In this document: positions 1 through 64,000 of the stretch, in pieces
How the letters are laid out: every line of letters starts with the position of its first letter
How positions within the stretch are numbered: the stretch's first letter is position 1
NCBI GenBank assembly: GCA_003220055.1
Contig: QHRF01000012.1
Location: 1-64,000 of the forward strand
Source of the DNA: Verrucomicrobiota bacterium
GTDB taxonomy: Bacteria > Verrucomicrobiota > Verrucomicrobiia > Chthoniobacterales > UBA10450
Length of the DNA: 64,000 nucleotides
Direction of reading: 5' to 3'
Notes under the pieces: model-generated
What the model saw: the letters and a program-made list of their open reading frames with translations, nothing else
Told to the model about the DNA's origin: nothing
Database searches by the model: none
Program-made: the position numbers and the translations under genes

Positions 1-41
1 AAGTAGCGCAGAGTTTGGTGTCTAACAACCGCCTCGAGTGA

Positions 42-300
42 TTAAGCAGCGGTCTCGCCGACCCGCAGGCTCATTCCCATCAGTTGGAAAATGCGGTCCC
101 GTTTTTCGAGATAACCGGGTGAATCCAAATGACGAGGACCCGGAAGATCGATATCTACGACGTCCTGAATCGTGGCCGGTCGCGCGGTCATGATCGGAAT
201 GCGATCCGCAAGTTCGACGGCTTCTTGATGTCGTGGGTAACGAACAGGATCGTTTTCTTCTCACTTTGCCAAATCCGAACGAGGTCGTTCCGCCTTTTCA
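42..300 (-). pseudogene. C-terminal remnant of a second ABC transporter ATP-binding protein, frameshifted
   Basis: Minus-strand reading gives NDLVRIWQSEKKTILFVTHDI, then after a 1-nt shift EAVELADRIPIMTARPATIQDVVDIDLPGPRHLDSPGYLEKRDRIFQLMG...*; typical nitrate/sulfonate ABC ATPase C-terminus with no Walker A part. Confidence 0.55.
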
Positions 301-1083
301 GCTTTTGCCGGCGAAATGGAGGAATTTTAGGATGTCGCTGCGCAGACGCAGAAAGTCTCCGCTATCACGCTGACGCGGACGCGCTAACTCGACCGGAATC
401 GTGCGCTCGATTCGACCGGGGCGCGGCGTCATGATCATGATCCGGTCGCTCATGTAAATGGCTTCGTCGATATCGTGGGTGACGAGAAGCATGGTAGTGC
501 GGCGCGCCTGCCAAAGACGAAGAACTTCATCCTGCATTCGCATCCGCGTGAAAGCATCGAGCGCCCCCAATGGTTCATCGAGAAGAAGAATTTTGGGATG
601 ATTGATCAGCGCGCGAGCGAGTGCGGCGCGTTGCGCCATTCCGCCGGAGAGATGATGGGGATAGACGTTGGCGAAGATCTCAAGCCCGACCAAACGCATG
701 AACTCATCCACTTCGTTTTTCTTTTCATGCAATACTCCGCGGGCAACGAGCCCCGCCTGGATATTGCGCCGCACCGTCAGCCACGGAAAAAGATTTGGGT
801 CCTGAAAAACGAGACCGCGCTCAGCGTTTGGAGCAGTGATCGGCTCTATGCCAATCAGAAGATCGCCCGAGTCGGCAGAATCGAGACCGGCCACGAGACG
901 AAGGAGGGTGGACTTACCGCATCCACTCGGGCCGATGAGCGAAATCAATTCGCCGGCTCCGAGTGAAAAGGAAATGCCATCCAAAACTTGGCGGCGAGAA
1001 AGAGGATTGTCCGGCGCCGGAAAACTTTTTCTGACCTCGCGAACTACGAGCGAGGACGCTTCAGTTTCAGCCGGCGCTACCAT
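298..1083 (-). CDS. ABC transporter ATP-binding protein (nitrate/sulfonate/taurine type, SsuB/TauB-like)
   Basis: Start MVAPAETEAS; Walker A GPSGCGKST, signature LSGGMAQRAALARAL, Walker B ILLLDEPLGALD, H-loop VTHDIDEA. The longer ORF start at 1593 runs into the permease gene. Confidence 0.92.
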   Translation of the reverse strand: MVAPAETEASSLVVREVRKSFPAPDNPLSRRQVLDGISFSLGAGELISLIGPSGCGKSTLLRLVAGLDSADSGDLLIGIEPITAPNAERGLVFQDPNLFPWLTVRRNIQAGLVARGVLHEKKNEVDEFMRLVGLEIFANVYPHHLSGGMAQRAALARALINHPKILLLDEPLGALDAFTRMRMQDEVLRLWQARRTTMLLVTHDIDEAIYMSDRIMIMTPRPGRIERTIPVELARPRQRDSGDFLRLRSDILKFLHFAGKS

Positions 1084-2072
1084 TTGATTACGCCTTTCTG
1101 CCAGACCAGGACGCGGTCCCGGACTTTGAACAGAACCGTCATGATCGTTGAAAAGAATGCCGCCATGATGATGAGCGCGGCGAAGACTTTGCCGTATTCG
1201 GCCCAGCCTTGCGCCCAACTCACGTACCATCCCAGCCCTGACTTCACGCCGACGGATTCGGCGACGACCAACGTCAGAAACGAGGCGCCCAATCCCATAA
1301 ACAAACCAATGAAAATATTTGGAACGGCCGCCGGAATCGCGACGTGGAAAATCAGATAAGCGCGCCCGGCGCCGAGCGTGCGAGCAACGTCGAGATACGA
1401 AGCGCGCGTGTTCGAGATTCCAGAAGCCGTGAGCATCGTGACCGGAAACCAAACCGCGAGTGCGATCAACGCCGCCGATGAAACGGTGGCGGACGGCGAA
1501 AGAACCATCGTGAGCGGGATCCAGGCGGTTGCCGGAATTGGACCGACCACCTTCAGGAGCGGCATCCCCCAATACCTGATCGGAGACGACCAACCGATGC
1601 AGATTCCGCTAATCAAACCGCCGATTACTCCGAGCGTGTAACCGCTCAAGAGCAAAACGAGAGAGTGCCAGGTGCTATCGAGCAGAAGTACGCGATCGTT
1701 GATCAAACTTCTGAGAACCGCCGATGGACCGGGAAAGTATGGAAGGGGCAGCATCCGAAGTCCCAATGTGACGATGTCCCAAACGCAGACTGAAACGATC
1801 GCCGCGGTAAAAATCGGCCACATGTTAGCCATCCAACGCCGGAGTCCTGGCGAAAAGCGGCGCAACAGCGCGAGCAGGATTGAGACGGCGATGACTTCGA
1901 TAAAAAGAAGCCGGTAAGAATGCGTTTCGAGCGGCGGCTCGCGGTTGGCAATGAACGTGTGGGCAGTTAAGGCAATTCCCGCGGCGAACGGGACTGCCAG
2001 CATGGTTCGCCAGCGCAGAGCTGACGGCGGCTCAACAATGGCGGTCGGGACTAAGTCCTCCTGAGGTTCCAT
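1077..2072 (-). CDS. ABC transporter permease (SsuC-like)
   Basis: Multi-TM protein with BPD_transp-like EAA region; overlaps the ATPase start. Confidence 0.9.
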   Translation of the reverse strand: MEPQEDLVPTAIVEPPSALRWRTMLAVPFAAGIALTAHTFIANREPPLETHSYRLLFIEVIAVSILLALLRRFSPGLRRWMANMWPIFTAAIVSVCVWDIVTLGLRMLPLPYFPGPSAVLRSLINDRVLLLDSTWHSLVLLLSGYTLGVIGGLISGICIGWSSPIRYWGMPLLKVVGPIPATAWIPLTMVLSPSATVSSAALIALAVWFPVTMLTASGISNTRASYLDVARTLGAGRAYLIFHVAIPAAVPNIFIGLFMGLGASFLTLVVAESVGVKSGLGWYVSWAQGWAEYGKVFAALIIMAAFFSTIMTVLFKVRDRVLVWQKGVIKW

Positions 2073-2103
2073 CGATTCCGAATAAGGCAGCGAGTTTCGC
2101 CGC

Positions 2104-3231
2104 TTACTTTTGTGCCGCCAATACTTTCTTTGCCTTGCAGCACGAGCCTTCGCTGTCGTGCAAGATCAACTCGGCGTAGAGGCGAATGTCCTGATCTGGC
2201 GGGACTTGGCCGCCCGCGACTTTTTCGACCTGCAAATTCTGCAACCAATCATCCGTCACCCCGTCGAGGTGAACGAAGGCGCGCTTGGCCAGATCGGACA
2301 CATCTGTCGTGGGACTCAACATACCGGCTGTTTTCATTTCTGCGGCGGCTGAGTTCACGGCAATCTCCGCGCCCGAGACGCTTGGAACATAACGCAAATG
2401 AGAAATGGCAACCGTGTTCAATTCCGGGTTGGACGCCAAATAACCTTTTTCGACCGACAGGCGCGCGGCTGCCGCCGGATTTGTTTCCACCCATTTCGCG
2501 GCTTTGAGCAGCGCGCGTGTCGCCCCGGCCGCCGCCTTCGGATTGGCCGCGAGAAATTTTCCATTCACGATGACAGCGCAGCAATACTCATCTTTGTAAG
2601 GAGCATCCTGCGCCTGATCGGCGACGTTCTTCACTTTGCCTTCGGCGACTAACAAACTGCCGATCGGCTCGGAGTCTGCGACTGCGTCGACTTCGCCTTT
2701 GTCGAGCGCGAGCCCCAGTTCGCCGGCGGGAAAAACGCGCCAGGTTATTTCCTTCGACGCATCAATGCCGTGCGCGCCAAGCACGCGATTCGCGAAAATG
2801 AACGGCGGTGTCCCCATTCCCGGAACGCCAATTCTTTTTCCACGCAAATCTGTAATCGAATTAATGCGGCTGCTCTTCGCGGCTTGGACCCGCAAACAAC
2901 CGCGATGGATTCCGCCGGTAAATTTCACATCAAGGCCCTGTTCGATCGGTTTCAGGAAATACATCACCAAATGATGCGTAATGTCGAAACCGCCGAGAGC
3001 GAGGACGTCTTTGTAATTTGCCCATTCGCATTTCACCAAACTCGCATCGAGCCCTTCTTCCTTGAAGAATCCCTTCTCGACCGCGGTAAAGATGGGCGCT
3101 TCGCAAGTGATCCCGATATAGCCAACCCGGACCTTATTTGAAGTGGCGGCTGAATCTGACCTGTTCCGGCCACAGCCGATCAGAAGGAAGAGGGTTGTAG
3201 CAACGAGTGCGATCGACCGCAGGGTGCGCAT
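2104..3231 (-). CDS. ABC transporter substrate-binding lipoprotein (NMT1/SsuA-like)
   Basis: Lipobox-like LFLLIGCG, then KVRVGYIGITCEAPIFTAVEKGFFKEEGLDASLV; upstream of permease and ATPase. Confidence 0.9.
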   Translation of the reverse strand: MRTLRSIALVATTLFLLIGCGRNRSDSAATSNKVRVGYIGITCEAPIFTAVEKGFFKEEGLDASLVKCEWANYKDVLALGGFDITHHLVMYFLKPIEQGLDVKFTGGIHRGCLRVQAAKSSRINSITDLRGKRIGVPGMGTPPFIFANRVLGAHGIDASKEITWRVFPAGELGLALDKGEVDAVADSEPIGSLLVAEGKVKNVADQAQDAPYKDEYCCAVIVNGKFLAANPKAAAGATRALLKAAKWVETNPAAAARLSVEKGYLASNPELNTVAISHLRYVPSVSGAEIAVNSAAAEMKTAGMLSPTTDVSDLAKRAFVHLDGVTDDWLQNLQVEKVAGGQVPPDQDIRLYAELILHDSEGSCCKAKKVLAAQK

Positions 3232-3298
3232 GCAACCGCAAGTATTCGGCAGGCGCGAATCGCGTCAACGATTCTTTCGCAAAAACGTCAGAGCGCAA

Positions 3299-4294
3299 CT
3301 AATCCGCGTGACGCAAATACATCGCCATGCCGCCAAGGTCTATCACGGCAAAATTGAAGGAAAGATGTTCCTCGCCCAGAAGACCGGCATTTGCTTCGCC
3401 CGAGCTCTTCGATTGAATTACCGCGCTATCGATCGGCGCCATCAGTACTTCCGCATTTGGAATTCTGAAATCGCCAATCTGCAATTCTTTTGCGTTACCC
3501 GCGGAAATGGGCACGCGTCTGCCATCTGTGGTCTGTGAAAACAAGCGCCCAGGGCCGATCGTTCCCGGAACGATGCCAGATTGCACGGCAATCTCCTTTC
3601 CGAGCAGTGTGGTGGTTGCGCCTGTATCGACGATCAATCGTGTTGCGTGACCATTGATCGCGGCCGGCACGTCGAAGTGACGATTCCCGGTCAACCGGAT
3701 CGGAATCCGAGTAAACCCGCGCCCGGCGAGAAAGGCCGCCAGCTGCAGACTCGTCCCAGCGTTCGGCCCGGTAGGACTGATATAAATTTGCTGCCGCCCA
3801 CAGTCGATCACCATCCCGAACTTCACCATCTCGCGCGCACCGAACAAACCGTCGATGTGAGACAGGCGGCTGTAATAATTAAGATCGGATTCGTCCGCGA
3901 GCGCGACTGGCACGTTGGTAATCGTGCAATTGCCCATGGCGATGGAATTGACTTTGCTGACGCCGTAACGTTCCCACTTTTTCCCGAATACGCCCCCGGC
4001 TGTTACCGGCGTGTCCTTAATTGATAATCCGAGTGTGCCCGCGCTGCTCTTGTCGATCAGCGTAATCGGTGCCCCAGTGTCGATCAGTAATCCCGTACGT
4101 CTGCCGTCGATACTGGCAGAGACAAAGAGGTGATTTCCAAATCGTCGTTGCAATGGTGCTCCACCGAAGCCGTGACTAGCAAAAAAATCTCTGAGAGTGC
4201 CGCCGCTCGTCGCCGCAGGCGCGGCTGCCTGGCCGAACAGTGGTGTAAAGCAAATGATGGCGGCGACGGCGAGTCCAAGGGGGGAGTTTTTCAT
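3299..4294 (-). CDS. Retropepsin-like aspartic protease family protein, two aspartyl motifs
   Basis: LLIDTGAPITLID and LIVDTGATTTLLG motifs; N-terminal signal peptide. Confidence 0.85.
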   Translation of the reverse strand: MKNSPLGLAVAAIICFTPLFGQAAAPAATSGGTLRDFFASHGFGGAPLQRRFGNHLFVSASIDGRRTGLLIDTGAPITLIDKSSAGTLGLSIKDTPVTAGGVFGKKWERYGVSKVNSIAMGNCTITNVPVALADESDLNYYSRLSHIDGLFGAREMVKFGMVIDCGRQQIYISPTGPNAGTSLQLAAFLAGRGFTRIPIRLTGNRHFDVPAAINGHATRLIVDTGATTTLLGKEIAVQSGIVPGTIGPGRLFSQTTDGRRVPISAGNAKELQIGDFRIPNAEVLMAPIDSAVIQSKSSGEANAGLLGEEHLSFNFAVIDLGGMAMYLRHAD

Positions 4295-4338
4295 GGCTTT
4301 CTCTAATCCAGTTCGGAACCCCGCTGCAATTCGGATGT

Positions 4339-6585
4339 CTAGAGCAGCTGATACGGATCGACATCCACGGTGGCCACGACGTCTTCCGGCAGGGGCAATT
4401 TATCGAGCGTTTCGCGCACGAGCCGGCTTAACCGCATGATTGCTTCGCCGCGCAGCAAAATGTGAAAACGAAATTGGCCCTGCAGCTTTTCCAACGGCGC
4501 CGCGGTGGCATCGCCAAGGATAAATTCGGAGCCGAGCGATTCTTTTAAACGGCGGACCAAAGTTTCGGCCGATAATTTGGCCCGGCCTTCATGTGCAGAT
4601 CGGACCGTGATCAAAATGGCGTGTTTAAACGGCGGAAAGTCGCAGCGTTCCCGAAACTCGAGCTCCTGCTCGAAGTAACCGGCGAAATCGTGGTGCCGCG
4701 CAAATTGGATCGACGGACTAAACGGCGTGTAGGTTTGGACGAAGACTTCTCCCGCAGTTTCGCCGCGACCGGCGCGTCCCGCCACCTGAGTGAGTAATTG
4801 AAAAGTGCGTTCGCCCGCGCGGAAATCAGGAAGATGCAGCGCCAGATCCGCGTTGATAATTCCGACCAGCGTCACATTTGGGAAATGGAGACCTTTTGCG
4901 ATCATTTGCGTTCCGACCAGGATGTCGATCTTGCCCGTGCGGAAATTCCTTAAAGTTTCGCGATAAGCTTCTTTCCGGGTCATCGAATCCGCGTCCATTC
5001 GGCGCACGTTCGCTTTTGGAAAAAGGTGAGAAACAGTCGACTCGACTTTCTCCGTGCCAAAGCCTGCGTAAATGAGCGCGTCTTTACCGCAGGCCGGACA
5101 TTTTTTCGGCACTGCTGCGGTGTGGCCGCAAAGGTGGCAACTCAATCGTGCCATGTGTCGATGGAACGTGAGCGCGACACTGCAGTTAGGACAGTTCCGG
5201 GCCTCACCGCAATTGCTACAGAGCAGCGAAGTCGAAAATCCGCGGCGATTTAAGAACAGAATCGTCTGCTCACGTTTTTCGAGCCGATCGGCAATCGCTT
5301 GCGACAATTTTTCCGAAAGAATTGGAGCGATCTTTTCTTTGCGCCGTTCCTGGCGGAGATCGACAATTCGCATCAGCGGCATGCGTTGATGGTCGACACG
5401 CTGCGTCAGAGCGAGCAGCTCATATTTGCCGGTTGTCGCATTGTAATAACTCTCGAGCGACGGCGTGGCACTGCCGAGCACCACGGCGCATTTCTCGATC
5501 TTGGCGCGCACGACCGCGACGTCGCGCGCATGATAGCGCGGCGCTTCTTCCTGCTTGTAAGTCGTCTCGTGTTCTTCATCGACAATGATGAGTCCGAGAT
5601 CCTTCAGTGGGGCGAAGACCGCGCTGCGCGCACCGATGACGATCCGCGCGCGTCCGGAATGGATCTTGTGCCATTCGTCGTGGCGCTCGCCTTCCGATAA
5701 ATGGCTGTGCAGCACCGCAACCACTTCGTGTGCCTCGGCAAATCGACTCTTGAAGCGTTCGACCGTTTGGGGTGTGAGCGAAATTTCCGGGACGAGAACG
5801 ATCGCGCTTTTACCGCGCTCGAGCGCAATTCGAATTGCCTGCAAATAGATTTCGGTTTTGCCGCTGCCGGTGACACCATGCAGCAAAATTGGTTTGGCTG
5901 TTTCGGAAGCCGCCAGCGCGTCGGTAATTTTGTTCAGCGCGAGAGCTTGTTCTGGGTTGAGTTCAAGATTGGTCGTCTCAATAAACTGCTCCTCCGCATG
6001 CGGATCGCGTTCGACCGCTTCTTCCCGGAGCTCGATTAACCCACGTTTGGCGAGTGCGCGCAGAGTTTGGTTATCGAACGAAGTCTTGCGCAACAATTGA
6101 GCGGCCGGCATCGGTTTCTCCAGTTTGGCAATCGCTTCCAACAATTCGGCCTGACGCGGGGCGCGTTTTCGCAAGTTGTCGATCTTGTCGCTGTCGATCT
6201 TTGTCAGCGGCTGCACGAAGAGCTGTTTTTTCCAACCGACCTCCGCACGGCGGATCACCTGCGGCAGCAAGCTGCGCATGACGGTTTCGAGTGGGCAGCA
6301 ATAATAAGCGCTCATCCACTTCGCCAGCTCAAGCAGCGATTCACTGATTGCAGGCGCTTCGCCCACCAGCGCTTCAATTGGTCGAATTCCCTTCGCGTCG
6401 CTGTGCTCCGGCATCGCGAGAACCGTGGCGAGCGCGGATTTATCCCGAAACGGAACCCGCACCCGCGAACCAATCCCGATTCGCTCGGCCAATGTTTCCG
6501 GCACGGAATAATCAAACTCGCGCTGAATGGCGCGGTCGATAATCACGCGAACGTAATTGGGCTTCATCATCTTGCTGGCCGACAA
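4339..6585 (-). CDS. priA: Primosomal protein N' (replication restart helicase)
   Basis: GVTGSGKTEIYL, DEEHETTYKQEEAPRYHARDVA, zinc-binding CSNCGEARNCPNCSVAL, AGRAGRG. Confidence 0.95.
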   Translation of the reverse strand: MSASKMMKPNYVRVIIDRAIQREFDYSVPETLAERIGIGSRVRVPFRDKSALATVLAMPEHSDAKGIRPIEALVGEAPAISESLLELAKWMSAYYCCPLETVMRSLLPQVIRRAEVGWKKQLFVQPLTKIDSDKIDNLRKRAPRQAELLEAIAKLEKPMPAAQLLRKTSFDNQTLRALAKRGLIELREEAVERDPHAEEQFIETTNLELNPEQALALNKITDALAASETAKPILLHGVTGSGKTEIYLQAIRIALERGKSAIVLVPEISLTPQTVERFKSRFAEAHEVVAVLHSHLSEGERHDEWHKIHSGRARIVIGARSAVFAPLKDLGLIIVDEEHETTYKQEEAPRYHARDVAVVRAKIEKCAVVLGSATPSLESYYNATTGKYELLALTQRVDHQRMPLMRIVDLRQERRKEKIAPILSEKLSQAIADRLEKREQTILFLNRRGFSTSLLCSNCGEARNCPNCSVALTFHRHMARLSCHLCGHTAAVPKKCPACGKDALIYAGFGTEKVESTVSHLFPKANVRRMDADSMTRKEAYRETLRNFRTGKIDILVGTQMIAKGLHFPNVTLVGIINADLALHLPDFRAGERTFQLLTQVAGRAGRGETAGEVFVQTYTPFSPSIQFARHHDFAGYFEQELEFRERCDFPPFKHAILITVRSAHEGRAKLSAETLVRRLKESLGSEFILGDATAAPLEKLQGQFRFHILLRGEAIMRLSRLVRETLDKLPLPEDVVATVDVDPYQLL

Positions 6586-6633
6586 TTTAATTGAAGTTTA
6601 GATCGATCACGAGCATGAGGAGCACGAAATAAG

Positions 6634-7227
6634 ATGGCCCGGTTCATCCTAAAACTGATTCTGTGTTTGCTGGTCGCCTTGGCGGCAGGATTCGGTTACC
6701 TCGCGCTGCGATCGGGCGATGCGCTTTACAGCTTTTACGAATGGGTCAGTCCGGCGCGATTTCAACAATACGACAAACTGATTCTGTCAGTGGCAGCGGA
6801 ACACCAGCTCGATCCAATGCTGGTCAAAGCTGTCGTCTGGCGCGAGAGCCGGTTTGATCGTCAAAAATACGGAACCGCGGGCGAGCGCGGCTTGATGCAG
6901 GTCAGCGAGAAAGCCGCGAATGAATGGGCGCGTGAACACAAGATCGACCACTTCCAGGTCGACCAACTCTTCGATCCAAAGACAAATCTTGAGGCCGGTT
7001 CGTGGTATTTGCGGCGCGCCCTCGACCATTGGCAGAACGAATCCGAGCCCTTGCCCTTCGCGCTTGCCGAATACAACGCCGGAGCGAGCCGCGTTCAGCG
7101 CTGGGTTGGAGCCGGTGGAATCACGACCAGCCAGTTTGTCGGCAACATCGATTTCCCTGGTACGCGCAAATATGTTCAATCGATTCTCGATCGCTACGCT
7201 TTTTACAAAAAGCGCGGCCGAATGTGA
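6634..7227 (+). CDS. Lytic transglycosylase (SLT domain)
   Basis: VKAVVWRESRFDRQKYGTAGERGLMQV ... LAEYNAGASRVQRW. Confidence 0.9.
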   Translation: MARFILKLILCLLVALAAGFGYLALRSGDALYSFYEWVSPARFQQYDKLILSVAAEHQLDPMLVKAVVWRESRFDRQKYGTAGERGLMQVSEKAANEWAREHKIDHFQVDQLFDPKTNLEAGSWYLRRALDHWQNESEPLPFALAEYNAGASRVQRWVGAGGITTSQFVGNIDFPGTRKYVQSILDRYAFYKKRGRM

Positions 7228-7239
7228 GTCCGCGTTTGC

Positions 7240-8097
7240 TTAGGCGAATCCGCTGCCAATTTTCGCGTTGAGCGGAATGACGTGGTCGATCTTGAACGGC
7301 AGATCGACGCCGCGCTGTTTCAAGGCCGGAATCACGCTTTCCGTCGGAATATTTCCAACGAGCGAATTTTGGGCGAACGGGCAGCCGCCCAGTCCGCCGA
7401 TCGCGGAATCAAATCTGCGGCAGCCGGCGTCGTAAGCGGCGAGAATCTTCCCGATCGCATCCTCCGGCGTGCTGTGCAAATGGACGCCGATCTCGCACGC
7501 GTTACTCGATTTCATCACGTTTGTGACGACTTGGTGAATCAGTTTTGCGTCTGCCAGTCCAACCGTGTCGGCGAGCGAGATTGATCGAATGCCAAGCCCG
7601 GCGATTCGCGCAATTGCCGTCCGAAGTTCATCCTCGTTCGACGGGTCGCCGTACGGATTCCCGAATGCCATCGAGACATAGGCGACAAGATCGAGATCGG
7701 CGTTATCGGCGCGCCGCTTGATTATGTTCAGTGTCTCGAAATTTTCTTCGGGTGATTGGTTCTGGTTTCGCCGCAGAAACGTGGGCGAAATCGAGCAAGG
7801 GTATCCGAGCGTCGTCACGCGCTTGGTCGAAATTGCCCGCTCCGCGCCCTTTTCGTTGACCACGATTCCAATGATCTCGACGTCATTGGGCGGATCGAGT
7901 TGTTCGAGAACTTGCTCGCCGTCGGCCATTTGCGGAACCGCTTTTGGTGAAACAAAACTGACGGCGTCGATATTTTTAAAGGCGGCGCCGATAAGAGCAC
8001 CTAGATATTGCACTTTCATCTCGGTCGGGATCTGGCGCGGCAGGCCCTGCCAGGCATCGCGCGGGCACTCGATCAACTTTACCGACTGGTTCGCCAT
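7240..8097 (-). CDS. mvaB: Hydroxymethylglutaryl-CoA lyase
   Basis: HMGL-like family: VKLIECPRDAWQGL..., VSFVSPKAVPQMADG, GGLGGCPFA. Confidence 0.88.
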   Translation of the reverse strand: MANQSVKLIECPRDAWQGLPRQIPTEMKVQYLGALIGAAFKNIDAVSFVSPKAVPQMADGEQVLEQLDPPNDVEIIGIVVNEKGAERAISTKRVTTLGYPCSISPTFLRRNQNQSPEENFETLNIIKRRADNADLDLVAYVSMAFGNPYGDPSNEDELRTAIARIAGLGIRSISLADTVGLADAKLIHQVVTNVMKSSNACEIGVHLHSTPEDAIGKILAAYDAGCRRFDSAIGGLGGCPFAQNSLVGNIPTESVIPALKQRGVDLPFKIDHVIPLNAKIGSGFA

Positions 8098-8127
8098 GTT
8101 CGGAATCTTCGGTAACGGTTCAAGGGA

Positions 8128-9912
8128 ATGACAAAATCGCAAATCGCCGACGTTTTGCAGGAAATTGCAACGTTGCTCGAATTAAACGACGAAAACCCGT
8201 TCAAGATTCGAGCTTACGCCAACGCCGCGCGTTCTTTGGAAACCTTTGGCGGAAATCTAGCCGATCTTCAGGATGAAGAAGCGCTCGCGAAAATTCCGGG
8301 AATCGGAAAAGCGATCGCGGCTAAGGTCAAGGAACTGGCGGCGACGGGGTCGTTGAAGTACCTCGAGGAATTACGGTCCGAATTTCCGGCGGCCATCCTG
8401 GACTTGTTTTCAATTTCCGGACTCGGGGCCAAGAAAATTAAAGCGCTTTACGAGCAACTCCACATCAGCTCGATCGAGCAATTGCGCGAAGCGTGCGAAT
8501 CCGGTCGAGTGGCGCAACTGCCAGGCTTTGGCGAAACGACGCAGGCAAAGATTTGCACCGCAATTGAGCAACGCGCGAAACATTCCGGATATTTTCAATT
8601 TGGGCAGATTGCCGCCGAAGCGGAATCGCTTCGAAGAGATTTGGCGACGCGCCCCGATGTGCTCCAGGTCGATGTCGCCGGAAGTTATCGGCGGCGCCGG
8701 GAAATTGTGCGCGATGTCGATCTTGTAGTGGCGACGAAAAAGCCTGCGGCGATTACGGAATTCTTCGTCAAACACGCACTGGTGGAATCGATCATTGCCC
8801 AGGGGCCGACGAAAACGAGTGTCCGATTGCGTTCTGGCATCCAATGCGATCTTCGCGTCGTCAGCTCGGCGGAGTATCCATTTGCGCTCAATTACTTTAC
8901 CGGCAGCAAAGAACACAACATCGAGATGCGCAGTCGCGCACTACAGCGGGGATGGACCTTGAACGAATACCGGCTCGCGCGTTTGCCGCCCGATCCCAAA
9001 GCGAAAAAAGTCCGGGCCGGACGTGCAGTTAGAAAATCGACAATTAAGATTCCAACGGTGCGCGAGGAAGCGGATTTATATCGCGCGCTTGGACTTGATT
9101 TCGTGCCGCCGGAGTTGCGCGAAAACTGCGGCGAATTCGAAGCAGCGGAGAATCATTCCTTGCCGCGATTACTCGAGCGGGAAAATTTACGCGGGACTTT
9201 TCATTGTCATACCATCGCGAGCGACGGGCACAATACGCTCGAGGAAATGGCGGCGGCTGCGCAGGAGCTTGGCTTGGAATATCTCGGGATCGCCGAACAC
9301 AGCAAGAGCTCGATTCAGGCGCACGGAATCGACGCGGCCAAGCTGCGCTCGCAGATTGGGGCGATTCGCAAATTGAACAAGACGTTCGACGGCTTTCGAG
9401 TGTTCGCCGGCGTCGAGTGCGACATCTTGCGCGACGGGAAGCTCGATTTCGAGGACGAGATCTTGGCTGAACTGGATTTCGCGGTCGCTTCAATTCATTC
9501 CGTCTTCAATCTCTCAGAAGCAGAGATGACCAAGCGAATCATTCGCGCGATGGAAAATCCGTTCATCACCATTCTCGGGCATCCGACCGGGCGCTTGTTG
9601 TTGAAACGCGATCCGTATCTTGTCGATGTGCCGGCCGTGCTCGAGGCCGCGGCCGCGACTGGGACCTGGATCGAACTCAACTCTGCGACGAAGCGACTCG
9701 ATCTGGATTGGCGGTGGTGGCCATTGGCGAAACAGAAAGGCGTCAAATGTGTGATCAACCCGGACGCACATCGGACCGAACGATTGCAGGATTTATGGTT
9801 CGGCGTCGGGATCGCGCGCAAAGGTTGGCTGACGAAGTCAGATGTGATGAATTGCCTGCCGCTCGGCAAAATCGAATCAGAGTTGCAAGCAAAGCGGAGC
9901 AAGAAAGCTTAG
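8128..9912 (+). CDS. polX: DNA polymerase/3'-5' exonuclease PolX (Pol beta + PHP domain)
   Basis: HhH motifs IPGIGKAIAAKV, Pol X VAGSYRRRREIVRDVDLVV, PHP GTFHCHTIASDGHNTLEEM. Confidence 0.93.
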   Translation: MTKSQIADVLQEIATLLELNDENPFKIRAYANAARSLETFGGNLADLQDEEALAKIPGIGKAIAAKVKELAATGSLKYLEELRSEFPAAILDLFSISGLGAKKIKALYEQLHISSIEQLREACESGRVAQLPGFGETTQAKICTAIEQRAKHSGYFQFGQIAAEAESLRRDLATRPDVLQVDVAGSYRRRREIVRDVDLVVATKKPAAITEFFVKHALVESIIAQGPTKTSVRLRSGIQCDLRVVSSAEYPFALNYFTGSKEHNIEMRSRALQRGWTLNEYRLARLPPDPKAKKVRAGRAVRKSTIKIPTVREEADLYRALGLDFVPPELRENCGEFEAAENHSLPRLLERENLRGTFHCHTIASDGHNTLEEMAAAAQELGLEYLGIAEHSKSSIQAHGIDAAKLRSQIGAIRKLNKTFDGFRVFAGVECDILRDGKLDFEDEILAELDFAVASIHSVFNLSEAEMTKRIIRAMENPFITILGHPTGRLLLKRDPYLVDVPAVLEAAAATGTWIELNSATKRLDLDWRWWPLAKQKGVKCVINPDAHRTERLQDLWFGVGIARKGWLTKSDVMNCLPLGKIESELQAKRSKKA

Positions 9913-10715
9913 ATTTTTTCGCGCTGCGGCAAAAGGAGAGTCAGGCATTTGCAGGCGCCGCCGGCTTTAAGGAATTCGGTCATTGGGAGCTGATGGCATC
10001 GGTAGCCGCGACCAGTCAGCGCGGCGACGAGTTTGGGCGCGCCTTCCGGCACAACAATGTCGCGCTCAATCACAACGGCATTGCAACAAAAATGCATTGC
10101 CTCCTCCGGTGCGACGTCGATCAGATCGGAAACGTGCTCGCGAATGGCGTGCTGACCGTATTCATCGAAAGCAGCGGGAAACCAAACCGCCGCGCCATCG
10201 GGCAACGGGCAAAAACAAGTGTCGAGATGATAAAAGCGCGGATCGACCAGCTCCGCAGAGACGACGAGACAGCCGAGCATCTCGGCGACCGCGCGATGCG
10301 ACTTGATGTCGGAACGGAACTTGTAACCGCAAAAAAGGATGTCGCCGGCAAAAAGCGCGTCGCCTTCGCCTTCGAAATAGTAATCGTTGGACAACCAGGA
10401 GACCTGGAAACCGCGTTTTTCCATCCAGCTGGCAAAATGCGGCGCCTCGCCGGCGCGCTCTTTGTGCCGAAAGTTGCTCGGGATAAATTGTTTACCGACA
10501 GCGAGTCCGGCGTTCGCGGTGAAAACCATGTCCGGCAACTTTGGTTGCGGCGGGACGAGCTCAATTTTGCAATTCAGTTTGGAAAGGATCGCGTGCAACC
10601 CGCGCCACTGTTTTTGCGCGAGGGCCGCTTCCGCCCCGCGCGCCCGGCTCATCCAGGGATTGATCTCATACTCGATGCCGTAGTAATCCGGCGGGCAAAG
10701 AAGGAGTTCGCGCAT
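9909..10715 (-). CDS. Arginine dihydrolase/dimethylarginine dimethylaminohydrolase family (guanidino-group modifying enzyme)
   Basis: LLCPPDYYGIEYEINPWM N-terminus and C-terminal catalytic-Cys region FLKAGGACKCLTL, as in ArgZ/AgrE N-domains. Confidence 0.85.
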   Translation of the reverse strand: MRELLLCPPDYYGIEYEINPWMSRARGAEAALAQKQWRGLHAILSKLNCKIELVPPQPKLPDMVFTANAGLAVGKQFIPSNFRHKERAGEAPHFASWMEKRGFQVSWLSNDYYFEGEGDALFAGDILFCGYKFRSDIKSHRAVAEMLGCLVVSAELVDPRFYHLDTCFCPLPDGAAVWFPAAFDEYGQHAIREHVSDLIDVAPEEAMHFCCNAVVIERDIVVPEGAPKLVAALTGRGYRCHQLPMTEFLKAGGACKCLTLLLPQREKI

Positions 10716-10725
10716 AAGATGGCAG

Positions 10726-10983
10726 TTACTTATCGCCGAGTTGAGGGCGTTTTACTTCTGCGCCCTCCTCGCGCAAACGCTGAATCAGTTCGTCCAACTC
10801 GGGCCGGCTCGGGGCCGTGACTTCGATTCGAGCGAAACTTTGATCAACCCGCTTTTGGCCAATCTTAAACTCTACGATGTTGAAAGTAGCTCCTCGAGTC
10901 ACAATTTGATCCAAAACCTTTGGCAAGGTAAGTGAATCGATAAAATGGCCGCGCAACTCAATTGTTTCCGAAAACATCGACAA
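10726..10983 (-). CDS. Small LOR/SDH-type (AgrE middle-domain-like) protein
   Basis: 85 aa: ETIELRGHFIDSLTLPKVLDQIVTRGATFNIVEFKIGQKRVDQSFARIEV..., resembles TIGR00300/LOR domain; adjacent to the ArgZ-like gene. Confidence 0.7.
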   Translation of the reverse strand: MSMFSETIELRGHFIDSLTLPKVLDQIVTRGATFNIVEFKIGQKRVDQSFARIEVTAPSRPELDELIQRLREEGAEVKRPQLGDK

Positions 10984-11213
10984 AATTTAGCCGATGAACC
11001 TGACCCGCGCCAATTGCGCCAATGCAGGGCTGGATCGACAATTAACCAAGATCGACATGAAAAAACCGAATGTGCGCGGTCCGTCGCCCGGGCGAAAGGC
11101 GCATCTGGCATTGCGCGAAAAATTAAATCGCAAATCAAAGCCGGCCCCGGCCTGGCCTCTTCATGTCCGGGTCGGGAAAACATCGCGGCGCATAAGTCCC
11201 CGCACGTCCATTC

Positions 11214-11441
11214 ATGGAAAAGATTGACGGGCTTACCGGCTTAACCAACAAGATCGCGGCCAGGCTCGCGACTAAGCCCGAGATTTTCGTCATTCATCCG
11301 GCGGAACTCCGGATTTTGCGATCAATGTCCGATCAGGATCTTCGTGCGTTCGCAGCGGAGAATGGCTGGCGCGTGGTCCGCCGCCTCGGTGGGCGACAGA
11401 TTGAGTTCTATAACGACGCTGGGACGCGCGCGAGCATGTAG
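11214..11441 (+). CDS. Hypothetical small protein
   Basis: 75-aa ORF with ordinary amino-acid composition (IFVIHPAELRILRSMSDQDLRAFAAENGWRVVRRLGGRQIEFYND). Confidence 0.5.
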   Translation: MEKIDGLTGLTNKIAARLATKPEIFVIHPAELRILRSMSDQDLRAFAAENGWRVVRRLGGRQIEFYNDAGTRASM

Positions 11442-11541
11442 CGCAGCTTAACTGATCGTGAGACTGGCTGTCCCGATGGCGCTGTAGTTGTAGCCGCTGG
11501 TCTGCTTTTGAGCTTTTCTCGGCACACAAACAGCGGGCGAA

Positions 11542-14298
11542 TTATAAAGCCTTATATGTGTAGCTATTTATAATCCAGGTGCCGTTAACCTGGGAACCCA
11601 GTGTCACATAAATCGTGCGCCCATCAGTAGGGATGTTGTTCACGGTTTTCGAACGCACCGTCACTACTCCAGAGTTATAAACGTCAGCCTTATTTGGCGA
11701 ACTGCCTACGAAAAGGAAATAAGCGGTCGCGCTACCGGCGCTCCAACTAAAAGTGACGCTAGAAGAAGTAAAGGTCGACCCAGGTACCGGAGTCAACATT
11801 ACTGCCGGCCCAGTAGGCGACGGCGTAGGCGTAGGAGTTGGCGTGGCTGTCGCTGTAGGAGTTGGCGTTGCGGTCGGCGTGGGGGTTGGAGTTGGTGTGA
11901 CGGTCGGGGTCGGCGTTGGAACTGGGGTGGGAGTTGGGGTAGGCGTAGCTGAAGGATTGAAGGCCTTATATGTGTAATAATTCGATACCCATGAATTGTT
12001 GACTTGAGAAACGAGCCTCACGTAAACGGTCCGACCGTCGGTGGGAATATTATTTACTGTGGTCGAGAGCACATGCAGTTGGGACGAATAGTAAATGTCG
12101 AGGCCGTTTTGCGAACTGCCCACAGTGAGTGCATAGGCTGTAGCACTGCCCGCACTCCATTGGAACGTAACGCTCGACGAGTTAAAGGTGGAGCCCGGCG
12201 GCGGATTTAGCATGACGGCTGGGCCTGTCGGCAGCGGCGTAGGCGTCGGCGTCGGTCCACCCGAGCCGACGATCAAAGTTCCATTGCCAGTTGCGGATTG
12301 ACCATCTGGATTAGTGATGGTGACGTTTTGATTTCCATTGCCCGCGCCAGTGGTGTTCAGATCCAACGTCACGTGCGTCGGATCGACATAGGTGACGGAG
12401 TTAACCGTGACACCGCCGGTCACGCTCGCGCCGATCCGTTTTGCAAAGCCTGTTCCAGGATCGAAAAATCCAGATCCTGACGCGGAGCTGCCCGTGATGG
12501 TCACCGTCACGGAAGATTGGCCAAGGGCGACGCTCGAATTAGCGGACGCTGGGGTAGCTGGCCGCGGCGCGAGTAACTTTGCTACCGCGAGAGCGTAACT
12601 GTCAGTGGTGTCACAGAACTCCTGGATGGTCCACATCGTCATGTCGTCGTCGGGATCGACACTGGAGAAGGAATAATCTCCCCATCGATGCGGACTGCCG
12701 TCGGATGGGTTATAAGAGGTGCTGCTCGCGGTGAAAAGTGTCGGAGCGTTGACTGTTCCTAGCGCGTCAGTTGCGAGACGCCCTGTCGTAGCCGCGTTAA
12801 TGCGGAAAGCTGGTCCGGCACTGCTGAATCCAAACGCCGCGTGTCCTTGGCCAGACACCACTACAGACGGAATCCAAAACCACCGAGCAGAAGAAGCGAA
12901 CTGTGCTGAATCGTAAATGGTCCCGGACTCAACCACTGTCGGTGTTCCTGAGCCGACCGGCACACTCAGTTCGTACCAGCGCACTGCATCGCGATCCTTA
13001 CTAGGAGATGCGACTCCAGTGGCGTCTACGGCGATGTTATGCGCCGTCCACAACCGGCCGTTGCGAATGTGGGCCGCAAACAACCGGTCATCGAGCGCAT
13101 CGAGCTGCCCGTTCGTCCCGCTGGCGTTGACGTTAATCGGCAACGCCGTGGCATCAACGGTGATCGCGATGTTTCCAGAAATCGTCGGAGTTCCGCCCGG
13201 ATCGCTGATTCGACGCATAACTAGTCTTCCAAAAGTGCTATCGCTTGGCCCAATGATGTATCCCTCGGTCGCCGCGGGATCATAGTTGTCCACACCGCGC
13301 GGGCTGTCGGGTCCGTCCCCGCCTGTGATAAGCCCGCGGAATGCGGTCACCACAATTGGACCGCCGTTCAAAATCGAACTCTTTCGAACAACAAATGCCG
13401 ACGTCCCGGTAAAGTTGCCGGATGTTGCACCAAACATGTTTCCCCCGATGTATAGCGCGTTGTTATCTACGCCCAGTGAGTCGTAATCAAGGAATTCGCC
13501 GGTGCTGCTCGGCTGCCCGATCATGTCCTGCTGGACATAGTAAAAACTCCACGAGGTGCTCCCGCTGATGACGCCATTGCTGGCTGCGTCCGACACCGCG
13601 ATAAGAACGCGATTCGGTTTGTCGCCAATACTGCTGAACGAACTGCTTGGCACATCGATGATGGCCAGAATCCAGCGCTTGGTCAGCCGGTCGTAACGAA
13701 TCTGCGGGTCACTGGTAAAGTTGACGAAACCTTTCGTCATCACAGAGCTAAAGAACGTGTCCGGATCGGCATTAATAACTCCGTCCGCCACCCCAGTTGT
13801 CTTGTTGAATGTCCTGAGCAGGCCGTTGACGAAGACGAAGAATTGGGACGGACCCACCGCGCCCATCGAATCTGGTGGAAAGGCGCTCGTGTCATACAAG
13901 TGCCCGCCGATAAACGTGAGTCCTACTGTCTGGGAGGTGTAGGGGCCGGCCGCGATATTGGTTGATGCAGCCGTACTCGCAGAAACGCTTCGTGCCGGCT
14001 TGGGCGGGGTCTGCGGGTTGAAACGAGCGCCCGAATCTTGTGGCCGATTTTCGCGGCCGGGGATCTCAAACTCGCGCTTAATATAAACGTTCTTCCGCGG
14101 TCCGTGCGCGGCCGGGTCGGCCATAATATCAGCCGTGCGGCGTTCCACGGCGCGCTCGCCGACTGATTCTTGACCGCGAATCCGCTCCGGCGCGGGGCCG
14201 GCAATCTGACCAGACCCTGCGCTAACGCAGAGAAAGAACAGAGCACACAGGCCACCGATACGAAAACGTGATATCAGCATACTGTTCGGGAGGAGCAC
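11542..14298 (-). CDS. Large secreted/surface protein with PT-rich linkers and duplicated C-terminal modules
   Basis: Signal peptide; two about 85-aa modules (GPAVML.P.PGSTF.SSSVTF.WSAGSATAY...VNNIPTDGRT.YV.L.SQVN..W..N.YTYKA) separated by PTPTPT tracts. Confidence 0.85.
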   Translation of the reverse strand: MLLPNSMLISRFRIGGLCALFFLCVSAGSGQIAGPAPERIRGQESVGERAVERRTADIMADPAAHGPRKNVYIKREFEIPGRENRPQDSGARFNPQTPPKPARSVSASTAASTNIAAGPYTSQTVGLTFIGGHLYDTSAFPPDSMGAVGPSQFFVFVNGLLRTFNKTTGVADGVINADPDTFFSSVMTKGFVNFTSDPQIRYDRLTKRWILAIIDVPSSSFSSIGDKPNRVLIAVSDAASNGVISGSTSWSFYYVQQDMIGQPSSTGEFLDYDSLGVDNNALYIGGNMFGATSGNFTGTSAFVVRKSSILNGGPIVVTAFRGLITGGDGPDSPRGVDNYDPAATEGYIIGPSDSTFGRLVMRRISDPGGTPTISGNIAITVDATALPINVNASGTNGQLDALDDRLFAAHIRNGRLWTAHNIAVDATGVASPSKDRDAVRWYELSVPVGSGTPTVVESGTIYDSAQFASSARWFWIPSVVVSGQGHAAFGFSSAGPAFRINAATTGRLATDALGTVNAPTLFTASSTSYNPSDGSPHRWGDYSFSSVDPDDDMTMWTIQEFCDTTDSYALAVAKLLAPRPATPASANSSVALGQSSVTVTITGSSASGSGFFDPGTGFAKRIGASVTGGVTVNSVTYVDPTHVTLDLNTTGAGNGNQNVTITNPDGQSATGNGTLIVGSGGPTPTPTPLPTGPAVMLNPPPGSTFNSSSVTFQWSAGSATAYALTVGSSQNGLDIYYSSQLHVLSTTVNNIPTDGRTVYVRLVSQVNNSWVSNYYTYKAFNPSATPTPTPTPVPTPTPTVTPTPTPTPTATPTPTATATPTPTPTPSPTGPAVMLTPVPGSTFTSSSVTFSWSAGSATAYFLFVGSSPNKADVYNSGVVTVRSKTVNNIPTDGRTIYVTLGSQVNGTWIINSYTYKAL
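11815..11960 (-). repeat. Low-complexity GT/GC-rich tandem tract encoding (P/T/A)-rich linker
   Basis: Degenerate gtaggcgtaggagttggcgtgg-type repeats on the + strand. Confidence 0.8.
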
Positions 14299-14396
14299 AA
14301 AAACGAGCTAGATTGATGCCGTGGGGAGCAAGAGGGCGGGGACTATCTCCACCTTTGAACACAACGCAAATGGAATTGTTGCGCTCAAGTTTTTTT

Positions 14397-15203
14397 TCAG
14401 TCGGACTGTGTCTGACTCGAAAAATACGCCGTCAGCGGACTTGTCGCCGAAGCCGTCCGATGCTTCTCGCCCAAACCGATTTCGTGCGCTTCGCGGCCTG
14501 CCTCGATCGCTTTTTTGAATGCTTGCGCCATGCGGACAGGGTCAGACGCGATTGCGATTGCGGTATTCACCAAAACTGCGTCCGCGCCCATTTCCATCGC
14601 TTCAGCCGCCTGACTCGGGGCGCCCAAACCTGCATCGACAACGACTGGAACAGTCGCTTGCTCGATAATGATTTCAATTTGCGGTCGCGTCTCGATTCCC
14701 CGGTTGCTGCCGATCGGCGAGCCGAGCGGCATGACCGTGGCGGTACCGACATCTTGCAAGCGTTTCGCCAGCACCGGGTCCGCATTGATGTACGGCAGCA
14801 CGGTGAATCCTTCTTTTACGAGAGTTTCGGCCGCGGCCAGTGTTTCCACTGGGTCCGGCAATAAATAGCGCGGGTCGGGATGAATCTCGAGCTTGATCCA
14901 GGTCGGCAAACCGGCACTCGCTGCTAAACGCGCCAGCCGCACAGCTTCCTCCGCGTTTCGTGCGCCGCTTGTGTTTGGCAAAAGCAAAAACGTCTTCGGG
15001 TCGATGAAATCCAAAATGTTCGCGAACGGATCGTGCTTGCCGGAAAGATCGGCCCGTCGCAAGGCCACGGTGACGATTTCGGTCCCGCTCGCCAGCAGCG
15101 CGTCCCGCATCAATTCGTTTGAGGCGAACTTTCCGGTCCCGACCAGCAATCGGGACGTGAACTCGCGGTCGGCGATCTTTAGCTTGGAAGGCTTGTCCGA
15201 CAT
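14397..15203 (-). CDS. thiG: Thiazole synthase
   Basis: [69 protein letters not shown]. Confidence 0.95.
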
Positions 15204-15261
15204 CGCCTAGACAATAACGAATTCGCTGTACGAATCGAATCCGTTCGGGCACTTTTCTCCA

Positions 15262-16044
15262 GTGGCCAAATTTGATCTGCGCCTGAAGGATTGCGTCGAA
15301 GGCATGGCAAGCTTGCCCGAGGCAGGTGTCGATCTCGTCGTCACTTCACCGCCTTATAATCTCGGCGTTCGATATCGAAAATATTCCGACCGTCTGGATC
15401 GACAATCGTATTTGAATTGGTGCGCGACCTGGGCGGCCGGAATTCGTCGCATTCTCAAACCAACCGGTTCATTTTTTCTCAACATCGGCTCGGCGCCATC
15501 AAACCCGATGCTTCCGCACGAAATTGTTTTTCAGCTGCGCGATCTGTTCGTTCTCCAAAACACCATTCACTGGATCAAATCGATCGCCATCGATAATCGA
15601 ACGTTCGGACACTTTAAACCGATTAGTTCGAAAAGATTTCTAAACGATTGTCACGAATATATTTTTCACTTTACCAAGACAGGTCGGGTGGAGATCGACC
15701 GGCTCGCACTCGGCGTTCCTTACCAGGACAAAAGCAACATTGCTCGCTGGTCGCACACCTGCGGACGCGATTCGCGCTGCCGCGGCAACACCTGGTTCAT
15801 TCCCTACCAAACGATCCAGAGTCGCGCGAAAGAGCGACCGCATCCCGCTACCTTTCCGGTTCAACTGGCCGAATGGTGCATCAAATTGCACGCTGCGCCG
15901 CGCGTTCGCACCATGCTCGATCCGTTTCTCGGAATCGGAAATTCTGCCATCGCTGCGCAGAAATGCGGCGTAAAGAAATTCATCGGCTTTGAAATCGACA
16001 ACACTTATCTCGCCGTGGCCAAACGACGGCTTCAGTCACAATAA
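15262..16044 (+). CDS. DNA methyltransferase (beta-class, TSPPY motif; N4-cytosine/N6-adenine type), GTG start
   Basis: DLVVTSPPYNLGV catalytic motif IV, C-terminal SAM motif MLDPFLGIGNSAIAAQKCGVKKFIGFEID. Confidence 0.9.
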   Translation: MAKFDLRLKDCVEGMASLPEAGVDLVVTSPPYNLGVRYRKYSDRLDRQSYLNWCATWAAGIRRILKPTGSFFLNIGSAPSNPMLPHEIVFQLRDLFVLQNTIHWIKSIAIDNRTFGHFKPISSKRFLNDCHEYIFHFTKTGRVEIDRLALGVPYQDKSNIARWSHTCGRDSRCRGNTWFIPYQTIQSRAKERPHPATFPVQLAEWCIKLHAAPRVRTMLDPFLGIGNSAIAAQKCGVKKFIGFEIDNTYLAVAKRRLQSQ

Positions 16045-17097
16045 ATGGTCGTCTGGCTTCGATTCCGACGCCGATGCTCGAAATATCTCGAGCGACTTCA
16101 CCAGTTTTCCCGGCAAGGGCCAGACACGTTCAAAGATTCGGTTTGCCAGGGGCTTGGCGGTCAAATAGCCGGCCGCGAACATTTCCAGACGCGCGTCGAG
16201 ATTGTCGATGTAATGGAGTGCCATTGCTTCCGGAGTTTTTGGATCAACGGGCGACCCGAACTGTTGCTCGCCATGGTGCGCACCAATCAAATGCAGCAGG
16301 TGCAAACGCACGTCTTCTGATGGCGGGGTCAAATTCTTCCACGCATCGCCATTGTCGACGGAAAGTTTTCGCCACAACGAATTCACCAATTCGAGTCCGA
16401 TAGATATGTGTCCGATTAATTCACCGCGCTCGTCGTAATCCATGACAAAACCGCTCTCGGCGTAGTGGTTCTCCCAAAGTTTGCCGGAGTCGTGAAAGAC
16501 GATGCCGGCGATAAGCAGATCGACATTCAACTGCGGATAAAGCGGCGCAATTGCCCGCGCCACGCGCATCATTTGCGCGGTGTGTTCAACCAATCCACCG
16601 CGGCGAGCGTGGTGATTTCTTCGGGCCGCGGCTGTTCGTCGGAAACGTTCACCCAATTCCTTAACGAACGTATTGCACAAGGCGCGCAAACGCGGATCGC
16701 CGATTGTCGCGATCGCCTCGAGGATGAATTGCCAGTCTGCGTTTTGTTTTGCGCGCAGTTCGGCCGGGCCTTGCAGCAATTCATTCTTCTCCTGTGGCGT
16801 CAGCGGTCGAATCGTCCACTTCTGTGCTTCGAGACCGTACTGCGAATGCGAACTAAATTCGCCGGTTAGTTCGATGAAGCTCGCGTTGGTAAGTGAGCTG
16901 CATGCTTTGTAAGCAGGATGGTCGCTCCAGACCCGCAACGTCATTCGATCACAAGCATCGGCCAGACTCAGCTCGCAGTACGGTTTCTGTTCACGCGTAA
17001 ATTTTGGCGCCGCCGATTCGACCTGCACATGCACGCGCGCTGACACCGGGCCGCTTTGCGCGGCCCGGCGAATATCGCTTAGCGTCATCAACTGCAT
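16036..17097 (-). CDS. HD-domain 3'-5' exoribonuclease, YhaM-like (OB + HD)
   Basis: HHARRGGLVEHTAQMMRVA, GIVFHDSGKLWE, LLHLIGAHHGEQQFGSPVDPKTPEAMALHYIDNLDA. Confidence 0.88.
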   Translation of the reverse strand: MQLMTLSDIRRAAQSGPVSARVHVQVESAAPKFTREQKPYCELSLADACDRMTLRVWSDHPAYKACSSLTNASFIELTGEFSSHSQYGLEAQKWTIRPLTPQEKNELLQGPAELRAKQNADWQFILEAIATIGDPRLRALCNTFVKELGERFRRTAAARRNHHARRGGLVEHTAQMMRVARAIAPLYPQLNVDLLIAGIVFHDSGKLWENHYAESGFVMDYDERGELIGHISIGLELVNSLWRKLSVDNGDAWKNLTPPSEDVRLHLLHLIGAHHGEQQFGSPVDPKTPEAMALHYIDNLDARLEMFAAGYLTAKPLANRIFERVWPLPGKLVKSLEIFRASASESKPDDHLL

Positions 17098-17124
17098 GCC
17101 GATCCTACCGTTCCCGCAGAGAAT

Positions 17125-17631
17125 TCAGTCGGCCGCGTTGATTGTTCCGCAGGCGATGCGCGCGCCGGAATTGCCCGATGGGTCCGTCTTCAAATCGTCT
17201 TCTTTTTCATGCACGACGATGGACCTGCCGATGATCGAATCTTTCCCGCTCAGACTCACTTTCCCCTTCCAATCCATGTGCGCTTTGCCGGAAGCATCGG
17301 CTTCGATATTGCCGAGATCGCCGGTGTGATGATCGAGCGTCATCGGACCGCCGTGATGTTTCTGAGTGGGATTGAAATGTCCTCCCGCCGATGCCGCGTC
17401 TGCTGCCGAGCAATCGCCTTTTTCATGAATGTGGAAACCGTGTTTGCCCGGTTTGAGATTTTGAATGTCGGCCACCACTTGGACCTCATCGCCAACTTTG
17501 GTGAATGTGACCATGCCGGTTACCTGACTACCTGACTTCGACTCCAGTGGCGCCGCGGCCTTAGTGACTTCTTGCGCCCGCGCAAGAGAACCCACTGCGC
17601 AGAAAATTGCTATGCAGAGAATTGTTTTCAT
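17125..17631 (-). CDS. sodC: Cu/Zn superoxide dismutase
   Basis: KHGFHIHEKGDCSAADAASAGGHFNP...HHTGDLGNIEAD...GNSGARIACGTI. Confidence 0.93.
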   Translation of the reverse strand: MKTILCIAIFCAVGSLARAQEVTKAAAPLESKSGSQVTGMVTFTKVGDEVQVVADIQNLKPGKHGFHIHEKGDCSAADAASAGGHFNPTQKHHGGPMTLDHHTGDLGNIEADASGKAHMDWKGKVSLSGKDSIIGRSIVVHEKEDDLKTDPSGNSGARIACGTINAAD

Positions 17632-17669
17632 ACTGCAAACGTACCGCCCTTCTCCGCAAAAGAAAACTC

Positions 17670-18557
<888 letters not shown>

Positions 18558-18568
18558 TCAGCCAATTA

Positions 18569-18640
18569 ACCACGAAGGACACGAAGTTCACGAAGATGAG
18601 ATTATTTCCGGCCTTCGTGTCGTTCGTGCTCTTCGTGGTG
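18569..18640. repeat. Imperfect long inverted repeat (hairpin) between aguB-like and ppi genes
   Basis: CCACGAAGGACACGAAGTTCACGAAG ... CTTCGTGTCGTTCGTGCTCTTCGTGG, about 26-bp arms. Confidence 0.8.
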
Positions 18641-18643
18641 GAG

Positions 18644-19291
18644 TCACTTCACCGAATCCGCCGGCACGATGTCGATCTTCTCAATAACGACTCGCGTCGT
18701 TGGTTTGCTGTTTTCGCCCATGCTGTTTCTGGTCACCGGCGTGTCGCCGATTTTTGCGAGCACGTCGTCGCCCTTGATCAATTTACCGAAGGTCGTGTAT
18801 TGGTGATCGAGCCGCGGCACCGGTGCCAGACAGATGAAAAATTGTGAACCGGCTGAGTCCGGATCGGGCTCGCGCGCCATTGAAATAACGCCGCGTTCGT
18901 GCGGATGATCGTTAAATTCAGCTTTGATCTTGTAACCCGGGCCGCCTTCGCCGTAGCGATTTTCCTTCGCCGGATCTTTTGAATTTGGATCCCCGCCCTG
19001 GATCATGAATCCTTTCACAATCCGATGGAAAATCGTGCCGTTGTAAAAACCGGTCCGCGCCAGCTTCTTGAAGTTGTCGATCGTGTTCGGTGCAGCGTCG
19101 GTCCAAAACTGCACGACCATATCGCCGCCGCTCGTCTTAATCACTGCGACTTCGTTTGTAGCATTCATCGGATTGCTCTCCTTCTGCTGTTCTTCTGCTG
19201 CAAATAGTGCGGAACTCAATAATGAGACCGCTAAGATCGACATCTTCATTTTTCTTCTTAGCGGCGGTCTACGACGGTCGCAAATTTTCAA
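18644..19291 (-). CDS. Peptidyl-prolyl cis-trans isomerase (cyclophilin)
   Basis: [46 protein letters not shown]. Confidence 0.92.
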
Positions 19292-22200
19292 ACGCTGGAG
19301 TGATACTCCTGCAAACTGCGCACCTGCAGTTTGTTCTTTTGTAAAGAGCGAATTCCGTTCGCGCTCGCCTGCGCCGCGCGCACTGTCGTCATGATCGGAA
19401 TTTTTTGCGCCAGCGCGGCGTTGCGAATCGTCACTTCGTGTTCGCGCGGGATCTTGCCGCTCGGCGTGTTGATAATGAAGCTGATATCGCCGTTTTTGAT
19501 TCGATCGAGCACGTTGGGCCGTCCTTCGTGCAACTTGAAAACTTTTTTTACTTTGATTTTTGCTTTCACCAGCGCTTCGGCTGTTCCGCTTGTTGAAATA
19601 ATCCCGAAGCCGAGCTTCACGAATTCGCGCACGACCGGAATGACAGATTCCTTATCAATGTCCTTCACACTGACGAAGACGTTCCCCTTTTTCGGCAACG
19701 GCGGCGGCGCGGCCATCTGTGATTTGGCGTAGGCCAGTCCAAGATCGACATCCATGCCCATGACTTCGCCGGTCGACTTCATCTCCGGCCCCAACGAAAT
19801 GTCAACGCCTTGATAACGCAGAAACGGGAAGACGGCTTCTTTCACCGAGAAATGTTTCGGCACGATTTCCTTGGTGAAGCCAAGCTCGCGCAAAGTTTTG
19901 CCCGCCATAATCTTCGCCGCCAGTTTCGCCAGCGGTAGACCGATCGCCTTGCTCACAAATGGGACGGTGCGCGAGGCGCGCGGATTCACTTCCAGCACGT
20001 AAACGTCTTCACCTTTGACGGCAAATTGAACGTTCATCAGGCCGCGCACATTCAACTCGCGCGCCATCGCCTTGGTGGCGGACGCTATTTCGTCGAGCAC
20101 TTTCTGTGACAAAGAAAATGTCGGGATCACGCAGGCGCTGTCACCGCTGTGGATGCCGGCTTCCTCGATGTGCTCCATGATCGCGCCGATCACGGTCGTT
20201 TCACCGTCCGAAATGCTATCGACATCGACCTCGATCGCATCTTCGAGAAAGCGGTCGACCAGCACGGGGCGATCTGGCGTCACCTCGATTGCGCTCGCCA
20301 TGTAGCGACGCAGATCCGGCTCATTGTAAACGAGCTCCATCGCGCGGCCGCCAAGAACGAACGATGGCCTGACCAGCACCGGATAACCGATTTTCATCGC
20401 GATCTGAACCGCTTCATTCGTGCTCACCGCTGATCCGTTCGGTGTCTGGCGTAAACCAGTTTTGTCGAGCATCGCCGCGAACAATTTTCGATCTTCCGCG
20501 GTTTCGATGCTCTCCGGCTGAGTCCCGAGGATTGGAACGCCCGCCGCTTTTAATCCATCCGCGAGATTCAGCGGCGTTTGTCCGCCGAATTGAACGACGA
20601 CGCCTTCCGGTTTTTCCTGCTCATAGATATTGAGCACGTCCTCGAGCGTGAGTGGCTCGAAGTAAAGTTTGTCGCTGGTGTCGTAATCGGTCGAAACCGT
20701 TTCCGGGTTCGAATTGACCATGATCGTTTCAAATCCGAGCTCGCGCAGTGCGAAGGCGGCGTGCACGCAACAGTAATCAAATTCAATCCCCTGGCCGATC
20801 CGGTTCGGTCCGCCGCCGAGAATCATCACCTTGCGTTTGCCACTCTCGCGCCGCTCGTTCTCGTCGCCGTAAGTCGAGTAATAATACGGCGTGTAAGCTT
20901 CGAACTCCGCCGCGCAGGTATCGACCAGGCGATAAGTCGGCAAGATCGACAATTGTTTTCGCGCGGCCCGCACCCCGGCCGGCTTCAACGAATTGGCGTA
21001 GCCAAGTTGGTTGTCGGAAAAGCCAAGTTTTTTTGCCCGCAAAAGTTCATCGCCATTTCCAAAAATATCGGGCGCAATCTGGTCGGCCGTAAGCGTTACC
21101 GCCCATGGTTCAGTCATCACGCGGATGCCGTGACTGGCGAGAGCGGATTGCTCGATCTGCTTTTGTGTCACAACAATCTGCTCAAGGTTTCGGAGAAACC
21201 ACTTGTCGATCTTGGTTAGGTCGTAAATCTCATCGATCGATGCGCCTTTTTGGAATGCCTGCGCAAGATAGAAAATTCGTTCGGCGTTCGGGATCGCCAG
21301 TTTCAAGCGCAACGTCTCAAGATCGACCTCTTTGTCGGCGCCGTCGCCGCAAAGTCCGAAACGCTTGATCTCCAAACTTCGCAGCGCCTTTTGCAGCGCC
21401 TCCTTAAACGTCCGACCGATCGCCATCGCTTCGCCGACGCTTTTCATCTGCGTGGTCAGCGTTGGCTCGGCCTGCGGAAATTTCTCGAACGTGAACCGCG
21501 GCACCTTGACCACGCAGTAATCGATCGTCGGCTCGAAGCAGGCCGGCGTTTCGCGGGTGATATCGTTCTTGATTTCGTCCAGCGCGTAACCGACGGCCAG
21601 CTTGGCCGCGATTTTTGCAATGGGAAAGCCGGTCGCTTTGCTCGCGAGCGCGCTTGAGCGCGACACCCGCGGATTCATCTCGATCACGACCATTCGACCG
21701 TTGTCCGGATGGACCGCGAATTGAATGTTCGACCCGCCCGTCTCGACACCGATCTCGCGAATGACCGCGAACGCGGCGTCCCGCATCATTTGGTATTCTT
21801 TGTCGGTTAGCGTTTGCACCGGCGCGACCGTGATCGAGTCGCCAGTGTGCACGCCCATCGGGTCGAAATTTTCAATCGAACAAACAACGACGCAGTTGTC
21901 CATCCGGTCGCGCATCACTTCCATTTCAAATTCTTTCCAGCCGACGAGCGATTCCTCGATCAACACTTCGTTCACCGGCGACATGGCGAGACCGCGGCCG
22001 GCGATCTGATCCAGTTCGTCCGGGTTGTAGGCGATACCGCCGCCACTGCCGCCGAGAGTGAAGGCTGGCCGGATGATGAGCGGGAAAGTTCCGATCTCTT
22101 TCGCAATGCGGCCCACGTCGGCAAGCGAGCGCACCACGCCCGAGCGCGGCACGTCGAGACCGATCCGCAGCATGGCTTCCTTGAACAATTGTCGATCTTC

Positions 22201-22578
22201 GCCTTTCGCGATCGCTTTCGCGTTGGCGCCGATCAATTTTACTTTGTGCCGCGCGAGTGCGCCGTTGCGATAAAGCTCCATCGCCGCATTCAACGCCGTC
22301 TGCCCGCCCATCGTTGGCAGAAGCGCGTCCGGTCTTTCTCGAGCAATGATGGCTTCGATCACTTCCGCCGTGATCGGCTCGATGTAAGTGCGATCGGCGA
22401 ACTCCGGATCGGTCATGATTGTGGCCGGGTTCGAATTCACCAGCACGACCTGGTAACCTTCCTCCCGCAGCGCCTTGCACGCTTGCACGCCGGAATAGTC
22501 AAATTCGCAGCCCTGCCCGATCACGATTGGACCGGAGCCAATTAAGAGAATTTTCTTGAGATCGTTGTTCCGCGGCAT
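19288..22578 (-). CDS. carB: Carbamoyl phosphate synthase large subunit
   Basis: [37 protein letters not shown]...; two ATP-grasp halves, 1096 aa. Confidence 0.97.
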
Positions 22579-22629
22579 TTGCGCAGCGCGCAGGATAAAC
22601 TAAATCGGGCGAACTTCACGCCGGAACTC

Positions 22630-23271
22630 TTATTTCGTCTGATACTTCGGATTTTTCGCCTGTTTGCGAACAGCGGCGAACAGTTTGTTGATTCCCGTCG
22701 TGCTGATGGTGTTGGCAAGGAACGCCGGCCCGGCGATGCCGCTGTCGGTGAAAACGGAATAGGTCGCGCGTGTTTTACCCTCACCGGTCGGCTCGATCAG
22801 CCAGGAACCGTCGCATACTTTCACCCGAAAAACGCCGGGCTTCTCTGCTGGTCCATTTTCGTTGGCTGGCTCCCAGCGATTGAGATAAGCCAATCCATTT
22901 TCAACCGGCCACGATTTCTTTTGTATGCGAAGCGTGTAATCGCGATCGCTCACAATTTTTGGGGAGACCCGCTGATAAGTGAGAATGGAATCTCGTTTTC
23001 GCTCGATGACGCGACACTCCGCCGTATAGGGCATGAAACTCGTATAACCTTCGACATCATCGATAACCTTGTGAACCGTTTCGGCCGTTGCGTCGATTTC
23101 GCCTACCGCTTTGAACTCTTTCAGGTTCGACCCTCCGTGTGGCCGGCTGTAAATCACTACGCCGTTGCTTTGTTTAACTGCTTTCCAATCCGCGTTCTGG
23201 CCAGGTTCGGCCGCGAAGATCGACAACGCAGCTCCGGCAAGAAAGGCGGTGATCGCGGCTTCTCGTTTCAT
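22630..23271 (-). CDS. START/SRPBCC-domain secreted protein
   Basis: Signal peptide, VKQSNGVVIYSRPHGGSNLKEFKAVGEID, YSVFTDSGIAGPAFLANTISTTGI. Confidence 0.75.
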   Translation of the reverse strand: MKREAAITAFLAGAALSIFAAEPGQNADWKAVKQSNGVVIYSRPHGGSNLKEFKAVGEIDATAETVHKVIDDVEGYTSFMPYTAECRVIERKRDSILTYQRVSPKIVSDRDYTLRIQKKSWPVENGLAYLNRWEPANENGPAEKPGVFRVKVCDGSWLIEPTGEGKTRATYSVFTDSGIAGPAFLANTISTTGINKLFAAVRKQAKNPKYQTK

Positions 23272-23336
23272 AGTTACTTAGACGTTCCGACTGCCAGTCG
23301 CATTCGCTAGAATCGCCGCGAGATTCGAGGCTCTGT

Positions 23337-24740
23337 TCAGCGCAAAATCGAATCGGCCGGATAAACCACGCCGTTTTTGATCACGGTGTCGATGTCCGAC
23401 GCGTTCGCGATGTCATCAGCCGGATTCGATTTCAAGATCACCAGGTCGGCGAAATAACCATTGTCGATCTTGCCGATGTGCGCGCCCGTGTCGCCACCGA
23501 AAAGCTTCGCCGCGTTCACGGTCGTGCTTTGCAAAATTTGCATGTTCGTCAGGCCGGCCTCTTTCATCAGCTGAAACTCGCGAAACAAGGCAGGCCCGTG
23601 GATCGTGCCGATGTTTCCGGCATCGGTCCCGGCGGCGATCGTCACGCCAGCATCCTCCAGTCTTTTCAAATTCGGCAGCGCGACTTCGTACGTTTTCTTT
23701 ATCCGATCCAGCGCTTCGTCCGGTTTAGCCAGCGCGGTCTTGATTCGATCAGGCAATTTATCCTGTGGAATCTTCGTCACGTCGAGCGACGCGATCACTT
23801 CCGGATTGCCCCACGCTTTTTCTTCCGGCGTAAGATTGAGCTGATGCGAAAACGTCCGGCCGTAGCGCTCGAAGACGACCAGTGTCGGGCACAAAATGAT
23901 ATGTCGATCTTTTAGTAGTTTTACGAACGCGTCATCGACCGGTTTATCGACCACGCTGTGGACAAGAATGTCCGCGCCTTGCTCAACGGCTGCGCGCGCC
24001 GTTTCCAATTCGGTCGCGTGCACCGCCACACGGATCTTGCGCGCGTGACTTTCTTCCACTGTTGCCCGCACCGTCGGTCGAAACGCATCGACCGGATGAT
24101 CTTTGTCGACGATGTACCAAATCTTCACGAGGTCGGGCTTTTGCTCGGCCAGTTTGCGCACGAACTCGCGCGCCTGATCGGGACCGTCGATCTTCACGAT
24201 CGGCGGATCGCCCAGATCGAGTTTCTCGCGGGAAACGCTTGAGATTAACGGACCCGCCACAGCGACGCGCGGCGCCTTTGCGGTCGAGTTCGCTGTTTTG
24301 CGGACTTCGAAATTCCAAAACGGCCCTCCGACATCGACCACGCTCGTGATTCCGCAACGCAAATAACGCGCGAAGACATCATTCACGTGCGACTTCACCC
24401 AGGCGACCTCGTCTTTGTACGGCCGGACGCTGGTTAGATCGGCGGCGTCGGGACGTGTGAACAGATCACCCGACTGAAAGAAGTGAATGTGCGTGTCGAT
24501 GTATCCCGGCAGAATAAATTTGCCTTTGCAATCGATCCGTCGCGCATCCTTCGGCAGATCAAACGTTATCTCGTCGCCGAATCCTACCACTCGATCGTTA
24601 TCGATTAGCACATGCGCGCCCGGCAGAACAACTTCCGTCATGGGATTGATCAGGGTGCCGTTAACGAGGGCGATTTTTTCGGCCCGCGCCGAAATGACGA
24701 CAAACAGAGCGCAAAAGCAGACAAAAACGCGCGTCTTCAT
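23337..24740 (-). CDS. Amidohydrolase family protein (imidazolonepropionase-like)
   Basis: GKFILPGYIDTHIHFF, VAVHATELETARAAVEQGADILVHSV, AAGTDAGNIGTIHG. Confidence 0.9.
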   Translation of the reverse strand: MKTRVFVCFCALFVVISARAEKIALVNGTLINPMTEVVLPGAHVLIDNDRVVGFGDEITFDLPKDARRIDCKGKFILPGYIDTHIHFFQSGDLFTRPDAADLTSVRPYKDEVAWVKSHVNDVFARYLRCGITSVVDVGGPFWNFEVRKTANSTAKAPRVAVAGPLISSVSREKLDLGDPPIVKIDGPDQAREFVRKLAEQKPDLVKIWYIVDKDHPVDAFRPTVRATVEESHARKIRVAVHATELETARAAVEQGADILVHSVVDKPVDDAFVKLLKDRHIILCPTLVVFERYGRTFSHQLNLTPEEKAWGNPEVIASLDVTKIPQDKLPDRIKTALAKPDEALDRIKKTYEVALPNLKRLEDAGVTIAAGTDAGNIGTIHGPALFREFQLMKEAGLTNMQILQSTTVNAAKLFGGDTGAHIGKIDNGYFADLVILKSNPADDIANASDIDTVIKNGVVYPADSILR

Positions 24741-24952
24741 TCTTTGGATTCCGGCACCGCTTTCTCAGCCGCTTGAAAGCCGATTTTGGAATGGGTGCCG
24801 TCGCAAAACGGTTTTTCCGTCGACGCACCGCAACGGCAAAGCGCCATTCGTTTTTCCACGGGAAACTTGTTTCCGTCGGCGTCGATCAATTCCACTTCGC
24901 CCTTCACGATGTAAGGGCCGTTCTTGATTGTCTCGATTGTTACTTGAGCCAT
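24737..24952 (-). CDS. CDGSH-type iron-sulfur protein
   Basis: ALCRCGASTEKPFCDGTHSKIGF, a classic CDGSH motif (C-x-C-x...CDGTH). Confidence 0.9.
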   Translation of the reverse strand: MAQVTIETIKNGPYIVKGEVELIDADGNKFPVEKRMALCRCGASTEKPFCDGTHSKIGFQAAEKAVPESKE

Positions 24953-25020
24953 GCACTTACTTTACTGTCATGTCGACCAAAGTAGAGACATCTCTAAATA
25001 TTTCCGAACGCAGTCTCGTT

Positions 25021-25964
25021 CTAGCTTTTTGGTTCGTCGGCAATCTTCAGGACGATTTTTCCGCGAGTATGATGAGTCGCTGCTTGAGCGTCTGCTCTGG
25101 CCGCGTCGGTCAACGGCAATACCTGTGAAACAACCGGTTTGATTTTACCGGCCTCGATCAGCTTGGTGATTTCGGTCAGTTCAGCTGCATTTGGATGTGA
25201 GGAGAGCGATGCCCCCCGAATTTCGTGCTTCTTAAGTTCCGTTTCGTCGCAGCGAGATACGATCGTGATAACCATTCCGCCTTTTTTCACGACGCCATAT
25301 GATCGCGCGAGCGTGTCGCGTCCAACCGGGTCGAGCACAAGATCGACATCGTGCGCGATCTCTTCGAACTTTTGTTTCGTGTAATCGATCGCCACATCGG
25401 CGCCGAGCTGTTTCAGCAAATCTTGATTGGCAGTCGACGCCGTGGCGATGACGTGAGCGTCGGGCACCTTCGCGATTTGAATAGCGAAACTTCCGACGCC
25501 GCCCGAGCCGCCATGAATCAAAACTTTTTGGCCGGCTTGAATCTTTCCGATGTCGATCAACGCCTGCCACGCAGTCAACGCCGCCAACGGAACGGACGCA
25601 GCGTCAGTGAAGCTGAGCGATTTCGGTTTGATCGCGGATTCGCCTTGGTTCGAGATCCAATATTCGGCATGTCATAACCAAGAATCAACGGAAGATGCGT
25701 TCCAAATTCCTTCGCGTATTTGCCGTTCAGAATCAGCGGATCGGCCGGATTCACACCGCTCGCGATCACGCGCACGAGGATTTCGTTCTCTTTCGGCTCT
25801 GGCACCGGCATCTCTTCATATTTCAATACTTCCGGCCCGCCATACTCATGCGCGACGATTGCTTTCATCGTCTTTGGCAAGGTTTGAGCGCCTGCAAGTG
25901 ATAGAAATGCCAAGGCGACAAAAGCAGCTGCTATGATCGACCCAATCGCGCTCTTAAATCTCAC
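25021..25964 (-). pseudogene. NADP-dependent zinc-type alcohol dehydrogenase/quinone oxidoreductase, internally deleted and frameshifted
   Basis: N-part ...MKAIVAHEYGGPEVLKYEEMPVPEPKENEILVRVIASGVNPADPLILNGKYAKEFGTHLPLILGYDM; other frame AEYWISNQGESAIKPKSLSFTDAASVPLAALTAWQAL...; the usual VAGVVEAVG...GDEVY segment is absent. Confidence 0.75.
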
Positions 25965-26058
25965 AGCAAGAGATTCCTCGGTCCGAGCCAGACTGACAAG
26001 CTTGTATGGACTGACAAGATTCTGGATTTGTCGGACTTTTCGGACAAACCTCCCTCCC

Positions 26059-28219
26059 ATGTTCTGGAAAGCTTTGGCCTTTTCGTTTGTCTTCGCCGTT
26101 TCTGCTCTTGCCCAAAACGCCAAGCATCCGTTCACGTTCGAAGACATGATGAAATTAAAACGCGTGGACGAGCCGGTGCCGTCGCCGGACGGGAAATGGG
26201 TCGTGTTCTCGACGACCGATGTCGATCTTGAGGCGAACACGAAGATCTCGCATTTGTGGATCGTGCCGGCGAATGGCGGTGAATCGAAGCGATTGAGTGA
26301 AACGCCTAATCACGAGGAGCGGCCGCGCTTTTCGCCGGACGGGAAGCGGTTGATCTGGACGTCGAAAGCGACCGATCCGACCCAAATCTGGATGTGCGAC
26401 TTTAATTCCGACTCCGGTGCGCTTGCCGGCAAGCCGCATCAGGTGACGGACATCTCGACTGGCGCGGATGGCGGGATCTGGTCGCCCGATGGAAAGAACC
26501 TCGTGTTCGTCTCGGCGGTTTATCCCGATTGCAAAGACGACACGTGCAACAAACAGCGTGACGAAGAACTCAAGAAGAGCAAAGTAAAAGCGAAAATCTT
26601 CACGCGTTTGTTCTATCGGCATTGGAACGCGTTCACCGAGTTCAAGCGCAGCCATTTGTTTGTCGTAAGCGCGGACGCAAAACGTGAGTTCGGGGAATGA
26701 GCCGCGCGATTTAACCCGGGGCGATCACGATGTGCCGCCGTTTCATCTCGGCGGGCAAGACATGTACGCAATTTCGCCGGACGGCCAGGAGCTCGCTTAC
26801 ACGAGCAACATCGACGAAGTCGAAGCGACCAGCACGAACAACGAAATTTTCATCGTGCCGATGACCGTAGAGTCCGCTGTCCCCAGCGGAAAATCGCCTG
26901 ATGCGCTGAGGACAGCGCACGCTACAGCCCAGCCGAAAAAAATTTCCACCAGTCCCGGCGCCGATTCGACGCCGCTCTATTCGCCGGACGGAAAATATCT
27001 CGCCTGGCGTTCGCAAGCCCGTGCCGGCTTCGAAGCCGATAAATGGCGGCTGTTTGTCCAAGATCGACAATCAGGGAAGACGCGTGACCTGACGGAGAAG
27101 TTTGATCTATCGGTTGGGAGTTTCACATGGCGTTTCTCGGATTCGATTTTGTTAACTGCCGAGCATCAGGGTGAGGCGCCCGTATTTTCCGCTAAGCTGG
27201 ACGGGAACGAGCCGATCGGATTGTTCAGCCTGCACGCTGATGATCTGATTACGAGTGGCTCGACCTTATTCTTTACGCGGATGTCATATACATCCCCTAA
27301 CACGATTTGGCGCGCCGACGTCTCCGATCTCAAGAAAGATAGCGAACCGACCGCAGTGACACACTTGAACGACGCGCTGCTGTCGCAGATCGACATGCAG
27401 CCGTTGGAGTCGTTTACATTCAAAGGCGCAAACAACGATGACGTGCAGGGATTCATGGTGACGCCGCCGGGGCTTGATGCGACCAAGAAGTATCCGTTGA
27501 AATTTTTGATCCATGGTGGGCCCCAAGGGGCGTGGGGAGATTCGTGGACGTATCGCTGGAACGCGGAGTTGTTCGCGGTCGGCAACCCCGAAAGCTTTCG
27601 GGGCCAAGGCGGCTACGTGGTGGTGATGATTAATTTCCACGGCTCGACCGGTTACGGGCAGAAGTTTACCGGTTCGATCAGCGGCGATTGGGGCGGTAAA
27701 CCGTATGTCGATCTAATGAAGGGGCTCGATTACGTGGAGAAGACATTCCCGTTTATCGACAAGAACCGCGAGGCCGCGCTCGGCGCGAGCTACGGCGGTT
27801 ACATGGCGAACTGGATTCTCGGTCACACCGATCGCTTCAAATGCATCGTGTCGCACGACGGGACCTTCAATACCGAGTCGGCCTATGGAACGACCGAAGA
27901 GCTCTGGTTCGTGAATTGGGAATTCAAAGGGCCGCCGTGGAAGAAGCGCGAGCTTTACCGGAAATTTTCGCCGCACTTGTTCGCGGACAAATTCAAAACG
28001 CCAACGCTGGTGATTCACGGCCAGAACGATTACAGGCTCGATGTATCACAAGGATTCGATCTGTTCACCACGCTGCAAGCGCTGAAGGTGCCGTCGAAAA
28101 TGTTGTATTTCCCGGACGAAGGTCACTGGGTGCTCAAGCCGCAGAATTCGCGGCTTTGGTATAAAACGGTGAACGATTGGGTGGATCAGTGGTGCAGTCC
28201 GAGCCGGACTGGCCCTTAA
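26059..28219 (+). pseudogene. S9 family prolyl oligopeptidase/dipeptidyl-peptidase, split by a frameshift near 26680
   Basis: ORF 25933-26700 (MFWKALAFSFVFAVSALAQ...VVSADAKREFGE*) continues in another frame as SSGNEPRDLTRGDHDVPPF...; catalytic GASYGGYMANW. Confidence 0.85.
26867..26925. repeat. Palindromic repeat inserted in the S9 peptidase reading frame
   Basis: GTAGAGTCCGCTGTCC ... GGACAGCGCACGCTAC arms (2 mismatches); encodes TVESAVPSGKSPDALRTAHATAQ. Confidence 0.75.
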
Positions 28220-28383
28220 CAAATAAAATCAAAATACCAGGCTCGAAATCCCAACACCTCGAAATTCTTTGAAGTTTGGTCCCTTGGGGGATTCCCTGGA
28301 GTTTGGGTTTTGGGACTTGGAGTTTCCGCGTTAGCGGCGTGTTTAGCCTTGACTGTTGGGTTGGTCAGACAGACAACGGCCGC

Positions 28384-29052
28384 ATGAAAAACCTAACTGC
28401 GATAGGTGTTGTTTTGGTCTTTCTCGCGAGTTCGGGTGTCCTTAGTGCGACGGAATCGCCACCGGAAAAAAGTGGCAAGGTCGAGATCAAGGATGATTTC
28501 GTTGTGGTACATCCTGGGACAAAACTGTCGAAGGCCGATGCCACCCAGCTCAATGCCGTTCTCAAGCAGTACGACAAGTCGCTCTACAAGATCGAGATCT
28601 ACAAAGACGGCAAGGTCACTAAAACGCTGGGCAAGTTGAACGACATGTATATCGATCAGAAAGCGGTGGCCGATTTAACGGAAGCAAAGTCGAAGGGACA
28701 ATCCGAGCGTGCGATTCAGTTGATCGCGCCGTCGGCGGGGCCGCAAAAAGGCGGAGCGGTGAATCCGCAAACGGGGAGTCCGGGGCCAATGCCATCCGGG
28801 CCACAACAGCCGACTTCTCCTGCTCCATCGGGACCGCAGATGCCGATTTCTCCGGCTCCGTCGGGACCGCAGATGCCAACTTCTCCGGCTCCGTCGGGAC
28901 CACAGGCGCCGACTTCTCCGGTGCCATCTGGACCGCAAAAATCTTCGCCTGTGCCGGTGAATCCGCAGCGGAGCGCGGCCACAAACAAGCAAGCGGCCGA
29001 GTTCATGCAGCGGTTGAAGCCGATTCTGGAGAAGTATTCGCAGGAGCGTTGA
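28384..29052 (+). CDS. Secreted protein with PTSPAPSGPQM tandem repeats
   Basis: Signal peptide MKNLTAIGVVLVFLASSGVLSA; 11-aa repeats in C-terminal half. Confidence 0.8.
   Translation: MKNLTAIGVVLVFLASSGVLSATESPPEKSGKVEIKDDFVVVHPGTKLSKADATQLNAVLKQYDKSLYKIEIYKDGKVTKTLGKLNDMYIDQKAVADLTEAKSKGQSERAIQLIAPSAGPQKGGAVNPQTGSPGPMPSGPQQPTSPAPSGPQMPISPAPSGPQMPTSPAPSGPQAPTSPVPSGPQKSSPVPVNPQRSAATNKQAAEFMQRLKPILEKYSQER
28790..28950 (+). repeat. 33-bp tandem repeats encoding P(T/I)SPAPSGPQM
   Basis: Repeated ccgtcgggaccgcagatgccaacttctccggct units. Confidence 0.85.
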
Positions 29053-29065
29053 ACGAAGCTGGATT

Positions 29066-29671
29066 TTGAGCGGACGGCGTCTTTACGTCGGGTGGTTAGC
29101 GCTGCACGCGCTCCTGGTACTCACGGTCTCGTTTCAGCAGACATTCTGGGTGCTGGAGGAAGGCTACACCTCGCTGCCGGGCTCTCTCGAAAAATATTGG
29201 CGAAAGGCCGAATCGTTCATGACCAGCGTTCTCGGCGAGACGTTGGGTCTCTCGAATCCATTTCGGCAAAGCGTTAACGTATACATCAATGCCAGCGGAA
29301 TCGAAGGCGGCTACGGATTTTTTGCGCCGAGTGTGCCCGATAGCTACAAGCTCGTCTTGGAATTGCATTATTCCGACGGACGGGTCGAGTACGAATTGCC
29401 ACACGTGTCCGACACCGCGACCGGAGTGCGGCTCGCAACGTTGCTCGATCAAATCGGCCGCACCGGCTACGACCCGTTACGCGAGATCATGATCAAAATG
29501 CTGGCCTACGCGGCTTGGCAGGATCATCCGGATGCAATCGTAGTGCGGGCGGTGTTCGGATTCGTTGCTCTGCCCAAAATGGATGACGTGAAACAAGGCA
29601 AAACGGAATCGTATCATTTTTTGTATGCCTACGACTTCAGTTTCCGCGACCACCCCGATTCTGCGCACTAA
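29066..29671 (+). CDS. Hypothetical membrane-anchored protein, HTTM-associated
   Basis: 201-aa ORF, N-terminal TM, overlaps the next ORF by 47 nt. Confidence 0.7.
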   Translation: MSGRRLYVGWLALHALLVLTVSFQQTFWVLEEGYTSLPGSLEKYWRKAESFMTSVLGETLGLSNPFRQSVNVYINASGIEGGYGFFAPSVPDSYKLVLELHYSDGRVEYELPHVSDTATGVRLATLLDQIGRTGYDPLREIMIKMLAYAAWQDHPDAIVVRAVFGFVALPKMDDVKQGKTESYHFLYAYDFSFRDHPDSAH

Positions 29672-30617
29672 ATTCGGCAGAGCGTGGTCTCGACAATTGC
29701 GCGCCTTTCTGTTCCAAAGCGATTCCGGCGAATGGCTCAGCATTCTGCGAATCGGCCTCGGCCTTGAAGTTACATTATATGCTTCATCGCTCTGGGCGGA
29801 CTGGGGCCGAATGTTCGCGCGCAGCAGCACTGGCTTTCTCAATCGCGAATTTACCGAAGCGGTTCTGTCGATTCAAAGTCCGCTGGTACCACGAATTGGA
29901 TGGTTCGTCTGGATGGGCGAACGCGCCGGTTTGAGCGAACAGACGACGCTGATGATCGTGTGGCTTCTCTTGTTTGCGGCCGGATGTTTTCTCGTTGTCG
30001 GTCTTTGCTGTCGCACGGCTGCAATTGCAGCGTGGTTGATTCATTTATGCTCAGCCAAGACGGGCGGGTACCTCGCCTATGGCATGGACAATTTTCTGAC
30101 GATTGGTCTGTTTTATTTGGCGATTGCGCCTTTGCCGGACCGATTGGCGTTGGATCGAAAACTGTGGCGAGTGCGACCACGCGATCCGGAGGTCGTCGGA
30201 TTTCTCCGGCGCGTCTTACAGCTTCACCTTTGCGTGATTTATTTTTTTGGCGGGCTTACCAAATGTTTGGGTGCAGGTTGGTGGAACGGCGATAGTATGT
30301 GGCGCGCGTTGACTCGGCCGCCATTCAACCTGATTCCGAGCCAAACGTTAATTCATGGGCAATCAATCCTGCTCATCGCCGGCATTTTTGTTTGCCTGCT
30401 CGAGCTGAGTTTCTCAATCCTGATCTGGCCAAAGCGAACCCGGCTGCCGTGTTTAATTGCGATCATCACGATGCATATCGGCATCGGCGTGATGATGGGC
30501 CTATATCTTTTCTCACTGGTGATGATCGTCTTGGATTTTGCGGCATTTGGTCCTGGCTTGCTGAGGCGGTATCCGACAACAGAAATGACGCCGAAAGTGG
30601 CGAAACGTGACAGTTAA
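29625..30617 (+). CDS. HTTM-domain (vitamin K-dependent gamma-carboxylase-like) membrane protein
   Basis: WLSILRIGLGLEVTLYASSLWADWGRMF..., multi-TM, YGMDNFLTIGLFYLAIAPLPDRLALDR. Confidence 0.8.
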   Translation: MPTTSVSATTPILRTKFGRAWSRQLRAFLFQSDSGEWLSILRIGLGLEVTLYASSLWADWGRMFARSSTGFLNREFTEAVLSIQSPLVPRIGWFVWMGERAGLSEQTTLMIVWLLLFAAGCFLVVGLCCRTAAIAAWLIHLCSAKTGGYLAYGMDNFLTIGLFYLAIAPLPDRLALDRKLWRVRPRDPEVVGFLRRVLQLHLCVIYFFGGLTKCLGAGWWNGDSMWRALTRPPFNLIPSQTLIHGQSILLIAGIFVCLLELSFSILIWPKRTRLPCLIAIITMHIGIGVMMGLYLFSLVMIVLDFAAFGPGLLRRYPTTEMTPKVAKRDS

Positions 30618-30697
30618 CGCTTCGTGCTGATACCGTCGGGATTTAAGTCTCGACCGCCTCAGGACGATTTGGGATCGTACGACTGAGGAGATGCGGA

Positions 30698-33145
30698 ATG
30701 TCCGCCGAGGTAAAGCCCGACCTACAGCCGGAGATCGCTCACATTCTCCTCATTGACGCGGTCGGGTACTCGAAGCTGCTGGTTAACGAGCAGGTCGAGC
30801 TTTTGCAGGAACTAAACCGAATTGTTCGTGCGACCCCGACGTTTCGCGCCGCCGAATCGCAGGGTAAACTGATCCGAATTCCCACCGGCGACGGGATGGC
30901 ACTGCTGTTCTTTCAGAATTTGCAGCAACCAGCCCAGTGCGCGCTCGAAATTAGCGGCGCGCTGCAGGATCGACCGCATTTGCAATTGCGCATGGGCATC
31001 CATAGCGGCCCGGTTAACCAAGTCGTGGATGTAAATGATCAGGTGAACGTCGCCGGCGCAGGAATGAACGTTGCGCAGCGGGTTCTCGATTGCGCAGATG
31101 CCGGGCACATCCTGTTATCCAAGCATTTGGCCGATGACTTGCAGCACTATCGGCATTGGCAGCCTTACCTGCACGACCTCGGCGAGTGTGAAGTAAAGCA
31201 CGGGTTGCGGCTGCACGTGTTCAATCTGTGTAAGGACAACTTCGGCAATCCGCATCTTCCCGACAAACTCAAGCGAGCGAAACGCTGGAAGCCTTCTGCG
31301 GGCGCTGGGGTTCGGCCCGTCCCTCCACCGCGTTTTTTGAGGTCAGCGCTCATAACCGCCGTTGTCTTGGCCGCCATCGCTTTAGCTTTCAGCTTCTTCG
31401 TTCTTCTTCGTAAAAGCTCGCCTGGAATTTCACGTGCTGTTCCAGAGAGGCCAACGCTCGCGCATGTTCCGGATAAGAGCATCGCTGTTCTTCCCTTCGA
31501 AAATCTGAGTGACGAGAAGCGGAACGCATTCTTTGCCGATGGCGTCCAAGACGAGATCCTGAACCATCTCGCCAAGGTCGCCGACCTCAAAGTCATTAGT
31601 CGTACGAGCGTCATGCAATACAAAGGCGGCGCGCCTAGGAACCTTCGCGAAATTGCGAACGAGCTTGGGGTAGCGCATGTGGTGGAAGGAACGGTCCAGC
31701 GCGTTGCGGATCGGGTGCGGGTTAGTGCACAGTTAATTGATGCTCGCACAGATATGCACCTGTGGGCGGAGCACTATGATCGTCAGGTCGCGGATGTTTT
31801 TGGGATTCAAACCGAGATCGCGGAGAAGGTGGTTTCGCAACTTCGGGCTAAACTTTCGCCGCAGGAGAAGGCCGCCATCCAAGAGCGACCGACTCAGGAC
31901 CTTACCGCCTACGATTTGTATTTGCGGGCCCGAGATCTGGTTGACGCGATTGCTTTCAAGGCAGGTGGCAGCGAAGACTTGGCCGAAGCAACGCGGTTAC
32001 TAGATGAGGCTATCGCGCGCGATCCGAAATTTTTGTTGGCGTATTACCATCTCGCTCGTGCGGACGACATCATGTATTTTCTCGGACTCGATCACACGCC
32101 GGAGCGGCTGGCTTTGGCCGAAAAGGCGGTCCGGGCAGCACTTGAGTTGCGGCCGGATAGCGGCGAGGCGCACCTGGCGCAGGCGCAACACTTTTACTCG
32201 GGTTATCGCGATTACGACCGCGCCCGTTCGGAATTGAACATTGCGAGGCGCGCTTTGCCAAACGAGCCGCTGGCGTTGGTCCTTTCCGGTTATATCGATC
32301 GCAGACAGGGGCATTGGGATGACTCTACACGCGAGTTGGAGCAAGCACTGGAGTTGGATCCGCGAAATCTCTTCATTCTTCAGCAAGTCTCCTACTGCTA
32401 TGAATATCAGAGACGTTTTAAAGATATGGCGGCCGTTTTAGATCGGGTCGTCGCGATCAACCCGAATGATCTGACAACCCGCGTCCAACGCGCATTTGTT
32501 GATTTGCAATGGCGGGCCGACCCGAAACCGCTGCACCACGCAATTGAAGCGATTGTCGCTGGCGGTGACAAAGCGGCGACGTCGGTTTCAGACCGCTGGC
32601 TTTTGCTTGCTTTGTGCGAACACGATAAAGCCGCGGCCGAGCGCGCGTTGGCCATTCTGGCAAAGGATGGTTGTAACGACGAGGGAATTCCGTTTCCGCG
32701 AGCCTGGTGTGAAGGAATGGTGGCGCAAGTCGGCGGGGATCAAACCGCAGCGCACGCAGCGTTTACACGCGCACGAGAAGAAACTGAAAATCTCCTCCGC
32801 GAGCAGCCCAACTACGCCGAGGCCCTATGCGTTCTTGCGGTGATCGATGCCGCGCTTGGTAAACGAGAACAGGCGATCCAGGAAGCTCGACGCGCCAGCG
32901 AAATGCTGCCGGTGAGCAAGGACGCGCTGATCGGCGCTCGGGTGGCTGATTACCGCGCGATCACCCACATGTTAGCCGGAGACAAGAAAGGTGCGATCGA
33001 ACAACTCTCGAATGCGACCCAAAGACCTGGCGGCCTTAATTACGGTGAGCTGCGCCTCCATCCGTACTTCGATAACCTCCGGGGCAATCCAGATTTTGAG
33101 CGGATCGTGAACGCGCTGGCCCCTGATAACAAAAAGGAACGTTAA
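30698..33145 (+). CDS. Class III nucleotide cyclase-like domain + TolB-like N-domain + TPR protein
   Basis: HILLIDAVGYSKLL, IPTGDGMALLF; KSIAVLPFENLSDEKRNAFFADGVQDEIL; C-terminal TPRs. Confidence 0.88.
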   Translation: MSAEVKPDLQPEIAHILLIDAVGYSKLLVNEQVELLQELNRIVRATPTFRAAESQGKLIRIPTGDGMALLFFQNLQQPAQCALEISGALQDRPHLQLRMGIHSGPVNQVVDVNDQVNVAGAGMNVAQRVLDCADAGHILLSKHLADDLQHYRHWQPYLHDLGECEVKHGLRLHVFNLCKDNFGNPHLPDKLKRAKRWKPSAGAGVRPVPPPRFLRSALITAVVLAAIALAFSFFVLLRKSSPGISRAVPERPTLAHVPDKSIAVLPFENLSDEKRNAFFADGVQDEILNHLAKVADLKVISRTSVMQYKGGAPRNLREIANELGVAHVVEGTVQRVADRVRVSAQLIDARTDMHLWAEHYDRQVADVFGIQTEIAEKVVSQLRAKLSPQEKAAIQERPTQDLTAYDLYLRARDLVDAIAFKAGGSEDLAEATRLLDEAIARDPKFLLAYYHLARADDIMYFLGLDHTPERLALAEKAVRAALELRPDSGEAHLAQAQHFYSGYRDYDRARSELNIARRALPNEPLALVLSGYIDRRQGHWDDSTRELEQALELDPRNLFILQQVSYCYEYQRRFKDMAAVLDRVVAINPNDLTTRVQRAFVDLQWRADPKPLHHAIEAIVAGGDKAATSVSDRWLLLALCEHDKAAAERALAILAKDGCNDEGIPFPRAWCEGMVAQVGGDQTAAHAAFTRAREETENLLREQPNYAEALCVLAVIDAALGKREQAIQEARRASEMLPVSKDALIGARVADYRAITHMLAGDKKGAIEQLSNATQRPGGLNYGELRLHPYFDNLRGNPDFERIVNALAPDNKKER

Positions 33146-33151
33146 TCCGAT

Positions 33152-34375
33152 TTAACGCCGCCGTCGTCCGTAGGAATATCCGCGATGCGAGCGGCCACCG
33201 CCAATCGCTCGTCGGCCACCAGTAGCTGATTCCGGTTCGAAGAGCACGGTGTAGAGATACGGAAAGTTCTCGAGTTTGAGGCGAGGAATTTTTCGACCGA
33301 TGAAACGTTCGATCGCTTGCAAAGCGGCTACTTCTTCGCCGTTCATGAGGGTGAACGCGTCGCCGACGTTTTGGGCGCGGCCAGTCCGGCCGATGCGATG
33401 GACGTAATCTTCGGCGTGCTCCGGCACGTCGTAATTGATAACGTGACTGACGCCGGCGATGTCGAGTCCGCGCGCCGCGATGTCAGTCGCGACCATCACT
33501 TCATATTTACCGCTCTTAAATCCTTCGAGCGCCTCAATCCGTTCGCGCTGGGTGCGATTGGAATGCAAAACAGCGACAGAATGGTTTCCCTGTTTTAGTT
33601 TGTGCGCGATCCGATCGGCACCGTGTTTCGTTCGGGAAAAAATAAGCGCGCTATCGAAGTTGGTCCGTTCGAGCAGCGCCATCAGGAGGTCGAACTTCTG
33701 TTCAGCCGCGACCGGATAAACGGCGTGGGTCACGGTTTCGGCCGGGGAACGGCGCACACCAATCTCCACCAACTCAGGATCGCGCAAGACCCACGCGGCG
33801 AGGCGCTCGATCTCCGGCGGCAACGTTGCCGAAAAAAGAAGCGTCTGCCGATCGGTAGAAATTTTTTCGACGATGCGGCGGACATCCGGCAGAAAACCCA
33901 TGTCGAGCATGCGATCGACTTCATCGAGCACGAGAATGCTGACCTGGCGCAAATCCATCGTCCGTTGCTCGAGCAGGTCGAGCAGGCGGCCGGGCGTAGC
34001 CGCCAGAATATCAATGCCGCGTTTGATTTCTTCACGCTGTTTCCCGTAACCGACGCCGCCATGGACGACCGCCGCGCGCAAATCGGTGAAACGTCCATAA
34101 TCGCGGAACGCGGTTTCAACTTGCGCGGCCAGTTCGCGCGTCGGTTCGAGCACGAGGCAGCGAAATTTCCCGTGATGCCCAAGCAGGGTCAGAATTGGGA
34201 GCGCGAACGCCGCGGTCTTGCCGGTGCCGGTTTGGGCGGTACCGATTAAGTCTTTGCCTGCGAGGATGATCGGGAAGGCGCGGAGCTGGATCGGCGTCGG
34301 CTCGGTAAAGCCCATCGCCTGGGTACCGCGCACGACTTCCGGCGAAAGTTCGAAATTACTGAATGACACAGCCAA
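33152..34375 (-). CDS. rhlE: DEAD-box ATP-dependent RNA helicase
   Basis: GTAQTGTGKTAAFALP, VLDEVDRMLDMGF, HRIGRTGRAQ. Confidence 0.92.
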   Translation of the reverse strand: MAVSFSNFELSPEVVRGTQAMGFTEPTPIQLRAFPIILAGKDLIGTAQTGTGKTAAFALPILTLLGHHGKFRCLVLEPTRELAAQVETAFRDYGRFTDLRAAVVHGGVGYGKQREEIKRGIDILAATPGRLLDLLEQRTMDLRQVSILVLDEVDRMLDMGFLPDVRRIVEKISTDRQTLLFSATLPPEIERLAAWVLRDPELVEIGVRRSPAETVTHAVYPVAAEQKFDLLMALLERTNFDSALIFSRTKHGADRIAHKLKQGNHSVAVLHSNRTQRERIEALEGFKSGKYEVMVATDIAARGLDIAGVSHVINYDVPEHAEDYVHRIGRTGRAQNVGDAFTLMNGEEVAALQAIERFIGRKIPRLKLENFPYLYTVLFEPESATGGRRAIGGGRSHRGYSYGRRRR

Positions 34376-34430
34376 AGGTTAGTGCCTCTCAAAGAGGACG
34401 CAAAGGATGACGACGAGAATATTTTTTAGA

Positions 34431-34488
34431 GAAGCAGACACACAGGAATGATTAGAAATAATTTTTCCCTTCCTGTGTTCCTGCTTTC
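34431..34488. repeat. Imperfect inverted repeat between divergent rhlE and phosphodiesterase genes
   Basis: GAAGCAGACACACAGGAA ... TTCCTGTGTTCCTGCTTTC. Confidence 0.7.
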
Positions 34489-34499
34489 TTTAGAGATAG

Positions 34500-34949
34500 A
34501 TGGCTCGCCTTCTTCGCATTTTCGTCCTCGCTGATACTCATAACAAGTTGCCGAAGAGGATTCTCGATCTCGCGCGCGAGGCGGATGAGATCTGGCATCT
34601 CGGCGACGTCTGCGAGCCGACCATTTCGGGTGATTTGGAGGCGCTTGGGCCGCCGGTCACGATTGTGCGCGGAAACTGCGACAGCAATTCCGAGTGGCCG
34701 CTGGTTGTCGATCTTGTTCGCGACGGTTTGAGATTTCGGCTCCAACATATTCCACCGGAGTCGCGGCCGGATGATGTCGATGTTGTCTTGCACGGTCACA
34801 CCCACGTGCCGCGAAACGAGAAGCGCGGCGGCGTCTTGTTTTTGAATCCAGGTTGCGTGACGCGGCCCAATCAGGGATCGCCCGCGAGTGTCGCTTGGCT
34901 CGAGGTTCGTGATGGCAAAGCGCAGTGGCGCCTGGTTCTGCTAACATAA
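34500..34949 (+). CDS. YfcE/MJ0936-family metallophosphoesterase
   Basis: [46 protein letters not shown]. Confidence 0.9.
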
Positions 34950-34989
34950 ATTCTCGTCACTAGAAGTTTTCTCGATAACCATCAGGCGG

Positions 34990-36042
34990 ATGCGGACCAT
35001 TATCGTCACGGGATCGGCCGGTTTGATTGGTTCGGAGACAGTCCGGCGCTTTTCGCAGGAAGGCATGAATGTTGTCGGGATCGACAATGATATGCGCGCC
35101 CGGTTCTTCGGCGCCGAAGCTTCCACAAAAAAAACGCGCGACGACCTGGTTGCGAATGTCCGCGGCTACGAGCACCACGAATTTGACATTCGCGACGGGA
35201 ACGCGGTCAACGAGCTATTCAAGCAGCATGGGGGTCATATCGTGGCTGTGGTGCATACGGCCTCACAGCCGTCCCACGACTGGGCGGCCCGCGATCCACA
35301 GACCGACTTCTCCGTCAACGCCAACGGCACGCTGAACTTGCTCGAAGCTGCGAGAAATTTTTGTCCAGAAGCGGCCTTTGTTTTTATCTCGACGAACAAG
35401 GTCTATGGCGACCGGCCAAACCATCTCCCACTGCGCGAGTTGCCGAAGCGGTGGGAAATCGAAGCCGGCCACGAGTACGAGCCTGGCATTCCCGAATCGA
35501 TGAGCATCGATTGCACACAGCATTCGCTCTTTGGAGCTTCGAAAGCTGCCGCCGATCTGCTTGTCCAGGAGTACGGTCGCTATTTTGACATGCCGACGGT
35601 GGCTTTCCGCGGCGGTTGTCTAACCGGCCCGGCTCATGCCGGCGCGGAGCTGCATGGATTTCTCTCGTATCTGATGATTTGCACCGTGACGGGTCGCTCT
35701 TATCGCGTTTTCGGCTACAAAGGCAAACAGGTGCGCGATAACATTCACAGCTCCGACCTGGTTGAGGCCTGTGCCGAATTCATTCGGGCGCCCCGCGCGG
35801 GCGAGGTCTACAATATTGGCGGCGGTCGTTCTAGTAATTGCTCCATTCTCGAAGCGATCGAATTGTGCGAAGAGATCAGTGGCCGGCAATTAAACTGGCG
35901 CTACGAAGAAGCTAACCGCCGGGGCGATCACATCTGGTGGGTCAGCGATGTGCGAAAGTTCCAGTCCCATTATCCTGCCTGGAAAATTCGTTACGGCTTG
36001 CGCGGAACGTTGGAGGGAATTTACCGCGCCGTTCGAAATTGA
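34990..36042 (+). CDS. NAD-dependent epimerase (CDP-paratose 2-epimerase-like)
   Basis: [59 protein letters not shown]. Confidence 0.88.
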
Positions 36043-36045
36043 TAA

Positions 36046-36585
36046 TTATTTTTCAGCTTCGCCGGATTTTCGGCTGAACCAGCGTCGCTTTTTCTTCGGC
36101 TCTTCTGCGGCAGGTGATTCTTTCTCTTTCGCCTTCGGCTCTTCGCGTTTCGTTTCTTTCTTTGGTTTTTCTTCCGGGTCTTTCCGTTTCGTCTTCTTTT
36201 CTTCAGCCGGTTTTTCTTCGACCACGACCGCGGCGTCGACCCATTCGATGAAAGCCATCGAAGCGGAGTCGCTCTTGCGCTGGCCGAGTCGCACGATGCG
36301 GGTGTAACCGCCGTTGCGCTCGGTGGACCGGGGCGCGATCTCATCGAACAACTTTTTGACCGCGTCTTTGTGCCGCAAGGTCGAAAAAGCCGTTCGCCGC
36401 GCGTGAATTGAGCCGTTCTTGCCAAGCGTAATCATTTTTTCGGCAAGAGGGCGGACCGCTTTCGCTTTAGCCAGCGTGGTTTTGATCCGCTGGTGCTCGA
36501 TCAAATTGCAAACCTGATTGGCGAGCAGCGCTTTGCGATGCTCGGCTTTGCGGCCGAGCCGCACCGTCTTTTTCTGATGTCTCAT
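36046..36585 (-). CDS. rplQ: 50S ribosomal protein L17 with charged C-terminal extension
   Basis: MRHQKKTVRLGRKAEHRKALLANQVCNLIEHQRIKTTLAKAKAVRPLAEKMITL; K/E-rich tail after the L17 fold. Confidence 0.95.
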   Translation of the reverse strand: MRHQKKTVRLGRKAEHRKALLANQVCNLIEHQRIKTTLAKAKAVRPLAEKMITLGKNGSIHARRTAFSTLRHKDAVKKLFDEIAPRSTERNGGYTRIVRLGQRKSDSASMAFIEWVDAAVVVEEKPAEEKKTKRKDPEEKPKKETKREEPKAKEKESPAAEEPKKKRRWFSRKSGEAEK

Positions 36586-36603
36586 CGGTTTGCCCTGATC
36601 GGA

Positions 36604-37659
36604 TTACTTCCGTTCGGTCACAGCGACGGCAGCTGCAGCGCCATTTCCGCTCGCGCCGTCAGGCCCGGCAACAGGTTCGACCAGGCCAGTCTCGAACTTC
36701 ATACCGAGACTCAGGCCGAGCTGTTGCAGTTTGTCTTTGATCTCGTTCAGCGATTTCTTGCCGAAGTTGCGATACTTGAGCATTTCGCTCTCAGTCTTCT
36801 GCGCGAGCTGACCAACGGTGGTGATGTTGGCGTTGTTCAAGCAGTTGGCCGCGCGGACACTGAGCTCAATTTCGTTCACGCTCATGTTGAGCAGCTTCTT
36901 CAGCTTCATGTTCTCTTCGCTTACACCGGCCGGCGTTTCGTCGAACTCGATCACTTCTTCGTTGAAGTTAACGAAGACGTCGAGGTGATGACGCAGGATC
37001 GCGGAGGCCTGGAGGAGCGCGTCGTCCGGGGTCAATCGGCCGTCGGTCCAAACTTCCAAAATGAGCTTGTCGTAATCGGTGCGCTGACCCACACGTGTGT
37101 TCTCGACCGCGTATTTCACGCGGGTGACCGGTGAGAAAATCGAATCGATTGGAATCAGGCCGATCGGCTGGTCGGCGCGTTTGTTCTCTTCGCCAGTAGC
37201 GAATCCGCGCCCGACCCGGACTTCGAGCTCGGCATCGAATTTGTGTTTCTTGTCGAGTGTGCAAATCACCAGCTTTGGATTGAGCACTTCGTAGCCGGCC
37301 ACTTCCTGAATGTCGCGGGCGGTGACTTCGCCTTCCTTGTTTACGCTGAGTGAGAGTTTTTTCGGCTCGTGATCTTCGGCTTTGAATTTCACTTTCTTAA
37401 GATTGAGCACGATGTCGGTCACGTCCTCAACCACGCCCGGGAGGGTGGCGAACTCGTGTTGCACGCCTGTGATTTTTACAGCGGTAATGGCGGCCCCTTC
37501 GAGCGACGAAAGCAGCACGCGCCGGAGGGAATTTCCAACGGTGTGCCCATAACCGGCCTCAAATGGCTCGGCGGTAAACTTGGCGTAAGTGTCTGTGGCT
37601 GTGCTCTCGTCCTTACTGAGAGTCTTCGGCATTTCAAAACGACCGTAACGAACTGGCAT
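36604..37659 (-). CDS. rpoA: DNA-directed RNA polymerase subunit alpha
   Basis: FEAGYGHTVGNSLRRVLLSSLEGAAI; C-terminal LELSVRAANCLNNANI...LRNFGKKSLNEIK-like region. Confidence 0.97.
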   Translation of the reverse strand: MPVRYGRFEMPKTLSKDESTATDTYAKFTAEPFEAGYGHTVGNSLRRVLLSSLEGAAITAVKITGVQHEFATLPGVVEDVTDIVLNLKKVKFKAEDHEPKKLSLSVNKEGEVTARDIQEVAGYEVLNPKLVICTLDKKHKFDAELEVRVGRGFATGEENKRADQPIGLIPIDSIFSPVTRVKYAVENTRVGQRTDYDKLILEVWTDGRLTPDDALLQASAILRHHLDVFVNFNEEVIEFDETPAGVSEENMKLKKLLNMSVNEIELSVRAANCLNNANITTVGQLAQKTESEMLKYRNFGKKSLNEIKDKLQQLGLSLGMKFETGLVEPVAGPDGASGNGAAAAVAVTERK

Positions 37660-37962
37660 GGTGAGAATTAAGAAGTGGGAATTATGAATTAAGAAATGGC
37701 TGTAACGACATTTCGTCCTTCTTTAATTCTGACTTCTTCCTTTCGGATTGCCGGGTTTCCCCTGGCGAGTGCGGTTTCACGTCCAGCGACGGAGACCCAG
37801 GGACCAACGGCGTGTTTCAAAAACTCGCTGCGAAGCATGGAATAAAGAGCATCCCGGCGCTTTTGCAAGTGGTGCTGAAATTCTGCGCTCCTCGCTGCCT
37901 GGTGCGCGCTCCATTGTCTCGCGTAACACTCTTGCTACAATGGCCGTTTGCCATGTCCCAAC

Positions 37963-38756
37963 ATGTCTAAAGCCCGCGTTGAAAGAAATATCTACCGAGG
38001 TCCTGCTAAGCCTGAGTTGGGCGGAGTCTCTCTCGTTTTCCCAGTTCGCAACGAGTCATTCATGATTGAAATGACTTTGCGAAACTACTCCTCGGAATTG
38101 CAGTCGCGGATCGCCGATTTTGAACTGATCGTGGCCGAAGACGGCAGCACCGATGACACGAAGAGCGTCTGGAGCGGCTAGAAAAGGAGTTGTCGATTCG
38201 TCTTTTTACCAGCGATGAACTAAAGGGTTATCAAAAGGCGCTGATCGATGCGGTTTCCCTCGCGGAAAAGGAGTGGGTTTTTATTGTCGATTCGGACTAT
38301 CAATTCGCGGCGATCGATTTTTGGAGGCTCGAACCCCTGCGCGATCGTTACGACGTAATCCTCGGAATGAAAGCGCCGCGAAATGACCCTTGGTATCGAG
38401 TCTGGCTTTCCTGGGGCTATAACTTTCTTCTTCGGTTCTTCTTCGGAGTGCCTTATCACGACATGGATACCGGCTTCCGTCTTATTCGCCGGAAAGCGCT
38501 TCACGAGCTAATGCCAGAGGTCCGCCACATGACCACGTTTACCGCTGAGTTTGTGGTGCGCGCTCATTATGCCGGCTATAAGATCGTCGAAGTTCCCGTT
38601 CCTCATTACGAACGCAAGATAGGAGCTACCACCATTTACTTCATTTCGAGTTTATTTGGAATCTGCCTGCGGCAATTCCTCGGCGTGCTGAACATGAAGC
38701 GTGAGTTTGTTCAGCGCGGCCTGAAAGAGCCTGGTGCCAATGTTGGGACTCCTTGA
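37963..38756 (+). pseudogene. Family 2 glycosyltransferase split by a 1-nt frameshift near 38158
   Basis: GGVSLVFPVRNESFMIEMTLRNYSSELQSRIADFELIVAEDGSTDDTK | (ERLERLEKE)LSIRLFTSDELKGYQKAL...DMDTGFRLIRRKAL. Confidence 0.8.
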
Positions 38757-38823
38757 TCGTTTGCGCGAAGCCTTGACCTAAATCCGCTCGGAATTTCCGG
38801 CCTGAGAGGTTACCTCTGTTTCA

Positions 38824-40087
38824 ATGAGCGGATCGGACGTGAAGACCTTTGGCTGGCCTGGCGTTGGATTCTTGCTGCTCATCAACCTGATCGCGGCGAG
38901 TCTCTTTTTCTCACCCGGTATGGGCGATGTCGGAACCTGGGGGACGTGGATACGCGAAATGTCGGCGTTCGGATTAGTGGGCGGCTTCGTTCACAGCGGA
39001 ACGGATTATCCGCCGCTGGCGTTAATCATACTCGCCACGGTTTCGCGATCCGCCGATGTCTTTGGAACCACAGTGTTTCTAAGTCTGAAGTGTTCGCTGC
39101 TTATCTTTCTGACCGCGACTGCCGCTACTTTCTACTGGTTTTCGCGTAACCTCATCTTAACTGCGGTGCTGGAATTCAGCCTGATCTTGAACAGCGTCGC
39201 GCTCGGCTACCTGGATATTTATTTCGCGCCCTTTCTTATCGCGACGTTTTTTCTGCCTTCAGCGAGGACATTTTAAGATGGGAGTTCTGATGCTTGCCAT
39301 TAGTTGCTCCATCAAATGGCAACCGTTGCTGATCGCACCTTTTATCTGCATCTACGTGATTAGCGCCGCGGGCGAAGGTTTATCCGGGCGTGACAAAGCC
39401 TATAAGCGGGCCGTGCCGTTCATGATTGCTGTGCTTCTGGTTGTTCTCCCGATGGTCATGATGTTTGGCGCGGGGGCAATTATCAATTCGCTTCAACGCG
39501 CAATGACTCGGCATAATTTCATTTCGGGTTACGCCTTGAATTTTGGCTGGCTGCATGCGTGGGCGCTCCATCTCTGGGCACCTGAGAAGTATGGAAGCCT
39601 TCAAAATGGAGAGATTGACTTGATCCAGTCACGCGACGCACTGCTGCTGCTGCCCGAAAAAGTCCTGTTTTATCTTAGTTATGGAGCGATTCTCATTGCT
39701 TTTGCGCTACAGAAGAAAACGTTCAAACAGTTGATCGTTTATTCGATGCTGGGATACCTGGCTTACTTCCTTTTCAATACGGGCGTGCATGAAAACCATT
39801 TGTTTCCGATCGCATGCCTCGCGTGGATCCTGGTCTTCATTGATTCAAGTCAACTCGTCCGTGCCATCAACTTAAGCATTGCGGCAAACATCAACCTGTT
39901 CCTTTTCTTTGGCGTCTTCGGCCAGCGCGTAAACCCGGTCATCGCCGGACTCGATATCACGCTTTTGTTTGCGCTCGCCAATCTGTGCCTGTTCGGCGGC
40001 TTTCTGTTGCACACTTTCAAAGTCGACAACGTCCGACTCAAGTTCTGGCAATCGCGGAAGCCTCAGCCATCAGACGCAGCGAGCTGA
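38824..40087 (+). pseudogene. Multi-TM membrane glycosyltransferase-like protein split by a frameshift at a T6 tract near 39250
   Basis: ORF 38824-39276 ends IATFFLPSARTF*; the other frame reads (FF)CLQRGHFKMGVLMLAISCSIKWQPLLIAPF continuing to 40087. Confidence 0.75.
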
Positions 40088-40102
40088 ACTCGCGGTCGCG
40101 CT

Positions 40103-40540
40103 TTAGCTCTCGACGATTTCGTCCGGCAGTTCGTGCGAAGATGTCGATCTTTTCGGGAAATGCGAAGCGAGCGCTTTACCCGTTTCCTCGATCGCTTCGA
40201 CCAATGCCTGACTGAATTTTTCGTTTCGGAAATGCTCGCGCATTTTGTCAACGAGCCGCTGCCAAAGGTGCTCGCCGCATTTTTCGTGAATCGCTTTATC
40301 GCCGACGACGGCGAACTTGTGGGCGCGGGGCGCCACGAAAATGAGCACGGCATTGCGTTCCGGTGTTTTGTCCATGCCGAGCCGGTGAAATTTTTTCTGT
40401 GCAGTGATGAGCGGATCGACATCCAACGTGCCGCGCTGAATGTAAACGCGGATTTCGCCAGACGTGTTTGATTCCGCGTCACGAATCGCCTGCACGATCT
40501 GGTCGTGTTCGAGTTTGCTTAGAAATTCTTTGGTGCGCAT
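40103..40540 (-). CDS. TPM-domain protein
   Basis: RTKEFLSKLEHDQIVQAIRDAESNTSGEIRVYIQR... Confidence 0.85.
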   Translation of the reverse strand: MRTKEFLSKLEHDQIVQAIRDAESNTSGEIRVYIQRGTLDVDPLITAQKKFHRLGMDKTPERNAVLIFVAPRAHKFAVVGDKAIHEKCGEHLWQRLVDKMREHFRNEKFSQALVEAIEETGKALASHFPKRSTSSHELPDEIVES

Positions 40541-40544
40541 CGCT

Positions 40545-41357
40545 TTACCAGCTGGAACCGGCGCCGCCCCCACCGAAACTGCCACCGCCGCCACTGAATC
40601 CGCTGAATCCCCCGCCGCCACCCGAAGACCATCCGCCTCCTCCACCGCCCATCGGCAGGAAGATGGGACCGCTTCGGCGCGAGGAGTAGCCGTAACCGCC
40701 GAGTCGTCGCATCATTCTCGAAATGATCATCAAGACCGCGACAAAGATGATGAAGAACAAAAAACTTGGTGCTGGGGCGTTGCGGTGTCGCTCCGCCACA
40801 GTTTTCCCCGATCCCTTGTATTCGCCGCGAATCGCTTTGAAGATCGAATCGATCCCTTCGGCCAAACCACCTTCGTAATCGTTGTTCCGAAAATGCGGTT
40901 TGATCCGGTATTCCGTGACGTCGAACGCAGTTAGGTCCGGAAGGGCGCCCTCCAATCCATAGCCGACTTGAATAAACATTTTCCGGTCTTGTGTGAAAAC
41001 GAATAACACAACGCCGTTACGCTCTCCTTTTTGCCCAACACCCCACGCTTGGGCGACCCGCTGGGTGTAATCGGCAATCTCCGAGTCGCTTTGCATTTTG
41101 GGGAACACCGCGACCACGACTTGGTTTGAGGTCTCGCGCTCGAATTGGGCGAGCTGTTCGTTGAAACGATGCGCGGCTTCTTTTGGAACGACGCCGGCGT
41201 AATCGTTGAAGTAAGCCGCTGGTTTCGGCGGAATGACTTCCGCGGCATAGCTCGACATCGCCGCCAAAAAGAAAAGTAATACGGCGGCTACTCGGCGGAT
41301 CGAGCAGTCCCTCGCTCGATGCCAGAAGTAATGCGCCTTCGGCGCCGTATCTAACAT
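40545..41357 (-). CDS. TPM-domain (YgcG-like) protein with Gly-rich C-terminus
   Basis: YFNDYAGVVPKEAAHRFNEQLAQFERETSNQVVVAVFP; tail GGGGGGWSSGGGGGFSGFSGGGGSFGGGGAGSSW. Confidence 0.88.
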   Translation of the reverse strand: MLDTAPKAHYFWHRARDCSIRRVAAVLLFFLAAMSSYAAEVIPPKPAAYFNDYAGVVPKEAAHRFNEQLAQFERETSNQVVVAVFPKMQSDSEIADYTQRVAQAWGVGQKGERNGVVLFVFTQDRKMFIQVGYGLEGALPDLTAFDVTEYRIKPHFRNNDYEGGLAEGIDSIFKAIRGEYKGSGKTVAERHRNAPAPSFLFFIIFVAVLMIISRMMRRLGGYGYSSRRSGPIFLPMGGGGGGWSSGGGGGFSGFSGGGGSFGGGGAGSSW

Positions 41358-41382
41358 CGTCCGACGGAGCGGCCGATCCACC

Positions 41383-42036
41383 TTACGGAGTCGCGGCCGC
41401 AGTCGCCGCCGGTGCGGGCGAGCCGAAATTGAAATTGACGGTTGGCGCCTTTTCCGCGCCTGGTTGGGCGGCAAAGAATGGACGCGGAGAAAAGCCAAAC
41501 ATTCCGGCGATCATGTTGGTCGGAAAGCGGCGCACGGCGGTATTGAAGTCTTGCACCGCGCCGTTGAAATTATTTCTTTCGACCGAGATCCGGTTTTCCG
41601 TGCCTTCAAGTTGCGCTTGGAGTCCGAGAAAATTCTGGTTCGACTTCAACTCAGGATAACGTTCAACCACTACGAGCAAGCGGGAGAGCGCGTTGCTTAA
41701 CTGGCCTTGGGCCGCTTGAAATTGCTCGAGCTGCGCCGCATCGGTCGGCGCTTTGTTTGGGTCGAGTTGAACGCGCCCGACGCTCGCCCGCGCGTTGGTT
41801 ACTTCGACAATTGTCGATTTCTCGAAGTTGGCCGCGCCTTGCACAGTGTTCACGAGATTCGGAATTAAGTCAGCGCGGCGTTGATAAACCGTCTGCACGT
41901 CCCCCCATTTTTTATTCACAGTCTGATCGAGTGTGACGAGCCGGTTATAGGTGCCCCAGAAAAACAGCCCAATGACGAAAACGATAAAGAGGATGATGAC
42001 AACCAATCCACCGCAACCGATCGCGAATTTATTCAT
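41383..42036 (-). CDS. lemA: LemA family protein
   Basis: YNRLVTLDQTVNKKWGDVQTVYQRRADLIPNLVNTVQGAANFEKSTI... Confidence 0.93.
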   Translation of the reverse strand: MNKFAIGCGGLVVIILFIVFVIGLFFWGTYNRLVTLDQTVNKKWGDVQTVYQRRADLIPNLVNTVQGAANFEKSTIVEVTNARASVGRVQLDPNKAPTDAAQLEQFQAAQGQLSNALSRLLVVVERYPELKSNQNFLGLQAQLEGTENRISVERNNFNGAVQDFNTAVRRFPTNMIAGMFGFSPRPFFAAQPGAEKAPTVNFNFGSPAPAATAAATP

Positions 42037-42095
42037 AAGAACGACAATGTAAGTGCCAGCAATCGTTCAGGAAAGCGGTGGCTAAGTCAAACCCG

Positions 42096-43121
42096 CTACC
42101 GCCCGAGGACGAGCCGCAGAAAATAGGCGTCGGAGAACTTCGCGCTCATTCCCTGCCGGACGATGAGCGCGTTCAACGATGGGATGATATATAAGCGCTC
42201 ATAGTTTGAGCCAAGCCCGACGACTATGTCTGCCGGCGCCGCCCGGCAAAGGCAGACGCCAATCCAATGTGCCCGCTGCCATTTGAGGTCGAGTTCCTTC
42301 TCGATGTCGATTTCGCGCGCGTTCGGAGCTTGTCGATTCAACCAGAAGGTCAGGCCATACGAAGGGTTCACGTCGGATCCGACGAATGCCTGACCGAGCA
42401 AGTTCGCGGGAACAAGTTGTTTTCCATGATAATTGCCGTGTCCAAGCAGTAACTCTCCCAACCGAGCCCATTCGCGCGCGCTCAATTCAAACCCGCTCGC
42501 CGGCAACGGATTGCCGCGGCCGTCTTTTTTGAATTCGAGACTCGTCAGGCCAAGCGGCGACAGAACATTCTCTTCCAAATAGGAAATGGTCGACCGTCCG
42601 TTCAGTTTTCGCCGCAACAGCTCCGCGAAAATTTGAAGATGGCTCGGGCCGTAGGCGAACGCCGATCCCGGAGCAGCAACCAGCGGCAATTGAATTGCCG
42701 CGGCATTTCGGTCACGAATCGATTCACTATGAAGATGCGGTGCCGGTTCGATTCCATCGGTCTGATTTAACAACTGGCGAATCGTGATCTGCGATCTGCG
42801 CGGGTCGGCTTTCCATTCCGTGATGGTGTCGGCGACTCGGTCGTCCAGTTTGATCAAACCATCCCGCACAGCGCAAAGCGCGGCGATCCCCCAAAAGCTT
42901 TTCGTGCCGCTGAAAATCTTACAGCGCGAGTCCGCCGATCCCCCATTGGCGTAGTGCTCGAAAACAGTGCGCCCGTTTTGCATCACGAGTATGGAAAAGC
43001 CGCGTTTGCTCTCGGAGTAGCTGGCGGCGCGCGCGCAGTTCCCCGGCTGGATGTCAGCGAAAGACGATATCGATGTTGCGAGCGACGCCAGGATCGACAA
43101 CGCGACAAAGCGCGCCGTCAT
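42096..43121 (-). CDS. Serine hydrolase (beta-lactamase/class C family)
   Basis: IFSGTKSFWGIAALCAVRDGLIKLDDRV; SxxK motif. Confidence 0.82.
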   Translation of the reverse strand: MTARFVALSILASLATSISSFADIQPGNCARAASYSESKRGFSILVMQNGRTVFEHYANGGSADSRCKIFSGTKSFWGIAALCAVRDGLIKLDDRVADTITEWKADPRRSQITIRQLLNQTDGIEPAPHLHSESIRDRNAAAIQLPLVAAPGSAFAYGPSHLQIFAELLRRKLNGRSTISYLEENVLSPLGLTSLEFKKDGRGNPLPASGFELSAREWARLGELLLGHGNYHGKQLVPANLLGQAFVGSDVNPSYGLTFWLNRQAPNAREIDIEKELDLKWQRAHWIGVCLCRAAPADIVVGLGSNYERLYIIPSLNALIVRQGMSAKFSDAYFLRLVLGR

Positions 43122-43759
43122 TCCGATGCTGGAGTTGGTGTCGCAGTCGTCGTGCCGCGGTCCTCGGTGGCAACTACAGGGGGACGCGCGCTTACCGGCA
43201 GTTGCCGGGTGCGCAATTCTTCAACGTTTGGCAGCTCGTCGAGATTGCGCAGACCGAAATGATCGAGGAAAAAGTCCGTTGTCTCGTAAAGCAACGGACG
43301 CCCCGGAATTTCGGCACGCCCGGAAATTTTGACGAGTCCGCGCTCCATCAAGGTTTGCAAAACGCCGTCGATCGTGACGCCGCGGACCGCTTCGACATCG
43401 GCGCGCGTGATCGGCTGACGGTAAGCAATGATGGCGAGGGTTTCGAGCGCGGGCGAGCTTAAGCGCGCCGGCTTCGGCGCCGGGAAAAGTCCGCGGACCC
43501 ATTGGGCGTACTTTGGATCGCTCGCCAGCTGCCAGCCGTCGGCTTTTTCGACAAGCTGAAACGCGCGCTCATGTTGAACGTATTCGATTTTTAATTGCTC
43601 AATCGCGGCAGCGACTTCCGCCGGTCGAACATTTGCGAATTCGTTAGGCGACAATTCGTCTTCCGCGCCGGCGTTGCGGAGAGCATCGACAATCTCTTTG
43701 GTCGAGACGGGCTTCTGCGCGCTAAAGAGCAACGCTTCGATGACGCGAGTAAGGTTCAT
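43118..43759 (-). CDS. scpB: Segregation and condensation protein B
   Basis: MNLTRVIEALLFSAQKPVSTKEI ... ETLAIIAYRQPITRADVEAVRGV...RPLLYETTDFFLDHFGL. Confidence 0.94.
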   Translation of the reverse strand: MNLTRVIEALLFSAQKPVSTKEIVDALRNAGAEDELSPNEFANVRPAEVAAAIEQLKIEYVQHERAFQLVEKADGWQLASDPKYAQWVRGLFPAPKPARLSSPALETLAIIAYRQPITRADVEAVRGVTIDGVLQTLMERGLVKISGRAEIPGRPLLYETTDFFLDHFGLRNLDELPNVEELRTRQLPVSARPPVVATEDRGTTTATPTPASE

Positions 43760-43764
43760 TGCTT

Positions 43765-45150
43765 CTAATTTGTGCCGATCGCGCTTTGGATTGCGTCGGC
43801 GATGCGATTGGCGTGTTTGTCAATCTTGTCGAATTCGCGGCCTTCGATCAAAAGGCGAATTTTCGATTCGGTACCGGAGTAGCGCAGAAGAATGCGACCT
43901 TTGCCGGCGAGCTCACGTTCTACTTCCTCGCGCAATTTAACGACTTCGCGCAGTTCCTCGATCGGCGGTTTCGATTTGACCACAAGGTTGCGCTGCGCCT
44001 GGGGATATTTTTTGAGACACTTTTTCAATTTGCTTAGCGGCTGACCCGTTGTGTGCATGATCCGCAAAATCTGAAGTGCACTGATGATGCCGTCGCCGGT
44101 GGTTGTGAAATCGCGGAAGATAATGTGGCCGCTTTGTTCGCCGCCGAGGTTGAGATTTCGAGAAACCATTTCTTCAATCACGTAACGATCGCCCACTTTG
44201 GTGCGAATCACTTTGCCGCCGTTGGCCGCGAGCGTTTCGTCCAGGCCAAAGTTACTCATCACGGTCGCGACCAGCGTGTTATCGCGAAGCTGATTCGATT
44301 TCAAAAGATCGAGCGCGGCGATGGCCAGAATTTCGTCACCATCAACGATCTCGCCGTTTTCATCGCAAAGCAGAACCCGGTCGGCGTCGCCATCGTGAGT
44401 GATACCGACATCGGCGTCGGTCAATTTTACGATGCGCTGAATTTCGTCCGGATGGGTACTGCCGCATCCGTCGTTGATATTCATTCCGTTCGGCTCGTTG
44501 TGTGCGACCGCGACGTCGGCCCCGAGCTCGCGCAAAATGCACGGCGTCGATTTGTAAGCGGCGCCATTCGCAACATCGATGGCGATGCGTAATTCTTCGA
44601 GCGACATTTTTCGCGGGAAACTCGCCTTCGCGAATTCGACGTAGCGGCCAAGGGCGTCGTCGATGCGCGCGGCGCGTCCGATTTTACCAGCCGTCGGCCG
44701 GATATTGTCGATCTTGCCGCTGAAAACCAAGTCCTCGATTTGTGCTTCGACTTGATCGTCGAGTTTGTAGCCATCGTGCCGGAAAAATTTGATGCCGTTG
44801 TCTTCGTAAGGATTGTGAGAAGCGGAAAGAACAATGCCGGCATCGGCCCGAAGCGAGCGGGTGATATAAGCCACGCCCGGCGTTGGCAGCGGACCGATGA
44901 CGAGAACATCGACTCCAAGCGAAGTGATTCCCGCGACGAGCGCGTTCTCAAGCATGTAGCCGGAGAGACGAGTGTCTTTGCCGAGCACGATCTTCGGACG
45001 CGCGCCTTCCGGGAGTGTGCGTGGATTTAATTGGGTGAAAACATGCGCGGCCGCGCGGCCAAGTTTCAGCGCGGTCTCGGCCGTGACGGGTTCGACATTA
45101 GCGACACCGCGCACGCCGTCGGTGCCGAAAATCTTTGTCGCCTGTTTCAT
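43765..45150 (-). CDS. glmM: Phosphoglucosamine mutase
   Basis: KIFGTDGVRGVANVEPVT, GIVLSASHNPYEDNGIKFF, GDADRVLLCDENGEIVDGDEI, RYSGTESKIRLLIEG. Confidence 0.94.
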   Translation of the reverse strand: MKQATKIFGTDGVRGVANVEPVTAETALKLGRAAAHVFTQLNPRTLPEGARPKIVLGKDTRLSGYMLENALVAGITSLGVDVLVIGPLPTPGVAYITRSLRADAGIVLSASHNPYEDNGIKFFRHDGYKLDDQVEAQIEDLVFSGKIDNIRPTAGKIGRAARIDDALGRYVEFAKASFPRKMSLEELRIAIDVANGAAYKSTPCILRELGADVAVAHNEPNGMNINDGCGSTHPDEIQRIVKLTDADVGITHDGDADRVLLCDENGEIVDGDEILAIAALDLLKSNQLRDNTLVATVMSNFGLDETLAANGGKVIRTKVGDRYVIEEMVSRNLNLGGEQSGHIIFRDFTTTGDGIISALQILRIMHTTGQPLSKLKKCLKKYPQAQRNLVVKSKPPIEELREVVKLREEVERELAGKGRILLRYSGTESKIRLLIEGREFDKIDKHANRIADAIQSAIGTN

Positions 45151-45217
45151 TGCCTTACTGAAACGCTCCGATGCCGGTTCGTAAACGGGAAAGTGGAGCG
45201 AGCAGTCTTTATCGTCC

Positions 45218-46636
45218 TTATGTAGATTCGGTCTTACTCGCAATTTCTTTCTTTGCTGCGTTTAGTTCGTTGATTTTGCGATGCAGCGTCCGCCGGCTGA
45301 TCCCGAGTTTTTTCGCAGCCGCCGTCACGTTTCCATTCGTTGTCGCCAATGCCTGTAAAATCAGTTTGCGTTCCGTTTCATGAAGATCGAGCGGGCTGGC
45401 CTTTTCACCAAACGCTTTGGACGCCGAAATACCACGCGGAAGTGCTGCGCCGGCTGCTTGTCGCAAAGCGGAAGGCAAATCGCGGGGCGTAATTTTCGGT
45501 CCGGTCGCCATCACGACGCCATGTTCGATGGCGGTGCGCAGCTCGCGGACATTGCCCGGCCAATGGTAAGTGAGCAGCGCGTTCATCGCTTCACTCGTAA
45601 GGTCGCCAACTTCCTTATTGTTCGCTTTGGAAAATTGGCGCAGAAACGCCCGCACCAGTAATGGAATATCGTCTTTGCGCTCGCGCAACGGGGGCATGAT
45701 GATCCGCACGACATTGAGCCGAAAATACAAATCGTCGCGGAACTTTCCTTCCTTCACCAACTGCTCGAGATTTTTGTTGGTCGCGGCGATCAACCGGACG
45801 TCCGCTCGCAAAGTTTGATTGCCGCCGACGCGCTCAAATGCGCGCTCTTCGCTGATCACGCGCAGCAACTTTACTTGCGTCATCGGCGGAATTTCAGCGA
45901 CTTCGTCCAAAAAAATCGTGCCGCCGTTCGCCTGTTCGAATCGCCCCATCCGGCGTTCATGCGCACCAGTGAACGCACCTTTTTCGTGACCGAACAATTC
46001 ACTCTCGAGCAACGTCGGTGATAATGCGGCACAGTGGACAGTCACAAATTTCGCTTTGTTCCGCCGGCTTAAATTGTGAATCGCGTGCGCGGCCAATTCT
46101 TTTCCGGTACCGCTTTCGCCTTCGATCAAGACATTCGCCGATGACGGCGCGACTTGACGGATCGTGTCCAGTACTTCGTGCAGGGCGGGCGAATCACCGA
46201 TCATGTTCTCGAGCCCGTAACGTTCGTCGACCTGCTGTCGCAAACTCTGATTTTCCTGCTCCAGTTTGCTGTCTCGCAACGCCCGTGCGATCAGCATTTC
46301 AACCTTGTCGAGATTGAGCGGCTTGGTGACGAAATCGTAGGCGCCGCGTTTCATCGCTTCGACCGCCGTGTCGACCGAGCCGTAGGCCGTCATCATGATG
46401 CAAATTGGCGGCTGCGGCATTTTCAGCGCCCGATCAATCAACTGCATGCCGTCTTCGCCGCCGAGGCGCAGATCGGTCAGGACAAGATCGACATGTTCGC
46501 GCTCGAGAACGTTCATGGCGCTGGCAATGTCACCCGCCACGTAAACGTCGTAATCGTTCTCGAGCAGGCGGCGCAGTCCGTCCCGCGTATGTTTTTCGTC
46601 ATCAACGATCAGGACGATGGGTTGGATGGAATCCAT
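45218..46636 (-). CDS. Sigma-54-dependent response regulator (NtrC/AtoC-like)
   Basis: Receiver IVLIVDDEKHTRDGL; AAA+ GESGTGKELAAHAIH, GAFTGA; Fis HTH at C-terminus. Confidence 0.94.
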   Translation of the reverse strand: MDSIQPIVLIVDDEKHTRDGLRRLLENDYDVYVAGDIASAMNVLEREHVDLVLTDLRLGGEDGMQLIDRALKMPQPPICIMMTAYGSVDTAVEAMKRGAYDFVTKPLNLDKVEMLIARALRDSKLEQENQSLRQQVDERYGLENMIGDSPALHEVLDTIRQVAPSSANVLIEGESGTGKELAAHAIHNLSRRNKAKFVTVHCAALSPTLLESELFGHEKGAFTGAHERRMGRFEQANGGTIFLDEVAEIPPMTQVKLLRVISEERAFERVGGNQTLRADVRLIAATNKNLEQLVKEGKFRDDLYFRLNVVRIIMPPLRERKDDIPLLVRAFLRQFSKANNKEVGDLTSEAMNALLTYHWPGNVRELRTAIEHGVVMATGPKITPRDLPSALRQAAGAALPRGISASKAFGEKASPLDLHETERKLILQALATTNGNVTAAAKKLGISRRTLHRKINELNAAKKEIASKTEST

Positions 46637-46802
46637 GAGTAATTTTCGGCAATGGCGATGTGCGCCATTTATTCTCACTCAAACACGCCATCTCTCAATT
46701 ACGAAGATATTGCTAGCAAGTTTGGAATTGCCGAGAAGAGCGACGGACGACGATTACATCGGCTCGGCCGTCGGCGTGGCCTGGTAGAATAACCGCGGAT
46801 GA

Positions 46803-48968
46803 CTACCGCGCCGGCGGTTCTTCGTGATAAGGCAAGCCGGATTGATAAAGGGCGATCTTACTTCGCAGCGATTCGGCGAGAGATGTGATGCCGTTAGCAT
46901 TCGCGATTTCGAGCGCGTCGTTTGCAGCTGCTATCGCCTTGGTGAAGTCACCATTTTCTGCATAGGCAGCAGCCAGCGTGTGAAGAAAGACGGGATTATG
47001 TCCGTCTGTGGCGAGGACGGCCTGTTCCGCTAGCTCCACAGCCTTTTTCCCATTCCGGAGTTTGGCATCAGCTGCCGTTGCAAGAAGCCAGGCCAGATTA
47101 TTTTGGGCTGGAACAGATCCCGGATTACTTTTTAGAGCCGCTTCATATTCACGCACCGCTTCTTCGACCCGTCCTTGTTGCCGAAACACATTGGCCAGAT
47201 TGTTATGGGCATCCGCGTAATCGGGTCGCAATTCCAGAGCCAGGCGATAGTGAAGGATCGCATCGTCAAGTTGTCCTTTCTGGCGGAACGCGTTTGCAAT
47301 GCTGTAATGGCTCTCGGCGTGATCGAATTGAAGTCCGAGCGTCGTTGAGTATGCCTCGATCGCAGCGTCGATGTCGCGCTTCTGTAAAAACGCATTGCCG
47401 AGGTTGATGTACGCGTCCGCGTGAAGTGGCCTTTTTTGGACCGCTTTGCGCAAATGAGATATCGCCTCATCCACATCGCCTTCCTGCAAATAAGCAGCGC
47501 CGATGTTATTCTCCGTGTCGGGATCGTCCGGCGAAATTCTAAGAGCAGTTTGAAATTCCTCCATCGCTTCACTCATTCGGTCCGTTTGGAGAAGCGCCTT
47601 GCCGAGATTGTTATGATCTTTGCTTTGGTCCGGCCGCAACTCGAGCGCCTTTCTAAAATCGCGAATCGCTTCATCGAGACCCCCGCGCTCTGACAAGAAC
47701 GAACCGAGATTGCTGTAAGCCATCCAGCAATCGGGATTGCGCGCAATGGTTGTGCGCCAAAGAGTTTCAATGTCGCGATAGACATGGCTTTGTCGCCAAG
47801 TCAAGAGTCCCAGAATTAAAATCGGCGCAATGGAAATCGCCGGCCGCAGAACCCCTTTTGCAGGCGCAATTGAATCCAGGCCCATCGTCAGTCCGGCGGC
47901 GAATAGTGTGAGCGGAGGGATGCATGCGAGGTACTGGAAGTGGTCGGCGACAAAAGAATAGATAAAGGGAAAGACGTTGATAAAGCCGAGGGCCGGGGAG
48001 AGTAGACCAAGAAAAAGAAGTGCAGCCGCGAGAGGTCCGCGAAATTTGCTCCTAAGCTTCCAGGCAATGGCGAGCAATAGAATCAGAGCTGCCGGAAAGA
48101 GATACTGCCACCACACCGTGCCGCTAATGTGCCAGCGTGGGTAAATGAAAGTGAGCTTTGTCGGCCAAGCGAGTTTGAAAAAGTAAAACCAAAAGTCGCG
48201 CCCGGCGATAAGACACCGCTGTAAGATCGACAATTGAAACGCGGTCCCCTGTGCACCGATGAAAATTCGCTCGAGCCAGGCAGTAAAAAGGCCTGCACCG
48301 ACGCCGATGACGAAGAACGGCAGCAACGGCAGCAGGTCCTCACGCAGGCGAACGCGGCCTCGTTTCCACCACAAAACCACGGCGATTATTGCCGGCAATG
48401 GGGCAATCGCGGTCTTGCAAAGCAAACCCAAGATAAAAAGAGCGAGCGAGCTGATGTAGGCGAGGCGATTTCTGCGCTCGTCGAAATTGAGATAGGTGAG
48501 AATCGAGCAGAAAAAAAATAAACCAGAGAGAGTGTTCTTGAGTTCTGAAATCCAAGCGACCGATTCAACTTGGACAGGATGCAGAGCAAATAATGCCGCG
48601 GCCAGCCATGCGCCCGGAATTTTGAGCCGCCGCAAAATCTGGAGCAAAACAACTGCGCCCAAGCTGTGCAGGAGAATATTGACTAGGTGATAACCCAGGA
48701 CCGAATCACCCCAGAGCTTCTGTTCGATCCAGAAGAAGCTGTGAACCAGCGGATAATACTGTTGAGTCGCTCCAACCCGTGTCCAGATGTCGGCTAGGCC
48801 TTGCCATGACCGCAGCGCTGGCTGTGTGATATGGCGATTGTCATCCCAAATCAGCTTACCATTCCAAGCCGGCAAATAGGCTGCCGCGGTAATAGCAATC
48901 AGCGCGAGGGCGAAAAGCCAAACCCGCTGCGAACTCTTCTCTCTGCTTCGGACCTGTGGCTTTGCCAT
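46803..48968 (-). CDS. Membrane TPR protein
   Basis: Multi-TM N-terminal half plus many C-terminal TPRs (AHNNLANVFRQQGRVEEAVREYEAALKSNPG). Confidence 0.88.
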   Translation of the reverse strand: MAKPQVRSREKSSQRVWLFALALIAITAAAYLPAWNGKLIWDDNRHITQPALRSWQGLADIWTRVGATQQYYPLVHSFFWIEQKLWGDSVLGYHLVNILLHSLGAVVLLQILRRLKIPGAWLAAALFALHPVQVESVAWISELKNTLSGLFFFCSILTYLNFDERRNRLAYISSLALFILGLLCKTAIAPLPAIIAVVLWWKRGRVRLREDLLPLLPFFVIGVGAGLFTAWLERIFIGAQGTAFQLSILQRCLIAGRDFWFYFFKLAWPTKLTFIYPRWHISGTVWWQYLFPAALILLLAIAWKLRSKFRGPLAAALLFLGLLSPALGFINVFPFIYSFVADHFQYLACIPPLTLFAAGLTMGLDSIAPAKGVLRPAISIAPILILGLLTWRQSHVYRDIETLWRTTIARNPDCWMAYSNLGSFLSERGGLDEAIRDFRKALELRPDQSKDHNNLGKALLQTDRMSEAMEEFQTALRISPDDPDTENNIGAAYLQEGDVDEAISHLRKAVQKRPLHADAYINLGNAFLQKRDIDAAIEAYSTTLGLQFDHAESHYSIANAFRQKGQLDDAILHYRLALELRPDYADAHNNLANVFRQQGRVEEAVREYEAALKSNPGSVPAQNNLAWLLATAADAKLRNGKKAVELAEQAVLATDGHNPVFLHTLAAAYAENGDFTKAIAAANDALEIANANGITSLAESLRSKIALYQSGLPYHEEPPAR

Positions 48969-50195
48969 TCAGCTTGCGCTCAATTTCGAGCTCGAATCTC
49001 CCGCTTCCAGCATGCGGACGCGTCTGTCGATGTGGGGCAGGCGAATCGTCAAGGTGAGTCCTTTACCTTCACTGCTTTCGATCGACAGCTCGCCGCCGTG
49101 CTCGCGCACAATTCGGCGAACAATCAAAAGGCCGAGGCCGGTGCCGCTGGTCTTGGTTGTGAAATAGGGTTCGAATACGCGACTGAGATTCTCCGCGGAA
49201 ATTCCGCCGCCCGTGTCGGTGAATCGAACGATCACGTGCGATTCGTCCAGGTCGGTGCGGATCCGTAAAATTCCGCGGCTCTTCATCGCTTCGAAACTGT
49301 TTTTGATCACGTTGTAAAACGCCTGTTTTATCTGGTCGCGATCCAGCTCGAGCAGCGGTAGATCCGAGCGCAGCTCCTGTTCGACGACGATATCGCGGTC
49401 TTTGATTTCGAGTGCAAAAAACCGAACCGCTTCTTCGACGATCGCATTAATGTTTTCCGGGCGCAGCTGTGGACGAGTCGGACGAATCGCCCGCAGGAAC
49501 TGACTGATGATGGAATCGAGCCGGTTAATCTCGGCGCGCGCGACTTCCACCGATTCCTGGAGCTCGGCGCCCTTTGCTCCGTCCAGCTTGCGCGCTTCGC
49601 GTTCGATCAATTGCAAATGAATATTGAGTGAGTTCAGCGGATTCCCGATTTCGTGGGCCACCCCAGCGGCGAGCAAAGTCAACGCGTTCAGTCGTTCCGA
49701 CTCGATCGTTTGCTGCTCGGTGCGCCGACTTTCAGTAATGTCGCGCAAAATAATCGCGTGTCCGACCCGTTCGCCTGTAGCTGCGGTCGCCGACCCTGGA
49801 CCGGGGACAGCGTCCCCGGCTACAAAATCCTGGCGCTCGATCACGAGCGGGACGCTGTAAAAATTAATGAATCGGTTGGTGGGATAGAATATCTCCATAT
49901 CGCGGCTGACCGCGCCTTCGCGCGAGAGAGCGTTCCAATCCAACCCGCGAACGCGCTCGTCCAAACGTTTTCCGAGCGAGTCTTCCGCTTCTAATCCGAA
50001 CAATTGGCAGGCGGCGTCGTTGAGATAAGTGATTCGCCCTTTCGAATCGGTAACGATGATTCCTTCCTGGATGGAATTGAAAACCGTTTCGAGAAAACCT
50101 TTCTCCTGCGCGAGGCGCAGAAAATAATTCTGCACTTCCTCCGGCCCGATCTTGCCGAGGCGGCCGATTAGTTTTTCAACGAACCCGGCTTTCAT
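48969..50195 (-). CDS. PAS-domain sensor histidine kinase (NtrB-like)
   Basis: ITYLNDAACQLFGLEAEDSLGKRL, AAGVAHEIGNPLNSLNIHLQLIE, GTGLGLLIVRRIVREHGG. Confidence 0.93.
   Translation of the reverse strand: MKAGFVEKLIGRLGKIGPEEVQNYFLRLAQEKGFLETVFNSIQEGIIVTDSKGRITYLNDAACQLFGLEAEDSLGKRLDERVRGLDWNALSREGAVSRDMEIFYPTNRFINFYSVPLVIERQDFVAGDAVPGPGSATAATGERVGHAIILRDITESRRTEQQTIESERLNALTLLAAGVAHEIGNPLNSLNIHLQLIEREARKLDGAKGAELQESVEVARAEINRLDSIISQFLRAIRPTRPQLRPENINAIVEEAVRFFALEIKDRDIVVEQELRSDLPLLELDRDQIKQAFYNVIKNSFEAMKSRGILRIRTDLDESHVIVRFTDTGGGISAENLSRVFEPYFTTKTSGTGLGLLIVRRIVREHGGELSIESSEGKGLTLTIRLPHIDRRVRMLEAGDSSSKLSAS
49776..49824. repeat. Palindromic repeat inside the histidine kinase reading frame
   Basis: TGTAGCTGCGGTCGCCGACCCTGGACCGGGGACAGCGTCCCCGGCTACA; encodes VAGDAVPGPGSATAAT. 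Confidence 0.75.
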
Positions 50196-51172
50196 CGCTC
50201 TGGCTGAACTTCGATTCTGGACATCTCCAAGCGGAGATAATTCAAGATCACTGGCGCAAGCACCATTCCAGGGATGCCCATCAGGCGTTCTCCGATGATG
50301 AGCGCGAGCAGTGTCAGCCAGATCGGATTGCGAATGAGATCGCCGATGATTTTGCTGTTTAGGAAATATTCCAGCTTGTGGATCGCGATCAGGAAAATGA
50401 GAGCTATCAGCGCGATCTTCAACGAAACGGTGAAAGCAACACAGACAATGATCGTGTTACTGACAAGGTTACCGACAATGGGGAGCAAACCGCAAAGAAA
50501 TGTTAGGGCGATCAGTAGCGGCGCGTCTGGCAACTGAACTCCCAGGACAAAAATCGCAGTCAGGACGGTATTGATGAGCGAGATCGTGATCTGTGCGCCC
50601 ATCACCGTGGCAAAGCTTCTATAGAAATCGCGGAAACGGTCGGAAAGTTCGCCGCAAAAGACCGAATAAAGATTGTTCCTGGACGCGGGAACATTACGAG
50701 AAAGATCCAGCTGGCTGTTAAAGAAGAGGCTCACCGCCGCGACAATTCCAATTGCGACGAATATGATGAACGTGGTTGCGTTCCGGGCGAAGGTGGCGAC
50801 GTCTTTGAGATAGTTTGTTTCTTCCTTGAACGCACCGATCACGAATGCCTTCAGACTATCGAAATCGGTAAAAGGCAGTTCGATTTGCCGGGCCTGGGCC
50901 CAGGCGCTGGCCGATGGAAGAGAACTGTCGGCGACTTCGGGCAATTCGCGGATCGCAGTCCGAGTAAAAAACCCCGCGCCACAAGCGATTCCAGCGACAA
51001 CCACCAGAAACAAAATTAACGCGATCCACTTGTTTTTTGTAAGGGCCAGTAGTTTGGACAAGGCAAAATAGGAAAAAAGAATTGCGAGCAGTGGCGGGCC
51101 CAGATGCAACCCTCCGGCCAGCACCAGCATGAAAACAAGCACGGCGTAGGAGATGCGTCGCGGCGTCAACAT
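50192..51172 (-). CDS. AI-2E family transporter
   Basis: Multi-TM protein; ILGVQLPDAPLLIALTFLCGLLPIVGNLVSNTIIV; C-terminal ERLMGIPGMVLAPVILNYL. Confidence 0.88.
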   Translation of the reverse strand: MLTPRRISYAVLVFMLVLAGGLHLGPPLLAILFSYFALSKLLALTKNKWIALILFLVVVAGIACGAGFFTRTAIRELPEVADSSLPSASAWAQARQIELPFTDFDSLKAFVIGAFKEETNYLKDVATFARNATTFIIFVAIGIVAAVSLFFNSQLDLSRNVPASRNNLYSVFCGELSDRFRDFYRSFATVMGAQITISLINTVLTAIFVLGVQLPDAPLLIALTFLCGLLPIVGNLVSNTIIVCVAFTVSLKIALIALIFLIAIHKLEYFLNSKIIGDLIRNPIWLTLLALIIGERLMGIPGMVLAPVILNYLRLEMSRIEVQPER

Positions 51173-51255
51173 GATCGGCCTCCGGTAGCTGTTCTTATTA
51201 CAGCCTTCACGACGAAGTGAAATTCTTCACTTCATTCGGAATAACAACAGAAGAA

Positions 51256-53403
51256 TCAGTGCGTCTCGGCCGGAGCCGGCTGGCCGGTTTCCTTCTCGGC
51301 TCGCTCTCTTAGCGCAGCTTTTCGAGAAAGTTTGACCCGGCCTTTGTCATCGATCCCGATGCATTTGACCCAGATGGTGTCACCGGCTTTGACCACGTCT
51401 TCGGTGCGTTTGACCCGGAAGTCGGCCAGCTCCGAAATGTGGACGAGTCCTTCCTTGCCCGGCAGAACTTCGACAAAGGCGCCGAACTCTTTGGTGGAAA
51501 CAACGCGCCCCTGATAGGTCGTGCCGATTTCAATTTCCTTCGTCATCCCGCCGATGATTTCCTTCGCGCGCGCCATCGATTCGCCACTGGTCGCGTAGAT
51601 GTGGACCGAGCCGTCATCCTCGATGTTAATCTCGGCGCCGGTTTCAGCCACGATCCCCTTGATCGTTTTGCCGCCCGGTCCGATGAGCGCGCCGATTTTC
51701 TCGGGATTAATTTTGATCGTCTCGATCCGTGGGGCGTATTTCGACAACTCCGTCCGCGGTTTGTCGATTGTGCCGTGCATGATTTGAAGAATCTTCGTGC
51801 GCGCTTCTTTGGCGCGGGTGATCGCTTCGGCCATGATCTTGTGGCTGACGCCGGGAAGTTTCAGATCGAGTTGGAACCCGGTCACGCCGTTATCCGTACC
51901 GCAAAGTTTGAAATCCATGTCTCCGAAATGATCTTCCGAACCGATAATGTCAGTCAGCAGTTCGTAACGTTTCAATTGTCGATCTTCGCTATGCTCAGTC
52001 ACCAGTCCGACGGAAATTCCGGCGACCATTCCCTTCACCGGCACACCCGCGTCCATCAGCGCGAGCATTCCACCGCACACGCTCGCCATTGAAGTCGACC
52101 CGTTGGATTCCATGATCTCACTCGAGATTCGAATCGCGTATCGAAAATCGTTCTCGCCCGGCACAACCGGCTCCAACGAACGCTCAGCTAGTGCGCCGTG
52201 CCCGATTTCGCGCCGTCCCGGTCCACCGGTGCGACCGGTCTCACCGACACTGAACGGCGGAAAATTATAATGGAGAATGAAACGCTTCGAAGTCATTCCG
52301 CCACCGTAGGCGTCAATGTTTTGCGCTTCTTCAATTGGCGCGAGCGTGACGAGGGCCAGCGCCTGGGTTTCGCCGCGTTGGAAAATGGCCGATCCGTGCG
52401 CGCGTGGCAGCACGCCCACTTCACACGTAATCGGTCGCAAGTCCTGGTAACCGCGGCCGTCGACTCTCTTTTTCTTGTCCAGAATGCTGATGCGAAACGC
52501 TTTCTTCTGGACGTGATCGAATGCCTGCGAGATCGAGAACGCATCAGTCTCGGGATGTTTTTCCAAGATCGCCATCTTCACTTCTTCGCGCAGCGCTTCG
52601 ATTGCTTTGGCGCGGGCGACTTTGCCCGGTGTGTAAAGCGCGCCTTCGATTCGGTCGCCCGCCACTTGGTAGGCAATTTCGAGTAACTCCGGCTTGACGT
52701 TGAGTAGCGGCATCTCGCGTTTTGGTTTCGCAATTTGCGACGCGAGCTCTTTTTGAATGCGAATCATTTCCCGCGCCTGCCCATGCGCGAATTCGAGCGC
52801 TTTGACGAAATCCGCTTCCGGAATTTGGTTGGCCGCGCCCTCAATCATGATCACGTCGTTTTCCATTCCGACGTAAACCAAATCGAGATCGCTTTGCTGC
52901 CGCTCAGAGTGAGTCGGGTTCGCTATGAATTGGTCGTTAACGCGGCCCACCCGAACTGCGCCGATCGGTCCGGCAAAGGGAATATCCGAAACGGATAGCG
53001 CAGCCGATGCGCCGTTGATCGCAAGAATATCGGGATCGTTCTCGCCATCAGCGCTGAGTAAGATCGAGATGATCTGCGTGTCGTAAAAATAACCTTGCGG
53101 AAAGAGCGGGCGCAGAGGGCGATCGATCATCCGCGACGTGAGCGTTTCTTTTTCGGTGGGACGTCCTTCGCGTTTGAAGTAACCGCCGGGAAATTTTCCA
53201 GCGGCGGCCGCTTTTTCACGGTAATCGACCGTGAGCGGAAAATAATCCTGACCTTCCTTGATGCCGGTGGCGGAGACCGCGCTGACCAGCACCATCGTAT
53301 CGCCGCACGACACAATGACTGCGCCGTCGGCGAGCTTGGCGATTCTGCCTGTTTCTATCGATATCTGATTGGGCCCAATCTGGGCTGTGACCTTCTGTTG
53401 CAT
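51256..53403 (-). CDS. pnp: Polyribonucleotide nucleotidyltransferase
   Basis: [73 protein letters not shown]1 domain. Confidence 0.97.
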
Positions 53404-53427
53404 ATAATTATCCTGGATGTGCGAGTT

Positions 53428-53523
53428 CCAGGTCGGTCACCCTGACTGTAGGTTTTAATTCCGATCCCGCGGTCGCGGGACGGGCGGACCTAAAACCTAA
53501 ATTCAAGGTGCCTGGCGACCTGG
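53428..53523. promoter_or_regulatory. Nested inverted repeat (hairpin) in the rpsO-pnp intergenic region / pnp leader
   Basis: Outer arms CCAGGTCGGTCACC / GGTGCCTGGCGACCTGG; middle TAGGTTTTA / TAAAACCTA; inner TCCCGC-ggtc-GCGGGA. Confidence 0.75.
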
Positions 53524-53595
53524 TTGTCGCGTTTTTAGTTTTCAAATCGGCGTCGCACTGAAACCCGGACGCTAAGATCGACATCCGACCGGCGG

Positions 53596-53859
53596 CTATT
53601 TCCGCAGGTTCAGTCCGTCGATTAACTTTTTGTAGCGTTCGACTTGGGACCGGCTCAAATAATCGAGCAAACTTCGGCGCTGGGCCACCATTTTCAGGAG
53701 GCCGCGGCGCGAGGAATGGTCCTTGGCGTGGCTTTTCAAGTGTTCGGTCAATTGCCCGATCCGGCGTGTCAACAGCGCGACTTGGACGTCTGCGCTGCCG
53801 GTGTCCTTGCCGTGCAACTGGAACTGCTTGATATCCAGCGTTTCCGTATTCTCAGCCAT
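53596..53859 (-). CDS. rpsO: 30S ribosomal protein S15
   Basis: [48 protein letters not shown]. Confidence 0.97.
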
Positions 53860-53913
53860 TTCGAAGCGCCTATTCTAGACCAAGACGACGGAATCGCAAG
53901 GCCGCTGCTTGAG

Positions 53914-54318
53914 TTAAAACGGAATCGGTAACCGGTCGGGCGGAACCCATTTGTCGCGTGCTGCTTGTGATCTGATGAGCTCTCGCGAGTAATGCGCTTC
54001 CACCGGCCGGCGCTTTGTCCAGTCTTCAACGATCAAATTGATCCGCCGCCAAAGTGGAAGATCCACCTCGGACGTGTTGGCGACGTGTTCGAGCAGTCGC
54101 ATCCAAAAAGTCGTCAGCGTTTCGTGATAAAGATTGCCGACGCCGTGGTGCGCGGCGAAAGCGCGGATCTTTTCGCGCATTAGTTCCAATGCTTGCTCCG
54201 GGGGAAATGAATCCAGATAACTCAGGGCGACCGCGATGTGGGCGGCGTGAGTGAATTCCGATGCCGGAATGGTCGCGTTTTCAAACGCAGAAACGAGCGT
54301 GGCGACCTCGCTGTTGCT
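53914..54318 (-). CDS. Conserved hypothetical protein
   Basis: LVSAFENATIPASEFTHAAHIAVALSYLDSFPPEQALELMREKIRAFAAHHGVG...; start approximate. Confidence 0.6.
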   Translation of the reverse strand, partial: SNSEVATLVSAFENATIPASEFTHAAHIAVALSYLDSFPPEQALELMREKIRAFAAHHGVGNLYHETLTTFWMRLLEHVANTSEVDLPLWRRINLIVEDWTKRRPVEAHYSRELIRSQAARDKWVPPDRLPIPF

Positions 54319-54335
54319 GGCGAAACCTCGCGTTC

Positions 54336-54602
54336 TCAATGAACGATCGCACCGCCCCACTTGCCCCAGGCCCAGAGCAAGATGATCGCGCCGATGATCG
54401 ACATGATGAATCCAGCCGGATGAAACGCCGAGCCAGGTGTTGGCCGCGAAAAGAGCCGCCCGATCAAACCGCCCAGGATGGATCCGCCAATACCGAGAAG
54501 CGTCGTCATGATAAAGCCCAGGTGCTGCACACCCGGCATAATCGCGCGTGCGCACAAGCCGACAATGAAACCGATAATGATCGACCAAATGATGTGTAAC
54601 AT
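54336..54602 (-). CDS. GlsB/YeaQ/YmgE family small membrane protein
   Basis: LHIIWSIIIGFIVGLCARAIMPGVQHLGFIMTTLLGIGGSILGGLIGRLF. Confidence 0.88.
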   Translation of the reverse strand: MLHIIWSIIIGFIVGLCARAIMPGVQHLGFIMTTLLGIGGSILGGLIGRLFSRPTPGSAFHPAGFIMSIIGAIILLWAWGKWGGAIVH

Positions 54603-54691
54603 GGGAGCAATGCTAAGCGGACGGCCGGCTCAAAAGCTATCCTTTTCTCAAGGGTAGATCTATCCCGCTGAGGCTACGGCGCGGCAATCAT

Positions 54692-55033
54692 CTACTTACG
54701 TTGGCGATTTGCTTCGTCGATCGCCAGATATTCGTCGCGCGGCGGACTGAAGGTATCGAGCACTCTCGTCTCTTCGATGGTCTCGACACCGTGCGGAACA
54801 TTGGTGGCGAGATAAAAGGAATCCCCTGTCTTCATTTCGTGCGGTGTCCCATCGACAATCAATTTCATTCGCCCCGATAAAATGTGGACGATCTGTTCCT
54901 GCGGATGCTGATGCGCCGGCATTCTGCTGTCCGGCTCGAGTGTGGCCAGCATTTGATACATTGTTTTGCCGCTGGTGAGGGTCTGGCGTTTGATGCCGGG
55001 GCAAATCGCGATCCAGGGATTTCTTTTTTTCAT
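54692..55033 (-). CDS. Cupin-domain protein
   Basis: MPAHQHPQEQIVHILSGRMKLIVDGTPHEMKTGDSFYLATNVPHGV. Confidence 0.88.
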   Translation of the reverse strand: MKKRNPWIAICPGIKRQTLTSGKTMYQMLATLEPDSRMPAHQHPQEQIVHILSGRMKLIVDGTPHEMKTGDSFYLATNVPHGVETIEETRVLDTFSPPRDEYLAIDEANRQRK

Positions 55034-55036
55034 AAC

Positions 55037-55480
55037 TTAATCCTTCTGCTCGATTTTAATCCGAAAGTGGTAGGATGAAATGCTCATTCGTTTGGAAAAA
55101 TAAAACCGATGGGCATCGAACCTCTGCACGCCGGAATCGAGCTCGAGATTCTCGCAATCGTGCTCCCGCGCCTGTTCGATTAACCAATCGAGCAATTCAC
55201 CGCCAAAACCACGCGACCGGTCGCTTTCACGTGCGACCAGATCATCGACATAGAAAAACTTTCCCGAAAAAAGCGATTCGAGAAATCGATAGCCAGCGAC
55301 GGCGCGAACTTCGCCTTCGGATTCAAGAAACGCGAGCCGGTAGCCTTCTTTGTGCTGCCGCAGCACTCGCTCGAGAAATTGTTCCGGCTCTTGAAAGAGG
55401 GGCCGCAATTCGCGCATAACTGGATGGCAGCGCCGAATCTGTTCGGGCGTAGTCGCGATGCCGATGCGCGAGTTCCTCAT
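55037..55480 (-). CDS. GNAT family N-acetyltransferase
   Basis: VAGYRFLESLFSGKFFYVDDLVARESDRSRGFGGELLDWL. Confidence 0.88.
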   Translation of the reverse strand: MRNSRIGIATTPEQIRRCHPVMRELRPLFQEPEQFLERVLRQHKEGYRLAFLESEGEVRAVAGYRFLESLFSGKFFYVDDLVARESDRSRGFGGELLDWLIEQAREHDCENLELDSGVQRFDAHRFYFSKRMSISSYHFRIKIEQKD

Positions 55481-56271
55481 GGAGTGGGTCTCGATCTTGT
55501 CTCGCGTTTCCCATCATACCAGATATGAAGGCCCTCACGCGATCGGGCGGCGCGCGGCCCGCGGAGAATGACGCTCAGAGAATTCCCCAGGATTTCGCGG
55601 GCAGAATACATTCGCAATTTGCGACCGGAAGTAACGACCGGTTCCCGCAAGACCCGAAACCGTCCAACCTTTCGCAGCGCCATACTGAAATAGACTTCTT
55701 CTCCGATGAAAAGTTTTTCATCGAATCCACCGATCGCATCGAAATTTTTACGCGTCGTGAAAAGAAAAGCCCCCGCGCCGAACCTGAGGCCGAAGTAAAC
55801 CACGGAGAAAGCTTTCACAACAATCTGCGCCCAGCGCGGAATAGTTCCGCCAACGACGACGTGCGCGCCGCCGCCGGCGTAGCCTGCGTCGAGCGCCGCA
55901 ACTACCCCGATGAGATGTTTCTCGTTAATCCGAGTGTCAGCGTCGACAAAGAGCAAAGTGTCACCTTGCGCATGGCGCGCGCCGGCGTTGCGCGCAGCTG
56001 CAATTTGCCGCCGATTTATTGAAACAACCTTTGCGCCTGCTTCCTGCGCGACTCTCGCAGTCGCGTCAGTCGAAGCATCGTCGACTACGACGATTTCGTA
56101 TTGTTCGCCACGGCCAATCCGTCCTCTGGCGGATCGATCTTGTGCGGCGGCACGAATCGAAGCGATCGTTGATGGCAGTTCCAGCTCTTCGTTGTAAGCC
56201 GGAATAACGAACGAGAGCATCGACTGCACTGTAGCGACAGCCGCGGTCGGCTGCATCTGGTGCGTTTCCAT
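55477..56271 (-). CDS. Family 2 glycosyltransferase containing a repeat-derived insertion
   Basis: MLSFVIPAYNEELELPSTIASIRAAA[QDRSARGRIGRGEQ]YEIVVVDDASTDATARVA. Confidence 0.88.
   Translation of the reverse strand: METHQMQPTAAVATVQSMLSFVIPAYNEELELPSTIASIRAAAQDRSARGRIGRGEQYEIVVVDDASTDATARVAQEAGAKVVSINRRQIAAARNAGARHAQGDTLLFVDADTRINEKHLIGVVAALDAGYAGGGAHVVVGGTIPRWAQIVVKAFSVVYFGLRFGAGAFLFTTRKNFDAIGGFDEKLFIGEEVYFSMALRKVGRFRVLREPVVTSGRKLRMYSAREILGNSLSVILRGPRAARSREGLHIWYDGKRETRSRPTP
56092..56142 (-). repeat. Copy A of a 51-bp dispersed repeat, in frame inside the glycosyltransferase
   Basis: gatttcgtattgttcgccacggccaatccgtcctctggcggatcgatcttg; about 45/51 identical to 59080-59130 by eye. Confidence 0.85.
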
Positions 56272-56320
56272 ATCTCCCTGGAGACGCTGATGACCGTTTG
56301 GAAGAATCCGGAAAATCCGG

Positions 56321-56743
56321 TTAATTCTGTCTACCTTGGTCGAATTTCACTCCGGCTTTCTGTACTTCACGATATGGCAAAAGCCAGATGAGTGATTCGT
56401 CGTGAAGATCGACCACCTGAATTCGATTGCCCCAGGGATCGCGAAAATCGCAACGAAACGGCGGCTCGAGTTTCAGTTTGTATTTGCCAGTTAATTTCTT
56501 CCGAACCTCCTCGAGCTGTTCTTCGTCGCGCACCATGATTCCAAAATGCCGCATATTTGCCGGCTGAATCTTTTCGACTTCGAAGATGGCGAGGAATTGG
56601 TGTTCGCCGAGTTTAAAGAAGGCGTCGCCTTCGCCGCGGTCGAGCCTTTCCAGGTTGAAGACGTCTTCGTAGAACGCGACCGCCTTGTCGATGTCATCAA
56701 CCTCGATCGCGACGTGATTGCATCCATACACTTGCACGCTCAT
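56321..56743 (-). CDS. VOC family (glyoxalase-like) protein
   Basis: CNHVAIEVDDIDKAVAFYEDVFNLERL...RDPWGNRIQVVDLHDESL. Confidence 0.9.
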   Translation of the reverse strand: MSVQVYGCNHVAIEVDDIDKAVAFYEDVFNLERLDRGEGDAFFKLGEHQFLAIFEVEKIQPANMRHFGIMVRDEEQLEEVRKKLTGKYKLKLEPPFRCDFRDPWGNRIQVVDLHDESLIWLLPYREVQKAGVKFDQGRQN

Positions 56744-56933
56744 TGCCTAATTTACATCTGTCGGAACGCGGACCCAAAAGGTAAGATCGACATCGATGAG
56801 TTCAGTTATCTCTCTGTTCTTCTTTTAGTCATTGTCGGCCTACCGGTGACGCAGATTTTGAAAGGCTTTCGCGGATTGCTTTCTACGCCCGAATGCGCTG
56901 GGCGTGGCCGGTTCGAGTGCGGCCGGCGTGAGA

Positions 56934-57344
56934 CTATTTTCTTAGTCGCTCCAGTGCTTCGATGATTTCCCCGCTTCGAGCACGAATCTCTTGTCGGTGG
57001 GCGGAAGCCAGCTCTTCGATCAACTTGTGCCCCTGGAGAGTGAGCTCGAGAAATCGGCGGCGCCGATCGCTCCGGACCGGCGTACGGGTGATTAATTTTC
57101 TTTCGACCAAGCGGTCGACAATGCTGACAGCGGAATGATGTCTTACCTGAAGGCGCTCACTCAGTTGCGAAATGCTGAGCCCGCCGCTCGAAGCAAACAT
57201 CTTGATCGCCAAGAGCGCCTCGTATTGCTCGGGGCTAAGATGGCTCTCAGCGCTTAGAAAATCTTTGCTGAAACGCAGGAACTTGCGCAGCAAATAGCGA
57301 AAATTAGCCAAGGCCTCGTAATCGCCAGGCTCAAGTCGGGGCAT
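56934..57344 (-). CDS. MarR family transcriptional regulator
   Basis: SISQLSERLQVRHHSAVSIVDRLVERKLITRTPVRSDRRRRFLELTLQG. Confidence 0.9.
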   Translation of the reverse strand: MPRLEPGDYEALANFRYLLRKFLRFSKDFLSAESHLSPEQYEALLAIKMFASSGGLSISQLSERLQVRHHSAVSIVDRLVERKLITRTPVRSDRRRRFLELTLQGHKLIEELASAHRQEIRARSGEIIEALERLRK

Positions 57345-57426
57345 TCAGCCTCCCGTCGGACTGCGCCTGATTAAGTATCGACCGTCGATATGTTGGCATG
57401 GCGGCTGCTATTTCTTGTATACTATT

Positions 57427-57828
57427 ATGAATACGTCCACAGCAAGGTCGCACAGAGGCTTCACCCTCGTCGAAATCATGATCGTCGTTGCGATTATCGC
57501 CTTACTCGCGGCGATCGCGGTTCCGGGTTTCCTCCGGGCGCGCAAACGCTCGCAAGCCAGCCGAATTCTGAACGATCTGCGCATGATCGATTCAGCGTGT
57601 GATCAGTACGCCATTGAAACCAACCGAACAACCGGTGCCACCGTCAACATCGCTGATTGGACGAACTACCTCAAAAAGGGTACGCAGCTTTACAACAGCG
57701 GCAACAGCTTGCTGGGAAGTGCCTATGGTAACCAAGTGGTTGACACTATCCCAACGGTGCCTCCAAACGACTACGCCACGTTGTCGGACGTAGCCGGCGT
57801 GGGCTTTTGGTCGCCCTACGGGCCGTAG
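57427..57828 (+). CDS. Type IV pilin-like / pseudopilin prepilin
   Basis: RGFTLVEIMIVVAIIALLAAIAVPGFLRARKRSQASR prepilin cleavage/methylation motif. Confidence 0.92.
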   Translation: MNTSTARSHRGFTLVEIMIVVAIIALLAAIAVPGFLRARKRSQASRILNDLRMIDSACDQYAIETNRTTGATVNIADWTNYLKKGTQLYNSGNSLLGSAYGNQVVDTIPTVPPNDYATLSDVAGVGFWSPYGP

Positions 57829-57902
57829 CCGGATTGGGTTCGGCGCAATCTTAAAGCGCGGATTTCTCTCGGCGGCTAGAATTTTGCTCCAGATCGGACG
57901 GC

Positions 57903-58376
57903 ATGGACGGACAGACGCCCATCGATCAATTGGAAGAACTAACTGCCTTGGCTGCGCACTGGGCAGGCGAACAGGAGCGGCGGGTTTTGTGTGAAGGTGT
58001 CCCGCTCTCTGAAAGAGAACTCGCTGACGCGAAAATTATCGGCGTGCGACATCCCGAGCGCGTCCGTTTATTGCGGGTTGAAGCTGTTCCGGTTCCGGCG
58101 CATCCGATGCTAACGGCTGCGGCTGCTTCAATTCATTTTCTACCCGCCGCGCCGCGCGGTTTGGCGTTGGAGAACGGAATCTTCGTTCGCGCTGATCACT
58201 GGCGTGATCGTGCGATCATCGCCCACGAGCTTGTCCACACTGCACAATTTCAGAGGCTTGGCGGAATCCTCCCCTTTCTCCAAACTTACATATTTCAATG
58301 CGCGACCGTCGGCTATCCGAATGCGCCTTTGGAATTGGAAGCAGTAGCGACCGCGGCGCGCGTCTGTTCCGCCTGA
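57903..58376 (+). CDS. Hypothetical protein with HELVHTAQF metallopeptidase-like motif
   Basis: RAIIAHELVHTAQFQRLGG; HExxH motif. Confidence 0.7.
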   Translation: MDGQTPIDQLEELTALAAHWAGEQERRVLCEGVPLSERELADAKIIGVRHPERVRLLRVEAVPVPAHPMLTAAAASIHFLPAAPRGLALENGIFVRADHWRDRAIIAHELVHTAQFQRLGGILPFLQTYIFQCATVGYPNAPLELEAVATAARVCSA

Positions 58377-58454
58377 CCGGAACGTTCTCGACCCCGGCGG
58401 GTTTCAGCTGAAGTAGCTTCCTCACACGTGGACGCGTTCAGCCACATCATCGTT

Positions 58455-59099
58455 CTATCGCCCTGATTTTTTTCGGTGGCCGACCATTTCGCCGGCGACA
58501 CTGCGTGGATCAAGGCGGTTAAGATTTTTTTCCATGCTAGATGTGAGCAGCGAAATGTGCGGGATCTCGCAAAGATGTTCGGCGATAAACCAGACCGGCT
58601 TGTTGGTTGTCATCCAATTAAGATGGTCGAAGCGGGCCAGATTCACCGGACGCGAGTAGCGACGCAACGTGCGCTCGAATCGCAGATTGAAATAAATATT
58701 GAAATAGCTCATCGCCAGCTCGCGGAGCGTGCGATAAACCGGCTCGCGATAACGGCAGCCGGTGAAGTTGGACTTGGCGAGCGCGCCCCAATGTCCGCGC
58801 ATTTTAAAAATCGCGACCACGTGATCGGTGTCTTGCTCCGCCTCCAAATCGAAGATCAGCGGCGGAAAGCCAAGGACGCGAAGGGCGGCCGCAGCAAAAA
58901 TTCCACCCTCGAGACAAGATGCAGTTCGTTCGTGCAAAACATGTGCCGGTGAACGCGCGGTGTAACCAAGATTGTAAGGCAGCTCGTCCAAGAAACGTTG
59001 CACGCCGAAAGGCGTTTTTAACCCACGGAACTCGCGCAGTTCGGCGCGGCTTAAACCAAAATCACGCCGAGTAGATGTTGATCTTGTATTGTTCGCCAC
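58455..59099 (-). CDS. Conserved hypothetical, possibly transglutaminase-like fold
   Basis: HVLHERTASCLEGGIFAAAALRVLGFPPLIFDLEAEQDTDHVVAIFKMRGHWGALAKSN; the GTG start lies inside repeat copy B. Confidence 0.65.
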   Translation of the reverse strand: MANNTRSTSTRRDFGLSRAELREFRGLKTPFGVQRFLDELPYNLGYTARSPAHVLHERTASCLEGGIFAAAALRVLGFPPLIFDLEAEQDTDHVVAIFKMRGHWGALAKSNFTGCRYREPVYRTLRELAMSYFNIYFNLRFERTLRRYSRPVNLARFDHLNWMTTNKPVWFIAEHLCEIPHISLLTSSMEKNLNRLDPRSVAGEMVGHRKKSGR

Positions 59100-59130
59100 A
59101 GCGAATCCGTCCTTGGGCGGATCGATCTTG
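59080..59130 (-). repeat. Copy B of the 51-bp dispersed repeat
   Basis: gatcttgtattgttcgccacagcgaatccgtccttgggcggatcgatcttg. Confidence 0.85.
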
Positions 59131-59147
59131 GCGCTGCCCGCGAAGAT

Positions 59148-59675
59148 TTACAACCCAACCGGGTGCCGGGCTTCGAAACCTCCCGCTGGCACGCGTTCGG
59201 TTGCCTGCCACCCGGGGGCCCAGCGGTCGTGCGCCGTGATATAAGGTGTGGTGTCGAGCCGCAAGCCCGCGATGATGGCGTAAGTGTGGCCATTGCGCGC
59301 GTAAATCGTGATCCATTTGCCGCGACCTTGTTCGCCGAATTTGCGGAACTCCGATGAATTAATCGGCGACTTGAGCAGACCGGCGGCACCGAGCGCATAG
59401 GAGACAGTTCCCGAGCAATCATAACCGCGATCGGCAAACGATTTGTGGCCGCCTCCAAAGACGTACGGTTTACGATGAAGCTGGTTCGCCGCCCAAATGG
59501 CGCGCTTGACTGCGAGCGGCGCACCTTCCGGTGCTGCCGCCTGGCCAAAACGAAGACGAGCGCGCGTTCCAGGCACAGTCGGACCGGAAGCCGGGAAAGG
59601 ATTCGCATTCGCGGATGATGCGATTGCGGCCAAGACAGCCGCGCCAACTAGGATTTTAGGACTCAGGAGATACAC
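59148..59675 (-). CDS. NlpC/P60-like secreted peptidase
   Basis: Signal peptide; KPYVFGGGHKSFADRGYDCSGTVSYALGAAGLL...GNGHTY-like NGHTYAIIAG. Confidence 0.82.
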   Translation of the reverse strand: MYLLSPKILVGAAVLAAIASSANANPFPASGPTVPGTRARLRFGQAAAPEGAPLAVKRAIWAANQLHRKPYVFGGGHKSFADRGYDCSGTVSYALGAAGLLKSPINSSEFRKFGEQGRGKWITIYARNGHTYAIIAGLRLDTTPYITAHDRWAPGWQATERVPAGGFEARHPVGL

Positions 59676-59989
59676 AGACCGATTCGGAGCGTGTCGTATG
59701 CCATAAGAACCTGCTTTGCCAAGAAAAAAATCTGTCTTTTGCGGGCGGCAGCTGCCTGGCCGAGCGAGTTTCTCTATCCGCGCCCGCTCTCCACCGATAA
59801 GATCGACATCGGGCTACAGCCGACCGCCGTCGATCAATATGCAAGATCTGCATCCGCTCCGGGCGAAAAGCCATCCGAACAGCCATTCAATAGCAATCCT
59901 TCGAATCCCACCTTGCCCCTGCCGCCGACAACAACGGGCACGACCACGACCACTCCCCGGGCATCACAGGACCCGGTCCTGGCACATCT

Positions 59990-60410
59990 CTTTTTTCTAC
60001 CGTCACTTCACTGATTGACGGATTGAATACTCTCCCGAGTTGTGCCGATTCATTATATCAGTCGGTTTATCAAACCGCGATATCAACGGCTCCTACGAAG
60101 GCAATCACTCGATCCGCAAGCCGCCCGCGGAGCTCGACCCGGCGGAAAGTTCCAAGCACGCAAGGAAAACTCGTGAGCCGGACGACAACCGCGACTTCAG
60201 CTCAAAAATCAACGGCGCAAAGCGTGCAACAGATGCCAAACCAGACCCAGACATTTAGTGCAATTCAAGCGCCGAACCAAATGATGATGGGCGGAATCGG
60301 AGGTTATTGGCGGCATCGGCGGCGTGGGCGCCGGCCTTGGGGGAACCGGCGGTCTTGGTAGTGTCGGCAGTGGTCTTGGCGGCCTTGGTGGTCTCGGCGG
60401 ACATCAATAA
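59990..60410 (+). pseudogene. Possible frameshifted secreted Gly-rich protein
   Basis: Frame 60023 reads TVTSLIDGLNTLPSCADSLYQSVYQTAIST...QAPNQMMMGGIGG; after a 1-nt shift GIGGIGGVGAGLGGTGGLGSVGSGLGGLGGLGGHQ*. Confidence 0.4.
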
Positions 60411-60450
60411 ATTTGCTTCGTTGAACGGCGGCCGGTGATATTGTTTTAAC

Positions 60451-61044
60451 ATGATGCGCGTAGCCGCGCTTCTTGGATTTGTCGCGATAATTTTACTCGC
60501 GCAGGAGCCGAACAAAGATCCCGATTCCTTCGACATTGAACCGCCGCTGCTGATTCCAAATCGCGAGGACGAGCAGCTGTCTAATCCGAAACCCGAGTCC
60601 GCTCCCGGGCGAGATGTCGATCTTGCCAAGCTCGAAAAAGAATTGGAGCGCGCCAGAAAAAATGCTGCCAGCGCGGAGCGCCTCTGCAAAATCGGTGCAC
60701 TGTCGAAACTAGAGGCCGAGCAACGAGTTCTGCGTTGCGTTCACCTCGAATTTGACCTCGCTAATGCCCGCTTGGTCTGCGCCAAGGAGGAAATGTTGAA
60801 AAAAGAAAAGCAGGCCACTGCCGGCGAAATTGCAAAGACGGATCTGGCGCAATCCGAAACTGGTCTTGCGCTTGCGATCGAGGCGGCGCATGCCGCGACC
60901 GCGAAACGCGAGCGGGCTGAGATTGATGCGGCCGAAGCCAATGTGCATCGCCAGGAAAAACTTCTCGCGTTCGGCAGAGCGCGAAAATCGGACGTCGAAC
61001 GCGCGGCGCAGAAACTTGCCGAGCTTAAATCGCACAAGGAGTAA
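60451..61044 (+). CDS. Secreted coiled-coil protein
   Basis: Signal peptide; heptad-rich KLEKELERARKNAASAERL... Confidence 0.72.
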   Translation: MMRVAALLGFVAIILLAQEPNKDPDSFDIEPPLLIPNREDEQLSNPKPESAPGRDVDLAKLEKELERARKNAASAERLCKIGALSKLEAEQRVLRCVHLEFDLANARLVCAKEEMLKKEKQATAGEIAKTDLAQSETGLALAIEAAHAATAKRERAEIDAAEANVHRQEKLLAFGRARKSDVERAAQKLAELKSHKE

Positions 61045-61075
61045 ATTCGCTGACGAGACGCGCTGTCAGATCGGA

Positions 61076-62803
61076 TCAGTAACCGGCGGCCATTCCGTCT
61101 TTGCGCGATTCGCTCCCGCCAACGTAGACGCGTTGGCCATCGTGCATCTCAATCTTGATCGCTTGATAACCGCCGTAGCCGCCGGCATCGACACGCACGT
61201 CGTGGCCGCGCTTTTTTAATTCGCGCTGCGTCTCAGCGGGAATACCGCTTTCGAGATTCACGTAGCCGCCGTTTTCCATTTTTTCGCCGGTCGGTTCGTT
61301 GTCGCCTTCGTGTTGCCAGCGCGACGCGTCGCCGGCTTCCTGCACATTCAAACCGAAATCGATTTGATTCGTCAGCACTTGCACGTGGCCCTGCGGTTGC
61401 ATCCCGCCGCCCATCACCCCAAACGCTTCCCACGGTTTGCCGCCTTTCATCACAAATCCGGGAATGATCGTATGAAACGGACGCTTGCCCGGCGCGTAAA
61501 CGTTCGCGTGTCCCGGTTCCATCGAAAACAATTCGCCGCGATCTTGAAACATGAAGCCGAGCCCCGGCACGACGATCCCGCTTCCCATGCCGCGATAATT
61601 GCTCTGAATGAGCGAGACCATGTTCCCTTCATCATCGGCCGTGCACATGTAAATCGTGTCGCCTTGATCCAGGTTTCCAGCGGCAACAGTTTTGGCAGCC
61701 CGATTCGGATCAATCAACTTCCGCCGTTCGGTCGCGTATTCTTTCGAAAGCAATTTCGTCAGCGGAATTTTCGCGAACGCGGGATCGGCATAGTATTTCG
61801 CGCGATCAGCCCACGCGATTTTCTTCGCTTCAATCATCGTGTGCAATGTGTCGACCGAATTGCGGCCCATCACTTTCAGATCGAATCCTTCCAAAATGTT
61901 CAGGATTTGCAGCGTCGCGATCCCTTGTCCGTTCGGCGGCAATTCAAAAACATCGTAACCGCGATAGCTCGTCGAAACGGGATCGACCCACGTGCTCGTA
62001 TGTTTTTCAAAATCGGTTTTGCGCATAACCCCCCCGTTCTGCTGCATAAAGATGTCGATCTTGTCCGCGATCTCGCCTTTATAAAAAGCGTCACGACCTT
62101 TCTCACCGATCAATCGCAACGTTTTCGCCAGGTCTGGGTTTTTGAAAATGTCGCCTTTCGCCGGCGTCCGCCCTTTGCCGTCGAGCGTGTAAGTTTCGAG
62201 GAATGCGCCGGGAAGCCCTTTATAGAGCCGAGGACCGAATGCCCAATAGTACGCGATCAACTCTGTGACTGGAAAACCGTCTTCGGCATAATGAATCGCC
62301 GGCGCGAGATCGTCGGCGAATTTCAGTTTGCCGAATTTCTTGTGGAGTTCGGCCCACGCATCGACGGTCCCCGGCACGCTGATCGGCAACATTCCCGTCG
62401 GCGGAATCGTCTTGCGATTCAGTTTGTCGAGCTCGGCTCTCATCTGCTCGTAACTCAAGCCGAGGGCCGAACGCCCGCTCCCGTTGATACCGTAAAGCTT
62501 GTTCTCCTTCGCGCTGTAAATAATCGCAAACAAATCGCCGCCAATTCCGTTTGAAACCGGCTCCATCAAACCGAGTGTCGCATTCGCGGCGATCGCCGCG
62601 TCCACTGCGCTGCCGCCCTTTTTCAAAATGTCGATCCCAACTTGAGTCGCCGCTGGCACGCTTGTGCAGACTATCCCGTGCCGCGCCAAAACTTCCGACC
62701 GTGTCGCGAAGTTTTTCCCGGTAATCCGGTCGACCTGACCGGAGGAGATCGCGGAAAATGCGAACAAGGTTGCGAAAAGAAAAAGGACGCGCATGGATGT
62801 CAT
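61076..62803 (-). CDS. ggt: Gamma-glutamyltransferase
   Basis: GIVCTSVPAATQVGIDILKKGGSAVDAAIAANATLGLMEPVSNGIGGDLFAIIY; DQGDTIYMCTADDEGNMVSLIQSNY. Confidence 0.94.
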   Translation of the reverse strand: MTSMRVLFLFATLFAFSAISSGQVDRITGKNFATRSEVLARHGIVCTSVPAATQVGIDILKKGGSAVDAAIAANATLGLMEPVSNGIGGDLFAIIYSAKENKLYGINGSGRSALGLSYEQMRAELDKLNRKTIPPTGMLPISVPGTVDAWAELHKKFGKLKFADDLAPAIHYAEDGFPVTELIAYYWAFGPRLYKGLPGAFLETYTLDGKGRTPAKGDIFKNPDLAKTLRLIGEKGRDAFYKGEIADKIDIFMQQNGGVMRKTDFEKHTSTWVDPVSTSYRGYDVFELPPNGQGIATLQILNILEGFDLKVMGRNSVDTLHTMIEAKKIAWADRAKYYADPAFAKIPLTKLLSKEYATERRKLIDPNRAAKTVAAGNLDQGDTIYMCTADDEGNMVSLIQSNYRGMGSGIVVPGLGFMFQDRGELFSMEPGHANVYAPGKRPFHTIIPGFVMKGGKPWEAFGVMGGGMQPQGHVQVLTNQIDFGLNVQEAGDASRWQHEGDNEPTGEKMENGGYVNLESGIPAETQRELKKRGHDVRVDAGGYGGYQAIKIEMHDGQRVYVGGSESRKDGMAAGY

Positions 62804-62885
62804 GGCCCGAAATTTTATCGGATATGCGAGATTTGCCAAAGCCTGCGTTCAAGGAAATCGCACCCTGATCCGTCAAACCATTGGC

Positions 62886-63944
62886 ATGTTAATTAGAATT
62901 TTTATCGCGCTCGCCCTGATGGTTTCCACGATTGTCCCGGCGCCCGCAGCCGAGCAGTCTCTCGGCGCCGCGCTGAAGAAGGTTTTTTCGACGCCGACAC
63001 CTACGCCGAGGCCGCGAAAAAAGAAGAGCGCTGTTGCCACCAAAAAGAAGTCGCCGACTCCCACGCCGACTCCGAAGAAATCCTCGACACCACGGGAGGA
63101 AGAATCGCCGGCTCCATCGGCAACTTCTTCGCCGAAAAAGAAGCCGACGCCACCTGCGACAGAGGAATCGCCATCGCCGACTCCGAAAAAGAAAAAGAGA
63201 TCCCCGACGCCAACGCCATCGCCGAGCGCCTCCCCACATCGAAAGAAAAGAAGTTCGCCATCCCCACAACCGTTCGAAACACCGTCGGTGTCTCCGTCTG
63301 AAACCCCATCGCCATCGCCGACCGCGACGCCTGAAATGTCACCATCGCCGACGCCAACGCCGAAGAAACACGGCGCGCCAAACGCCACCCTCTCACCCGA
63401 TCAAATCAAGGGCTTCGACAATTATCCGGCCAAAGTGCAAAAGCTTCTCATCAGCGCGCTCGAACTGACCACGCGCAATCTCGATTACAAATACGGATCG
63501 GCCGATCCCAACACCGGCGGCATGGATTGCTCCGGTTTCGTTTATTTTGTCCTCAAGCAAAATGGCGTCGGCGATGTGCCGCGGGACTCGAGCGAGCAAT
63601 ATTCCTGGGTCCGCCGGTCCCGCCAGTTTGAGCCGGTCCTGAGTCAAAAGGACGACTCTTTTGAATTGGAAGACTTAAAGCCGGGCGATTTGCTTTTCTG
63701 GACCGGCACCTATTCGATCGAGCGCGACCCACCGATCACGCACGCAATGATTTATCTTGGCCGCGAAAAGAAAACCGGGCACCGCGTGATGGTCGGCGCA
63801 AGCGATGGACGTGTTTATCAAGGGGAATCCCGCAACGGTGTAAGCGTTTTCGATTTCAAAGTGCAGCGAAACGGAAAAGCGGACGACGGAAAATTGCGAC
63901 CAACGTTCATTGGTTACGGCCATATTCTGGCATTGCGCGACTAG
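62886..63944 (+). CDS. NlpC/P60 endopeptidase with PTP/SP-rich linker
   Basis: Signal peptide; STPTPTPRPRKKKS... linker; LDYKYGSADPNTGGMDCSGFVYFVLKQNGV, HAMIYLGREKKTGHRVMVGASDG. Confidence 0.88.
   Translation: MLIRIFIALALMVSTIVPAPAAEQSLGAALKKVFSTPTPTPRPRKKKSAVATKKKSPTPTPTPKKSSTPREEESPAPSATSSPKKKPTPPATEESPSPTPKKKKRSPTPTPSPSASPHRKKRSSPSPQPFETPSVSPSETPSPSPTATPEMSPSPTPTPKKHGAPNATLSPDQIKGFDNYPAKVQKLLISALELTTRNLDYKYGSADPNTGGMDCSGFVYFVLKQNGVGDVPRDSSEQYSWVRRSRQFEPVLSQKDDSFELEDLKPGDLLFWTGTYSIERDPPITHAMIYLGREKKTGHRVMVGASDGRVYQGESRNGVSVFDFKVQRNGKADDGKLRPTFIGYGHILALRD
62990..63375 (+). repeat. Low-complexity CCG/ACG/AAG-rich tract encoding PTPTP/SPSP/KKK linker
   Basis: Repeated ccgacgcc / ccatcgccg units. 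Confidence 0.8.
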
Positions 63945-64000
63945 GCGCGCTTGGATGATTTCGCGAACCCCCGCAGTCCAATATTTAGATCGACAAATCG

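What the first reader, a model, noticed from the sequence alone, without database searches (positions are those of the whole stretch)
56092..56142. 51-bp dispersed repeat inserted in frame in a glycosyltransferase
The 51 bp (17 codons) encode QDRSARGRIGRGEQYEI, interrupting the usual short link between the first helix and the YEIVVVDDAS strand of GT-A enzymes. A second copy lies 3 kb away at 59080-59130. It contains an imperfect hairpin (ATCCGTCC...GGCGGAT). In-frame palindromic insertions that add peptide are the hallmark of Rickettsia palindromic elements.
Basis: partly seen in the sequence, partly recalled or inferred. Interest (0 to 1): 0.7.

Follow-up and report, generated by a model that had tools for sequence, protein, structure and literature searches.

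The report
Thirty-base mobile hairpin inside bacterial genes
A tiny 30-base hairpin-forming repeat has spread through the genomes of a family of soil Verrucomicrobia, often landing exactly inside a short "word" that these genomes repeat hundreds of times, and because it is ten codons long with no stop codon in any frame it has repeatedly added ten residues to conserved enzymes without breaking them.

Summary
The repeat is real, but the mobile unit is 30 bp (TTCGCCACGGCGAATCCGTCCTNTGGCGGA), not 51 bp. The other shared bases are the halves of a target word, ATTG^TCGATCTTG. The window's genome holds about 27 copies; three of five congeners have 16-21, two have none. It occurs in 49 of 83 genomes of one Chthoniobacterales family and, in the genomes searched, in no other family of the order.

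The glycosyltransferase insert is exactly 10 residues and is missing from both repeat-free congeners. Exact 10-residue inserts, absent from relatives, also sit in Der GTPase, threonine synthase, aspartate-semialdehyde dehydrogenase, BirA, a GT4 enzyme and an uncharacterised protein. They are read in four frames; all six frames of the consensus are open. Two unoccupied orthologous sites show gap-free insertion without target duplication. At several sites relatives carry the intact word, which is hugely over-represented in this family (about 330 copies of TGTCGATCTTG here, 2,561 in a relative).

Best reading: a non-autonomous miniature mobile hairpin that works like protein-coding palindromic repeats (Rickettsia RPEs, intragenic REPs) but belongs to none of the described families tested, with word-directed, frame-preserving insertion. 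The mobilising enzyme is unidentified; an HUH/Y1 type is a guess.

The parts
56104..56133 (+). 30-bp element, copy 1 (TTCGCCACGGCCAATCCGTCCTCTGGCGGA); read on the minus strand it encodes SARGRIGRGE inside the glycosyltransferase
   Evidence: Constant core across genera; exact 10-residue gap in repeat-free congeners
56100..56103 (+). Left half of the target word (ATTG)
   Evidence: 29 of 43 genus loci have TTG or ATG here
56134..56142 (+). Right half of the target word (TCGATCTTG)
   Evidence: 30 of 43 genus loci match TCGATCTT with at most 2 mismatches
55477..56271 (-). Family 2 glycosyltransferase gene, 264 aa, that carries copy 1
   Evidence: ORF; PF00535 E 1.2e-25; orthologues in five congeners
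59092..59121 (+). 30-bp element, copy 2 (TTCGCCACAGCGAATCCGTCCTTGGGCGGA), intergenic; also at the same place in G001, G002 and G005
59088..59091 (+). Left half of the target word at copy 2 (ATTG)
59122..59130 (+). Right half of the target word at copy 2 (TCGATCTTG)
59148..59675 (-). Gene upstream of copy 2 (175-aa ORF; looks like an NlpC/P60-type cell-wall hydrolase by eye, not searched)
   Evidence: ORF
58455..59099 (-). Gene downstream of copy 2 (214-aa ORF); the longest ORF starts with a GTG inside the element, so the true start may lie further in
   Evidence: ORF

Best explanation
The repeat is a non-autonomous miniature mobile element of exactly 30 bp. SHOWN by comparison: it inserts precisely, without target-site duplication or deletion at the sites resolved; in most copies it follows a G; in this genus it mostly lands between TG and TCGATCTT of a short word dispersed through the genome (ATTG or GATG ^ TCGATCTTG). 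Being ten codons long with no stop in any of its six consensus frames, it adds ten residues when it lands in a gene, in either orientation, and such insertions persist in conserved genes. INFERRED: it moves as a folded single strand (hairpins TTCGCC-AC-GGCGAA and TCCG-t-CC-NNN-GG-CGGA) acted on in trans by an enzyme encoded elsewhere, perhaps of the HUH/Y1 type (about one in three). The insertions are mostly near-neutral selfish DNA tolerated in loops; a benefit to the host is unproven.
For: About 27 copies in G000 and 43 insertion loci in four species. Gap-free empty sites in close relatives for two loci: L008 against G002, L039 against G000. Exact 10-residue insertions absent from relatives in seven genes, read in four frames. 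Intact target word at the empty site in relatives, e.g. CAAGATCGACAATC in G044 for the L060 gene. Right flank matches the word in 30 of 43 loci, p 3e-54 against random window positions. Core constant while flanks change with genus. All six frames of the consensus open.
Against: No mobilising enzyme was found: 30 Y1 transposase loci are not flanked by the core, and some carriers show no Y1 gene, though their assemblies are incomplete. Present-day mobility is not shown; many insertions are shared by several species. Covariation supports hairpin 1 only and folding energy prefers a single long hairpin. Six open frames arise in 18% of shuffled cores, so openness need not be selected.
Confidence: 0.85

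Rival explanations
1. The mobile unit is about 44-51 bp and includes the flanking ATTG and TCGATCTTG, which only resemble the dispersed word by chance or by descent.
For: Flanks are well conserved among copies of this genus; with them the fold is much more stable than shuffles (z -3.6).
Against: Flanks differ in other genera while the core stays constant. Protein gaps are exactly 10 residues, i.e. 30 bp. Joined flanks equal the unoccupied orthologous sequence without a gap, and the word stands at empty sites.
Confidence: 0.05
2. It is an ordinary REP mobilised by the RAYT (Y1) transposases of the family.
For: Size range, palindromy, dispersed copies, in-gene copies as in Opitutus terrae (PMC3733652); Y1 genes in 75 of 83 family genomes; some copies sit directly beside REP-like stems.
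Against: No terminal GTAG tag; the 30 strongest Y1 loci examined are flanked by different inverted repeats and not by this core; G001, G005 and G007 have many copies and no Y1 match, with the caveat of incompleteness.
Confidence: 0.2
3. It is a MITE, a remnant of an insertion sequence with short imperfect terminal inverted repeats (TTCGCCA / TCCGCCA).
For: The ends can pair, TTCGCCA with TGGCGGA.
Against: No target duplication at the resolved sites; far shorter than typical MITEs (70-300 bp, PMC3733652); no parent insertion sequence was found, but none was searched for systematically.
Confidence: 0.15
4. The residues are a conserved functional loop of the glycosyltransferase and the DNA repeat is coincidence.
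For: Four species of the genus share the insert in this gene.
Against: Absent from both repeat-free congeners; the same DNA occurs in unrelated genes in other frames and between genes.
Confidence: 0.01

Closest known systems
Rickettsia palindromic elements (RPE; reviewed in PMC2229807)
   Same: Dispersed palindromic repeat found between genes and in frame inside conserved protein genes; more than one reading frame used; effect on the protein probably near neutral.
   Different: 30 bp instead of 105-146 bp; no 12-bp terminal inverted repeat; clean target word; a different phylum of free-living soil bacteria.
Intragenic GTAG REPs of Opitutus terrae and RAYT-linked REPs (PMC3733652)
   Same: 20-40 bp palindromes, also in frame within genes, also in a verrucomicrobium.
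   Different: No GTAG tag at an end, and Y1 transposase genes of this family are not flanked by this core.
CGTC-tagged REPs, including RPE-4, RPE-6 and Neisseria dRS3 (PMC3733652)
   Same: Short stem-loop with a CGTC nearby, no dedicated transposase known, in-gene copies.
   Different: Here CGTC lies 3' of the first hairpin and within the second one, not unpaired at a terminus; no 8-9 bp stem starting with AT; no CCA tail.
Double hairpin elements of fungal and other mitochondria (recalled; papers listed not read)
   Same: Two adjacent short hairpins in a small G+C-rich repeated unit.
   Different: Organelle genomes; no sequence relation tested.
DNA uptake sequences of Neisseriaceae and Pasteurellaceae (PMC3630211, title and abstract only)
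   Same: The target word resembles them: about 10-12 bp, both strands, genome-wide, hugely over-represented, in genomes with a ComEC-type gene.
   Different: Uptake function untested; different word; here it serves as the landing site of the element.

Membership tests
Rickettsia palindromic element (RPE) | Palindromic repeat inserted in frame in conserved protein genes, absent from orthologues | tested here: met
   Seven genes with exact 10-residue inserts, missing in relatives
Rickettsia palindromic element (RPE) | Length 105-146 bp with about 12-bp terminal inverted repeats | tested here: not met
   Unit is 30 bp; its ends pair over 6-7 imperfect bases (definition PMC2229807)
Rickettsia palindromic element (RPE) | Sequence homology to an RPE family | not tested
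   No RPE sequence was fetched for comparison
GTAG REP | Unpaired GTAG (or close variant) at one end of the stem-loop | tested here: not met
   Consensus TTCGCCACGGCGAATCCGTCCTNTGGCGGA has none at either end
GTAG REP | RAYT gene flanked by the repeat | tested here: not met
   0 of 30 Y1 loci have the core within about 1.5 kb; nor do the two Y1-like loci of G000
CGTC REP | Unpaired terminal CGTC, 8-9 bp stem beginning with AT, 4-5 base loop, CCA tail | tested here: not met
   CGTC is internal, stem is 6 bp, drawn loop AC, no CCA tail (definition PMC3733652)
MITE | 70-300 bp with 15-30 bp terminal inverted repeats | tested here: not met
   30 bp with 6-7 imperfect end pairs (definition PMC3733652)
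MITE | Target-site duplication | tested here: not met
   Gap-free empty sites and exact 10-residue gaps
HUH/Y1 (IS200/IS605-like) mobility | Insertion 3' of a fixed short sequence without duplication; terminal or subterminal hairpins | tested here: inconclusive
   No duplication and a G before 91 of 99 non-word copies are consistent; the enzyme is unidentified
HUH/Y1 (IS200/IS605-like) mobility | Single-strand excision and insertion by the enzyme | not testable with these tools
   Needs biochemistry
DNA uptake sequence (the target word) | Massive over-representation on both strands | tested here: met
   TGTCGATCTTG: 327 in G000 and 2,561 in G037; pattern read backwards 0 in each
DNA uptake sequence (the target word) | Enhances uptake or transformation | not testable with these tools
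   ComEC-type gene present in all five genomes searched, including one with very few words, so its presence does not discriminate

The most novel reading that the evidence does not exclude
The element's insertion is directed by an abundant dispersed word of its host genome. In this genus that is an uptake-signal-like word, TGTCGATCTT, so integration may be coupled to the single-stranded stage of natural transformation or to the protein that reads the word; in other genera it is other repeated sequence, such as the edge of REP stems. It would be a miniature element that uses a DNA-uptake-like sequence as its landing site.
Probability: 0.3. Interest if true: 0.85.

Novelty: new variant of a known kind. 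Interest (0 to 1): 0.68.

Why it matters
Protein-coding palindromic repeats are known mainly from Rickettsiales and from intragenic REPs, including those of Opitutus terrae. Here a lineage of soil bacteria has a minimal one: exactly ten codons, open in six frames, with clean empty sites in close relatives and a sharply defined target word. Insertion site, size and direction can be read to the base. It offers natural ten-residue insertion variants of Der, BirA, threonine synthase and other enzymes to assay, and it ties a mobile repeat to an uptake-signal-like word in Verrucomicrobia that I could not find described in the open library.

Tried and rejected
Rfam at gathering threshold: no match in the window. 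RAYT adjacency: the core was sought around 30 Y1 transposase loci; they have other flanking inverted repeats. Idea that all targets are palindromes: true flank pairs form slightly better stems than shuffled pairs (mean 3.28 against 2.91, shuffle maximum 3.17), driven by a few copies; too weak to claim. One long hairpin or two: energy favours one, covariation favours the first of two; left open. Six open frames as a sign of selection: 18% of shuffled cores are also open, so not claimed. Plasmids: no match; phages: one weak 24-base match; IMG/VR: one contig. Empty-site searches for three other single-species loci gave only poor or partial alignments. Literature: no paper found in the open library that describes this element or an uptake word in Verrucomicrobia.

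Full report
OBSERVATION. The two 51-nt stretches are present at the stated coordinates, 88% identical. A 25-base consensus pattern from them finds only these two places in the window, with none expected by chance. The first copy is in frame in a family 2 glycosyltransferase (PF00535, E 1.2e-25) encoded on the minus strand, 55477-56271. The second copy is intergenic.

EXTENT AND NUMBER. Searches of the window's own assembly (2.08 Mb, 148 contigs, 80% complete) and of its five congeners found about 27 copies in G000, 21 in G001, 20 in G002 and 16 in G005; G003 and G004 have none. By flank similarity the 84 copies fall into 43 insertion loci, many shared by two to four species, some seen in one only. 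In the wider family 49 of 83 genomes and 8 of 14 genera have it at E <= 1e-6, and of 213 genomes of the order no genome outside this family is among the 49 with a match.

THE UNIT IS 30 BP. Across genera the constant part is TTCGCCACGGCGAATCCGTCCTNTGGCGGA; outside it the flanks change with the genus. The glycosyltransferase of the repeat-free congeners is exactly 10 residues shorter at this point. Two empty sites show it at base level: the G000 copy in L008 is unoccupied in G002 (GGAAGATG^TCGATCTT) and the G005 copy in L039 is unoccupied in G000. Both align without a gap, so 30 bp were gained with no target duplication and no deletion. In the window the element is therefore 56104-56133 and 59092-59121.

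TARGET. In this genus 30 of 43 loci have TCGATCTT, with at most two mismatches, directly to the right of the element, against 0.7% of random window positions (binomial p 3e-54); the left flank ends in TTG or ATG in 29. Joined, the flanks read ATTG^TCGATCTTG or GATG^TCGATCTTG. This is the most over-represented 10-base word of the window (TGTCGATCTT 28 times; GTCGATCTTG 19 times against 0.36 expected). TGTCGATCTTG is present 327 times in G000 and 2,561 times in relative G037; the pattern read backwards occurs 0 times in each. The word stands at unoccupied sites in relatives: for the L060 gene G044 has CAAGATCGACAATC and G037 AAGATCGACAATC; for GT4 G037 has CAAGATCGACATC; for threonine synthase G007 has GATCGACAATC; for aspartate-semialdehyde dehydrogenase several relatives have CAAGATCGACAATC beside the insertion point. 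The glycosyltransferase's repeat-free congeners G003 and G004 do not have the word there, so at the window's own site the word is inferred from the joined flanks. In other genera the element follows G (91 of 99) and precedes a pyrimidine (90 of 99), in a looser CARG^YTRG-like context, in some cases between a REP-like stem and CTA. Loci whose copy has word-type flanks contain the word about three times as often as the others (3.7 against 1.1 per 10 kb).

IN-FRAME INSERTIONS. Thirty bases are ten codons, and the consensus is open in all six frames, also with the word around it. Seven genes of G000 carry it and lack it in relatives, with ten extra residues: the glycosyltransferase; Der/EngA in its KH-like domain (empty in G005 and in the repeat-free relatives); threonine synthase (empty in G002, G003, G004); aspartate-semialdehyde dehydrogenase (occupied in G000 only, among those seen); BirA (empty in G001, G002); a GT4 glycosyltransferase (length near the site varies a little among relatives); and an uncharacterised 240-residue protein, in which G002 has a different, longer insert. 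The residues differ with frame and strand: SAKGRIxRxE, PPKDGFAVAN, RQRTDSxxRT, FATASPSGGG. Two more reading frames (a DegT aminotransferase end and a peptidoglycan-binding protein) look occupied but were not checked against orthologues. Copies of other lengths occur (about 27 to 33 bp) but not among the seven verified genes. The AlphaFold model of the glycosyltransferase has low confidence (mean pLDDT 63); it places the insert between helix 1 and strand 2, in a loop.

STRUCTURE. Two hairpins can be drawn: TTCGCC-AC-GGCGAA and TCCG-t-CC-NNN-GG-CGGA. The most variable bases lie mainly in the two drawn loops. Hairpin 1 shows compensated changes, for example CTCGCC..GGCGAG, GTCGCC..GGCGAC, TCCGCC..GGCGGA (5 cells against 1.3 in shuffles); hairpin 2 shows none. 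Free-energy folding prefers a single imperfect hairpin with the ends paired, made longer by the word halves in the genus consensus. I do not decide between them.

MECHANISM. Shown by comparison: precise, duplication-free insertion, mostly inside a dispersed word, tolerated in genes. Inferred: the element is non-autonomous, since 30 bp can encode no enzyme, and it moves as a folded single strand. An HUH/Y1 enzyme is a natural candidate for insertion 3' of a fixed base without duplication (general knowledge of IS200/IS605); such genes occur in 75 of 83 family genomes. None of the 30 loci examined is flanked by the element and several carriers, in incomplete assemblies, show no Y1 gene, so I give this enzymology about one in three. 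The effect on proteins is probably near neutral, in line with the RPE in Rickettsia guanylate kinase, which is translated and leaves an active enzyme with changed substrate affinity (summarised in PMC2229807).

KNOWN RELATIVES. By behaviour this is a protein-coding palindromic repeat like the Rickettsia RPEs and the intragenic REPs; the latter are most numerous, for the GTAG kind, in another verrucomicrobium, Opitutus terrae (PMC3733652). By the defining features tested it is not an RPE, a GTAG or CGTC REP, or a MITE (membership table). Hence: new variant of a known kind. The link to a dispersed, uptake-like word is the least expected part.

Noticed in passing
window, 28 places (e.g. 60615-60624 +, 62053-62062 +); G000 whole assembly; G037 C4:1-200000 (L338-L347): The word TGTCGATCTT is over-represented like a DNA uptake sequence. 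In 200 kb of G037, TGTCGATCTTG occurs 167 times while single-base neighbours at positions 1-10 occur 0-4 times each; density varies from 2 to about 900 copies per Mb across genera of the family. I found no description of it in the open library.
   Followed up: partly
L337 518-548 (IMG/VR contig IMGVR_UViG_3300049984_000018): The only viral contig with the element has it inside an open frame of 272 codons, reading FATANPSGGG, the same frame and nearly the same peptide as in aspartate-semialdehyde dehydrogenase of G000. It may be a provirus of this family.
   Followed up: partly
L179-L208 (Y1 transposase loci): The Y1 (RAYT-like) genes of this family are often flanked by other inverted repeats, such as TAGCCTGGGGCAACGCCCC and AATAGCCCAGCGTTT, which look like ordinary REPs; some copies of the 30-bp element sit directly beside such stems.
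   Followed up: partly
L224, L225, L245 and L019 matches: A small variant group has base pair 1-14 changed to C-G or G-C (T-G in L019); in L019 and L225 a word in the opposite orientation (CAAGACCGAC or CAAGATCGAC) follows directly, hinting at a second mode of insertion.
   Followed up: partly
L250 (G002, L060-type gene): Where its congeners carry the element, G002 has a different longer insert (NPEMIGAGEGFRS) directly after the intact word AAGATCGACAA, as if the site attracts other insertions.
   Followed up: no
window 57415-57828 +: Type IV pilin-like gene (FTLVEIMIVVAIIALLAAIA signal), possibly relevant to DNA uptake; judged by eye only.
   Followed up: no
L069, L096 (QIAB01, bin labelled Acidobacteria gp1 AA140): Exact matches in a bin labelled Acidobacteria; contamination by Verrucomicrobia contigs is likelier than transfer, but this was not tested.
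   Followed up: no
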